Of a DNA stretch of 64,000 nucleotides, positions 1 to 64,000 are shown piece by piece (the stretch's first letter is position 1; every line of letters starts with the position of its first letter). Both the position numbers and the translations under genes were made by a program. Under the pieces are notes generated by a model. It was not told where the DNA came from and searched no databases. It saw nothing but the letters and a program-made list of their open reading frames with translations. This DNA is from Ananas comosus (lineage: Eukaryota > Streptophyta > Magnoliopsida > Poales > Bromeliaceae): positions 12,306,065 through 12,370,064 of the forward strand of contig NC_033626.1 in NCBI RefSeq assembly GCF_001540865.1. Direction: 5' to 3'.

Positions 1-68
1 TATAAAAATCTGTAACTTTACATATGTGCGCTTTACGCAAGAAGCATACAGTGTACTAACAGGTCTAC

Positions 69-2824
<2,756 letters not shown>

Positions 2825-4150
2825 TTCTCCTTTAATGAATTGGAATTGTTCAGTACTCTATTCTTGATCAGTTTGTGGGCTTTTTTCAGAGCTGTGACAC
2901 TTTTTTTGGTTTGGAGGGAATGCACAAGACTTGTTGTTTAAATAGTCCCAACAATTCAATGGATCAGTTCACGACGGTGTATTGCACAGAAGATTGTGGA
3001 ACATTGAATTTTTTGTTTTGACATTGAAACTTGTTTGGTCCAAAATTTTCGACAGAGAAATGCGATGCTTCCAGCAGGTTCATCATCAGTTCTTCGTCGG
3101 CGCTTTCCTTAGTCGTCTTATTTTCGTTCTCGCAGGATCCAGAACTCTCGATCCAGAACTCTCTTGATTTACAGAGAGAGCTTGGTAAATGTGGTTGGGG
3201 TACTTGCAAGGCTCATTTGTGGGGTTTATGATAGACACTTGTTTGTGAAGGTCATTTTCTCTTGTGCTGCTGCTACAGAGATCAGATAAATATAAAGCAC
3301 AAAAGAAGTCATCACACGTCGGCTGATATCGTACATGTGGAAGCATTATATCCGTCCATTTGATTCGTAATTGACAATGTTCTAACATGTGGGCCAAAAT
3401 TGAGGGAGAAATCTTTGGACTTGTCCATATCATGAGTTCAAATAATTGTGATGGAAATAAACTGAGAATAACTGGTTAAGAGAGACGTTGATAAATCTGA
3501 TTCATATTCATATCCATCTCAATCAAATATGATCGTAAAATTTAACATCCATTTAATATTTGTATCCGCGTGTAAAATATGAACGTGTAATTTCTGCTTC
3601 TGTCAGAGTTAAATTTGCGAAAGCAGAAACAAATGGCGCGATCAAATAACTGATTGATTGCGTCGTGCGCACAGAAAATATAACATTCCAACCAATAAAA
3701 ATTTTGGTTAGAAGGTAATAATTCAAACGTAAATTTCCTGGCATTACCTTTTCTGAAAAGATTTCTGCATTTGCTGGAGACAGAGGAAGCATTTTATGCA
3801 GCACATGGCTCGGCCTCGCTAAGTATTTCACTATTTCTCTTCTTTTCCAACAAATCATCAACCAAATAGTTATTAGTAAAGTTCGAAACATTACAACAGG
3901 ACTCAAATGTTTTCTGAAAACATGCCTCCAAAATCACTCAGGCATTCATGGTCTTTGTCAGCGTTTTCTATAGCGCGTCATAAGCGCACCTTCCTAGATT
4001 GAAAAGACCGATCTGAAAGTTAAAAGGGAGAAAAAAAAAAGTCCAAAAAGAACCGATATCGAAAAAACCTTTCAAGCTGCAAAAAGAGTTTAGCAGCTCA
4101 TTCTTATTCTTTCCCGTGCAAAATCCTCCCAATGGGTGGCGACTTCTATC
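2825..4150. other. Intergenic: FTSH6 upstream region and dehydrogenase 3' flank
   Basis: I see no supported gene here. The FTSH6 leader and core promoter occupy roughly 2825-2950. The rest is AT-rich, and its short open frames lack codon bias or recognisable motifs. The 3' UTR of the malate dehydrogenase gene should lie just below 4151. Confidence 0.5.
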
Positions 4151-5392
4151 TTAAGCAGGTGCAGCCGCTTCTGCTTGCTTTTTCTGCACAAAAGCCACTC
4201 CTTTCTCAATACTCGCCTTCAACTCCGGCTTCAATGCTTCAAGCATCTGCGATTCATACTCCGTTAACCCCTCGAGATCGGCAGATATGATAGCTTCCAC
4301 TCCTTTCCTCCCAAGCTTCACCCTCGAAGCAAAGAACGGCAGCTCGGTCAGATCGGATTGAACATACGAACATTCGTACACATCCCCATCTCCATCCAAT
4401 GCCCTAAGCGACGACTCCAGAAACCGGGCTGCAGCATAGGCCATCGAAAGCGTAGCGGATCCCGCACCTGCCTTTGCCTCCACCACCTCTGTCCCAGCAT
4501 TTTGTATCCTCACAGTTAGCTCTTCAACCTCTCCCTGACTGAATGTCACCAATGGCCTGGTCTTCGATAACAAGGGCAAGATTGTGATTCCGGCATGGCC
4601 GCCAACAACAGGGACGTCCACATCAATGAGCCTGAGATTCTTCCTCTGTGCAACGAAAGTGTTAGCCCTAACAACATCAAGAGTCGTAACGCCAAAGAGC
4701 TTCTTAGGGTTGTATACGCCCTTCTGCTTAAGCACTTCCGCAGCTATTGGCACAGTCGAATTGACTGGGTTGCTGATAATGAGGATAAATGCGTCGGGAC
4801 AGTTATCTGCAACTGCCTCGACTAATGTCTTCACAATGTTGGCATTTACATTGAATAGATCATCGCGGGTCATGCCTGGCTTTCTGGGGACGCCTGCAGG
4901 AATGACCACCACATCCACGCCCTTGAGACAGTTGGCTAATTCCAATTGACCAGTGAAATCCAAGACTTGGGAAGGGGTGTTGCAGTGGCTGAGGTCAGCG
5001 GCGACTCCTTTCACATTTGCAATATCGTAGAGGTGCAAGGCTGAGACGAGCGGAGACATTTTGACTAAAAGAGCTAAGGGTTGCCCGATCCCACCAGCTG
5101 CACCAAGGATTGCCACTTTGAAAGTTGAAGCTCTGGGCTGGAACTGATTTCTGAAACTCGTCTTTGGCGAGATCTTTGGAACAATTGATGCTTGGAGAGC
5201 GCCATTACTCTCTTTGGCTAAAAAGGACGACTCTGCTTCGATGTTAATTGAAGATGCTGCTTTTAGACCACTGAAACTAGAAAAGGATTTTGGGCTGCTA
5301 AGTTTTAAGCCCAAGGGCTTTGATTTTGCCCCCAGTCCAACTTGAGCATTGACGGAGCTGATGGAAACAGATGTGAGTGCTGTGGATGCCAT
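4151..5392 (-). CDS. Plastidial NAD-dependent malate dehydrogenase
   Basis: A single 413-codon coding exon. It catalyses malate + NAD+ to oxaloacetate + NADH and supports malate shuttling and plastid redox balance. The first 90 or so residues are Ser-rich, as in a chloroplast transit peptide, and are followed by the nucleotide-binding loop GAAGGIGQ at 97-104. Further MDH signatures are [19 protein letters not shown] (substrate arginines), [20 protein letters not shown] (catalytic Asp) and VGGHAGITI (catalytic His). The long transit peptide and intronless coding region match the plastid NAD-MDH, as opposed to the mitochondrial or glyoxysomal forms or the redox-regulated NADP enzyme with its terminal cysteine extensions. 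The start is the first ATG of the open frame and begins a typical MAST transit sequence. The leader probably continues in an upstream exon near 7.7 kb. Confidence 0.95.
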
Positions 5393-5424
5393 TGTACAGT
5401 GTGAAGTAAATCACAGAAAATGAC

Positions 5425-7693
5425 CTAACGTTCACACAAAAAACATACAAGACAAGAGAGGAAAGAGATGGTCAAACAACAAAGCAAAACGCCAACAGAT
5501 AAACTTAAAAAAACCTCTAGGATTAATCTCTTAAAGAAGCAAAAAAAAAGTAATGAAACTTAGCTTTGTATATCGTCATGAACTACAGTACTTGCATGCA
5601 GAACTAATTGTAGATAGATGCCAAATATTTCTCACACACGGAACAGATGACAATTCCATCAGACACTGTGCAACTGATTTGATTGATGTACAATAGGTCA
5701 AAACAAAATCAGATTTCTCAGCTAAATGAGCACAAAGTCTCACTTGTCGGATCGTTGGCGCTAACCATTAATCCCAAAAGCTCGTACTGTTAGAAATATG
5801 CAACCAATTCACTTAAAGCGTACAGATACAGCGCCCACGTGTCTCGATTGTGACTCGGTCCAACCAGTCTCACGCCACTTCGAACATGATTCGGCCCACA
5901 TGGCCTCACGCCATTTCGAACATTACTCGGCCCAACATGGCCTCCCGCCACAAGGCAGGATGCTGGCCCATTTAAGCCAACATCACTGACCAAGCAAGCC
6001 GTCAACAGATCTAGTCCATTTTCTCAATTACTATAGGATATAACCATAAGCACGTGGGAACTTTTTATATTGTAAGAAACATAGTCAGGATATGGAAAGA
6101 TTATAAAGTATCAAGTACCTGAATATCACATGTGATCAAATTTTATATGCAAGTGTATATCAAACTCTCATAATGCTAGGATAGCAAGAAAGTAGAAAGC
6201 TACATTCAAATATTACATATCTTCTCAAAATGTCCTCTTAGTTGCTCTTCACAAGTAAAACACAAAGAATTAATGACGCAATATTTTTGTAGTCACGACT
6301 AAAAGAAGATTAAGGTTGTTTGGACACCAGTAGGATGCAAGGCTGAAAGACCCAAAAAATCCTAGATACAGCCTGGGCACTCAAGTAACCAGCTAATAAT
6401 TCGGGTAGTTCAAAGTATCCTAAAAGGCCTCTCAAGTAGTTAATCAGAATAGGAAACCATTAATTAATCAAGATACAAGCAAACAAAAGGCTTGAACTTC
6501 ATTACTTAACATGGGAAATCAGAAACAAGAACAACAAGAAGTAATTCACAGTAAACAACATAAAGGTTAAAGGGTTTCGAGGGTGATATTTGGCTACACA
6601 GGGAAAATTAAGTTGCTAGGTGGTACAGTTCCACGTAAAACCTTTGAAAACAAATACCATAAATAAAGAGCATTTCATGGCAAAGAAGATTTACATTTAT
6701 TGGCATTTGATTTGGTGTAAAGTGAAAACAATTTGCAGGGCATACATATTTTATTTGCAAGACAAGGAGACAGAGAGTGAGGGTAAGGCAGATTAATTTT
6801 TGTTTTCCACGGAAAAAAAAAACAATCCAGAAAACAAGAATGGGTGTTCTCCCTGAAATACATAGACTTGTTCTTCAATGAAAAGGACTTTACATAGAAT
6901 TGTTCTTCAATGAAGAGTATATTACGAGGAACCAAATACTCGGAAGCTTCTTTTCAGCCATAACTCTTTCCAGGCTTCTTTCACGTAGAATCAAATAACG
7001 ACAAAGCCGAGGCCTCTTTTATGTGGAACCAAACCATGCCAAAGCCAAGACCTTTTCTTTGTGAAACTAAACAATGTCAAAGCCGAGACCCTTTTCAACA
7101 TGAAACCAAACAACACCACAGCCGAAACCTCTTTTACGTGAACTGAGCAATGCCAAAGCCGATATCATATGAATCTCTAGAATATGTAGAATCTGCATCT
7201 TCTATTGCAGCGGAAAGTACTAATTCGAACCATCCTAAGATTGAGTTTCTTTTCACAGTTGTATTTCCTGATACGAAAAAAAAAAACTACGAGCAATTGC
7301 CATTCACACTGAACAAAAACTTCAATATTATCACTTCTCTCAATCGATCGCACGCACAGAAACGATTCTCTGAGAAATCTCACACACAACTTCCAAATCG
7401 AAACCCACATATGAACAACTCAACACCCGCAAACAGCTCCAAGAAAAATAAGAACTACAATTCAAAACTGTTCCTCCCGGATCCTTCAACTAACTTTATC
7501 GCATCCACAGATCGCGAAACCGATCGTATATAATCGACCACTACTTTCGCAATGGACGCATCAAGATCCACAAAGATCCAACCATAATGGAGGTCAAAAT
7601 GAAGCGGAGCTTCCGCACACCACGATCATAATCCAAATCTTAAACCCTAAATCACAGAAAAGAAAAAAAGAACAAAAAGAGGCCAAATAGTAC
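5425..7693 (-). other. Probable 5'-UTR intron of the malate dehydrogenase gene
   Basis: On the minus strand a CT-rich leader-like stretch ends in TTTTTAG|GTACTA (donor at 7693-7692). About 30 bases upstream of the dehydrogenase ATG there is an acceptor, GAACGTTAG, after a T-rich run (exon resumes at 5424). Together they would give a 2.27-kb leader intron with a first exon of roughly 7694-7790. The only structured item inside is a solo LTR at 5745-5982; the rest is AT-rich and non-coding. This is inference from splice signals alone. The leader-like exon could belong to another transcript. Confidence 0.35.
5745..5982 (-). mobile_element. Solo LTR of a small (TRIM/SMART-like) retrotransposon
   Basis: A 238-bp unit that on the minus strand begins TGTTGGCTTAAATGGGCC and ends CGATCCGACA, that is, TG...CA ends. 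It is flanked by a perfect 5-bp target duplication TCACT (5740-5744 and 5983-5987). The same LTR bounds the complete element at 34477-35168. Inside are two copies of a 36-bp unit containing GGCCCA..ATGGCC. No interior remains, so this is the product of LTR-LTR recombination. Confidence 0.88.
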
Positions 7694-8067
7694 CTAAAAA
7701 GAGGATTCGCGGAGCTTGTTGGAGGGGACGGAGACGGCGAGGAAAGGGAGAGAGAGACGCATTTCTATTTGTGCACGCACGGGTCGGCGGGAGTTGGGGA
7801 GCGATCATCGATGCTCTCTAAGAGCAGCGCAGATCACGACCGTTGGTTTCGGAGGCGTGAATGGACGGTCGAGATGGCGCGACCGACCGGGTGGGCGCCC
7901 GCCTCGTTTGAATCGAACGGTCGTGGCCCGTTACGTCGCGCCGAGCCACTTTCGGGTGCTTCTTCTGTTGGGCCTCGGGGCCCACCACCAGCAGATCTTT
8001 GGGCTCACGTGATACACCATTCGCAATCAGAAGGCGCGGACAGGGTTTGACAATTGAGGAAGGTAAC
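7694..8067. other. GC-rich leader and upstream region, no coding support
   Basis: The block holds a CT-rich stretch on the minus strand that looks like a plant 5' leader (candidate first exon of the dehydrogenase transcript, about 7694-7790), then a GC-rich tract up to 8050. Open frames exist on both strands, but their translations are low-complexity and overlap antisense to one another, so I do not call a protein. Confidence 0.35.
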
Positions 8068-8237
8068 ACCGGCCGTCTCTAGCACAAGTGGTAAAGAATT
8101 TGATGGTTGATACCCGAGATCCCGAGTTCGAATTCTAGTTGAATTGAATTTTAGTTGATTCATATTTTCAGCTAAATTTATTTCTAAATGAAATAAACGA
8201 AACTGGTAACATGCTACCTATCTCTTAAAAAAAAAAT
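8068..8237 (+). mobile_element. SINE, tRNA-derived family (copy A)
   Basis: Member of the SINE family that recurs across the window. It has an A-box-like AGCACAAGTGGTAAAGAA, a B box GAGTTCGAATTCTAG, the body TTTATTTCTAAATGAAATAA, then ACATGCTACCTATCTCTTA and an A-tail. It is flanked by a 16-bp target duplication (8052-8067 and 8238-8253; one mismatch). Confidence 0.85.
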
Positions 8238-8253
8238 AATTGAGGAAAGTAAC

Positions 8254-9143
8254 AAAATATTCAATCAATTTGGAAACAAAATTAAAAACAATAATTTTAT
8301 ATTATTAAAAAAAATTAAATTAAGGTGTTCTAGCCTGATGGTGTGGTCCTCAAGCAAGCCGCACCGCACGGCTTTCCCAAAAATTTTACGGTTGCTAGTC
8401 ACAAACGTGGGCCGCACCGCACGGCCGAACAGACGCTTTGTTAACACCGCACAGCAACTTTCTGGAAGGTAGTAGTAGCTTGTAGGCTTTAGGAAAAAAA
8501 CAGCTGGCCGCACCTGTCTGTACTCCTGGTAGGTAAATAGCGACCAACTCACCAACCCACTCCACCCCGTTCCAGTGATGGTCTTAAATTAGTTTTAAAA
8601 ATTAATTTTTATTACAGTACAAAAATAAAATGAAATTCTGAACTTTTTAGTTTTTAGTTAATATTATATAAAGAAACTGTTTGGGCCGAGCCGGGTCTAT
8701 CCACGAATGGGTCACTAGCAGAAAGGTACAGTTGCTGCTGATAGCGTTCTTGAAAGATTGCTTCCTTCAACTCTAAAAAAGTACTCTATGCAGCTTCCTA
8801 CTGAGGAGGATGATTTCTCCATCGATCATAGTTCCATTAATATATCTACAATGTATTATAAATGCACGTTCATAGAAACCCTTTGATCAATCAAATTCAT
8901 TAATGTTATCACTAATATTTCCTAGCATGAAGAAGCTAGCAGCAAAACAATACAAGAAAAAAGTTGCAGTGAAACTTGTTATTATTAACTTAGAACCTGC
9001 CACATTGACACTACAACAAACAATGGTTGAAAGAAGATCTCAGGAGTCAAGTACCATCCTCCCTCATGCTTACCATAACCTCAATTTGTCGAAAATCATG
9101 CTATATATCCACTCCGTTTAACTCGGCAAAGCTGCTAAAAAAA
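8254..9143. other. Intergenic, nothing recognised
   Basis: This is the stretch between the SINE and the 3' end of the CHLP gene. The part near 9143 should be CHLP 3' UTR. I see no domain-bearing frame, RNA gene or repeat structure beyond GC-skewed short direct repeats (GCCGCACCGCACGGC) near 8360-8420. Confidence 0.4.
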
Positions 9144-10901
9144 TCACAAGGCAATCTTGTTCATCTCCCTCCGCAACGCGCTCGCCCTCACCAAGCTCCC
9201 GATGGTGTTCACGGCGAGCTTGAGATCATCCAATGGGTTACCCGGCACGACCCGCTTGTATAAGTAGCTGTCGAAGGTCATCTTCTGCACGTACTCGTCG
9301 GCGCACATCTCGACAAAGGCCTCGCGGGCCGCGTTGGAGCGGTAGAACACCTTCTGCAGCACGTCGAGCACCTTGTACGTCGGCCAGTACAGCTTGTCGA
9401 ACCGCTCCAGGTACTTCCGCAGGTCGCTCTCGTCGATCATCCGCGTGCCGTTCTCCGACCCTTCCACAATGGCCTCCGCACACATCCGCCCGCTCTTCGC
9501 AGCGAAGTAGATGCCCTCGCCGGAGCACTTCGTCACGTACCCAGCCGCGTCGCCCACGAGGGTCACGCGCCCGGACACCCTGCACGCATCAAACCAAAGG
9601 GGTTCAGTTTAATTTCATAGTTTGTTCATCATCCGCTGCTGAAATGCGCTTGCAACTAGTACAATTGATTAATCATCACTAAACCGTACTAAACAAGTCA
9701 GGTATTAGGATTGATCGCGTGTGGCAGGACTGAGATATTCTTTAGATGAGAAAGAGGTAAATTGACGAGTTTTTCATTCTCTCAATTGATTTTAGACATA
9801 AATTCTCATTGAACTATAAAATTGGATATAAATTGGAGTTAAAGTTAACTGCATTTCAGTAATTAATGTACGAGCGTACGTACCTTCGGGGGCGGGGGTG
9901 CTCGGGGATGGGGTGAGCCTCGACGCGGATGATCTTGCCGCCGTCGATCTTATCCCTGGCGCGCAGCCGCGTCGCCGCCTGGAACCGCTTGATGTCGGCC
10001 TTGTGCGTGACGGTGCCGGTGCCGACAGCCACGTGGTCGCACTTGGGGAAGACCCACCCGTAGAAGTCCGGCGACACGTCGTCGCCGACGTACATCTCCG
10101 CCCTCTCCCTGTAGTACTCCATCTTCCCCTCCGGTATCCGCACCCTCTCCTGGAACGCTATGGCGTACTCGTAGTCCCCCGCCCCCATCTCCCTCGCCAC
10201 CCGCGAGTTCGCCCCATCCGCGCCCACCACCGCGTCCACCTCCACCGCCCTCCGCTCCCCCACCGCCGCGCCCCCTTTCGCGTACTCCGTGTAGTGGATC
10301 GTGTACGCGCCGTCGCCGTTGGGATCCCGCGGGGCAGCGGAGGTAGGCGTCGAGCACCTCGCGGCGGACCATGCCGATGAACTCGCCCGGGCCGAGGGTG
10401 CGCCCGATGTCGACGGCCACGTTCGAGGGGGAGATCATCTTCATCTTCGTCACGCGCCGGTCGATAAGGTCCAGCGGGAGCCCAAACTCGTCCACCATGC
10501 ACAGCGGGATCGCGCCCCCGCACGGCTTGCAGTTGTCCAGCTTCCGCTCGATCAGGATCGTCTCCACCCCGCCCTTCGCTAGGGTTTCCGCCGCCGCCCC
10601 CCCGGCCGGNGAGGAAGAGGCCGTTCACCACGGCGGCGCCCGCGGCGGCGGCGCGGGAGCGGAGGTAGGCGTCGAGCACCTCGCGGCGGACCATGCCGAT
10701 GAACTCGCCCGGGCCGAGGGTGCGCCCGATGTCGACGGCCACGTTCGAGGGGGAGATCATCTTCATCTTCGTCACGCTCGGAGCGATGAGGACGTTAACG
10801 AGAGGATTGGGTTCGCGCGGGGCCCGGCGGAGCCCGACGAAGGGGCGGAGCGAGGGGTCGCGGCGCGCGGCGGCGGCGGCGGTGGAGGTGAGCGACGCCA
10901 T
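9144..10901 (-). CDS. CHLP: Geranylgeranyl diphosphate reductase (CHLP), first exon scrambled
   Basis: Plastid flavoprotein that reduces the geranylgeranyl chain to phytyl for chlorophyll, tocopherol and phylloquinone. The minus-strand 3' part is intact. An exon ending HPRPR (9884, donor GTACGT) joins the last exon 9579-9144, which begins VSGRVTLVGDAAGYVTKCSG and ends at TGA. Diagnostic stretches include DNCKPCGGAIPLCMV, VEVDAVVGADGANSRVA, EMYVGDDVSPDFYGWVFPK and the FAD motif LVGDAAGYV. The 5' part is not collinear with the family. An N-terminus (10901-10778) runs into a 120-bp segment (10777-10658) and a short tail. After the N at 10610 comes an earlier block (AAAETLAKGGVETILIERK), then the same 120 bp again (10455-10336). 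The GxGxxG dinucleotide fold falls at the joint and is missing. I take this as misassembly of a real gene, not a pseudogene. Confidence 0.85.
10336..10777. repeat. Perfect 120-bp direct repeat around an N joint inside CHLP
   Basis: Positions 10336-10455 and 10658-10777 are identical and encode VTKMKMISPSNVAVDIGRTL and the following residues to DAYLR. The N at 10610 lies between them. Sequence left and right of each copy belongs to different parts of the protein. Confidence 0.9.
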
Positions 10902-11590
10902 TTTTCCTATCTCCCCCTTTTCTCGATCCTTTTCCCTTCCCCCACCTCGTGATGGGGTGTTGGTTTCGGGGTACTTTTCAGTGATGGGGGGATATAATTT
11001 TGTGGTTTTGGATAGGGTGGCGGAGATTGTGCTTCTTTTCCTACCGTCGGATTGGAGAAGTTGGACGACGCGGATGGAATGTGGATGAGGTATCAGATTC
11101 TCTCTTTTTGTGTTTTTTTTTTTTTGAAATTTTATTTTATTTTGCTAGCGTAATTATTCTATTTATTTATGCGGATGACATTGTGCAACGTAGCTTAGTG
11201 CCCCTTTGTGGAGGAATTCTACGCTGTCGCACTTGCACCACATCATTAATAATAAGTCAATCACATTCCTTCTTTTTAAATAAAAGTATAATAAAAATAT
11301 TTTTTTACAATCATGATGGGACAAATATTTTTAAAAAAATTAATTTGATTGATTTGTTACACCACATCACTAATATACCCGTTGTATTCTAGAATTTTTT
11401 CCCTTTGTGGGATTGCGAGAGCGAAACTTTTATGTTGGACGACGATGTACGAGCGAGCAAATTTACGACGATGTGTGAGCGAACAAATTTCCGACACACG
11501 TGTGACGAAAAAATTAAGATTTTTTCCTTATGATGATTTTTTCATTTTTTTCTCGGTCTGATGGTATGAGTTATTTTAAGATTATTTTTT
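10902..11590. other. CHLP upstream region, nothing else recognised
   Basis: The first 60 bases are a CT-rich (minus-strand) leader of CHLP. The remainder turns AT-rich and carries no gene I can support. Confidence 0.4.
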
Positions 11591-11726
11591 TTAAGAGATA
11601 AATAATGTGCTATCCGTTTCGTTTTATTTTATTTATAAATAAATTTAGTTAAAATCAACTAGAATTCGAACTTCGGATCTCGAATACCAACCATCAAATA
11701 TTTTGCTACTTGCACTAGAGAACGAC
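11591..11726 (-). mobile_element. SINE (copy B)
   Basis: Same family as copy A in reverse orientation: B-box region AGAATTCGAACTTCGGATC and the tail GTGCTATCCGTTTCG near the left end. Flanked by a 12-bp duplication AGATTATTTTTT / AGATTGTTTTTT at 11579-11590 and 11727-11738. Confidence 0.75.
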
Positions 11727-12202
11727 AGATTGTTTTTTATAATTATATCTGTTTTTAAAATAATAGACTTATTTAAATAAAGTTTTGGCTCAAAATTCCT
11801 TTTAGATGTGTTACTTAAACTATCCATTTTACAATTCTGAAAATGAAACTTTATATTAGAAAAAGTAGTTCACTTACCTTCAAACATTCTTCAAAATATT
11901 ATTATTGAGATAGTATTGTTAGGTGATCATCAGTTATTAGTAAGCACTGGAGAGTTAATGTTATTCAATTTGATATTTACAGCACAATTGCTGATTACTA
12001 TTCTATTTCTGGCCTCTCATATGACCACTTTAGATTTTTATTCTAATTGAATAGCTCTAGTTTTTTTTTTCTATATTTAACAAGCTATGAACTTTTTTTT
12101 TTGAGAGAGAAAAGGTTGCATATATACTAATCAATTCGTTTATATTTTTAAATATGAAACAGGCTAAAAATACTAAACAATTCAGTTTCAAACTTGAAAT
12201 TT

Positions 12203-12355
12203 TTTTTTTTTTGAGAGAGATAGGTAGTATACTAACCGCTTCATTTATTTCATTTAGAAATAAACTTAGCTGGAAATATGAATCAACTAGGATTCGAACT
12301 TGGGTCTCGAATACCAACCACCAAATCCTTTGCCACTTCCTTTAGGGATGGTCGG
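12203..12355 (-). mobile_element. SINE (copy C)
   Basis: Reverse-oriented SINE starting with the T-run (A-tail), then GAGAGAGATAGGTAGTATACTAACC and a B box GGATTCGAACTTGG on the + strand. A 16-bp target duplication with one mismatch lies at 12187-12202 and 12356-12371. A degraded partial relative may precede it at 12080-12150. Confidence 0.85.
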
Positions 12356-12958
12356 TTCGAACTTGAAATTTGAATACCAAATATCAAGTTTTTAGCCAAT
12401 ACGTTATGAACTTAGGTTTTTCAAATAGAAAACACGTTTCAGAGCAATTGGGAATTGGGACAATTACGCCTCTGTTTCTGCAGTTGCGGCAAACAAAATG
12501 TTGAGTTCATAGAAAGATTTAAATATTACAAAATTTTGACTGTCAAAGAACACGCAATGACGCAATTCATAAACTTTACTCAGAAAATCGGGTTAGGCCA
12601 ACTCCTCACTAGCCGTTAAAACCAAGGCCCTGGACTCCCTCTTGTGGTAAGTGGTTGAAATTAGGAGTTTGGTGCATCCAAAATTTTCTAACCCCTCGAT
12701 CATCTCATCATACTCTGCGCCACAAAATCTCACCTTCGTCGTCTTAATACACAATCACACCGTCTTTTTCCCTGCTCCCCCACTCCTCAACCTCTCTGTT
12801 GAAGTCTCAACTACACATCTTCTGCTACAACCAAAGCTTTCATTCTCGGACATATATCTCTACTCTCGATCACCTGCTTAAATACACAGGAGGACTCAAT
12901 CGCAACTATTCCTTACTTAAGCCATCCATCACGTGGGCTCCTCTCAAATCCGTTTCCA
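12356..12958. other. Upstream region of the GDSL lipase gene
   Basis: AT-rich to mixed sequence with the probable leader of the lipase transcript in its last 100 bases. I see no other gene. Confidence 0.35.
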
Positions 12959-14062
12959 ATGGAGAGAAGAAGAACCAAGCTGGCCGTTGCAGTGGCTCTG
13001 CTTCTGATCTTCGGGCTCGCGAGCCAGAAATGTTCTTGCGACGTCGTGCAGTTCATTTTCGGAGACTCGTTGTCGGACGTCGGGAACAACAATTACCTCA
13101 CCAAGAGCTTGGCCCGCGCAGCGCTTCCCTGGTACGGGATCGACTTCGGCAACGGCATGCCGAACGGGCGGTTCAGCAACGGCCGCACTGTCGCAGATAT
13201 TATAGGTTATGTACAACTCTTATGATCGAACTCTTTCTGGCCAGTTTTAAGTATTTGATATGAAACGGTGAGAAGTCTAGCCAGATTCTTCTTTCTGAAC
13301 CTTTTAACGAATGTTCCAGGTGACAACATGGGCCTCCCACGGCCGCCTGCATTTCTCGACCCAACACTAGATGAGAACGTGATATTCAAGAACGGAGTCA
13401 ACTACGCCTCCGGCGGCGGCGGAATCCTAAACGAGACCTCATCCCTCTTCGTGAGTATTCATTAAAACTTGGATCACTTCCGCCAAATTTCAAAGTAATA
13501 ACTGTTTGTTGGTGTAAATATACAAAGATAAAAGTTATAGTATAAAAAGTACAATGATTGTCGACGAGTGGATCTAAGTTGAGACACGAAAACCACTCTC
13601 TCTTCAAGGAGATTCAAGTTATATGCGGTTGGCAAAGTTTTCGAATCGATACAGTAGAATACTGGTTTATCCCCTTCAGGATACAATAACTCGACTCCTG
13701 CTGTGGCTTCACTCATTCTGCACAAATAGAGATGAGTCCAACTTTTCACTAAGAAAAATACTTTTTTTTAGCCTCACTCTCTCTCGCATAAATAGAATAA
13801 AAATATTTTTTTTGTCATGTTTAAAGAGTAGATAAGCTTTCTACATATAAGTTTTGCCTATAGGATACAAGATATAAAAGCCATAAGTTACAATTTATTT
13901 AGTTGCAAATTTAATTAGGAGTTATAGGAATAAGTTTAAAAATAAATTTTCATAAATCTCCTTAACTTAATTGCAAATTTAAAAGTCACAATTGAAATGC
14001 AATGGTTATACGAGTTTTACCACAAATGTAAGAGTGAAGAGGTCGCAACTTCACTTGATGCA

Positions 14063-14117
<55 letters not shown>

Positions 14118-15207
14118 CGAGAGAAAAGAAATTAATAATTTATCTAACAATAAAACATTACAACAATAATAAATATAGAGTCACTTTAACGCGCGTGTTG
14201 CAGATACAAAGGTTTNATATATATATATATATATATATGGATTACGAGAGAAAAGAAATTAATAATTTATCTAACAATAAAACATTACAACAATAATAAA
14301 TATAGAGTCACTTTAACGCGCGTGTTGCAGATACAAAGGTTTTCACTCTACAAGCAGATCGAGCTGTTTCAAGGAACGCAGGAGTTCATGCGGATGAAGA
14401 TCGGGCGCGAGGCGTTCTACGTCGTCGCCATGGGAAGCAACGACTTCATCAACAACTACCTCCTCCCCGTCTACGCCGACTCGTGGAACTACAACGGCGA
14501 CACCTTCATCACCTACCTCATCACTACATTAGAGGGACAGCTACGGGTATCGATTAATTCAAACATTTATAGGATTTAGAAAGTCATGCCGAAATAGCCT
14601 GCGCATAATTGAGAGGATCGTAATACATTTCAGCTGCTGTATTCGTTGGGAGCTCGGAAGTTGACCTTTTTCGGGCTGGGGCCGATGGGGTGCATACCGC
14701 TGCAGCGGATCCTGACATCATCGGGCGGGTGCCAGCAGTCGACGAACAAGCTCGCGCTCGACTTCAACAAGCAGTCGACGAAGTTGTTAAGCGACTTAGC
14801 GAGCAGCCTTCCCAACTCCACCTTCAAGTTCGGGGACGCCTACGATGCCTTCCAGGATCTCATTAATCGCCCTTACTTGTACGGTGCGTACGCAAGTCTT
14901 AGCCAAAAAACTATTTTCTGAGATATTTTTCGGAAAATCGAACACACTCGTCTCGTTCATTTGTGTTCTAACATTTCGAGCTACCGGTAATTAAACAGAT
15001 TTCAACAACTCGCACGGGCCGTGTTGCTCGTTGGGGAAAATTCGCCCGACTCTCACATGTACTCCTATATCGACATTGTGCGAAGATCGGAGCAAGTTCG
15101 TGTTCTGGGACGAGTATCACCCGACGGACAAAGCCAATGAGTTGATAGCGAATGTGATCCTCAAGAAGCTCGGGTATAACTCAACCAACGGCACGGACAA
15201 TCCTTAA
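12959..15207 (+). CDS. GDSL-type esterase/lipase, secreted
   Basis: Five exons: 12959-13205, 13320-13450, 14331-14546, 14634-14883 and 14999-15207, giving 350 residues, the usual length of plant GDSL lipases. A signal peptide spans about residues 1-27 (LAVAVALLLIFGLA). SGNH blocks in order: FGDSLSDVGNNNY with the nucleophile Ser; the GVNYASGGGG block with its oxyanion Gly; GSNDF with its Asn; and DEYHPTDKAN with the catalytic Asp and His. The enzyme is predicted to be extracellular and to hydrolyse ester bonds in lipids or cell-wall acyl groups; the substrate cannot be told from sequence. The assembly is damaged in intron 2: a 102-bp piece containing the acceptor and first bases of exon 3 occurs twice around the N at 14216. 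I use the second copy because it is contiguous with the exon. Confidence 0.92.
14068..14342. repeat. (TA)n tract and duplicated 102-bp segment at an N joint
   Basis: A long (TA)n run (about 14068-14113) is followed by a segment at 14114-14215, the N at 14216, another (TA)n run and an identical copy at 14241-14342. The pattern is two unmerged contig ends within a microsatellite. Confidence 0.85.
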
Positions 15208-15599
15208 GGTTCTGCAATTAGTAAGTCGTAGTATATTCACTGTTTGGCGTGCGTTGCCACGGTGAAAATAAGTGAAACGTGTGCTTGTTATTTTCTTAGC
15301 CTACAAAAATTTCACAGCAAGTGCGCGCGCGCGTGTGTGTGCATATATGGATGCGTGTGACATTGTATAAGTAGGAACGAACATATGTGGAGTTATGGTG
15401 GTTAATGTTTGGTAGTAGTTGGAACAACTAAGAGGCTTGTGCGTGTTCTTAGTCACCACGTGCTAGGCAAACGATTTAAAAAATATTGGGAGACTTTACC
15501 CTCAGAGGTTAAATTAAGTCACATTTGTTGTGCATTAAGTTTTTTTTTGGTTCCTATCAAACGCTTGATTTGTAATTCTCAATTTGAGATGGGAAGTTT

Positions 15600-15663
<64 letters not shown>

Positions 15664-16248
15664 GGACGCAAGAGGTTCCATCTGATTCATGTTGACTCAA
15701 ACTAGAACCAAATATATATATGATTTTTTAAAAAAATCTAAAAATTCAAGTGATACACATGCGCGCAATAAACTCTCACTACTTGAGATCACAAGTCGAA
15801 TAACAATCACTTCGCGAATGACTGGTTAGTCCTAAGAAGTTATTCAGAGACTCAGGTTCTACTGTGTATTTGAAAACTCATGGGTCTATGGACCGAACAC
15901 TGTTATTAACCGCGACACTCTCTCTCACTCTCTCTCTTCCCTTTTTCTCTAACCCTAGATTTTTTTTTTCCCATTATTTGTTGAACATTCTTTACTCTCT
16001 CATCTCTATTGATAAGTTCATTAATCTTGATAAATAAGGTATATAGTCTACTAATTTTTTTTGAAAATAAAGAAGATCACCGAAATTTCTAATCCAGATA
16101 AAAACAAAATTTCTGGATCTATCTTGAGGCTGGTTTTGCACCCCACACATCCAATCCTGGTGCGTCCCAATCCACACTTCCTCCTTTCAACTGTACATGT
16201 TTATATTTTATGTGCAAATTTTTTGCATATAAAATAATTTTTTTATGA
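15208..16248. other. Intergenic with (CA)n microsatellite
   Basis: Holds the 3' flank of the lipase gene, an ACAC microsatellite at about 15602-15657 and AT-rich sequence. No gene is supported. Confidence 0.45.
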
Positions 16249-16402
16249 CCGACTGTCCCTAAAGCAAGTGGCAAAGAGTTTGTTGATTGGTACCCGAGGT
16301 CTTAAGTTCGAATCCTAGTTAATTCACATTTCAGCTAAGTTTATTTCTAAATAAAATAAACGAAGCGGGTAGCGTGCTATCTATCTCTAAAAAAAAGATA
16401 AT
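16249..16402 (+). mobile_element. SINE (copy D)
   Basis: Family member with GACTGTCCCTAAAGCAAGTG at its head, B box AAGTTCGAATCCTAG and tail GGGTAGCGTGCTATCTATCT plus A-run. Target duplication AATAATTTTTTTATGA (16233-16248) versus AATAATTTTTCTATGA (16403-16418). Confidence 0.85.
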
Positions 16403-16419
16403 AATAATTTTTCTATGAG

Positions 16420-16812
16420 ACCTGGGAAGCGACGTAAATCGAGTCTGGGCATTGTGGAGGATTAGATCAGGTGAGCACACGACGAGAAGCTGTCTCTCCG
16501 AATTAGTAGGATGCTGGCGGTCTGTTTGGAAGGCTAGAAATGATACTATTTTTAGAAGTATCCTTCCGAATCCTACGCATATAGTTCACTTGTTTAAGCA
16601 GCTGATGAAGGAGTGGGACTTACTTAATCCAGCAAGGCGGACCTCTATTTAAGCCTAGTTAGTGCTTTTCTTTTTTTTTTTCTTTTTTTTTTTTCTAACG
16701 TGCCGTCCGGGGCCCCCGCTGCCTCACCCCTGTAGTCTAGTTCATATTTTTAATGAATGAAACGGGTAGCGTGCTACCTCTTTCTCAAAATAAAAAAATA
16801 AATAAATAAAAA
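16420..16812 (+). mobile_element. 5'-truncated LINE fragment
   Basis: A 393-bp 3' end of an L1-type LINE. It encodes the end of the second frame (VGCWRSVWKARNDTIF..., the same zf-RVT tail as in other copies here) and finishes with AATGAATGAAACGGGTAGCG, TGCTACC and an A-rich tail. A 17-bp target duplication lies at 16403-16419 and 16813-16829. It sits exactly next to SINE copy D and uses the same target sequence. Confidence 0.82.
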
Positions 16813-16829
16813 AATAATTTTTCTATGAG

Positions 16830-17772
16830 TATCTGAGAAGGAGAAAATAGTAATAATTTTTCTATGAGTATATGAGAAGTAGCCGCATGCACTAATTAAG
16901 GCCACCAGTGAGTATCCGAGGACGAGCCGTATGCACTAATTGAGGCCAAGTTGTGGTCCGTATGGGTGGTGAGAGAGAAGCCAACTTTGGAGTCTTTTAT
17001 ACGTGTCTTTTGTCATTTCCCATCTAATTAGAACTTTAGTCCGTTGAGAGATCTTTTTTATATTTTGCCTTTCGATATTAATAACATTTTTATTCCGTCT
17101 TCGTCGTCTGTGGGCGTATGCTGGTAGCCAAACCACGTTAATTTCGATATGCTCTTTCATTTTTTTTTTTTTTTCTGTATTAAATATTTTTCTGGACCTA
17201 TTTTTTCGCCATTTTGATTTTAACAGTAGGAATAAGGAGAATAAATGCGGAACAGCTGTTCCACCCTCCGTCCTTGAACAAACTTATTCCCATATAGGAT
17301 CAAACTTAATTAAAGTTTAAAACTAATTTTGATTATTGTATCAACTTATTAATCAAGCTAATTAATATATTTACGTCATTATCTATTGTTTAAATAGTTA
17401 GGTAATTAACTAATTTTATTATTTATAGTAAATTAGCTCACTAAGAATTAATTATTTAATTTAATGTGTTTATCTAATAACTAATATTTATATTGGTCAA
17501 CTAATTAAATTTACTTTCTTAACTTATATTTTATAATTATTTAAAAATATAAATAATTAATATAATTTTTCATTGTCTTACATAATATTCACAGCTAATA
17601 ATTTTTTAATATATCAAATTATTTTTAATTAATATTTTTTATATTAATTAATTAGATAAAATATTACTAATTTAAAATTACAGTTACTTTTATTCCTGCT
17701 ATTCCAATCCAATCCTTCAAATATTATTTATCTTATTCTCAGTAATAACTCAAATTTTATATAAATAAAATT
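16830..17772. other. Intergenic AT-rich stretch
   Basis: A further copy of the target motif ATAATTTTTCTATGAG lies at about 16853-16870. Beyond it is mostly very AT-rich DNA without coding or RNA signals. Confidence 0.4.
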
Positions 17773-18124
17773 GGAAAAACTTCAAAAACCCTCCCTGTGG
17801 TTTCATAGTTTCTCACTTTGCCCCCCTGTGGTTTAAAATGTATCAAATTGTCCCTCTGTGGTTTCGTTTTTATTTTTTCGCTAACTTTTTCGTTAATATT
17901 TCATTAAATTATATAAAAAAAACTTTAGATACCCATATAGATTTATCAAATATTCACTTTAGTACCCTCTAATTTTAACTTTATCACTGATTTAAAAAAA
18001 ATAATGAAATTGATAAGAAAAAGAGAAAAAAGAAATCACAGGGGGACGAATTGATACATTTTAAATCACAGGGGGGAAAATGAGAAACTACGAAACCACA
18101 GGGGGGTTTTTTTGAAGTTTTTCC
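17773..18124. mobile_element. Mutator-like MITE, copy 1
   Basis: A 352-bp element with terminal inverted repeats GGAAAAACTTCAAAAA... and longer inverted similarity (CTGTGGTTTCATAGTTTCTC against its complement at the other end). A perfect 9-bp target duplication AATAAAATT lies at 17764-17772 and 18125-18133. The 9-bp duplication is the mark of the Mutator superfamily. It has no coding capacity. Confidence 0.88.
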
Positions 18125-18623
18125 AATAAAATTTTACTCTAATTTCTATTTATATTTATTTTTTAAAATAAATAATGTTTATTTATATCTGAATTAAACG
18201 AATCATGTAAGTTTTGGACTTCATTCAGTGAAAATATCAGAGCTTGTAACTATCCAGTAAAGCAACCTGCTCTGCTCAGTTCCCCCCTCTCTCTATCTCT
18301 CTGCACGTTTTGCCCGTCCTTCTTGCCACAGCATTCCGCTACAAAACAGAGTTTCTTTTTATTTTATTATTTTCTTTTAATTCTGACGCGCCACCTCGCA
18401 GATTCACCGGTTCCCACTCCTCGCTCCTCGTACGGCCCCTGATTCCTCAGCTCCGTTTCCTTTTGGCGCTTCGCTCTCCACGCCCCCACACCCCCGCTAC
18501 AAAACAACCCCTCTCACCTCACCCCCCTCCTCCCTCTCCCTCCTATGCCTACTCCTCCTCTCTCTCTCCTCCTCAATCGCCATTGCTCCCCCCCCGCCCC
18601 ACCCCCCAACACCATAGCAAGCT

Positions 18624-20552
18624 ATGTCCCTAATTGGGTCTCTCCCATTCGGGGCCGATCCGGCTCTCCTTCGTGGGAGAAGAAGGGCCTCGTGGGCCAA
18701 CTCCTCCGCCTCCGCCTTTGCGCAGAGTCGTAGGGTGTGCGGTAATGGCGGCGGGCTGTGGGCTCGGAGGGTGGGGAAAGGAGGGGTTGCGGTGGGTTTG
18801 GTGGTGGTCGGGTCGGGGGGGAGGTGGAGAGGCGGTGGCGAGGGCTTGAGAGTGGGGGCTACGGGGAAAGGAGGGAGCTCCGAAGGGGAGGAGGAGAGAG
18901 AGGGCGTTCGTAGCGTGGATGGTGATGGTGATGGTGATGATTCCTTCAAAGCGACGATCGAGAAGAGTAGGAAGGTTCTCGATATGCAGAGTAGGCTACT
19001 TCGGCAGGTGCTTCTCTCTATTTATCTCTCTCGATTCGTTCTAACGTGCATTTGTTCTTTGGCGTTGTAAATTTCCTAATCCAAATGGTGCTTTTGAAAT
19101 ATTTTAATCAAGTTGCTTCTTTTGTGAGCAAAATTCGTGATAGAGCGTTGATAATAGAATCTATAGTCACTTCTCGACATTTAGATATCTTTGGTGATTA
19201 TAACATTGTAGTGTGGCTTTAGTCCATAGCAAAGTCCTAAATTAACCATGATTATGATAATTTATAGCATTTCTTTATAACATTTCTTTTTACTCACTTT
19301 CACCTTCTTCAGTAGGAAGATTAAAAAAATAATAATAATAACCTCTTCTTTACTCACTTTAGACATCTTTTAATGACTTATGTTAACCAATTGACAATCG
19401 ATTAATGTGTGTGGAGTTTCTTTTATGATTGCATCTTAGGAAAACGTCATTTTCAGCTTTGTGAATTCTTAGCTGATCCGGCTTTCGGAAATAGTAGTTT
19501 CCGTTCATTAAACAATTTCTCGTACAACAAGAAGAATGATTTAAAGGCCGTATATTTTATGCATGTAAGATGCAATATTATCCGTCAACCAATTTCGATA
19601 AGCACCCTGAGTAAATGAAAGAGACTTTCAAAACATGATATTCATGCATCTAATCGTGCTCTGACCCTGTTCATCATCTAGTGCTAATTTCTGTTATATC
19701 CTCAATGTTTTGCATACAATTTGTGTAGTTTATAATTACTCTTACCTTTTCTCTTCTTTTTTTTTCCCTTGAAAAGAACGTGCGTCATTATTTGCACTTG
19801 ACAAGCTCTTTGATGTAGTGGCACCTGCTTTCTTTTTTTTTTTATTTATTTAATTATCATACTTAATCTTGTGCTTGTGTAACATTGACTTAATTTATTA
19901 TAGATCGCCGAGAGAAAGAATCTTGTCTCATCTATTAATAACACAATTATGATGGAAGAGGAGGGTTCATTTTCTTATGTCGAGAATGATGAAACATCAA
20001 CCCTAAAGGTTGGTTCAAGCCATGTAGAGTCAAATGGGATACACAGCGACATTGTTACTTCTGGTGATATTGCGCATGTAACTGAATCTAAGATACTGGA
20101 GAGATCAATTATCATTTCTGATGGAAAACTATCGAAGAAAGAAAAGGAAATTGGTCATCCTCTAGAGGAAGAATCAGCAGAAACTGCTGCCAAAGAACCT
20201 GAAGAGGCCAATTTAGAAACTGCTGTATCTGAGATTCTAGAGGAAGAATCAGCAGAAACTGCTGCCGAAGAACCTGAAGAAGCCAATTTAGAAACTGCTG
20301 TATCTGAGATTCTGTATCGATTTTCTACAGAAGACTCTGAATCTGACGGTCCTAAATATCAGAACATTGAACATCAGGTGGAACCAAAGGAAGCTACTTT
20401 GGGTGTTGAAGATGATGCAAATATTGAGGGAGAGAAAAAGGATCCAGCTCCTTTGGCAGGGGTGAATGTTATGAATGTCATAGTGGTAGCTGTAGAATGT
20501 GCTCCTTGGTCCAAAACAGGCATTTTCATCTGAACTACAAACTTCTAGATTG

Positions 20553-20597
<45 letters not shown>

Positions 20598-23500
20598 CAT
20601 GCGTATGTGTGTTGAGATGATAAGCTATAAATTAGGCATGCCTACTCATCCTTGTACAAAAAATTGTTGTACAGGTGGACTTGGAGATGTTGTTGGAGCT
20701 TTACCAAAGGCTTTGGCTAGGAGAGGGCATCGGGTTATGGTACTTCCTTGTCTCTAATTATTAAAAAATTGCAAACTGCAGTGCAATATTTGATTCGACT
20801 AGCGTATTATTAGTGGAAGATTCAGCTATTATTTGCTAGAGAAGAGGTAGTGTAGGTTGCATTTTTTTTTTAATTGGTTTAAGTAGAATGATGACCATTA
20901 TTCAGGCTTAAATAATAAAAGAACTCAAATAAATCGCATTCTTTCAATATTGTTTTAAGATATGGTAGTGGAAATTGCTGATCTATCATTTCATTCAAAC
21001 TATATATCTTTTTTTTCAACTCGTTTAATAGATTAAATACCTACGAAATGTAGGATTATATCCATGAGAACTATGCATCAAGCGCTCTAGCAATTTAATA
21101 TTTTGCATGCACTTTTTTTCTACCACTAGGTTGTGGTTCCAAAGTATGGCAATTATTCTGAAGCTCAGGATGTAGGAGTCCGCAAGTATTACAAGGTTTC
21201 TGGGCAGGTATGATGATATGGTGTTACTGTTAGGAATTATTGTATTATTTTTTTCCTATAAGACCATGAGTGTATTGTCTTGATTGTTGCTCGTTTTTTG
21301 TTCATGCAGGACATGGAAGTAAATTATCTGCATGCTTACATAGATGGCGTGGACTTTGTTTTTATTGATAGTCCAATCTTTCGTCACCGTGAGAATAGTA
21401 TTTATGGAGGAGAAAGACCGGTAGATTTCAGTGGGCCTATTTGACTTACAAAAAGCTGATAGAGAAAAGATTTGATGAAGCACTATTGTATTACTGATTT
21501 TGTGTTTTCTCTGTGTAGGACATTTTGAAGCGGATGATTTTGTTATGCAAGGTAGCTGTAGAGGTAATCTTCTTTGAGCCCCTATGAGTCAGCACCTCAA
21601 TTGTTGGAAATTGATTATATTGTCATTAGGCATTGGCAGTTTCTTGGAGCTCGTTCGAGCTCCAATCCACAGATAATATTTCTTGGCCATAAAGATAGTT
21701 TGCAATTTTTTAATAATTAGAGACCAGGAAGTACCATAACCCGATGCCCTCTGCTAGCCAAAGCCTTTGGTAAAGCTCCAACAACTCCAAGTCCACCTGT
21801 ACAACAATTTTTTGTACAAGGATGAGTAGGCATGCCTAATTTATAGCTTATCATCTCAACACACATACGCATGCACAGAGAGAGAGAGAGATTCAGAGCA
21901 ATCTAGAAGTTTGTAGTTCAGATGAAAAAACTGTTTATTTAATTAGCTTCTGCTTTTACTTAGCACTGATACATCAGCTTATACTCATGAGTTTACTTAG
22001 GAGAATCGGTTTTCATTGATGACCCTTTCTTTCCCCATCCTTTGTTATCTGTTCCTCATAAATCCTTCTGTTCATTGGATTATCTTTCGTATATAGAATT
22101 TCAATACATGGCTGCGCATTGTTATTGTGGCAGTAACTCTCTCTCTACTTGAATATTTAAGTTGGGGATTCATGTCCTCATTCTTCTTATGATTACATCT
22201 ATTATTAGGAGTATGCATTTGTTCTAAGGGCTGTTACGATGAACTTCCTCCCATAACCATTTCATCATAACATTTGGATGATCTATTACGTTTTCTTTCT
22301 CACCAGGTACCATGGTATGTTCCCTGTGGTGGTGTCTGTTATGGAGATGGCAATTTAGCTTTTATTGCAAATGATTGGCACACAGCACTGTTGCCTGTTT
22401 ACCTTAAAGCATTCTATCGTGACAACGGCTTGATGAAATATGCTCGATCTGTTCTTGTGATACACAATATCGCCCATCAGGTTGGCCTCTGAACTTCTAA
22501 TTTTCTTCGTCGACTGTATGTATATGCACTGCATCTCAGTTTAATCAACAAAGAATGATTTTCATGTGTGTCCTGATCTTAACTCAGTACTCCTAAACTA
22601 GAATTTTTTTAAAAAAATTATCCACTCGGGTGCTGCTCCTGATTTACGTAAAGCCCCAAATATTGACATGCAGAGAGCTGCTATTTGTGATTTTAATCCT
22701 GATTTCTCTTAAAATAGGGTCGTGGTCCGCCGGACGACTTCCTTCACATGGACTTGCCAGATCATTACATGGATCTCTTTAAGCTATACGACCCTGTTGG
22801 GGGCGATCATTGCAATATTTTCGCAGCCGGTATAAAGACTGCCGATCAAGTGGTTACCGTCAGCCATGGTTACGCCTGGGAGATCAAAACATCTGAAGGT
22901 GGGTGGGGCTTGCACAATATCATAAACGAGAATGGCTGGAAATTGCGAGGCATCGTTAACGGGATTGATACAACAGAATGGAACCCAAAATACGATGTGC
23001 ACTTAAAATCCGATGGGTACACAAATTACACCCTGGAAACTTTAGAAACTGGCAAGCCCCAATGCAAGGCCGCTTTACAGCGCGAGCTTGGCCTCACAGT
23101 ACAGGACAATGTACCCTTACTTGCTTTTATAGGGCGATTGGACGGCCAAAAAGGCGTCGACCTCATTGCAGAGGCCATCCATTGGATAGTAAGTCAAGAT
23201 GTTCAGTTAGTCATGTTGGGCATGGGGCGGCGTGATCTCGAGGATATGTTGAAGAAATTTGAAAGCCAATATCACAACAAAGTTAGATGCTGGGTGGGAT
23301 TCTCTGTAAGGTTGGCGCATCGGATCACGGCGGGGGCAGATATACTTATAATGCCGTCGAGGTTCGAACCATGCGGGCTGAACCAGCTTTATGCGATGAA
23401 ATATGGGACTATTCCGGTTGTCCACGCAGTCGGTGGGCTTAGAGACACTGTGGTCCAGTTCGATCCGCTTAGGGAAACTGGGCTTGGTTGGACCTTTGAT

Positions 23501-23674
23501 AGGGCAGAGACATGCAAGCTGATCGATACATTGGGCAATAGTTTGAAAACATATCGGTACTACAAGGAGAGTTGGAAGGGACTTCAAAACCGGGGTATGT
23601 CGCAGGATCTGAGCTGGGATAATGCTGCTCAGCATTACGAAGAGGTCCTCGTTGCGGCTAAGTACCAGTGGTGA
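18624..23674 (+). CDS. SS2: Starch synthase II, granule/soluble, chloroplastic/amyloplastic
   Basis: Eight exons: 18624-19007, 19904-20519, 20675-20739, 21130-21207, 21310-21420, 21519-21563, 22307-22480 and 22718-23674. The protein has 809 residues. It transfers glucose from ADP-glucose to the non-reducing end of glucan chains and builds intermediate amylopectin chains. The N-terminus is an Arg/Ser/Ala-rich transit peptide followed by an acidic, variable arm (about 130-320). The GT5 domain begins at the ADP-glucose site KTGGLGD (332-338). [37 protein letters not shown] and the C-terminal loop [10 protein letters not shown] follow, and the chain ends in [11 protein letters not shown], typical of SSII. 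The start is the first ATG after an in-frame stop at 18615. Intron 2 appears to use a GC donor (ACAG|GCATTT). An inverted duplication flanks exons 4-6. Confidence 0.95.
20161..20311 (+). repeat. 75-bp in-frame tandem duplication in starch synthase exon 2
   Basis: Two adjacent near-identical units encode [20 protein letters not shown] and [20 protein letters not shown], each followed by AVSEI. The duplication lengthens the acidic arm by 25 residues without breaking the frame. Confidence 0.93.
20523..21928. repeat. Inverted duplication spanning introns 2-6 of starch synthase II
   Basis: Left arm 20523-20777 (end of intron 2, all of exon 3, start of intron 3) reappears reverse-complemented at 21697-21928 in intron 6. 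The arms are nearly identical. The right arm lacks most of the (GT)n run and three bases in exon 3, and has a few substitutions. The 919-bp spacer holds exons 4, 5 and 6. Confidence 0.92.
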
Positions 23675-25784
23675 TTCATTGTCCATCAAAAGTTTGCTGA
23701 TTTGCCGCAGGTTATTATCTCATTCCCCTGCCATGGGAGGGTTGCTTTCTCTGAGACTTGTGAAGTGTTTTATTTTATCTTTTTTTTTTTTTTTTTTTTT
23801 TTTTCTGTACTAATCTTCTCCGAATCTATCCAGAGAGGAAGGAAAGAGTGGCTGGAAAATGAGGTAAACATGGTATACATTATGTACTAGTCTTTGTTGA
23901 TTCGCGCGAACTTTTCATTACAACTTTTTTATGGAGTACACCTCTTTATTTCTGAACTATTTGGAACAGTTGATATCTTCAACTGAAAACTCATCAAATT
24001 CATCATGGTAATCACCAGTTGTGCCGAGCAGATCAATTTCAGGTCAGATACAAATAAACCCTCAGAATAAACACTGCTCCACTTCAGGCTCAGCTAATCC
24101 ATTTACTGAGCTCAATCCTGCTGTTAAGTTTCTATACCGCAATGGCACGGAAACCATCTACTAAACAACCTTATACATTGTTGAATCCTCTGCGGAGCAT
24201 ATCTTAGAAGAAGCTCTACCAAAATTGTTGTGCATGGAAGTGGAAAACACGTCTCCTCGCTATTATTGTTAGCTTCTCTATATTTTGACTAGATCTCCAG
24301 CATTAAACTACAAACACTATAAAGCCGTTTCCTTCGTATTTATATTGTGCATATAGAGATCATATATAGATTCATTAATCATTTGTTGTATACACGAAAA
24401 AATTAATAAAATAAGATATTAAATCTTACAATTATATCCATTGTAATTAATGTAGCAATGGAAATTTGCGAGCATCGTGCAAAGGGAAAATTAATCATTC
24501 GAAACATTATTATACGAAGAGAAAATGTTCATATCCGATCACTTCGATGAAGAGTTGCGAACATCCTAAAACTTCTTAATGCCTCATAATGCTACAACAA
24601 TTCAACATTTAATATTGATTTGCTGTTCGGAGAAGCGGCTGCTGCGGTCTATATTGACATAATTACTATTTTTTATATCCCGTAACGGTCAAATGTAAGT
24701 AATTTCTCCCCACAAAGAGAGCATTACTCTATAGACCAGTACTTATAATAAGGTTTTTTTTTTTTCTTCTTTATTTCTCCATCTCGTCCTCAGATAGGGG
24801 AGGGTACGTATTAGCCGCCTCTGAGTTGTTTCTGAAAATAAAAAAAAATATTTTGAGGAATAACTGTATTATTATTATTCTAAAAAATCATAATTGTTGG
24901 GCCTTACAATGAACTATAACAAACTTATAAAGCAGAATAAATTAAAATATCTTATTATACATATTATCGTTAGATAACTTCCTCGGCCATTTTAAACAAG
25001 TATTTTTAGAATGTTCTACAAGTTTCGCGAGATCCACCCTCAGACCACCAAACCATGAGGTCAAGGATTTAAGTTCCCGTGCAAGCTTAAATTCTGGTTA
25101 AATTAAAAACAATCGACTTCCCAATCTTTTGTTGACTTTAATTTGTAGTAAGAAATTTTAAAATTCATTAACAATAGATGAAAACACCACCCTAAATTAC
25201 TACAAATTAACCATCTCATTGATGAGGAACACGACAAAACCAGCGAATAATATTATCTGAAATAATATTCAAATGTTGTCATATATAAAATATAAATTAC
25301 TATTTAATCACTGTGATGAGGAATATATATCTCATACGGAAAACTATATTTTAACCACGTAGTTGTGGAAAATGTGAAGAATAAATAGCAAAAATTAATT
25401 ATTAATTTCTTACCACATGGACAAGTTGGCACCTTGCAGGGCTACTGTGTATAGGTATGGGTACGTAAAAAACTTTTTAATACATTAAACTACAATTTTG
25501 AGGGAGACGAAACACACAATAGGGTGGTTGCGTCAAATAAGTTTACTGGCACCAATCTATTTTGCTTTAAATTTCACGTGAAAGCGTTATAAAATGGAAT
25601 ATGCCCCTTCTTTTATTTTGTTACACCTAATCTAATTAACCCTTTCTAGTGTACACATGAATATAGAATCGAATATGATAGAATAGCAACAAGGATATTG
25701 AAGGTGCTCAGTGACAACAACGTGGTTCAGAGCCAGCCTAGATCTGACAACAATTCCTCATATATCCTACAAGTTTTGAAATTA
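23675..25784. other. Intergenic: starch synthase 3' flank
   Basis: The 3' UTR of the starch synthase gene lies at the left end and includes a long T-run (about 23780-23805). The remainder is AT-rich with no gene, RNA or repeat I can support. Confidence 0.4.
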
Positions 25785-25801
25785 CAGATTGGGCCCTATT
25801 A

Positions 25802-26256
25802 TATCCTACAGGTCAGTAAGTTTTGAAATTACCTGCGTGTTATGCGGGTCGGATGATGAATCTGTGGACCACCTGTTCACCCGATACGTATTCGATAAGC
25901 TTATCTTAGCAACAGGGGTGGCTGATATTTAGAATCAAGATATGGGGGACGACATCGGTCTAGTATGAGATAGGTGGAGGGTCAGGAAGGATACTCAAAA
26001 GAAGCGTACCTGTCTTACTGACCTAGTTGGATGCCGGTGGATCATTTGGAAGATCAGAAACGATACAATCTTTCAGAATATATCCCCGAACCCTGGAATA
26101 GTGGTCCATAGGCTCAAACTTCTCGTAATGGATTGGGATCTTCTTCTACTGCCTTAATTTACTTTCTTTTTTTCTTTTTTTTTTTGGGGGGGTCTGGTTG
26201 CCCCGCACTTGTTGCTTAATTTACCTTTCCAATGAATGAAGCGGGTAGAAAAAAAG
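25802..26256 (+). mobile_element. 5'-truncated LINE fragment
   Basis: A 455-bp LINE 3' end: a degraded zf-RVT region (TGCGTGTTATGCGGGTCGGA, then VGCRWIIWKIRNDTIFQ-like coding) and the family 3' terminus CCAATGAATGAAGCGGGTAG with a short A-run. A 17-bp target duplication CAGATTGGGCCCTATTA / CAGATTGGACCCTATTA lies at 25785-25801 and 26257-26273. Confidence 0.82.
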
Positions 26257-26273
26257 CAGATTGGACCCTATTA

Positions 26274-26682
26274 ATTTAGGATTCGCGGAGAATTGTAGAA
26301 ACGTTAGAATAAAAGTAGTAGAAATAAGAGATGGCATTAAAAATACTTAAAATAGCCTTAATTTATGGAAATGAAGTCAACTCTTGTTTGTTGGAGAGCA
26401 ATATATTTAGAGCATTAGAAGAATATATTCGATAATTAAAACTTCGTGGGGATTAATACGCAATTCCACGACTTTGTAGGGATAGACATGCAATTAATCC
26501 CTTACTAAATGGGCCAACTTGATCATTCTGGCCCGGCCCATTTTTGAAGGTCAAATTGTCTCCATCTCAATAAATNCTCTCTCTCTCTCTAAAATAAGGA
26601 AAGAAGAAGCCTCTCTCATGCTACAATGTGATTCCACTAGCTAGTTATACACATTTGCTTCTCTACTACTACTACTACTATC
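26274..26682. other. Upstream region of the CSLA gene
   Basis: Contains the N joint at 26576 inside a (CT)n run and the probable leader of the CSLA transcript. No other feature seen. Confidence 0.4.
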
Positions 26683-29600
26683 ATGTTTAACTTTCTCTCA
26701 AACACTGCAACAACGCACGCCGCAGCTGATTCCTACACCGTGAAGCTCCTCCTCGCTCCCGTCTACGAGCTATTCCTATCGCCGACCGCAGCGCTCATCG
26801 CCGAGCAAATCATCATCTTATGGAGGCAGATCCGCGGGGCAGTGCTCGTCCCCTTGTTGAGGGTGGTGGTCATCGCGTGCACCGTCATGTCGATCGTTGT
26901 ACTCATGGAGAAAGTGTTCATCGGATTGGTCAGCCTCTACATGAAGGTCTTTCGCCGGAGGCCGGAGAATGTGTACAAGTGCGACGCCATCGTCGCCGCC
27001 GATGCGGAGAACGGGGCCGCGGCGTTTCCTATGGTTATGGTACAAATTCCTATGTACAATGAGAAGGAGGTAAGTAGATATATAGATGAATCTCACTCTC
27101 TGTAGATCTCTCAATTTCTCTATCTCAGCTTAACTTCTCTCTCTAGATCTGTGAGTGTTTGTTTTAGATTGGTGAGATGGATACACGGTAATTGCAGGTG
27201 TACCAGCTTTCTATAGGAGCTGCATGCAAGCTTTCGTGGCCGTTGGATCGGCTTATTGTGCAAGTGCTTGATGATTCGACTGATCCCATCATACAGGTTT
27301 TGATCCAAAATCCCATCATATATAACGTAGTCACTGTGTATTACGAAATTACGGCCCATGAGGCCCTACTAAAGCTTATTTTGGGTTTGAACACGTACTG
27401 GGCCTTGGGTCAAATTGTAGCCTATTAAGGAACTTGGACCGGACTCGACCCGTAACTATTGGGCTACCCACATAGCACGTTACGGTGCATTCCAAGATTT
27501 TCTGGACCTGGTTCACGAGAAATAATAATACAGTTTTGAAAATCAAATAAATTATTTATAGGTACGTAGTTTTAGGTACGTAGTTTTCTACTATATCTAA
27601 CAAAATAAAGTACGTATAATTATACTCACTATTTTTCAACAAAACTGTGCTTTCATAATTACTTTTAAGTAAGACTATTTTATTTGGATTGACAAGAATT
27701 TTAAAATAGCATGGCTAGAAAATGGAAGGGTCTCATGTTTCTTTTTTTTTTTGTTTCTAATTTTGAATCTGAGTGACTAAATTTTTAATAAAAAAAAATT
27801 ATCATAATTTTTTAAGTTCACTTTCATTCCACTGCAAACACTATCGCATATACGATCTCATATTTATTTCCCATAATTTTAAAATTTTATTTATTTTCAT
27901 AATTATTCATTTTTCACTTGGCAAGTCTCTGTTCTATTAATCTGTGAATAATTTTCATTTTATACCACCATTTGATGCTCAGGACTTAGTGAAGAACGAA
28001 TGCGATGAATGGTCGAAAAAGGGAATAAACATAAGGTACGAGACCCGCAAGGATAGAGCCGGATATAAGGCGGGAAATTTGAAGGAAGGGATGAAGCACA
28101 GCTATGTCGAATGCTGCGAATACGTCGCGATGTTCGACGCCGACTTTCAGCCGGAACCCGACTTTCTGATGAAAACCATACCTTTTCTTGTTCATAATCC
28201 CAAACTCGCTCTCGTTCAGTCCCGATGGAAGTTCGGTACGTTATTCGTAATCAAACTAATATAATTATTCTCATAATTGCGTTGTATCCGTGTCGCTCTA
28301 ATGTTCATGAGTCAGCATTTCTGTGTATTAGAACAGAACTATAGTAACTGCTGATATATTCACTAGTGTTGATAGTAGCACGAACGGTAGTTGATTTCGA
28401 GAAAACTAAGCTGCTTTTTAGTGAACGCCGACGATTGCTTGCTGACGAGAATGCAAGAGATGTCGATGGATTACCATTTCAAGGTAGAGCAAGAAGCAGG
28501 ATCGTCGATGTGCGCGTTCTTCGGTTATAATGGTAAGTAAGTTTAAGAATTTTAGTGATCCGAAAGTGTGGTCTTAATGAAGTTCGAAGATGATCTTGGC
28601 CTTTAAGCTGCTGTTTTAGTTCCAAGGCATCTGCTGCTTCTGATTGAACCTACAGCAAATCAATATACATTAGTAAAGCAATTGCCATATAAAACAGTTA
28701 GTAAGAGACGCCGAACCTACGCGAAGAGAACTTGACATATCATTTAAGCATGCTTGCATGCACTTTAGGGACTGCTGGAGTGTGGAGAACTCGAGCAATC
28801 ATGGAAGCCGGAGGTTGGGAGGATCGAACTACTGCAGAAGACATGGACTTGGCAGTAAGAGCAAGTCTCTTAGGCTGGGGCTTTGTATACGTCGGCGACA
28901 TAAAGGTAAAGTGCTTAGTCGGCCGCTTGATGAATTGGGCGAATTGTAGCGTTCTAAGGGCGATTTTGTGGCTATTAGGTAAAAAGTGAATTGCCGAGCA
29001 CTTTGAAGGCCTACCGTTCTCAGCAGCATCGTTGGTCTTGCGGGCCCGCACTCTTGTTCAAGAAAATGCTTTGGGATATTCTGGAGGCAAAGGTTAGTCC
29101 CTCTGCAGCTATATATCGCAAATAAAACCAAACTAGCAATTCAAGCTCAAGGTATGGTAATGTATGTAAACTTTTGTAATTGGCTTCATAAGTGATACTG
29201 ATACGCATTTTAATCGAAAATGTAAGTGACACTTACTGATCCCATCAACATGAACAAACTAACTTAATGCTCCGCATTTCAATTTTTGTGATGCAGAAAG
29301 TCTCGATGTGGAAAAAGTTCTATATGATCTACAGCTTTTTCGTAGCACGGAGGATTATATCGGCTTTTTTCACCTTTTTCTTCTTCAGCATACTGCTTCC
29401 TGTAAAGATTTTCTTTCCAGAAGTCATAATCCCCAAATGGGAGCTGCTGTATGTTCCGACTGTTATCACGCTGCTCAATTCAGTCGGAACTCCGAGGTTC
29501 AAAACTCTTTACTGCTTACGTTTTTATTATTAAAAGCCTTCTGCACGTGCGCGTAATATGTTTTACTTAGCATCTGAATTGGCAGGCAGACTATGTAGAG

Positions 29601-30177
29601 GATTCTGATTTGTCACTGACAAAATGACAAGGAAGACAATTTGAAAGAAGCAGAAATTTTCTTGATTTCCTCTTTAAATCTTCCTTCTTACATTGCTGCT
29701 TTTTTTTCTTCTTTTTTTCGTGTGGCAGATCACTGCATTTAATTATCCTGTGGGTCTTATTTGAGAATGTCATGTCGTTGCACCGGTGCAAAGCCATTTT
29801 TATTGGACTGCTGGAAGCAGGAAGAGCTAATGAATGGATTGTCACCGAGAAATTGGGTGACATGCTGAAGACGAAACCGGTCATCCGAGTTACTGAGAAC
29901 TTACGAATTAAGGAGCGGTAACTGCGCGAACCAATTCTTTGCAATTTCAACCTTTTAGCTATTTTTCTATTTCAGCTACAAATTATGCTCTTTTGGTTTT
30001 CTTTGTCCTTCTCCCAGGTTTCATCTCCTGGAGCTGGGACTCGGCGTATTTCTTCTGCTGTGTGCGTTCTTTGACTATGCATTTCGACGTGATTGCTTTT
30101 ACTTATTCATTCTTCCTCAATCCATCACATACTTTATTGTGGGATTTGGTTTCATCGGCATCATAATCCCTAGTTAG
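26683..30177 (+). CDS. CSLA: Glucomannan 4-beta-mannosyltransferase, cellulose synthase-like A
   Basis: Nine exons: 26683-27069, 27198-27296, 27983-28235, 28422-28532, 28769-28905, 28979-29092, 29297-29496, 29729-29917 and 30018-30177; 549 residues, a normal CSLA length. It is a Golgi GT2 enzyme that makes the beta-1,4-mannan or glucomannan backbone from GDP-mannose and GDP-glucose. The D,D,D,QxxRW signature is complete: DDSTD (154-158), FDAD (213-216), TAEDMD (305-310) and QQHRW (344-348). One membrane helix lies near residues 60-90 and a cluster follows QQHRW ([26 protein letters not shown] and the C-terminal [15 protein letters not shown]), as expected for a channel-forming synthase. All introns are GT-AG and phases agree throughout. 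Family assignment is secure; the subfamily number cannot be given from sequence alone. Confidence 0.94.
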
Positions 30178-30256
30178 ATGAACATTTTTACTCTCACTTT
30201 CATTCATCTGTTTGTGTCTTAACATCCGAAAATTATATTTTTCTGCCAAAAGCTGG

Positions 30257-30350
30257 GCGCAGAATTCGTAGACTACGTATAGAAGGTAAAGCAAACCAAA
30301 TCAGCGCAGAATTCGTAGACTACGTATAGAAGATAAAGCAAACCAAATCA
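30257..30350 (+). repeat. 47-bp tandem duplication in CSLA 3' region
   Basis: Units 30257-30303 and 30304-30350 differ by one base (AGAAGGTAAAG against AGAAGATAAAG). They lie about 80 bp past the CSLA stop codon, probably in the 3' UTR. Confidence 0.9.
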
Positions 30351-31263
30351 TAGAAAGATACATTGGGAGCGAGAAAATTTATTTTCAGGGTCCTTTTTTT
30401 GGGAGTAAAAAAATTGTAGAATAAGAGAAGGGGCTTAGGGGAGTTTGATTGCTCAAAAGGAGAGTAGGATGTAAAGCATCCTGTCTTTTATTTATCTTCA
30501 GAAGTGTAGATTGAATATATGTAAATCCTGTTGATATTTTGACATTGTAATTGTCATTTATTTACAATTGAAGCAGGCACATGCTTTTATTCTTTGAAAT
30601 AACAGACAAACAGACAAAAAAGAAAGAGAATCTCAATATTCTTTTGTAGATATTGTTCCTCTTTATCATTTTTTTTAATCTTACTTTATTACGGTCATAT
30701 GTATCATGTGTAAAAAATTAATAAAAATCATTAATTACACTGTAACTCCTGAAATTTAAGTAACTATGTATTGATTTTACCTTCATTTTACTGGGCAGAG
30801 ATATCCAAAGCATATCCTTTTTGTACTCTAGCTTTATCAGTAAATGGTTGGCTTTATATGCTTTCATAGGTTCTTCTTTTATTTAGCAGCAACAAAAATG
30901 TCTCTAGTGGGAAACACGCCACAAAGCATTATGTAGAGGGGAGGATAATATAATCAACCTACTTTAGAAATAAAAAAATGCCCACTCAGGAAAAAGGAAA
31001 AAATATATAATGAAGACAAAATTTTGAGAGCCTCATTACAAAGAACAAAAAAGTTGGCAAGTGGTTGAAAGATTAGAAAGAAACGAGCTGGTATATAAAA
31101 GAGAAAAAATAGATTAGTTGAGAGCATAACTTTGATCCAAAGGGCACAACATAGTCAACTTGATAAAGAAATAAAGTTACAAAGAAACCAAAAAAAGAAG
31201 AAGAAATAGGAGCTACTAGGTGACAAGATGATGTAATTAGATGCTCCTTGCTACATCAAATGT

Positions 31264-31302
<39 letters not shown>

Positions 31303-31906
31303 CATGCTGGTTTTTATGCTCTCTCAAAACATGATTGATGAACATGATAACTATTTTTTCCTGTTTTAAACTTTAAATGCAAGAATTAGAGTAGAAATAT
31401 ACTGGAAATAGCAAGTAAATAAGCACATGGCCCTCTTCAAGTTGATTAAGGAATCAAGCCAAAAGAGTTTATAAAGCATAGTAGAGTAAATCTAGCTCCT
31501 TAGCATATTATTAAAGATCTCAAAATTCCATGTGTCATCTCCCTGGTGTACAGCATACTAATTATACTATCTATCATATTATTATATACCACCTACAATC
31601 TTGGACTTAGTTATAGGATGTACACACACATAAACAACAACAAGAAGAAAATCACCAGCTGTAGCACAGATTAACAACTCCAATAACAATAATTTTTGTG
31701 ACCCTCCAGAAGAAGTCTCACCCCACAGCCGACAAGAAATTATTGCCTACACCCGGTGTAAAATAGTGCTCTGTCATCCATCTCATCTTACTACGTACGT
31801 AATTCAAGCAACCGAGACAACCTGAGCGATGAAGAGTCGACAGGGTGCGGTTTGCGGGATGACATGGTTGCGCCGTGTTTAGACAATAAATTCTCCCAGT
31901 TGATGA
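30351..31906. other. Intergenic between convergent CSLA and MYB-CC genes
   Basis: AT-rich with a T-run of about 40 bases at 31267-31302. Both ends should be 3' UTR of the convergent neighbours. I see no gene or structured repeat. Confidence 0.45.
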
Positions 31907-33156
31907 TTACCTGTTGAGATCAAGTTCTTCTGGCTCCTCAAAACTGCACTCTTTCTGATGGAAAATCCTCTTCCAGGTTGTGTGCTCATCCAAAGTGGCT
32001 TCTCCACAGATGCTGCTTCTGCTTCTCTTAGTTCCAACTGCTTCCCCGCTGTCGTAATTGATCCCCCGAGATTGAAGCTCTTCGCTCCCATTACATGAAG
32101 AAGAGCTAGAACCGATTCTGCGTGACTTCTCGGTGGCCTTATCCGGCTTCTCTGAAGAAGTCAGGGAGCTATCAATAGAGCAATCAGATTGTTGGGATAT
32201 ATTAAAAACTAAGCAAGGTTGCGGGGGAGGAGAGTTCAAGCACTCATTCCCCACCGCAGAGGCTAGTTCAGAGAGCTCGGCCTTTACAACGTCGGTGCCG
32301 ATAGAATTCGAACTATATGCAGAAAGTGTTTCTTGTGCTTTCCTTAGCACATTTTGCAGATACTTCCCTTGTGCTTCTATCCGGAGTTGCAGGTGTCTCT
32401 GCACCTATACGACAAAATCGTTCTTTAAATCGGAAATATTTATCGACCTTCTAGAGTGCTTATTGCTATGACATAAAATTCTCACCTCAATTTGTTCCTG
32501 TAACTTCCTTTGAACCTGCATCTGCATCTGTAACATGGTCCTGAAAGAAAGAACCTTATTTGATAAGCAGAACCAAAAATAGAGGCTGTACAGAACAGCA
32601 GGGCGGCGGAATCTCATCGTACTCATCGAGCTGATTCTGTGCTTTATTTTCATCGGCATCAGGGGTACTTCTCTCAAGAATCTTGCACTGGATCTCACCT
32701 TCACTATAGTCGTGAAGAATATTTGTATCCCGACTCTTTGCGAGCCTATATTTCTGCTAACAATAGTCAGTATGATCATGCTTCAGAAATCGGAACTAAT
32801 CCTCTAGACGTGAAATTTCGTTTGCAGTTCGATTTCATTGGAGTGGAACATACCTGAAGATGGCTCTTCAGATGGTACAAAGTGAGCCCAGGAACTCCCA
32901 TCACCTGCATCACCGATTTAGGCGTAGCTTCTGAAATCGAGGAAGAAAATATATAATTCGCGCAGGAAAAGCCAATAGGCAATTTATATTACAGACTACT
33001 GTGATATACCAAAAACGGAAATTCCGACTTACTGTCTGCTCCGCCAAGCCGAGCGACCGCATCGACGAATCGGTCGTGAAGCTGTTGAGTCCATTTAAGG
33101 CGCGGCTTGGCGTCGGCTGATAGAACCAACCCCTGATTGCTGTTATGGTTGGACAT
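31907..33156 (-). CDS. MYB-CC (GARP) transcription factor, PHR1-like
   Basis: Five exons on the minus strand: 33156-33033, 32930-32854, 32753-32623, 32540-32486 and 32404-31907; 294 residues. The GARP-type MYB domain begins at about residue 15 (KPRLKWTQQLHDRFVDAVA) and ends with VPGLTLYHLKSHLQKYRLAK. It is followed by the MYB-CC coiled coil (MQMQVQRKLQEQIEVQRHL, LRIEAQGKYLQNVLRKAQ). The family binds P1BS-like sites (GNATATNC) as dimers and includes PHR1 and its relatives in phosphate signalling and APL in phloem development. The short N-terminus before the MYB domain places it with the PHL8/PHL11-like group; that placement is from memory. The start is the first ATG before the domain. The stop overlaps a possible donor (AACAG|GTAATC), so an extra short C-terminal exon cannot be excluded. 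Confidence 0.9.
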
Positions 33157-34471
33157 TTCCTCCTTAAAGGGAGCTGGCTATCATCTCCCCTCCAACATAT
33201 ATAAGAATTGTGGGAAGTGCTCCCTTTATGTTGCTGTCCTTGGAATACACTCAATCCATACATGAATCATGAGTGGGTCTACTGGGAGAATATATGCATG
33301 AGCTGTGGTTCACCTTTCTCCAATCCATGATATCATGCTTCCTTGATTTGTTCCTCTTTTAGTCACTTCTTTGACCTGCAAATGAGAGAATCTTTGATGC
33401 AATAAGTAGGAGGGAGGGAAAAAAAACAAAAGAAAAGCAAAAACAGTTCATACATGGGTTCTCAAAAGGATAGAAAAAAGAAGAGAGGAAAAAAAAGAAA
33501 AGAAAAAGAAAAGTTGTGTGCATTGTTTTATTGCTCTTTCCCCACATCTTTACTGGATTCTCACCCTCTTTTAGGAGGCCCACACTACTGAATAACACAT
33601 GTTGCTTAGAATGGTAAACATGAATCACCATCCTCTATAATGCACATATTCCTTTTTTATTGAGATGTGATTAGGAAAGGGAATCTGGAGATAACTTCAC
33701 AGAGAAGAAGCTACCAATGTTTTCTTGACAGATGTGGACAATTGCCCTTGGCTTTTCTGGTGATAAGGGAATCAAGGAATCTGATCCAGATATCAAAACA
33801 GAGGAGTTTTTCAAACTTATTTGCTCATTAGTCTATGGATGAAAGCCAAGTTCACATCAAAAGAGACCACTCCAAATGGAAAGAAACTTACAGGAATGAA
33901 ACAAACAAAAACAGGGTGACTTCCCTAATTTGAATGCCTTTCCAAGTCATGGTTGTTTAGGAGCTGTTCAACTGCAGCTGACATGCTGCTGCCACAGTTG
34001 ATGACTTCATGCCCTTGCACAACAATTCTTTAAAAGCAATTTGTGTTTGGTTTACAAGATTTAAAAATCCCTTCCTCAAATTGATATTTTTATTCTTTTT
34101 GAAATCAGAAAGAATTTACAGCTCAAGATGCCTCTCTTTGGTATGCATATTCTTCTCTTGCAAGATGACAACTATGCGACAACCTGTTTTCTATTTTACT
34201 TATTATTATTAGCAGTAAGGGTCAAAATTTTTTATGGGATTTGCAAAATTATAATATTTGCTTGTTGCCCACCATATCTATAATAAGAATAGTAACAAAT
34301 CTCTAAAGGCAAGCAAAGTAAATTTTATTTTGAGATGTGGCTCTGCTTTTGTGCTTGCTTGAATCCGAATTTAATGATTGATCTTTGAACTGCAACCTGC
34401 ACCGTTGCCAATTATTCTCTTGGTCATTAGCAACATATAATAACCCATGGGAAGTAGGATTATTTGGTCCC
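33157..34471. other. Upstream region of the MYB-CC gene
   Basis: Leader and promoter of the minus-strand MYB-CC gene are expected in the left part. The remainder is AT-rich with purine/pyrimidine runs. No other feature is supported. Confidence 0.4.
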
Positions 34472-34476
34472 ATAAT

Positions 34477-35168
34477 TGTTGGTTTAAATGGGCCAGCATT
34501 CTGCCCTGGTCCCAAGTTCAAATCCCTAGAACAAGTGGCAAAGTGGCAAGGGCTTGGTAGTTGGTATCCAAGGTTCCAAGTTCGAATCCTAGTTGATTCA
34601 TATTTCTAGCTAAGTTTATTTCTAAATGAAAGAAACGAAACGGGTAGCGTGCTGCCTATTTCTCAAAAAAAAAAAGAAAAAAGAAAAAAAAGAAGGGTCA
34701 GCATCCTGCCCTTTGGCATGAGGTCATGTTGGGCCGAATCATGTTCGAAATGACGTGAGGCTGAGTGGGTCGAATCATGTTTGAAGTGGCGTGAGGCTGG
34801 TTGGGCTGAGTTACAATCGAGACCCGTGAACGCTGTAGCTGTGCGCATTAAGTGAATTAGTTGCATATTTCAAATAGCTCGAGCTTTTAGGATTAATGGT
34901 TAGCGCCAACGATGTGACAAGTGGTATTAGAGCCAAAGGTCACGGGTTCGATTGCCGAGGAAAGATTGTTGGCTTAAATGGGCAAGCATCCTGCCTTGTG
35001 GTGTGAGGTCATATTAGGCCGAGTCATGTTCGAAGTAGCGTGAGGCTGGTTGGGCCAAGTCACAATCGAGACCCGTAGGCGCTGTATCTATACGCTTTAA
35101 GTGAATTGATTGCGTATTTCTAATAACTCGAGTTTTTGGGATTAATGATTAGCGCCAACGATCCGACA
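34477..35168 (+). mobile_element. Complete miniature LTR retrotransposon (SMART/TRIM-like)
   Basis: 5' LTR 34477-34919 (238 bp once its SINE insertion is removed), interior 34920-34966 (47 bp) and 3' LTR 34967-35168 (202 bp). Both LTRs run TGTTGG...GACA. The interior begins one base after the LTR plus G with a primer-binding site TGGTATTAGAGCCA (34922-34935), complementary to the initiator Met-tRNA 3' end apart from one change, and ends with a purine tract GAGGAAAGA before the 3' LTR. A perfect 5-bp target duplication ATAAT lies at 34472-34476 and 35169-35173. It has no coding capacity, so it must have been moved by another element's proteins. Confidence 0.92.
34508..34694 (+). mobile_element. 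SINE (copy E) nested in the 5' LTR
   Basis: SINE with B box AAGTTCGAATCCTAG and tail AAACGGGTAGCGTGCTGCC plus an A-rich tail. The LTR sequence GGGCCAGCATTCTGCCCT (34490-34507) recurs as GGGTCAGCATCCTGCCCT at 34695-34712: an 18-bp target duplication with two differences. Its head contains an extra GGCAAAG-type repeat. Confidence 0.88.
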
Positions 35169-35173
35169 ATAAT

Positions 35174-36455
35174 ATTCTGTGGCATGCTTCTGCATAGAGC
35201 ACCCATCCATTCCACAGGAACGCAACTACTCATAAAATGAAAACAAAGTGCAAATTTAGACTTGTATTTTTGACAAAAAGTATTAGAGTTATGATTATTT
35301 ACTGTTGATAGCATAGCACAAGTTTATTTACCTATAATACTGTCACTATCCAACAGCCTTATAAGATGGGCTCTCACATTATTTTCAAAGTTTCTCAATT
35401 TCTTTCTCTATTTTCATGTTGACACGTTAACAAAGATATATGCACACTTTCTGAGTCATATTCCCGCATCTCGTAGCGGCGGTCATATCAATCTCCGATT
35501 AAGAGCATCATCTGAAAAAGATAAAAAGAGAGGAGCTAAGTGTATATGCTTATGCTTCTCTTTAAATTCGCAATGTCGCAGAGTACCTCAAACAAAAATA
35601 AAAGGCCCTTTCACAAATCTACATATCAATTCAAAGAATGGCAGCAGTGAAAGTAACTGATGTGCGTCTTCTTTTAACCAGTGCATGCTTTCTTGCTTTA
35701 ATATATTCTGAAACAAGTAAAGGAGATTCTGAGATGATGGTAAATTTTTTTTTTTTTTTTGCCCTATCATATCAATTTAGGAAAGGAGCATGCATTGCAC
35801 TCTCTATGTGAACTGTTTGACAAAGGAATTAGATCATCTGCATTTAGATTTTCCTATCTCAAAAATTGAAACACTAAACATTAACCAAGCAACAAAACAT
35901 TGACATAATTATGAGGCAGGGAAAACTAAACATGAACATTCCTAATGCAATACAGGTTATTCTAATTCTTTGATCACACTCTAAACAATTCTTGTTTATT
36001 CCCCCTTTACTTCCCCAAATTGTAGCAGCATCCCCAAATATGCAAAAAAATACTCAACAAAAATTGCCTAGTGGGTCTGAATCCGGCCCAATGAGCTTGC
36101 TGGCCCTCCTTTCCATCCAGTTTCAGATGGGCCTAAATTAGGCCCTGTTATTTTTTTTTTGCAGTACATGATGATAATGATTAGAAAAACTTTAAAATTT
36201 AAATTTTAGATATTTCAAAATACTTCAGAGGAACTTAAACAGTATCGATCATCCATTCAAATGCCCTATCATCGAAAACAAAAGTGATTCTTCGTACTTC
36301 TAGAAATTATCCAGATGAGCGTTACTTGTGTTCTCTGTATACGACCCTAGTGTATTATTTTCCAGAAAACATTGCGTGGTTATAGTCATAAATTGTTTCA
36401 TGAAAATGACTTAGCTTGCATATGAAATCGAAAGGCATGCAACTAAGATGTCAGA
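35174..36455. other. Intergenic, nothing recognised
   Basis: AT-rich sequence without supported genes, RNAs or repeat structure. Confidence 0.4.
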
Positions 36456-36472
36456 ATCTACATCCACAAAAC

Positions 36473-36869
36473 TTTTTTTTTTTTTTGAGAAATAGGTAGC
36501 AAGCTACCTGCTTCATTCATTAAGTAACATGAATTTAGCGTACATAATGGAAGCATCTAGGGCCTCCAGACCGAGCCGGCGACAAAAGAAAAACAAAAGC
36601 AAAACAAAACAGGAACACTAAGTAGACATAGAGAGACAGACAAAACGTGACACAGCAAACATAGAGAGCATAGAGATTGCAGGAGGGTTCAAAGTGCTTC
36701 GTTCCAGGCTCTGATCAAAGAAGCGACACGTTCGGTAGCCCAGGAAGCGTTATGAGCCGCGTCGCTAAAGCACATGCTGTTTCGTTCCCTCCAGATGACC
36801 CACCAAATTGCCACCAAGTGGGTTAAACTTTTCGATCTTATTTCGGTCACGGGATTTTCGGAGATCTGT
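36473..36869 (-). mobile_element. 5'-truncated LINE fragment
   Basis: Reverse-oriented LINE 3' end of 397 bp. It begins with the T-run and GAGAAATAGGTAGCAAGCTA, the complement of the family 3' terminus, and extends into the zf-RVT region (on the minus strand ...NLVAIWWVIWRERN-like). A perfect 17-bp target duplication ATCTACATCCACAAAAC lies at 36456-36472 and 36870-36886. Confidence 0.88.
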
Positions 36870-37190
36870 ATCTACATCCACAAAACATTAACAACAGTTC
36901 AATACAACTTAGATTAATTACAGTGTATATTCCTTTCTAGGTACAACATTATATATGTTTCGTATAGAGGGTGGTGCATGTCTTTTAGATCAAAGCATGC
37001 ACTAGACTCTAATACACATCCAATATCCTCACAAGACATATTCACATAGGTTGTCCACCTCTAGGCGATACATTCCTTCGCTTTTAACGTCGATATTTAG
37101 GAAGAGACACACAAACAAAGAAAAAAGAAAATAATAGTAGTTGTAGTAATAATAAAAATAATAATTTTGCAGCATCGATCTATATATGGG

Positions 37191-37971
37191 TCAACTCTTT
37201 CCCGGTGGCTTTGGAGTGTGACGGTCGTTGGCCCCCGATCCCTGGTAGTCGTTGCTCTCCAAATCCATCCTTGCATTGATCACATCATCCACCGCGGCTT
37301 CTTCCATTCTCTCCTCCTGGGTTTCCGTCGAAAACTCATTACTAGAGAACTTAATTTACACAATAGAGAGAGCGAAAGAGGGGAGATATGGTGTTACAAA
37401 CTGAAACCAGAACACGTGATACTACAGGACTAAAGCCAGATTAAGTAGTGAGATATCTAAGACTTCAAATCAGCAAACTTGTATGATTTCGCTGAAGAAT
37501 GTTTGATTATCAACACATTGCATAACATAAATCCTAGTTCGAATTTCAAAGCAGAAAAGATCGTTATGCAAATAACTAACAAAAGTAACATGATTTCTCT
37601 AATCTTTGCATTAGGAATAGAAACTGGAAAAGACTGAACTTTGTGAAATGGATCATATGATTAAAGATGGAAATAGCATAAATCCTTGAGTATATAAGCT
37701 GCTATTAAAATCGTCACACTACGAACCAACATGCTATATAGTTACCTGTTTAAAATCCTCAATTAATCTTTCCCCTCCCTCATGCAAAGTCCTTTGGATC
37801 CCTAAGGCACACAAATAAGCTACACTACTTAGAAACTGGAACAAAAGAAAGATTTCTATTTAAGGAAAAGGGATTGAGAGATGATTAATTACTCGTTGGA
37901 GGAATAGAAGTGGATGAGATTATTAGGGAACAGAAGACCAGTAGAATTAGAAAGAGTGTGACCTTCTCCAT
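37191..37971 (-). CDS. PSY-like tyrosine-sulfated peptide precursor
   Basis: Three short exons on the minus strand: 37971-37893, 37801-37746 and 37349-37191. They join in frame to 97 residues. Exon 1 encodes a clear signal peptide (MEKVTLFLILLVFCSLIISS). The middle is charged and variable. The C-terminus is DYQGSGANDRHTPKPPGKS (79-97), which fits the PSY pattern DY...AN..H.P with a proline-rich end; the Asp before Tyr is the usual tyrosine sulfation context. PSY peptides are secreted, sulfated and act on leucine-rich-repeat receptors in growth control. Precursor length, exon sizes and C-terminal placement of the motif fit the family. The weakest point is the exon 3 acceptor (AAATTAAG), which has a poor pyrimidine tract. 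No exon is long enough to stand out as an open frame. Confidence 0.8.
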
Positions 37972-38276
37972 GTCCCTCAGTTTCTCAATGTAGGTTGTTA
38001 TCATATGTTCTACTACTTAAAGCCAAAGCCACCCCCCATTTAAGCATTTCCTTGTACCATTGGTGCCCACTAGTTTGGGCACATGAACTCAAGGACCACC
38101 ACATGCACCATCAAAGTCAAAAAGGCTAGGAAACACATTGTTTTAATTAAGTTGCAAAGTGGACATGTACCTAACTCTCACACTCCAGAGTTTTGCATCC
38201 TGCTGCCACATTATCTTAATGCTATGGCAGTTATGCCAGAATCTCCTATGACAACAACAAAAATATATGTGAAGCA

Positions 38277-38430
38277 ACCGTTCCTAGCTAGTGCAAGTGG
38301 CAAAGAACTTGATAGTTGGTATCTGAGGTCCTAAGTTCGATCATAATTATTTCACATTTTCAGTTAAATTTATTTCTAAAAAAAATAAACGAAAATGGAT
38401 AGCATACTACCATTCTCTAAAAAGAAAAAA
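38277..38430 (+). mobile_element. SINE (copy F)
   Basis: Diverged copy with head GTTCCTAGCTAGTGCAAGTG, partial B box TAAGTTCGATCATA, body and tail ATGGATAGCATACTACCATT followed by A-rich sequence. Target duplication is only approximate. Confidence 0.7.
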
Positions 38431-38813
38431 CAGAAAAAATATAGTTAAAAGGTTTAGCAGCTAGAATCAATGACAATTGTGGTGAAAAGGATAGATAAAA
38501 TGTTTTGAGTTAGTTGGGTGATTTGACATCATGGGGAAGGCACAAAGTTGCAACTTGAAATTGGGTGAGTAGATTAGATTATTCTTGATGGAAGTGGGGG
38601 GAAATGAAGTCAATGTGGAGGGGGAAAGGAGAGACCTGCCACTGGATGTGGGGGTGCAACATTTGACAGATGATGATTTCAAGAAAGATTCAGGTCCTCA
38701 AGACCCCTCAATTTCCTGAGCAACTGGCTAAGGAAAAGATTGAGAGGATGGATACTTGGATATAAAAGGAAAACATTTGGTTTGGGTTAGGAGTTTAATT
38801 TGTACCCTCCACT

Positions 38814-38895
38814 GTTGCCCACAATTATAGCCTAATTCATCAGTCAAATGAATGAAGCGGGTAGCATACTACCTTTTTCTCAAAAAAAAAAAAAA
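38814..38895 (+). mobile_element. 82-bp LINE 3'-end insertion
   Basis: Extremely short LINE copy consisting of the last bases of the family (ATGAATGAAGCGGGTAGCAT, ACTACC, A-tail). A perfect 14-bp target duplication TTGTACCCTCCACT lies at 38800-38813 and 38896-38909. Confidence 0.82.
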
Positions 38896-39055
38896 TTGTA
38901 CCCTCCACTCATCTCCTAATTAAGCCTACCCATTATATCAAACAACATGCTAGATAGAGAGTAGGAGAATAATTACAAGATATTAAGAAGTTAAAAAAGT
39001 CACTTGTAAGATTATGCTCTTTATTCGCGATAGAAAAAGAAGTTAATTGTAAAAG

Positions 39056-39217
39056 TTTTTTTTTTTTTTTTTTTTTTGAGAGATAGGTAGCACGCTACCT
39101 GCTTCGTTTATTTCATTTAGAAATAAACTTAGTTAGAAATATGAATCAACTAAGATTCGAACTTGGGTCTCGAATACCAACCACCGAATTCTTTGCCACT
39201 TGCTCTAGAGACGGTTG
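39056..39217 (-). mobile_element. SINE (copy G)
   Basis: Reverse-oriented SINE: T-run, GAGAGATAGGTAGCACGCTA, B box complement AGATTCGAACTTGGGTC and head GCTCTAGAGACGGT. A 14-bp target duplication GTTAATTGTAAAAG lies at 39042-39055 and 39218-39231. Confidence 0.9.
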
Positions 39218-39231
39218 GTTAATTGTAAAAG

Positions 39232-40080
39232 ATTCAGTTGAAGGTGTTACAGTTATCTTTGTATTTAATCCATTTGATAGTATGTAATTAGAAATGTTGT
39301 AATTATAAATTATAAAATTTTCGAATCACAAATCACTTACATAGCTTTATTGTGATCCTATATAGATCTCATAGCACATTGGAGCACTTTGAAAGTAGTC
39401 TCAATCAATTATATACAAACGATTCAACTTTTGAAATATCACGGGGATTCGTTACATATGTTAACTAGCCCCCGTGATAAACTTTAGGTGGCTTTAGTAG
39501 GTCTTAAAAAAAAAAAATAAAAGGAAAAAAAAAAAAAAGATTCGTGATTCCCAAGCTGTAAAAGCAAACCATTCTCACCTGAAAAAATATTTAATAATTT
39601 CGACAATAAGTTGCTCGAGATATCCAACTACTTTTTAGAATAAAAGTTAGAAAATAAATTTTTGCACCGAATTGTATTTTTATATACATTTTATTACAAG
39701 AAGCAATACCAACTCCCTTATTAATTGATATGGGAAAATTTTTGTATGGTGAAACTGATTAATAATTACATCAATAATAAAAAATAGGTCAATAACAAAA
39801 GTGAGGGCCTTTATTTATGTCCATTATAATTTTGTTTCGTGCGCCTACTCGTGTTAAGTCCACCATAAAAGCCAAGAAAAAAGCTAAGCTTTTCCATTAC
39901 CCACTCGCATTCCTTTTTTTTTTTTTTTCTTAAAATTACAGATAAATTACGTTACATCTCATTAGAAAGTGAGATAAAGAGATATCCTATTTATTTTCAT
40001 ATATAATATTATATGTTAATGTTAATATGTTATATTGAGCATGTTAAAATGAGTCAGTTAAAATGTATATTAAGTGACAA
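39232..40080. other. Intergenic AT-rich stretch
   Basis: No gene or structured repeat is seen apart from A/T runs. Confidence 0.4.
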
Positions 40081-40222
40081 ACCGTCCCTAGAGCGTGGTA
40101 AAGGACTTGGTGGTTGTTACTGGAGATCCAAGTTCGAATCCTAGTTGATTCACATTTCCAGCTAAGTTTATTTTTAAATGAAATAAACGAAACGGGTAGC
40201 GTACTATATATCTATCTCTCAA
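40081..40222 (+). mobile_element. SINE (copy H)
   Basis: Family copy with head ACCGTCCCTAGAGCGTGGTA, B box CAAGTTCGAATCCTAG and tail ACGGGTAGCGTACTATATAT. The A-tail is short. Confidence 0.75.
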
Positions 40223-40286
40223 AACATACATATATGTTAAATGGTGTCACGGGCAAACAAAAGCTTGCTTCAAAAAATTTTATATG

Positions 40287-40392
40287 TTTTTTTTTTGAGA
40301 AAAAGGTAGCACGCTACCCGCTTCATTCAATTAGACGATAAACTAAGCTACATGAGTGAGACAGCAGGGCCTCGAGAAGGGTGAATAAGCGA
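40287..40392 (-). mobile_element. Short LINE 3'-end fragment
   Basis: Reverse-oriented LINE tail: T-run then GAGAAAAAGGTAGCACGCTA and CCCGCTTCATTCA, followed by the conserved AAGCTACATGAGTGAG also seen at 52510. Target duplication not found, perhaps because the right side enters a (TA)n run ending at the N at 40464. Confidence 0.7.
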
Positions 40393-40410
40393 AAAGCGAA
40401 AAAAAAAAAA

Positions 40411-40463
<53 letters not shown>

Positions 40464-41301
40464 NTTAAATAAATAAATAAATTAATTAAAATTTATTACA
40501 ATGGTTTTTAAAGTTGTAGAAAAATCTTTTTTCCTTCTCTCTCATATTCAATCTCTCTCTCTCGTATTAATTTTTTTATCTTTCTTTTTATATCAGCTTT
40601 AATCTCCCTCACTCTCTCAACTTTAAATCTTTCTCTCTCTCTCTCTTTCGAATCAAATCTCTCTCTCTTTTTTTTCAACTTAAAATCTCTCTTTTTATTC
40701 AAATCTCTCTCTATATTCCAATCTCATATTTCTTTTTATTATAGTTAATCGGCCGCCCATCCTTCTTTCTTTCTCTAATTTGTATAATACTAATGGAGTT
40801 AGGTAATTATACTCCTATGGGTGGGAGGGAGTTCCCTTACTCTAATCATGAAACTCCACTTAGAATAAGGGTTCACTTAGGTTATAATGGTTGATCTAAT
40901 GAATCACGCAAATCGGTTTGTGGCAGTATAAAAAAATAAGGATAACCTAATCATCCTTAGAAATTTTCTATCGCGCTTGGTTTGCGTGGGTATCTCATTA
41001 CGATTGTTTTGTTTTATTTTTTGCTCCAGGTTTACAGCCGTAGTGTTGGCACAACCGCACGTTCTAGGTAATGAGGCACGAAACGTGATTAAGCATGCTG
41101 GATTAGGTCATTTACCCGGATTAATATCTGCGCCTAATTTAACATCCGGATTTAGGACCGGACAGGAGCGAAGAGTACGTTTCTTTCTATTGTATATTTA
41201 AAAAAAATCCAACACCTTCTTAGAGGAAGGCCATCTATCTATATTACTTTGATATATTACTTTGACCTATTGAGAAGTTTTCTCAATATATATATATATA
41301 T

Positions 41302-41841
41302 CAACTCGATCTTATGAGAGCTATCATTTGCTCGGCAAAATGATAGCTCAACAAAAGCTACTGTCTCGAAGGTTTAATTGCTAGCCGAGGCAATTTATAC
41401 TAGATTTGGTAAATTTGATGGATCTTTAGTTTAAAGTGCGTGAAAGCTATAATAAAAAATAGGTAGATCATTTGTTTTTTTACTTACCGACTTTTACTTA
41501 TAAGAAATTTTTTACTACTATCCTCAGAACATTAGTTCTAGTTCTCATATTTAGAACAAAATTTATCAAATTTCTTAAAAGATTATTTTTAAGTTAACTA
41601 AACCTATAAAAATGTGGCAATTTGCTCTTTTACAGGGAATAGGTGGTAATTTTAATGTTTAAAACTTTGGGAAACTAATAATCCGTTTACTACAGCTTTT
41701 CTAAACTTTAAACTAAAGATTTGTGAAGTTCACCATATCTAGTACAAGTTGCCTCGGCTAGCAGTTAAACCTTCGAGATAGTAGCTTTTGTTGAGCTATC
41801 ATTTTGCGGGGCAAACGATAGCTCTCATAAGATCGAGTTGA
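41302..41841. mobile_element. Foldback-type element with ~150-bp inverted repeats
   Basis: Arms 41302-41452 and about 41694-41841 are reverse complements at high similarity (CAACTCGATCTTATGAGAGC at the left, its complement at the right; also AGCCGAGGCAA and CTTTAGTTTAAAGT). The 240-bp centre has no coding capacity. The element sits in (TA)n/(GA)n sequence, so a target duplication cannot be defined. Confidence 0.75.
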
Positions 41842-41848
41842 GAGAGAG

Positions 41849-41886
<38 letters not shown>

Positions 41887-42166
41887 TTTTTTATATTTTT
41901 TATATATATATAACTTTTTCAGTAGATTATAAAAAAATTTTTTTTATGTCAGGTTTAATATAGATGCACGGTAACCGTCATGATTAATTCTTCTCTGTTG
42001 CGGTCGAGTAGGGTAAAGCCTCGGTGGTCGTACTTCCTAATCTTATAATACGTTTTATATACTTCTCTTAGGAGTAAAACAAACCAACCAGTTGCGTGTC
42101 AATACGTATGTATGTAGACATATACATCTAGATGCAGGCATCATTAAACTCTAGGCGAGTTTTAAT

Positions 42167-43252
42167 TACCGCGTTTGAAGCTTGCTAGTTCTTGAACGAC
42201 TCACGCCGCCGCTGCGACATCGTCTTAATCGACGGGGGCTGCTGAAACACCTTCAGCAGAATCTACAGTTCCTCCTGCCTCATCTGCAGTGACTCCACGT
42301 CGCCGGACAACGCTCTTGAACCCCTCTAGTTATGGCTGATCCCGCGCATTGTCTCCTTAACGCCGCCAACTCCAGACGTCCAGACCGACGAGCTGCAGAC
42401 CTGTCTCGGCCTTCGTAAGAGCTGCAGTAGCTCGTGGGCTTGCTGACCCCGCGGTGGATGAGGCTGGCCCTCAGCCTGGCGTTGCCCGCGTCTTCCTTCT
42501 TCTTCTCCTCGCCGTCGCCGCCGATGCTGCTGTCGCTGCTGCTACTACGCCGACGTAGTCTCCGCCGCGGCCTCTCCGTCGACTGCGCGAAGCGGGAGGC
42601 GTAGCGGTAGGACCTCTTCCGGCGGTCGCCGCAGCCGTGCGACCGCAAGCAGACCCGGTGGCAGCACGACGAGCCGCCGAAACGCCATGACGACGTCGGG
42701 TTCCTGAAGATGAAGCACTGGTGGTAGCACGAGTAGCTCCCGTGGGCGCACAAGTGGGCGTTGGTGCTCGAGCTGAGGCCCAAGAAGAAGGCCCGGTGGT
42801 TCCGGCTCGGGACGAGACAGAGGCCCTTACAGCCCACCTAGGAGTGCAGCGACGTCGAGAACAGTCGGTGGCGCACGCGGCGCGAGAGGCGCTACGCGGA
42901 GCACCTCGTCGTGATGCCGCTGCACCTAGTTCTGCGGTGGTTTTCCTTGGCCCGTGGCCGCGAGCTGTAGAAGATACCCGACCGCGACCGCGTCCGAGAC
43001 GACAAGGAGTATCTCTTCCGGATGACCGTAACCTTTTAAAGTATGCCGGTCGACGAGCTCGTCTGAGCGGCGCGGACGCCGAAGCCACGGAGCCCCTAGT
43101 AGAGGGAGGCGGCGAAGAAGGTGTTGCGGATAACCTTTACGTAAAGACCCTCGCACAAGCTGCGGGAGCTGTACCTGGACTGGAGGAAGCGCGACCGCGA
43201 GCAGTTAAGCCTCAGGGCGCCACTCGCCGAGTAGCCGCGGTAATTGTATATT
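42167..43252. pseudogene. ARM-repeat membrane protein exon, readable only by complement without reversal
   Basis: Complementing each base while keeping left-to-right order gives an ATG at 42167-42169 and 361 open codons to a TAA at 43250-43252. The protein is unmistakably plant-like: LTRFALRIAILEKAASGVG (from residue 139), WATVVLLGGFAVLL (membrane helix), LIEGTRVFTRNHELD, KRNRAPALDIFYGLALAQAL, EKAYWHWKISYGQLLEQ (from 283) and RRFFHNAYWKCISGSVFDAL (from 315), then NSESRGERLIGAI. These match, in order, the N-terminal membrane part of the plant ARM-repeat superfamily proteins (At5g18980/At3g06210 type), whose ARM repeats would follow. Neither true strand gives any family match; the frames there are GC-rich artefacts. 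As written, this DNA could not express the protein. Type 'pseudogene' is the nearest label; I regard it as a polarity error. Confidence 0.9.
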
Positions 43253-43425
43253 TTTTGTAATATTAAATAACATGGCTAATTAATATTACCGTGCGAACCA
43301 AACACAGAAATTTCACATTCTTAGTAATAGGATGAATAGAAATAAGATTCTCGGATATCTTTTTTTCCTAGTAATCTTTCACAATGCGAACCAAACGCAC
43401 CCTATAGTTTATCCTTTATTAATAA
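43253..43425. repeat. MITE-like fragment in normal polarity
   Basis: Two direct occurrences of GCGAACCAAAC(A/G)CA at about 43293 and 43387 enclose about 100 bp of AT-rich DNA. The right one reads GGGTGCGTTTGGTTCGC on the minus strand, the usual end of a common MITE class. Boundaries are uncertain. Confidence 0.4.
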
Positions 43426-43437
43426 TATCTTCTGATT

Positions 43438-44282
43438 CATAACCAGAGGTCTCACTACAACCACCAATATTGGTAATCGCCAACATATCGTGCTACTCAA
43501 AAACCTGCTCCCTTAGTATAGTTCAATTGACGCACCGGACATACTAAAGTGGCGGTGGACCGCCAACCAAATCTTTACCGTTAAATCACTTTATGAATTC
43601 ATCACCGATACAGGCCAGATAGACACTATGTACGAGCACCTTTGGAGGTTAAAAATCTCGCTCAAGCACAAAATCTGCACTTGGATTCTACTTCGCAAGA
43701 GATTACATACAGCGGATAGATTGATTCGCCGAGGGTGCTCAGTGAACCAGTATTGCATTTTTTGTGTACTAGTACTTGAAACCTGCGATCATCTATTCCG
43801 AGACTGTGTCTTCGTCAGATACCTTCGAATTGTTGCGGGAGGACCAGATACAACCGACTCGGACTTAGGGGATGTTCGGCGGATATGGACAGAGACCTCT
43901 AGCAACCCCAACGCTGTGACGAGATCGAAAAGTCTAACTCTTTTGGTGGCAATCTGGTGGGTCGTATGGACGGAGCGAAACAACACTATTTTCCCCGAAG
44001 TGCTTCCCGATGCCTCCCGGGCTCACGAACGTGTCGGTCTCTGATCAAAGCCTGGACCGAAGTTCTGTGAACCTAGACTGTTACTTTCATTCATTCACCT
44101 CCGTTTTTCCCTTGTTAACTTTTGTCTTATCGATAGGCACTGTATTTTTTTTTGGATTTATTTGGATTTTCCTCTTTTTGCTGGCTTGTTTGGAGGTCCT
44201 AGCTGCTTCCACCATGTACGTTTAGTTCATTTTGCTTAATGAATGAAGCAGATAGCTTGTTACCTATTTCTCAAAAAAATAG
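43438..44282 (+). mobile_element. 5'-truncated LINE fragment
   Basis: An 845-bp LINE 3' end coding for the zf-RVT domain (WRLKISLKHKICTWILLRKR, RLIRRGC, CIFCVLVLETCDHLFRDC) and the tail VAIWWVVWTERNNTIF. It ends with ATGAATGAAGCAGATAGCTT, GTTACC and an A-run. A 12-bp target duplication TATCTTCTGATT lies at 43426-43437 and 44283-44294. Confidence 0.9.
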
Positions 44283-44588
44283 TATCTTCTGATTAATTGA
44301 GAAAGTTATTTTACATAAAACATAAAAATAATATTTTGAGAAAGCTATATTTTACATGAACTGTAAACAATAAAATTTTTTTCTTTTGGAAAATGCCGTG
44401 CTATTTAGGGAAGTGGTTTTAATATTCATATACAAATTCATGTCAAAAAATTATTCACATACAAATTAATTAAATTTTGTCATTATTTACTGATTTTGAT
44501 TTGGACTTAGATTCAACAAATGAAATTTGTTCTATCAAAATTGGATTTTTGAATGCTACCTATCTTTTAGTTAACATCATATATTTTA

Positions 44589-44938
44589 GGGAAAACTTCA
44601 AAAAACCCCCCTATGGTTTCATAGTTTCTCACTTTGCCTCCCAGTGGTTTAAAATGTATCAAATTGCCTCCATGTGGTTCGTTTTTATTTTTTCGGCAGC
44701 TTTTTGGTTAATATTTTATTAAATTATATATAAAAAACTTCAGATACTCATCTAGATTTATCAAATATTCACTTTAGTACCCTTTAATTTTAATTTTATC
44801 ACTGATTTTAAAAAAAAATAATGAAATTGATAAGAAAAAGAGAAAAAAGAAACCACGTGGGGCAAATTGATACATTTTAAACCACAGGGGGCAAAGTGAG
44901 AAATTACGAAACCACAGGGGGTTTTTTGAAGTTTTTCC
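44589..44938. mobile_element. Mutator-like MITE, copy 2
   Basis: A 350-bp relative of the element at 17773, with GGGAAAACTTCAAAAAACCC at the left and GGGTTTTTTGAAGTTTTTCC-type sequence at the right. A perfect 9-bp target duplication TATATTTTA lies at 44580-44588 and 44939-44947. It is non-coding. Confidence 0.88.
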
Positions 44939-44947
44939 TATATTTTA

Positions 44948-45394
44948 AACTGAAATTGCAATTACTATTCCTTAATTTTTATTAAAATTATCTGATGCAG
45001 ATCTTGCTAAAAATTTTGTTACTGACTTTCTCCTAGCTATGTTAAAAATCTATAAAATTTGGTCTCTAAGAAATTTAATGATATTAATCATAAACTCGGA
45101 GACACTAAATATCGAAAAACGACATGAGAGAATTAAAAGGTTGATTCTTCTAAATTTATTCTAGCTCGATTCTCTCTTTATATAACATCGGATCAAAATG
45201 TAATCCATTAATTACAATCTACACCATTTAAATGATTTAAACATACAAAAGTAAAAAAATTTTAAAAAATATTACTAATTTATATAAAATGTTATTTATA
45301 TATTCCCCGCAGATAATAATTTCTCGATTGTACAAAGCGTGTGCAGCAGTAGCAACTTCGAAGCCTCCAAAAGCCGCATTTAAAACAGTTTTTG
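44948..45394. other. Intergenic AT-rich stretch
   Basis: Nothing recognised. Confidence 0.35.
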
Positions 45395-45537
45395 GATTAT
45401 CGACTGTTCCTAGTGCAAGTGGCAAAGGACTTGATTGTTGGTATTCGAGATCCCAAATTTACATTTCCAGCTAAGTTTATTTCTAAAAAATTAAACGAAG
45501 CGGAGAGTACACTACCTTTCTCTAAAAAAAAAAAAAA
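45395..45537 (+). mobile_element. SINE (copy I)
   Basis: Copy with head CGACTGTTCCTAGTGCAAGT, a damaged B-box region (GATCCCAAATTTACA), the body TTTATTTCTAAA and tail AGAGTACACTACC plus A-run. Approximate target duplication ACAGTTTTT / GCAGTTTTT at 45385-45393 and 45538-45546. Confidence 0.75.
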
Positions 45538-45707
45538 GCAGTTTTTATGCACGCTACCTTTCTCTAATTTAGTTTTTACGCACTTTCTAAACTTAGAATT
45601 TGTATTGCATTGAGTTAAATAAATAGAGTTAGAGTTAAATAAATAGAGAAATATCACAAATTGTGTATACTTTAAGTAATTTGATATTCGAAATCTTTTT
45701 GCAATCT

Positions 45708-45843
45708 GAAGGGGCCTGGGTAGTGGCCCAGTAAAAGTAATATGAGCCTAAGCCCAGTAAGAAGGGGCCTAGGTAGTGGCCCAGTAAGATTTACAATATG
45801 AGCCTAAGCCCAGTAAGAAGGGGCCTGGGTAGTGGCCCAGTAA
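45708..45843 (+). repeat. 53-56-bp tandem repeat rich in GCCCA boxes
   Basis: Two and a half units (45708-45760, 45761-45816, 45817-45843), each carrying GGGGCCTGGGTAGTGGCCCA and AGCCTAAGCCCAGTA. The units multiply site II type boxes (TGGGCC/TGGGCT on either strand) just upstream of a TATA box. Confidence 0.9.
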
Positions 45844-46000
45844 AAAAAATCTTGTCGTTAGGCCATCAAGAGGCCCAAGATGTGTAGGCCGTTCATCAAG
45901 CTAGGCCCATAATGGGGAAAGACCATCTCAACCGTCAAAAGTCCTATATAAGAATCCCAAAACCCGCACTTTCTACGCACTAAAACCCCAACCCTAATTT
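45844..46000 (+). promoter_or_regulatory. Promoter with site II boxes, TATA box and telo-box
   Basis: In order: AGGCCCA (about 45880), AGGCCCATAATGG (45903), TATATAAG at 45955-45962 and AACCCTAAT (telo-box) at about 45990-45998, followed by a CT-rich leader. The site II plus telo-box pair is characteristic of plant ribosomal-protein and snoRNA genes. No protein frame follows, but candidate snoRNAs do. Confidence 0.65.
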
Positions 46001-46084
46001 CGCCGAACTTTGCCTCCTCTATTTTATCTCCTCTCCTAGCCTCCTAGGGTTCTCCAATCGCCGGTTCGTCTCGCTTTTTTCTCT

Positions 46085-46128
<44 letters not shown>

Positions 46129-46371
46129 CCCCTTTCTCTTCTCCTTTTTTGCTGTGTTTGCATCGCGGATGGTATTATTCGTAGTATTACCTGAAACTTG
46201 ATCGCGGTGAAAAGAGCTGTATAAGGCGATTATTCGCTTTTTAATCGCTTTGAATTATTTGTATATACCAATAGCCTTGTTGATTTATCATTAGAAAAGA
46301 TTCGATTTTGTGTAGTAATTTGCAACTGAAGCGAAAAAAGCCCCCTTTTTTAGCTTTTTTATAGAAGCAGA

Positions 46372-46460
46372 AGCAGATGACGAGAAGCAAGACAGGGACA
46401 TCAGCATTCCTCTCATTTGGAGGATGATGACTAAGTCTACATGGGAATCTCTCTGATGCT
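46372..46460 (+). ncRNA. Candidate C/D-box snoRNA 1
   Basis: Terminal stem AGCA/TGCT encloses a C box GATGACGA (46376-46383, one mismatch to RUGAUGA), an internal C' GATGATGA (46423) and a D box CTGA (46453-46456). The 89-nt length fits. The guide target was not identified. Confidence 0.5.
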
Positions 46461-46553
46461 CATCTCTTTTTTTTTGTTTGATCATTTATTTTTGTTTTCT
46501 AAACTTTTAATTTGTTCGAGCATTGCTTGTTTTCTCTTTATGTTGGTATCACC

Positions 46554-46631
46554 TTGCCAATGATGCATAATATGCACGTATTATCGGATTTATAATGACG
46601 ATTTCGTATGTTGTCACTACCACTGAGGCAA
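46554..46631 (+). ncRNA. Candidate C/D-box snoRNA 2
   Basis: Terminal stem TTGCC/GGCAA, C box AATGATGC and D box CTGA (46623-46626). The 5' half TGATGCATAATATGCACGTA is shared with candidate 4, suggesting a common guide element ahead of D'. Confidence 0.6.
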
Positions 46632-46821
46632 ATCATTTAATCATCTGTTCTTAGTAGTTGATCATTTATGCTTCTTATAAAAAGAAATTTTGAGTAAGTA
46701 GACATTTGTTATTTCAATCTTTTTTGGGGTTCAGTTCTAATTTTGATTGATCATGTTTGGTTATAATAATAATAATAATAATAAAGTTGCGTTTGGTTGT
46801 TGTTGATCCAATAAGTGCGAC

Positions 46822-46884
46822 TGCCGAGGATGGTGTTAAATATACTTTGAGTATTCACTATGAAAAGTAACAAAATCTGAGGCA
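46822..46884 (+). ncRNA. Candidate C/D-box snoRNA 3 (weak)
   Basis: Terminal stem TGCC/GGCA and D box CTGA (46877-46880), but the C box AGGATGGTG departs from consensus at one or two positions. Included because of its place between candidates 2 and 4. Confidence 0.35.
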
Positions 46885-47011
46885 TTTGCTAAGTTCTTGT
46901 AATTTTTTTGTATTTTCTTTTTTATTGACTTGCTTAATATTTAATTGGTTATATTATTGCTTTATTACATACAATTTACCACCAGTTTTCCAAATTAATT
47001 AAGAACTAATC

Positions 47012-47084
47012 TGCCGATGATGCATAATATGCACGTATTATCTGATCTAGCTGATGATACAAAATTATTATGATCACTGAGGCA
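47012..47084 (+). ncRNA. Candidate C/D-box snoRNA 4
   Basis: Terminal stem TGCC/GGCA, C box GATGATGC, D' CTGA (47042-47045), C' GCTGATGAT and D CTGA (47077-47080). It is a paralogue of candidate 2 over the first 30 nt. The complete C, D', C', D set makes it the best of the four. Confidence 0.6.
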
Positions 47085-48908
47085 TAATATACCAAAGAAC
47101 ATGTTAATGATTTGTTCACTTATTGCTCTTACTTGCTCATCCTTCTACTTTTCTTTTTAATTCTAGTGCTATGGATGCCAAAACATGTAATTTTCTACTG
47201 CAGATGTGTCAGCATGTTATGAACTGTATATTTGTGCTCTGCATCATTTTGTTTATTATCAAAAATGGACTCAATTGTGCTGGCCTAATGATTTATTTTG
47301 TATAAGAACGGAGATCTGAAAACTTTGTTGAAGCCTAACAAGTTTGGGCTCCAAAGAAAACTATGTAGATACTCAACAAAATGAAGGCTGGCACATTAAT
47401 ATCTAACATTGTTATATATTTGCTTATTAGTTACTTGTGAGTTAGACTTTTCTAGTGGCTTTACGTAATAATTTGTACATCTTTTGTGGTTGTGTAAGTT
47501 GTTTTGCTGTTCAGACATCCTGGAATTTGCTAAGATACCAATGGATCTGGATTGATGGAACTCCCACCCTAATCAGCCCAAAAGCAGGGGTGAAAAAAAA
47601 AAAGAAAAAATATAACTTGCTTCAAATCTGCCTTGATCTGCTCATTCTAATGGAGTCCGGAGGTGGGAGACCCCTTCCTCCTTCGAGCTTCTCCAACCCG
47701 TTAAAAATTCGTCAAAAATCTACTTTTGCTCACCTGCCTCGAATGGAGCAGATAATGGGCTGGAAAATAGGATAAAAATCAGTTTGCTTTGAATCCGCCC
47801 CGATATCCCAAGGAAACGGGGCGGAAGGTAGGGGACCCTTCATGTCACCGGATCTGCTCCCTTTGCGTTTCTATAATTCTCTGCAGAATTTTTAAGTTTT
47901 GTCACATTACAAGCTCCGTGCTTGGGTCTTAAGTCTGATTGATACAATTTATCGCAAAATGTTCTTATCTGCAGTGGGCACTCTTGAGTAATTTGATATT
48001 CAGCTTTGTGTCGACACTTAGCCTTTTTTAGAGTTGTATATGAGCCAGATTGATGTTGTTCTTCATATGACAGCAATTGCGATTCTGCCTTTCTTTCCTG
48101 TGGCTGGGGGAAGTTACAATCTAGTGGGTTAGAATTTTATTACTGTATCTGCTGGTTATAATCAACTGGGTTAGAATTTTATTACTGTATCAGCTGACGT
48201 TTACTATCCACCTTCATTCTGATTATTAAATTCTCTGATATTTGTAAATTGCCGGTTGACACTTGTTGTTACCTATTATTGTGTTTATCCAGCAAATTGT
48301 TTGTTTAGGCCGTCGAAAATATGTCCGGATGTGCTGTTAATGTTACTCTATCTGAAGAATGCGAAAAAGATGTGCTGTTAATGTTACTCAATCTGAAGAA
48401 AGCGAGCAAATAATAGGCATGTTTCCTTCGACATACATTGATGCGATCTCTCTCCACCTGCGAGTTCACCTACTCTTGAATGTTATATGAATAACATATA
48501 TTGATAACTTTTTACCTGTTTAATCTATAGCAGTATATGTCACTAAATAACAAACTATACGGCTAATTAATATGATGTTCATTGCATATAATGGAGTGTT
48601 GATTAGGCTTATGATGTTCATTGCATATAATGGAGTGTTGATAGTAATACCGTGAAAGGTTATTTGATAGTTGAAATATACAGTGATGGTGGCGATAATA
48701 GGATCTAAACATAACAAGAGAAACCGATGATGGTGGTGACTGCAAAAACGTGCTTTAGAAACATAAATTGACTGAGATTTTTGCCCAGAGACTTGGGATG
48801 CCATAGGTGTAAACGAACCTTTTTTTTCTTTATGTTCTCTTCTCAACCAAGAATGATTAGAGTGGATTCATAGTGCATTACTACTCTAAACCAAACAACT
48901 CTTAGGCT
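47085..48908. other. Intergenic with short direct repeats
   Basis: No gene is supported. Noted: a 42-bp near-direct repeat GATGTGCTGTTAATGTTACT... at about 48329 and 48369, and a 32-bp perfect direct repeat at 48572-48603 and 48611-48642. Both could be remnants of the snoRNA host transcript or simple local duplications. Confidence 0.45.
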
Positions 48909-49475
48909 TAGGCTTCATTTGGTTCGGAGTTAAGTAAGAACTAGTTATACCAAGAATGGGGTTAAGTTCAGGGTTAAAGTGGGGTTAGAGTAATTTTGTA
49001 TTTGGTTGAGAATTGAGTTTAGTCTAAGTATAAATAAAATAGTGTTTGGTTGGAGTGGATAGGATAAGAAGGATAATAGATTATTATAAATAAAAAATAA
49101 TGATTTTGCCATAATTTTTATATTTAAATTTAAATTTAAAATTTAAATAATTAAAATTAATAATTTTAAAATAATTTTTATATTTAAATTTAAATTTAAA
49201 ATTTAAATAATTAAAATTAATAATTTTAAATTTTAAATTTTAAATTTTAAATTAAAATCTATATTNTATATATATTTAAAATTTTAAAATTTAAAATTTA
49301 AATTTAAATTTATATTAAAAAAATTAAATAGAAGTGGAATTAACTTAATCCTATCCAAATGAGCTAGGATGAAATTAGCTAATTCCATCCCATAAATTTT
49401 TTTTTTGTTTCGGGTTAAAGGACGGGGGATAATCTCCTTATCCCCTTAAACCCCCCCAACCAAACGGGGCTTAAA
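48909..49475. mobile_element. MITE with AT-rich core and N joint
   Basis: Ends TAGGCTTCATTTGGTTCGG and, on the other strand, TAAGCCCCGTTTGGTTGGG form imperfect inverted repeats. The core is made of ATTTAAATTT-type tandem repeats with the N at 49266. The superfamily is not certain (hAT- or Harbinger-like). Confidence 0.6.
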
Positions 49476-50895
49476 GCTCCCAGCCAATCCTGGACAAGCC
49501 AGATGTAGTTTAACACAATCGTGCTGGTTACCCTGTTCAGTCAATAACTAGTACGGTACTTGTTCAAAAAGCTGCAGAGCAAACACTGAACACTGCACTC
49601 ACTAAGTCCAAAAATTCGAAAGAAAAAGAACTTTTCAGTTACCTTGTTAGTACAAGGACAACGCAAGGGTCATAAGGCACCTCCCTTAAAGAACCCTAGA
49701 ACCTAGACCATGCAAACTTGTCCTTAAAGCCTATTTCGTAGGTTTCTGCAACCATGCAATGTCAAATCCATCTTAAAAGCCTTTATCTCAAGAAAAAGGC
49801 AAAGCAACTTTCTATATAACCACTTCCTACCTTGTAACCAAGCTCATCCTATTGGTCACTCTTTTGTGAAAGTTCTCACAACCCCAGTTAGGATCTTCTC
49901 CTCATGCACCCAATAGTTTTGCTCCTCCCTTTGCTCTAAAGAGCAATTGTGCCTTGTGTTGGAGTAAAAGGAGGGTAGATACCTTTCTTCCTATTGCATC
50001 CAGTGAAAACAGTTGTTTCCTTTCTTAATTTTAGGGAGAATGTAGTGCTTGTAGGAAAGTGTGGATGCAGGTGATTGGTTAAGATGAATCATTGAGGAAA
50101 GGGGTTTGATGTGATAGTCATCTGTGATCTTGCATGTGGGAATGAGGTTAGTATAGCGCGTAGCCAAGGATGACTTGCCGATACTTATTAGTAGCTCGAT
50201 AAGACTATGATCTTAGTCCATCGACTAATGGTGTTTTTTTGTAACTGCTTTTATCCTTAAGAGAAAATCGGCAAGTTGCATTTGGCTACGCACCTGCCTC
50301 CTTTTCTCATGCTAGAGCAAAGATGATAACTTCTAAGTCATACACGCGCGTCCAATGGCTATTTTTGAAATGCAACTACCATCAGAAGGGCAATATAAAG
50401 AAAGGTATCTTACTTCTCTAAAGATCATCATCTTGTTTCATCACATTAATTACAAAGGGATTAATTTCACCAAGCAATGACTAATACACATTCTTTTCTT
50501 TTCGTAAACTCAATTCGCTAATGAAGATTTGCTAAGGTTTTCTTATTGTATAATTTGCCGCCCCTTATTCTCGTTTTGTAATGTATAATATTGTTTGTTT
50601 TTTTTTTTTCTTCTGCACAGCATCAAGAGTTGTCATTTACAAACATCAGCTACAACTAACAACTAACAAGCAGGATTAACTAGTGTGTTCTAATTAAACA
50701 GAGAACAAAAAGTTGGTTATTAAGTTAAAAACTTCAAGAGACTGCGATCGACGACTTGGCCCATTAGGGATGATTAATTTGCTTCTGCACTGATGCAATT
50801 ACCGTATAATCTATGCTCTGATTTGCCATCAAGCATTGAAAGAGCGGGTTAGCAATTTAGCATTGTATGGTGTTTTAGCAATGAGCGCATTATTA
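49476..50895. other. Intergenic, nothing recognised
   Basis: Mixed-composition sequence; I see no domain-bearing frame or RNA gene. Confidence 0.35.
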
Positions 50896-51172
50896 TATAT
50901 ATAGGGCTTTATTATATCTTTTTCGAGAATAGGGATAGGAATAGACCCTTATCCCCCACTTTATACCCAAACGCTAATTTTTTACCCGATAATAGTAGTT
51001 CTCGGTTATCCCTACCAACACCTCCATTTTCTATATAAAACTACTTAAAATTGTTCTTATCCTCGGGAACAACCCAATTTTTATCCAAACACTATTTTTC
51101 TTATCCCCATACTTGTACTTATCCCTGTAATAACTAGTTCTTGCTTATACCCGAACCAAACAGTACCTTAAT
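50896..51172. repeat. MITE-like fragment
   Basis: The right end reads AAGGTACTGTTTGGTTCGGG on the minus strand, the usual end of the same MITE class as at 48.9 kb, with internal ATAAG/TTATCC repeats. The left end is not recognisable, so it is probably truncated. Confidence 0.45.
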
Positions 51173-51265
51173 GTTTGTAAAGAGTTTCTCTGTTCTATGT
51201 CATTGTAATCAGTGGGAGATTTTTTTTTTTTTCCCTTTACCATCACATCTTTTAAATTTAACTTT

Positions 51266-51415
51266 ATAAGTGGTAAAGAATTTGTTGATTGATATTCGAG
51301 GTCTCAAATTCGAATACTAATTGATTTATATTTCTAGCTAAATTTATTTTCTAAATGAAATAAACGAAACGGAATAGAGCATGCTACATATCTCCCAAGA
51401 AAAAAAAAAAAAAAA
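51266..51415 (+). mobile_element. SINE (copy J), head truncated
   Basis: Starts inside the A-box region (ATAAGTGGTAAAGAATTTG), then a B-box-like CAAATTCGAATACTAA, the body and tail GCATGCTACATATCTCCCA with an A-run. Confidence 0.7.
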
Positions 51416-51761
51416 ACTCTGAAACGTAGTGCCAACGAAGCGGAAGCTAAACTTGAATAAACATAACCACTTCTTTCAAATTCAACTAAATAAAATTGAA
51501 GTTTTTCGAGCTTTAGGCCACAAGCAGGATATATGATCTGAGTAGACTAAATCCATTTTTCTCTGCTTTTTTTTTTTCGGTCACGTTTCCTATTTCTTTA
51601 GCCTAAAAACCACGCGTTCATCTTAACATACCAATATTCATAGTACAAGTGTAGCAAAGATAACATAGAATCTACACAACACCCCCAGATTAAAGCAGAA
51701 CCCAAGAGAAAAAGAAAAAGAAAAATGGACCTCTAAGTAAAGTGAGTTTGCGAAGAAGGGA

Positions 51762-51923
51762 TCAGAGGGAGAGGATCCCTTCCTTGACGAAGAGGCCGAG
51801 CACGAGGATGAGGAAACCGAGGGTGATGCATTGGGTGGCGGACACGATGGTCTGCGAGTACGCCAACAGCGTTACGCCCGCGCCCACGCACCCTATCAAG
51901 AACCCGCTCAAGTTCCGATCCAT
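51762..51923 (-). CDS. Small two-helix membrane protein, 53 aa
   Basis: Intronless minus-strand frame of 53 residues beginning MDRNLSGFLIGCVGAGVTLL and ending VKEGILSL. Two hydrophobic segments, about 7-24 and 32-47, are separated by AYSQTIVSATQC, giving a hairpin membrane protein. Codon use is strongly GC-biased compared with the flanks, and the frame starts directly after a CT-rich leader (TCTCTCTC run at 51950) typical of plant mRNAs. I believe similar short proteins exist across land plants but cannot name a function. The frame is below usual size cut-offs. Its upstream leader is duplicated around the N at 52180. Confidence 0.65.
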   Translation of the reverse strand: MDRNLSGFLIGCVGAGVTLLAYSQTIVSATQCITLGFLILVLGLFVKEGILSL

Positions 51924-51956
51924 CCCTGATCCCTGATCCCTGATCCCTTTCTCTCT

Positions 51957-52402
51957 CTCTCTCTCTCTTTCTAATTTCCCTTCTCAAAGATGCTGGTGTG
52001 GAAGAGAATACAAGTAGCCCCAAAGTCAACTGGTTTTACACAGGGAAATGAGATAGAGAAAAACAACAACAACAATAATAATAATAATAATAATAATAAT
52101 AAGAGAACGTGTTTGACTTTTCCTCTAATGTATCTTGATGTCGTATATAAAAAAAAAGGGATTTTTATATTATGAGTTTNCTCTCTCTCTCTTTCTAATT
52201 TCCCTTCTCAAAGATGCTGGTGTGGAAGAGAATACAAGTAGCCCCAAAGTCAACTGGTTTTACACAGGGAAATGAGATAGAGAAAAACAACAACAACAAT
52301 AATAAAAATAATAATAATAATTCTAAAAATTTGTATATTGTCAAATATGTATTATAATTTTTTACAGTATATAAAAAAAAAGGGATTTTTATATTATGAG
52401 TT
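51957..52402. repeat. Duplicated leader region around an N joint
   Basis: Copy 1 (about 51957-52179) and copy 2 (52181-52402) share the CT run, AAGATGCTGGTGTGGAAGAG and onwards, and both end in AAAGGGATTTTTATATTATG. They differ in the centre ((AAT)n length and about 40 bp of unrelated sequence). Either unmerged contig ends or two haplotypes placed in series. Confidence 0.85.
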
Positions 52403-52446
52403 TATGAGTGCCGGCTTTTAAATATACTTTAATTTTTTAATATTAT

Positions 52447-54811
52447 TATTATTATTTTTTTTTGAGAGAAAGGTAGCACGCTACTCGCTTCATTCATTTA
52501 GAAAGTGAATTAAGCTACATGAGTGAGGCAACGCAGGCCTCAGAGAATGGCGGAAAAAAAAAAGGGTTTACAGTTCAATCACTTCTCTGGGCTAAGTTTG
52601 TTCCATAGGTCCGTCAGCTGCTTAACCTTGTAGATACTGGCTATTGGGTCAGTCTGGGTCATCCTGAATATTGCTCTGTTCCTGAGGTCCCAAATGACCC
52701 ACCGACAGGCTATAAGTCCAATAAGCCCAGGAGAAGCCGGTTGACTTCGCTTCCTTTCCGTCCATCTCTCCCATACCATGTGTACATCATCACCCAAATC
52801 TCCCAGGTGGGTGATCACCTCGGTCTTTACCAAAAGGAATCTAGTAACCACACATTGGGTGAATAGATGATTGATTGTTTCCTCTTCCAGTCCGCACAGC
52901 ATCATTTTGTATTGCCAGTCCATCCCCTCTTTGCCAAATTGTCGGCTGTAAGCGGTTTCTTCTTAAGGACGAGCCAACAGAACACTTTCACTTTAAGGGG
53001 TATACGTAAACACCAGATCTTGCCAGTACGGGCATCCCTCATGCCACCGTCCCTTAGTGTTGAATAAGTTGACTCCACAGTAAAGCATCCATCAGTGCTC
53101 CAACGCCAAAGCACGCTGTCCTGTCCCTGACTAATACAAGCGTTAGAGATCCTGTCCTTAAGAGCTGTAATGCTCGCGTTCACGCTGGGATTACCATAGA
53201 TGTCGTCACCCAGAATCGTATCCCAACACCAACCATTACAACTCAAACAATCACTGATTTTCAAATTTGTACGAGGCTGCGATAGATAGAATATCTCAGG
53301 GAACAACGAGCTAAGGGTCATTTCCCCACACCAACGGTCTTCCCGTTACCCAACTTATAAATAGCTCCCCATTTGAAGATTTCTTTTAGGCTAAGTACTC
53401 CCTTCCACCAAAAGGAAGGCGGTCTGAAAAAACCTCCCTCCTTTAATGGTATTCTTCGACGATAGAATAAGTCATGAATTAATTTATTCCATTGCAACTG
53501 TGGTGCGTTCTGAAATTTCCACCACCACTTAACGAGGAAGGCTCGATTCATCGTACTAATGTCGAGGATGCCCAAGCCTCCCTCATTCTTACTCCGACAC
53601 ACACTCTGCCACGAGGCCAGGCATCTAATACCTGGAGGATTCTGGCCTCCGGTCCAAAAGAAATCTCTTCGTAGAGTCTCAATACGCTTAATTACCCATT
53701 TAGGAGGCATGAAAACCGAGAGATAGTAAAGGGGTAGATTAGAGAGCACGACATTTACCAGGATGAGTCTGCCCCATCTCGATAGTAACTTTTCTTGCCA
53801 CCCGTCGATTTTATTTTGGATTTTACAGATAATCCCTCTCCAGTCCTCCTTACAAGGTGGTCTGGTCGACAAAGGCAAACCTAGGTATCTAGTAGGTAGA
53901 CCACCGACTTTGCATCCGAGTAGGTGCGCAAGCACACAAGCTTTTCCTTCTGTCCGTCCAGTGTAGTAAATTTTCGACTTCTCTCTATTAATTCTCATTC
54001 CCGACGCCCATTCGAAGAGTTGCCATAAGAATTTTAGGTTTCGCAAGCATTTTTTTCCTGGCCTCACAGAAGAAAAAGGTATCATCTGAAAATTGGATAA
54101 GGGTAGTCCTGGAGGCCTCTGTGGGACCAATACTAGTAATGAGATTATTACCCATTGCCTCATTAGTCAGTCTGGCTCATTAGTCAGTCTGGCAAGACAT
54201 TCCGCAACTAGTAGGAAAAGGAAAGGAGAGAGCGGGTCCCCCTATCGTACGCCCCTCTTTGTTTTAATCCAATTAGTGGCGTCATCATTAATCAGAACTG
54301 CGACCTTGGCATTGCAAATGCATAGTTTGATCCAGTTGCACCAGGTTTCATCGAAACCCCACCAACGTAAGCTGCTAAAGAGGAAGGGCCAGTAGATTCT
54401 ATCATAAGTCTTTTCGAAATCCACCTTTACCCCGACTCCCTCTACCGCCGACCTAGTTCCCCAGCCTAGGAGCTCACGGACGGCTACAAAAGCATCAGTG
54501 ATGTTTCTCCCTTTGAGGAAAGCCAATTGGGAGGGGGAGATAAGGTCGCTCATAACCTGTTCCATCCGATTGGCTAATACCTTGGATATGATCTACTGGA
54601 TCCTGTTCAAGAGACTTATGGGTCTGAAGTCGTTCGCTCGTTTAGCTCCTTCCTTTTTCGAAATAAGACAGATATAGGTGTAGTAAATTGGGCCGGTGGT
54701 CAACGTCCCCTCGAACAATTCTTGAAATATATTCAATAAGTCTCCCTAGAGAATGTCCCAGAAAGTTTGGTAGAAGCTGAGAGGGAAGCCGTCAGGTCCT
54801 GGCTCCTCGTA
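52447..54811 (-). mobile_element. L1-type LINE, 5'-truncated and decayed
   Basis: Minus-strand non-LTR element of 2.36 kb. From its 5' end it codes for reverse transcriptase palm blocks (FEKTYDRIYWPFLFSSLRWW, RGDPLSPFLFLLVAECLARL), a catalytic box FSDD in place of the usual Y/FADD, thumb (YLGLPLS, WQEKLLSRWGRLILVNVVLS), then zf-RVT (WCLRIPLKVKVFCWLV) and the terminal WVIWDLRNRAIF segment. It ends with the family 3' tail and a T-run on the + strand. Several frameshifts and stops disable it. A 12-bp target duplication TTTTAATATTAT lies at 52435-52446 and 54812-54823. Endonuclease and ORF1 are absent. Confidence 0.92.
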
Positions 54812-54823
54812 TTTTAATATTAT

Positions 54824-55401
54824 ATTAATACAATGATTTCACCACTAACAGTAATAATTTGCAAGGATCAAATAATTTAGTAAAAACGCTTCAGTTTAAT
54901 TATTAATATTGGAACTTTTGATTCTTAAATTTTTTATTTTATTTTTTTTCATCCATGAAAAATTATTCGCGCCTTACAATTATTATATTAATAAGTATAC
55001 ATAGGATGTGTTCATATCAGTGCTAAAATTTCGGATCTCATGGGAACTCTGCAGTTAAGCGTTTTTGGGCGACCCCTAGAAGCTTTATGCCTACGGGCTT
55101 ATGGAGTTTGGAGGTCAGAGATATCCCCACATACCATCTCAAATAAAAAAGAAAAAAAAACAAGAAATTTCTTTTCTTACCTTATAAATAATAATTTATT
55201 GATTTACTTTTTTGTTCTTTTGAGTGCGTATACATCCCGAATAATTTGTCAATAAACAGTGAAAAGAGAAAAAAGAAGAAGAAGATCCCAATAATAACAC
55301 ATCTGCAAACATGAAGGAAACAAAGTATAAGATGAAGAAGAGCTTCCATGGAAGAGTCTTTGTAGAGTTAAGAACAAAGTCCATGTCCCTTCCACTCTCT
55401 A
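54824..55401. other. Intergenic
   Basis: AT-rich. The right part should be the 3' UTR of the minus-strand gene that follows. Nothing else is seen. Confidence 0.4.
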
Positions 55402-56493
55402 TCACTTCACATACTCCTCTTCTTTTCCAGCTTCCTCTAACTCTCTCAACCCTCCAACCTTTTGCTCAATCTCTTCAATCAACTCCTCTCTCCACAACTC
55501 TGCCCTTGCAGCTTCCTCAATGTCTTCTTGCTACATAATGCAAAACATACATAACTGATCAGTTTTTCTTTTCTTTTCTCTTTTTATTAAGAATAGGCAC
55601 TAATTAACATGCTTCTTAGTACGCTCTTTGATAGAGAAATTTACCTTCTCGTAGACCCAGTGCACTGTTCCATCTCCCCCATCTTTCCTGTACTCCTCTC
55701 CATCATAAAAAGGATCCTGTTTCATAGCTTTTGTTGTAATTGCAGAGAACATAAAACATGACAAGTTCTCGTGAGATTGATTGGGTGAGTGCTCACTTTC
55801 ATGGATCCAAAGAAGCAGCATCCCCAGCATGTGAACATAATGTACAAAGTGTCTACAAAAGGCCCTCGCGCATAGTAATTAAGGCGAAAAGTGTAAAAAA
55901 CAAAAAAAACCAAAGGTAACAGCTTATGATTTCTCGTTCTTTTAGTTTTGGAGAGTGTGTTTGTTACTCACAAACATTCTTCATGGCTGCGTCGCTGAGA
56001 TGCCAAACTGATTTGTGGACGACGTAGTCTCGTTGTCCTGCGACGTGCTCGATCATAATTGCCATGAGAGGCCAATCTGGGAAAGCATTCAACTTCCATG
56101 AAGAGCTCCCTCTTCCCTTTTTCCCTCCAATCTACAAGCAACCAAAAAACAAAAAAAGACAATGAAATCTCGTGTTATCGATCGCCGTATTCTGATATTT
56201 GTTAATACAATCTTGCTTTCAGCAATTCTACGAAGATGTTCAGAAGACGAAATAATCTTTACCTGAGACCAACTAATGTTTCCGCGACATTCTTGAACTT
56301 TTCTGAGCTGTGAACATAATGAAAAGAACCAAAAGCATGCACTCAAACATTTAAACAATTAGAAATTCAAAAGAAACATGAATGGTGACTTGTAGCAAGT
56401 TGTGATTAGAACTTTGTCAAGTGAGTGGAGATCCGATTTTGCGGATTGGAAGGCAGGGCAGTGAGCGTGGGGCTTGAATACTGGCAAAGCCAT
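55402..56493 (-). CDS. Conserved plant protein of unknown function, one membrane helix
   Basis: Six short exons: 56493-56413, 56307-56263, 56131-55972, 55852-55797, 55716-55645 and 55530-55402, giving 180 residues with consistent phases. The sequence has VQECRGNISWSQ, then WKLNAFPDWPLMAIMIEHVA and QRDYVVHKSVWHLSDAAMKN, a hydrophobic segment YIMFTCWGCCFFGSM (probable membrane helix), DPFYDGEEYRKDGGDGTVHW and an acidic helical tail AELWREELIEEIEQKVGGL. I recognise this as a family conserved across land plants but know no name or function. The exon 1 donor (AAA|GTTCTA) is weak, so the first 27 residues are less certain. The WHLSD region with its Tyr-rich, membrane-proximal stretch may suggest an organelle membrane location, which is speculation. 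Confidence 0.8.
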
Positions 56494-57903
56494 TAAGTTG
56501 GTCTTCTGTGTTTCTTCAGTCTCTTTGAGAGTTTAGGCTATACTTTTGAGCTCCATTTTTTGCCTCAGGTGCATGTAGTTGGGTAAGGTTGAGGGGTGGA
56601 TAAGGAAGCTTAGGCATTCAACCTTTTCCACACAAATTCAGTGTCTTTGTCAATACCACCAGACCTGTCCAAGCCCACCATGACCCAAGAAAGGTGGGCT
56701 TTGGTTGAAGCCCCAAAGATCTGGACCCCTTGCAGGGTTAGTTTTGGCCCATATTATTAAATATAAAAATATGTAAATACTGTTCTCTATTAAGCTTTTA
56801 GAGTAGAATAATTGTTTTATATATTTCACATGATATCAGAGCAGGAGGTTCTGAGTTCGAGCCACGCTAAACTCCTAGCATTATTAATTTTCTCCCATTT
56901 AATTCAAATTTATGTCATAGGTCTTGTAAAAGGTCTCGAGCCCAGACGTGGGGGTTCACACATATGGCCAAAACATCTTGCAGCTTTCCTGAAAATTTTT
57001 TTACCTCTTGTTCAATACATATGCTCTTTTTAAATAGCAAATTATGGGAGCATGCCTATTCATGTTGATAGAGATATACCGATCTTTTAGATTCACAGTT
57101 GTAAGCGCTCTATTTTTCAGTCTCATTCTTAATTACCAGCAGCACTAACAATAGAAAATTATGCGCGCCCTATGTATAAAATAGCATATAGTTTATGCAA
57201 GAGGTTCTTTTGCTTTTATTACATCCTTCAGACGTAAAGCTTCGTTTAATTTATTTAACAGTGTTATTTTGCTGAATCCTGAACAAAGGATTCACGGTCA
57301 AAGAGGGTGACTTGGGCTAAGAAGTGTGGAAACAGTTATAATAGCTATGCATTCTCGTGTTGGGACTTCAAATCTTATTACTGGAAGATTATAAGTGGTG
57401 CTAATGCATGGATAACTTATCATGAATCACTAGGTTGTTAACTCCCAGGTCTTTTTAATACCAACCCCACCTTAGTATATCTCAATGGTGGATTGTGTGA
57501 CAAAGGCAAATGTTGAAGCCCATTACCAAAGTAGAAACATCAGAGGAGTAGGCAATGGCAACTTATGGCAAAAGTAGAAACACAGGAGAAGCACATAAGC
57601 ATTAGTGAGTGGACCTCTTAATGGAGTTGGAATGCACCAAGCAACTTTAGTTGAAACATCTTGCTAATAAAAAATACTTGGAACAAAACTCATTTGAGCA
57701 AGTAAGGGTAGGTGTAGAAAATAGCAAAACCACAATGTGCTTTAGTTGGCATAAGTAGATGTCACACTATCTCATAGCTAGAGATCTACAGTATTATTAT
57801 TATATTCATTATATTCATGTATAAAATGATCCTCTCACTCTAAATACCATCCAAGCAAAAACACAAGCTACTTCGAAGTTCTAATTCCTCAGTTGGAAAC
57901 AAA
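56494..57903. other. Intergenic with a possible LTR-element scar
   Basis: Around 56830 the sequence CATGATATCAGAGCAGGAGG followed by GAGTTCGAGCC resembles an LTR end plus an initiator-Met primer-binding site. No partner LTR was found. The rest holds the promoters of the divergently arranged neighbours. Confidence 0.3.
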
Positions 57904-58673
57904 ATGAAGGAGCATGGGGAAACTTCTAAAGCTCCAATGGTTGGAGGAGGGATCAGTAGGGGTGTTTCTATACTAGACTCAGTCCTTCGTCTTGTCGCGA
58001 TAGTCGGCACTATAGGGAGTGCTATAGCCATGGGAACTACTAATGAAACCCTCCCTTTCTTCACGCAGTTCATTCGGTTCAAGGCGGAATATAATGATCT
58101 CCCAACCTTCACGTAAGCAATAATGCGTATAACAACTAATGTTGCAATATGTTCTAACATTTGAGGTTAGTTGCATGCATTTTGTTGTGAATCATTTGTT
58201 TCTCTTTTGTTGTCAACAGCTTCTTTGTGATCGCGAACTCAGTGGTGTGTGCTTATCTTGTTCTCTCGATTCCTCTATCCATTGTGCACATCATCAAGAG
58301 CAGCGCGAGATATACGAGACTAGTGCTAATCTTCTTTGACGCGGTGAGAGAACTTTTAATATAGTGGGATAGCTAAAACAAAAGTGGATGAGATTATAAA
58401 GCTAGTAAGTCGGCAATTAATTGGCCCTTTTTTGTATTTTGTTTCGAATTGGTGAAGGTTATGCTAGCACTATTGACGGCGGGGGCTTCAGCAGCGGCGG
58501 CCATAGTGTACCTTGCTCATAAGGGCAATGTCAGAGCCAACTGGTTAGCGATTTGCCAACAGTTCAACTCATTCTGCGAGCGAATCTCTGGGTCACTGAT
58601 TGGTTCATTTGTTGCCGTCATCGTGCTGATACTCCTCATCTTCTTATCTTCGTCAGCCCTCGCAAGGCATTGA
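57904..58673 (+). CDS. CASP-like membrane protein
   Basis: Three exons: 57904-58112, 58220-58343 and 58458-58673, giving 182 residues. Four membrane helices: [60 protein letters not shown]; and [24 protein letters not shown] signatures visible are the first loop [11 protein letters not shown], the DLPTFTFF segment and the second loop [14 protein letters not shown] with its paired Cys. CASP proteins form the scaffold of the Casparian strip in endodermis; CASP-like relatives mark other membrane domains. The conserved first loop leans toward a true CASP, but the motif is not decisive. Exon phases agree and the start is the first ATG before the helix. Confidence 0.9.
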
Positions 58674-58981
58674 TTGTTAGGAATTGAAAATGATCGCGCG
58701 CCCGTTTGTGTTTGTGTGTGTGAGGATTAATGAGTGGTTTAGTGGTGCTTGTTGTGTGACTATCTCTCTATAAAATGTACGTTCCTTTTTCTATTTTGTT
58801 GAAATTGGATTATGCCTCTACGTTCAGCTGTTATTTTTTCCTTATGTCTTTGCTGCGGATGCTATTGTTTGTATTCTAAAATTTGAAATGCAATGCCATC
58901 ATGTTATGCATAAAAGCATTATAGCCTATATAGATTGAGTATTTATTTCTTCTAAATAATTAAGTGAAATAATTATTAATT

Positions 58982-59055
58982 GGCCTATTAGCTCAGTTGG
59001 TTAGAGCGTCGTGCTAATAACGCGAAGGTCGCAGGTTCGAGACCTGCATGGGCCA
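58982..59055 (+). tRNA. tRNA-Ile (AAT anticodon)
   Basis: A 74-nt cloverleaf. The acceptor stem GGCCTAT pairs with ATGGGCC (one G-U), followed by discriminator A. The D arm is AGCTCAGTTGGTTAGAGC and the anticodon loop CTAATAA gives AAT. The T arm is GCAGGTTCGAGACCTGC. The A box TAGCTCAGTTGG and B box GGTTCGAGACC are both intact. No CCA is encoded and no intron is present. Confidence 0.97.
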
Positions 59056-59560
59056 TTAATTATTTTGATTCCATTTTAGTGATACTTATCGGATATAAAA
59101 TTTAAACTTGTTGTTTACTTAAATAAATTTATAGTTAAATGGTGCTTTGAGATTTTATAGTTAAAAAGTCAGCAATTGATTTAAATCGAACAAACAAAAA
59201 GATTAGATAATAAAACCTAAATTTTATTTAAGTAATTTGATCACTCATTGAATAATATAAAATTTAAACTAATTGTTTAATTAAATAAATTTATAGTTAA
59301 TCAAATTGTATAAAATATGCCAACTAAATTCATAACCATAAATGACATATTCAAATTTAGAATTTTAAAAAAGTAACTAACTAATTTGAATCTAACAAAT
59401 TAAATGATTGGACAGTGAAAATCTAAATTTTAACATTTATAGCAGTAATAGTTGCGAATATATTTTATATATTTTTTAACTTACATTAATCGCACATTAC
59501 CCAAAAAAATTATTCTATCAAAAGCATTATATGTAGTGGATCGGACTTATACACTGACCG
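59056..59560. other. Intergenic AT-rich stretch
   Basis: Nothing recognised between the tRNA gene and the NudC promoter. Confidence 0.4.
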
Positions 59561-59818
59561 GCCCATTATCAGCCTCGTTGTAGCCCACGCTTCTATCTTT
59601 TTTTAACGGCTAGGATCTAATCAAAGCTTATCCTGATACGACTAGAGAAGTATCTAGATCTCTCGCGGGTCTCTATATACACATCGGAACAATCTCAAAC
59701 CCTCTCCGGTGATCCATTTCCATCAGCAAAACCCCTCAAGCCATTCTTGTTACGCCTTGCAAACCCTACCTCACAGTTCACCGATCATCTCTGATCATCG
59801 TCCCCACGAGCACGCGCC
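59561..59818 (+). promoter_or_regulatory. Promoter and leader of the NudC gene
   Basis: GGCCCATTATCAG and TAGCCCACGC (site II like boxes, about 59560-59590), TCTATATACAC (TATA box, about 59671) and an AAACCCTCTCC/AAACCCCTCAAGCC leader. The layout matches broadly expressed plant genes. Confidence 0.55.
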
Positions 59819-62278
59819 ATGGCGATCATCTCCGATCTCGAAGAGGAGCCCGCCCCGTCGCAGTCCCCTTCCTCCGCCGGCGACGAGGAGGTGCTCTACT
59901 CGATCCTCTCGAAGCAAGGCCCATGGCCTTTCGTGGAGACGGTGTTCGATCTCCTCCGCCGGAGATCCGATCTCTTCGAGGACGCCGACGCGGTGCCGCG
60001 GATCATGTCGATGGCCTCCGCCGCGAAGGCGAAGGCGGAGGAGAAGCGGAGGAAGGAGAAGGAAGAGGAGGCTCGCAGGGCCGAGAAGGTGAAGGAGGCT
60101 GAGGCCGCGGCGGCGAAGAAGGTCGAGGAGAAGAAGGCGGAGCCGGAGCCCTCGAAGAAGCCCTCCGAGGGAGCGGCGGGGGAGGAGGAGGATGGAAAAG
60201 GCGGGAGAAGTGAGTTCTCTATCTCTCTCTATTTGCATTAGATGTTTGTAATACTTTAATTGAATCTCCTCTTCCTATTATCTTTGTTTTTTCGATGCTG
60301 ATTTTAGGGTTTTGATACTTGTATGCAAAATTGAGATTAGAAACTATAATACTACCTCACTACTTTGGATGTGGAAACTGTAACATATCGTTGCTATGTG
60401 TGAAAATCTAAGAACAAAGGAAACAAAATCGAACTTTACTGTAGCACATTCCCATTATTAAGGGATCTATAGAAATATCACTATTGGCACGTGAGAAGCC
60501 GATATCGAAGATCAATAGGGAATGGAAGAAGAAGAGGAAAAGATGTGGTTAGTTATTTGGTAGCCATTGAGCGAAGCCATGTCTCGAACTATTAAATTGG
60601 ATATTGGTTTCGATTTTGACCCTACGATAGCTGGGACTGAATATGCTTAAATAGCACCACCTGATAAGTAATCTAGCTCAAATTTATTGGCGTGAATTTC
60701 CATAGAAGAGTAGAAGGCCTTGTATAAAGTATATAAAAATTGCACTGTTGTTTTTGCAGTGCTAGTTACTTATAACTATTTACATATTTAAGATAGTTTT
60801 TTTTTTTTTTGTCCCCCTCCCCTATATAAGACTTTAAGGTTTTGTTTATTTATTGGCACTGTGATATCAAGGTTCATCTAATTGACATGGTGTCCTGCTT
60901 GTTATGTCCAAAATATGCAGTACCTCTTATAATGAATAAATAAATAAATAATCACATAATTGGTTCAATGTATACACCTTCCATCCATGTGGAAAGAGAC
61001 AATTGAAAAGCAATTGAATTTGCTAGTTCATTTCATTGGGACAAAAGAAAGGCATACTGAATATAGGATCTTCAATGGTTCGATAAATCTCCGTTTCCGT
61101 AATACTGATTTACAGTACTTGATGGATGCTTAATTGAACATATGAGTTGCATATTGTATGCTTTCCATCTTGTTTTCAGTGTGCTTACGCTGTTCCTGAA
61201 GTTCTTGCAGCTGTTGAACCTTCTGAAGTTATATTTGTTTGAATGTTCTAAATATAGTATGCTCTGTGCGATGTGGATGTGATCTTTTTTATACTTACTT
61301 TTGTTTATATGGTGCTTCTGTTAATCATTTAGAGCCGAATTCTGGAAATGGTCTTGATTTGGAGAAATATTCCTGGACTCAGACTCTACATGAGGTTAAT
61401 GTTAGCATCCCAGTTCCTAAGGGAACCAAATCGAGGCTTGTCACCTGTGAAATAAAGAAGAACCATCTTAAGGTTGGGCTGAAGGGGCAGCCTCCCATTC
61501 TCGATGTGAGTAGTGCGACGCCTTTCTCTATTCCTTTCTTACTCACTCTGGTTTAGAATATTGCTTCTTATCATCAGTTGGGATGAAAATGTTTTCTACA
61601 TATGTGTGTTAAATTTTGTTTTAAATCACTTTCGCTTCTTGCAGGGGGAGCTATATCAGTCGGTGAGACCAGATGATTGTTTCTGGAGCATAGGTATTTG
61701 TATAACAGTACACATGATCTCATGCGGGGTGATTTTTTTTTATCCTTTATTGATGATGATAAATGTTATTATTGCAGAGGATGAGAAGTCCATTTCTATA
61801 CTACTGACGAAGCAAAATCAGATGGAATGGTGGAAATCTGTGGTAAAAGGTGAACCTGAAATTGATACTCAGAAAGTAGAACCAGAGAACAGCAAACTAT
61901 CCGATTTGGATCCTGAAACACGACAAACTGTCGAGAAAATGATGGTGAGATCTTTTGTCTCTAATTTGTTTTTGTATGTATATTTTCTTTCATGTGCTCT
62001 TGTGAAACATCTTTCTTCTCTTGGATCTTACTCCCTTTTGTTGCTCTAAATTGCCCGTGCAGTTTGACCAGCGCCAGAAATCCATGGGTCTCCCAACGAG
62101 TGATGAGATGCAAAAGCAAGAAATCCTCAAGAAATTCATGGCTGAGGTGATTGTCTCTGCTTTTGTACAAAGCACCCGTTCTAGTTTTTACCTATTTAGC
62201 TCCCTCTCCCTGGTCATCTCTAACTTTCTCTCTTTGCAGCATCCTGAAATGGATTTTTCAAGGGCGAAAATAGCCTAG
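59819..62278 (+). CDS. NudC domain protein, BOBBER1-like
   Basis: Six exons: 59819-60209, 61333-61505, 61645-61693, 61778-61944, 62063-62146 and 62240-62278, giving 300 residues. The N-terminal NudC_N region ([20 protein letters not shown]) is followed by a charged Lys/Glu-rich coiled segment (about 65-130) and the p23-like CS domain, starting [20 protein letters not shown] and including [33 protein letters not shown] and the C-terminal tail [16 protein letters not shown] and [18 protein letters not shown] proteins are small-heat-shock-like chaperones needed for development and thermotolerance. Length, domain order and conserved terminus match. Splice sites are GT-AG. The exon 2 acceptor could be shifted by two bases (TTAG|AG or TTAGAG|), and the first choice keeps the frame. 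Confidence 0.93.
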
Positions 62279-62895
62279 GGTCTCCGTATGATGTTAACGA
62301 CTCTTGCTTGGAAGATGGAAGTTCACGGGAAGATGAAAGCTCACAGGTTATAAACATATGAGCAATCAGCAGTTTGGCAACATTTCCTTTTTCCTTTCTC
62401 TTTTTCTCTTTTTGTCTGTCCCTTGTGTTCTCAGTTTTCTGGGAAAGGTAGGTTTTGTTGAATCGATGAACTAGCAAAATACTCATGTTGGGTTGTACTT
62501 TGTAAACTGAATTTTCAGGGCGTGTTATTTCTTTTTCTCATTTGAATCGATGATCTTTCCTTGATCAATTAGTCTCTGTTTTGGATTGTGAGTTTATTTT
62601 CGCCTTTTACTCAAAATGATTACTCGTAACACTCTAAACTTCAAGCGCTCCAAAAGCTGTTCTTTCTTCATATTATTTATTAAAGGTGAGAAGTAGTTTG
62701 ATGTTGTATCTTTCATGCCTCCTCGGCTTCGTTGTTATGGGAGTAGAGTTCACACTGTTGAAATCTGTTCTCAAATACGAATCTGCGTAGAGACTGCACA
62801 AACGTATCGTTATTGTTAACATTTGGGGTTGTGATTGTGCAACTTTCTTTTGAAGGAAGGATCGACTTTGCTGTTTGCCGTGTCCCTTCCGAACT

Positions 62896-64000
62896 TCACC
62901 AATAATCTCTGCAAGAACACTTCCCGTCCTTAAAATGGTGGAACCGGTTCCGATCCCTCACAATAATCTCGCGATCGAATACTCTCGATATAAGCTTGCT
63001 CGCCTCATGACAGTCTCTGCACACTCTCAAATTCTTCGTGATGCGAATTGTCTCACTAGACTTGGTATGCAACAGCCCAAATGCTATCGCAAGCTTCTCG
63101 CTATGGTAATACAGCGGATTCTCCTTCTCTTGCTCGCCGATATCATGCAGCACTCCTTCAGTGTCCGGAACATAACCCGCCAATCTTATCCTGTTCAACA
63201 TCTCATCCACAGTCTCATATATCTCTCTAGCTTGAGGATGAGACATGCCGCCGCAAATGAACTCATTCACCTCGCCATTCATCTCAATCACCGACCGTCC
63301 AGCCTCCTTTCTCACCCTGCGGTCGTTCATTAATCTCCGCACCTCCGCCACATCCTCCCACCGACCAGCTTTTGCATATAGATTGGCCAACAAAACATAT
63401 CTCCCGCTGTTCTTCGAATCCAACTCTATAACCGTTCTGCCGATCCTCTCTCCCATCTCCACATCCCCGTGAATCCTGCATGCTCCCAGGAGCGCTCCCA
63501 AAACGCCGGCATCTGGGCTCATCGGCATTTCGTCGATCACCTTTTTAGCGTCTTCTAACAGCCCGGCACGTCCAAGGAGATCGACCATGCATCCGTAATG
63601 CTCCATCTTGGGCTCGATGTTAGAGGCCTGAATCATATAATTGAAGTAGTATCGACCCTCACTAACCAAGCCGGAGTGCGCGCAGGCGCTGAGGACGTTC
63701 AACAGCGTGATACCGTCCGGCGTGGCCCCTTCTCTCTCCATCTGTTTAAAGAGCTCGATAGCATCCTCTCCTCTGCCGTGCACCGCGAAGCCTCCGATCA
63801 TGCAATTCCAAGATGAAATCCCTCTCTTTTCCAACCCTTCGAAGACCTCGTACGCCTTCTCCACGCAACCGCATTTGCAGTACATGTCAATGACCGTGGT
63901 GGCCAATTTGGAGTCCAATTCGATCCCGTTTCGAGTAATATTCTCGTGAATCCACCGGCCCTGATCCAGCGCGCCCAGGCCGGTGCAAGCCGCGAGCATG
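62896..64000 (-). CDS. PPR protein, PLS class with DYW domain (5' part outside window)
   Basis: Minus-strand frame of at least 367 codons that runs off the right edge, so the start is not visible. The last PPR repeats (LATTVIDMYCKCGCVEKAYE, SSWNCMIGGFAVHGRGEDAI, PDGITLLNVLSACAHSGLV) are followed by the E and E+ motifs and a complete DYW domain: HSEKLAIAFGLL (HxE, zinc and catalytic Glu), CRDCHEASKLIS (CxxCH) and terminal CSCRDYW. Such proteins bind organelle RNA and deaminate specific cytidines to uridines in plastids or mitochondria. All key deaminase residues are present. The target site and organelle cannot be told because the N-terminus is missing. The gene is convergent with the NudC gene. 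Confidence 0.95.
   Translation of the reverse strand, partial: MLAACTGLGALDQGRWIHENITRNGIELDSKLATTVIDMYCKCGCVEKAYEVFEGLEKRGISSWNCMIGGFAVHGRGEDAIELFKQMEREGATPDGITLLNVLSACAHSGLVSEGRYYFNYMIQASNIEPKMEHYGCMVDLLGRAGLLEDAKKVIDEMPMSPDAGVLGALLGACRIHGDVEMGERIGRTVIELDSKNSGRYVLLANLYAKAGRWEDVAEVRRLMNDRRVRKEAGRSVIEMNGEVNEFICGGMSHPQAREIYETVDEMLNRIRLAGYVPDTEGVLHDIGEQEKENPLYYHSEKLAIAFGLLHTKSSETIRITKNLRVCRDCHEASKLISRVFDREIIVRDRNRFHHFKDGKCSCRDYW

Follow-up and report, generated by a model that had tools for sequence, protein, structure and literature searches.

Within the window (the whole 64,000-nucleotide stretch that was analysed, C6:12306065-12370064 of the genome), positions 40465 to 43241 form a patch whose letters stand in reverse order without having been complemented. 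The features at this locus are given below, with the evidence for each in parentheses; "complement-only" refers to the string obtained by complementing each base and keeping the left-to-right order.

40464, no strand: single N, the residual gap beyond the patch (its position; complement-only similarity to locus L023 begins at 40466)
40465 to 43241, no strand: the whole patch, 2777 b, string-reversed and uncomplemented (both edges, orientation score, seam tests)
40465 to 40996, no strand: reversed, the greater part of a transposon, TE1; its remaining end lies at 43242 to 43404 (L023 similarity, terminal repeats, copy matches)
41286 to 41914, no strand: reversed second transposon, TE2, with long inverted-repeat arms (copy searches, C18 alignment)
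42167 to 43241, no strand: reversed 5' part of a gene on C18, codons 1 to 358, readable only when complemented (translation, C18 match, tblastn)
43242 to 43404, plus strand: ordinary sequence, the terminal part of TE1 and the true neighbour of base 40465 (genome copies as written)

An earlier note on this DNA had described a complement-only open reading frame of 361 codons at 42167 to 43252. We reproduced this frame from its ATG to its TAA, and all five amino acid stretches quoted in the note occur in its translation. The length of the frame is by itself weak evidence, because frames as long as 361 codons arose in 14 of 2000 Markov-simulated versions of the GC-rich stretch; a chance origin, which the length leaves possible, is ruled out by homology. 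A protein search with the complement-only translation, by which the note had proposed to check the frame, found homologues among plant proteins: 5 of the 7995 scored candidates have E ≤ 0.001, the top match being P0002 from Ananas comosus var. bracteatus (E 1.8e-68, 41% identity, 79% of the query covered) and the others coming from Eragrostis, Selaginella and one nameless entry. With tblastn, the complement-only string was matched by 6 of 6 queries, which were the five homologues (P0002 at E 9.5e-62) and the C18 protein (98.6% over 358 aa), whereas the window as written gave no match to any of them on either strand at E ≤ 1e-3, just as the note had stated for the real strands.

The first 358 of the 361 codons are those of the normal C18 gene of the same genome (99%), a single open frame of 582 codons in normal form. 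The last three codons and the stop fall beyond the breakpoint at 43241/43242, in ordinary sequence. What had been described as a 361-codon protein is the 5' portion of this gene, covering 358 of its 582 codons. The C18 gene product is similar to uncharacterised plant proteins across conserved blocks, which bears out one part of the earlier description as a plant ARM-repeat membrane protein, but the ARM assignment was not confirmed: no ARM model is among the Pfam matches of the C18 protein, and DUF7846 (E 0.0014) and Nup192 (E 0.02) both fall below the Pfam cut-off. In the genome, the translation matches C18:3327965-3329038 (minus strand, 99% over residues 1 to 358, stop-free) and C18:3275343-3276422 (plus strand, 94%), and more distant family members lie on C18, C13 and C4. 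Three family members lie in C18:3227120-3329038, an interval of about 100 kb, and the proteins of two are 94% and 99% identical to that of the patch; the cluster appears to stem from a recent local duplication.

The patch is about 2.5 times as long as the open reading frame. At its left edge, the complement-only similarity to L023 sets in beside the single N. Its right edge is exact to the base: with 43242 onward as written as the query (841 first-look candidates), query base 1 is where all 41 of the matches listed begin, the window's match to itself included. For an orientation scan, a two-state 6-mer model was trained on genome stretches other than the window; it called 40485 to 43382 abnormal and everything else in the window normal at penalties of 8, 12 and 20; at a penalty of 6 there was an extra weak call of 646 b at 13051. 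The orientation score of the patch is -56.7, and a score as low occurred in 0 of 161 random-locus pieces of the same length (lowest, 6.4) and in 0 of 112 other window pieces of patch length (lowest, -4.5). Training an orientation score on the window only, cut into 1-kb pieces, gave too much noise, and that score was dropped. Outside the patch, no other wrong-polarity match was found in the window among the matches listed, which represent a fetched sample of loci only, and a search of a plasmid collection gave no match, as expected.

We also considered an abnormal part that starts only after 41914, with 40465 to 41914, which matches the genome as written, counted as ordinary sequence. This was refuted because the as-written matches are the minority and the nine loci fetched from among them carry the element in the wrong polarity. 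As written, 40465 to 42166 (the transposon pair) had 327 first-look candidates in the genome, and in complement-only form it had 7095; 40 were scored in each case. At 9 of the 9 other as-written loci that were fetched (L003 to L011), the element has to be complemented before it matches the normal reference set. The 6-mer model called 6 of these 9 loci abnormal at a penalty of 12 and 7 at a penalty of 6, and never called L007 or L011. An N run is present in 5 of the 9 loci, with none within the fetched stretch of the other 4. In 4 of the 5, namely L003, L005, L008 (one N) and L011 (25 N), the complement-only match ends 0 to 6 bases before the N run; in L007 it ends 378 b before it. In L003 and L005, as-written similarity starts again directly after the N. 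A Gypsy pol fragment, whose polarity is certain because its open frame proves it, had 3655 candidates as written versus 49 complement-only, and with 40 of these 49 scored, the best of the 41 matches listed is 95% identical over 892 b and another is 82% identical over 1198 b. The suggestion of the earlier note that such errors may sit unnoticed elsewhere thus holds at least within this assembly. The corresponding wrong-polarity ratios, 4.4% for the transposon pair and 1.3% for Gypsy pol, refer to unscored first-look candidates of repeats only and are not a share of the genome. At C19:1419166-1434548, three wrong-polarity Gypsy pol matches lie on the same strand within 15 kb; this is perhaps one long reversed patch or several close together. 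As a separate observation, the unplaced contig C3084 has at 8040 to 16128 an array of many head-to-tail TE2 copies.

The window has six single-base Ns in 64 kb, at 10610, 14216, 26576, 40464, 49266 and 52180, and only the N at 40464 has a clearly reversed neighbour. For the flanks of the Ns at 14216, 26576 (right) and 52180 (right), the scores fall in the lowest 5% of the 1000-b background; they are ambiguous, so that short patches there are compatible with the scan. In a random sample the scan detects no reversed neighbour next to most of the N runs, and the error is therefore not general to all gaps. Across 20 random 10-kb loci (189,210 b without N) there was one orientation call, L042:4978-6113 (1136 b). 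By eye, L042:4978-5927 consists of tandem units of about 50 b and adjoins a 100-N gap. The repeat also occurs elsewhere in the genome as written (136 first-look candidates), it inflates the score of this locus, and the call is ambiguous.

Reversing a string gives the reverse complement of its complement, and for this reason the gene alone cannot separate reversal from complementing. A patch complemented in place, with the base order right and the letters alone wrong, would explain the open reading frame and the C18 match equally well. When the seam is rebuilt by joining the string-reversed patch to the flank at 43242, one 713-b L023 match spans the junction, whereas with the patch complemented in place none does. 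Joining the reversed 40465 to 40996 to 43242 to 43404 restores TE1 as a transposon of 695 b, with GGGTGCGTTTGGTTCGC near one end and GCGAACCAAACGCACCC near the other as its exact 17-b terminal inverted repeats. The restored TE1 is matched end to end (from query base 1 to 8 through 693 to 695) at 94 to 97% by 40 of the 40 genome copies scored, of 956 candidates. In the true sequence, base 40465 therefore lies next to 43242. The patch is thus reversed and not complemented, its true order being flipped end to end; that the letters alone are wrong is very improbable. The explanation favoured in the earlier note, a patch written in the wrong polarity, is upheld as regards polarity, but the patch was reversed without complementing and not complemented without reversing. 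Five of the other loci were put through the same seam test. Reversal restores the transposon of L005 (596 bits, with none under the complement model) and that of L011 (852 bits versus 200 for the complement model), and L003, L007 and L008 have no seam-spanning match under reversal; in L003 the complement model gives a 70-b match of 79.7 bits. Wrong-polarity sequence is thus present at other loci of the same assembly as well, and at two of them the same reversal makes a broken transposon whole again.

The patch continues without a break into the contig starting at 43242, has the N at its far end, and runs in string order outward from the contig, a layout that an outward extension attached unturned would give. 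During gap filling, new sequence would have been added outward from the left edge of the contig, and this lengthening string, whose first base lay nearest the contig, would have been placed before the contig without turning. We infer that the extension may have strayed from TE1 into TE2, jumped inside TE2 to the C18 copy of TE2 and run on into the C18 gene, stopping at codon 358. With the patch back to front and uncomplemented, this piece of gene is readable only in a direction that real DNA never uses, and if the extension strayed in this way, C6 probably lacks such a gene.

The alignment with C18 bears on whether a gene exists on C6 at all. In complement-only form, 41285 to 43241 is 97% identical to the C18 gene and its 5' flank over 1976 aligned columns. 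The identity of TE2 to its C18 copy rises from about 80 to 94% per 100 b to nearly 100% near 41637. Between 41637 and 43241 the patch shows 8 differences from C18, of which two fall within a TA run, five within a coding stretch of low complexity, and the last is at 42688. The match to C18 stops sharply at 43241, after codon 358. The rise in identity points to a jump of the extension into the TE2 copy on C18, with 41637 as the likely jump point judging from the alignment, in which case the gene on C6 is probably not real. It is also conceivable that the reversed patch holds a true third copy or second allele on C6, without any jump to C18. Such a copy would fit the few differences from the C18 copy, six of which are coding substitutions, and the heterozygosity of F153, which is given as 1.89% in the accessible part of PMC6139296. 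However, it would have to combine only 8 differences and long identical runs over 41637 to 43241 with an outer TE2 half of clearly lower identity, and codons 359 to 582 are nowhere in the window as written. We consider a true C6 copy unlikely, if by no means absurd. That the patch is real plant DNA, made by some form of wrong-polarity strand copying, has its presence in the assembly as its sole support, but in several loci the patches lie against N runs, and they contain sequence that is almost the same as in normal copies. We know of no recombination or replication route that yields a wrong-polarity strand, which counts further against this reading, and we give it next to no credence. Overall, the patch is almost certainly an assembly artefact and not biology. 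We tentatively put forward, as something that could well be the case, that a gap-filling bug wrote reversed, uncomplemented edge extensions throughout the reference, perhaps amounting to megabases of repeat-rich sequence, and that the same program possibly did so in other contemporary assemblies.

The numbers of the assembly point to F153; if it is F153, many pineapple studies use it as their reference, and reversed patches would add to it false cultivar-specific sequence, false k-mers, spurious open reading frames and false repeat families. BLAST, read mapping and gene finders cannot trace such patches to their source. A cheap test for any assembly is a plain reversed-string search combined with a seam check and a 6-mer orientation scan. 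The accessible part of the paper on GL1 (PMC8824783) gives 15,973 F153-specific regions, 24.18 Mb in all, that are absent from two other pineapples, and we infer that reversed patches could count among these regions.

Like an ordinary contig inversion, the patch is a piece turned end to end, but an inverted contig is reverse-complemented and is readable on the other strand, whereas by tblastn the patch is readable on neither. For F153 v7, the accessible part of the MD2 v2 paper (PMC8774480) describes large gaps as well as chimeric regions. The patch resembles these chimeric regions in being a misassembly, apparently in the same reference. According to that text, however, the chimeras were found by ordinary alignment, a linkage map and Hi-C, whereas a reversed patch is invisible to any two-strand or six-frame search for its source. 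In the partially accessible open-licence literature, we found no report of reversed, uncomplemented assembly sequence or of such a fault in F153 or in a gap filler. The available text on PBJelly (PMC3504050) describes extension of flanks at contig edges and defines a gap as 25 or more N. We use PBJelly as an example of a gap filler only, since no text that we saw ties it to this assembly. Unlike the patch, a correct extension keeps normal polarity, PBJelly does not account for the single-N gaps, and 1.6 kb of the patch is nearly indel-free, which is unlike raw long reads. The likeness to its gap-edge extension lies in the arrangement, with new sequence on the edge of a contig, the remaining gap beyond it, and runs of 25 N that are also present here.
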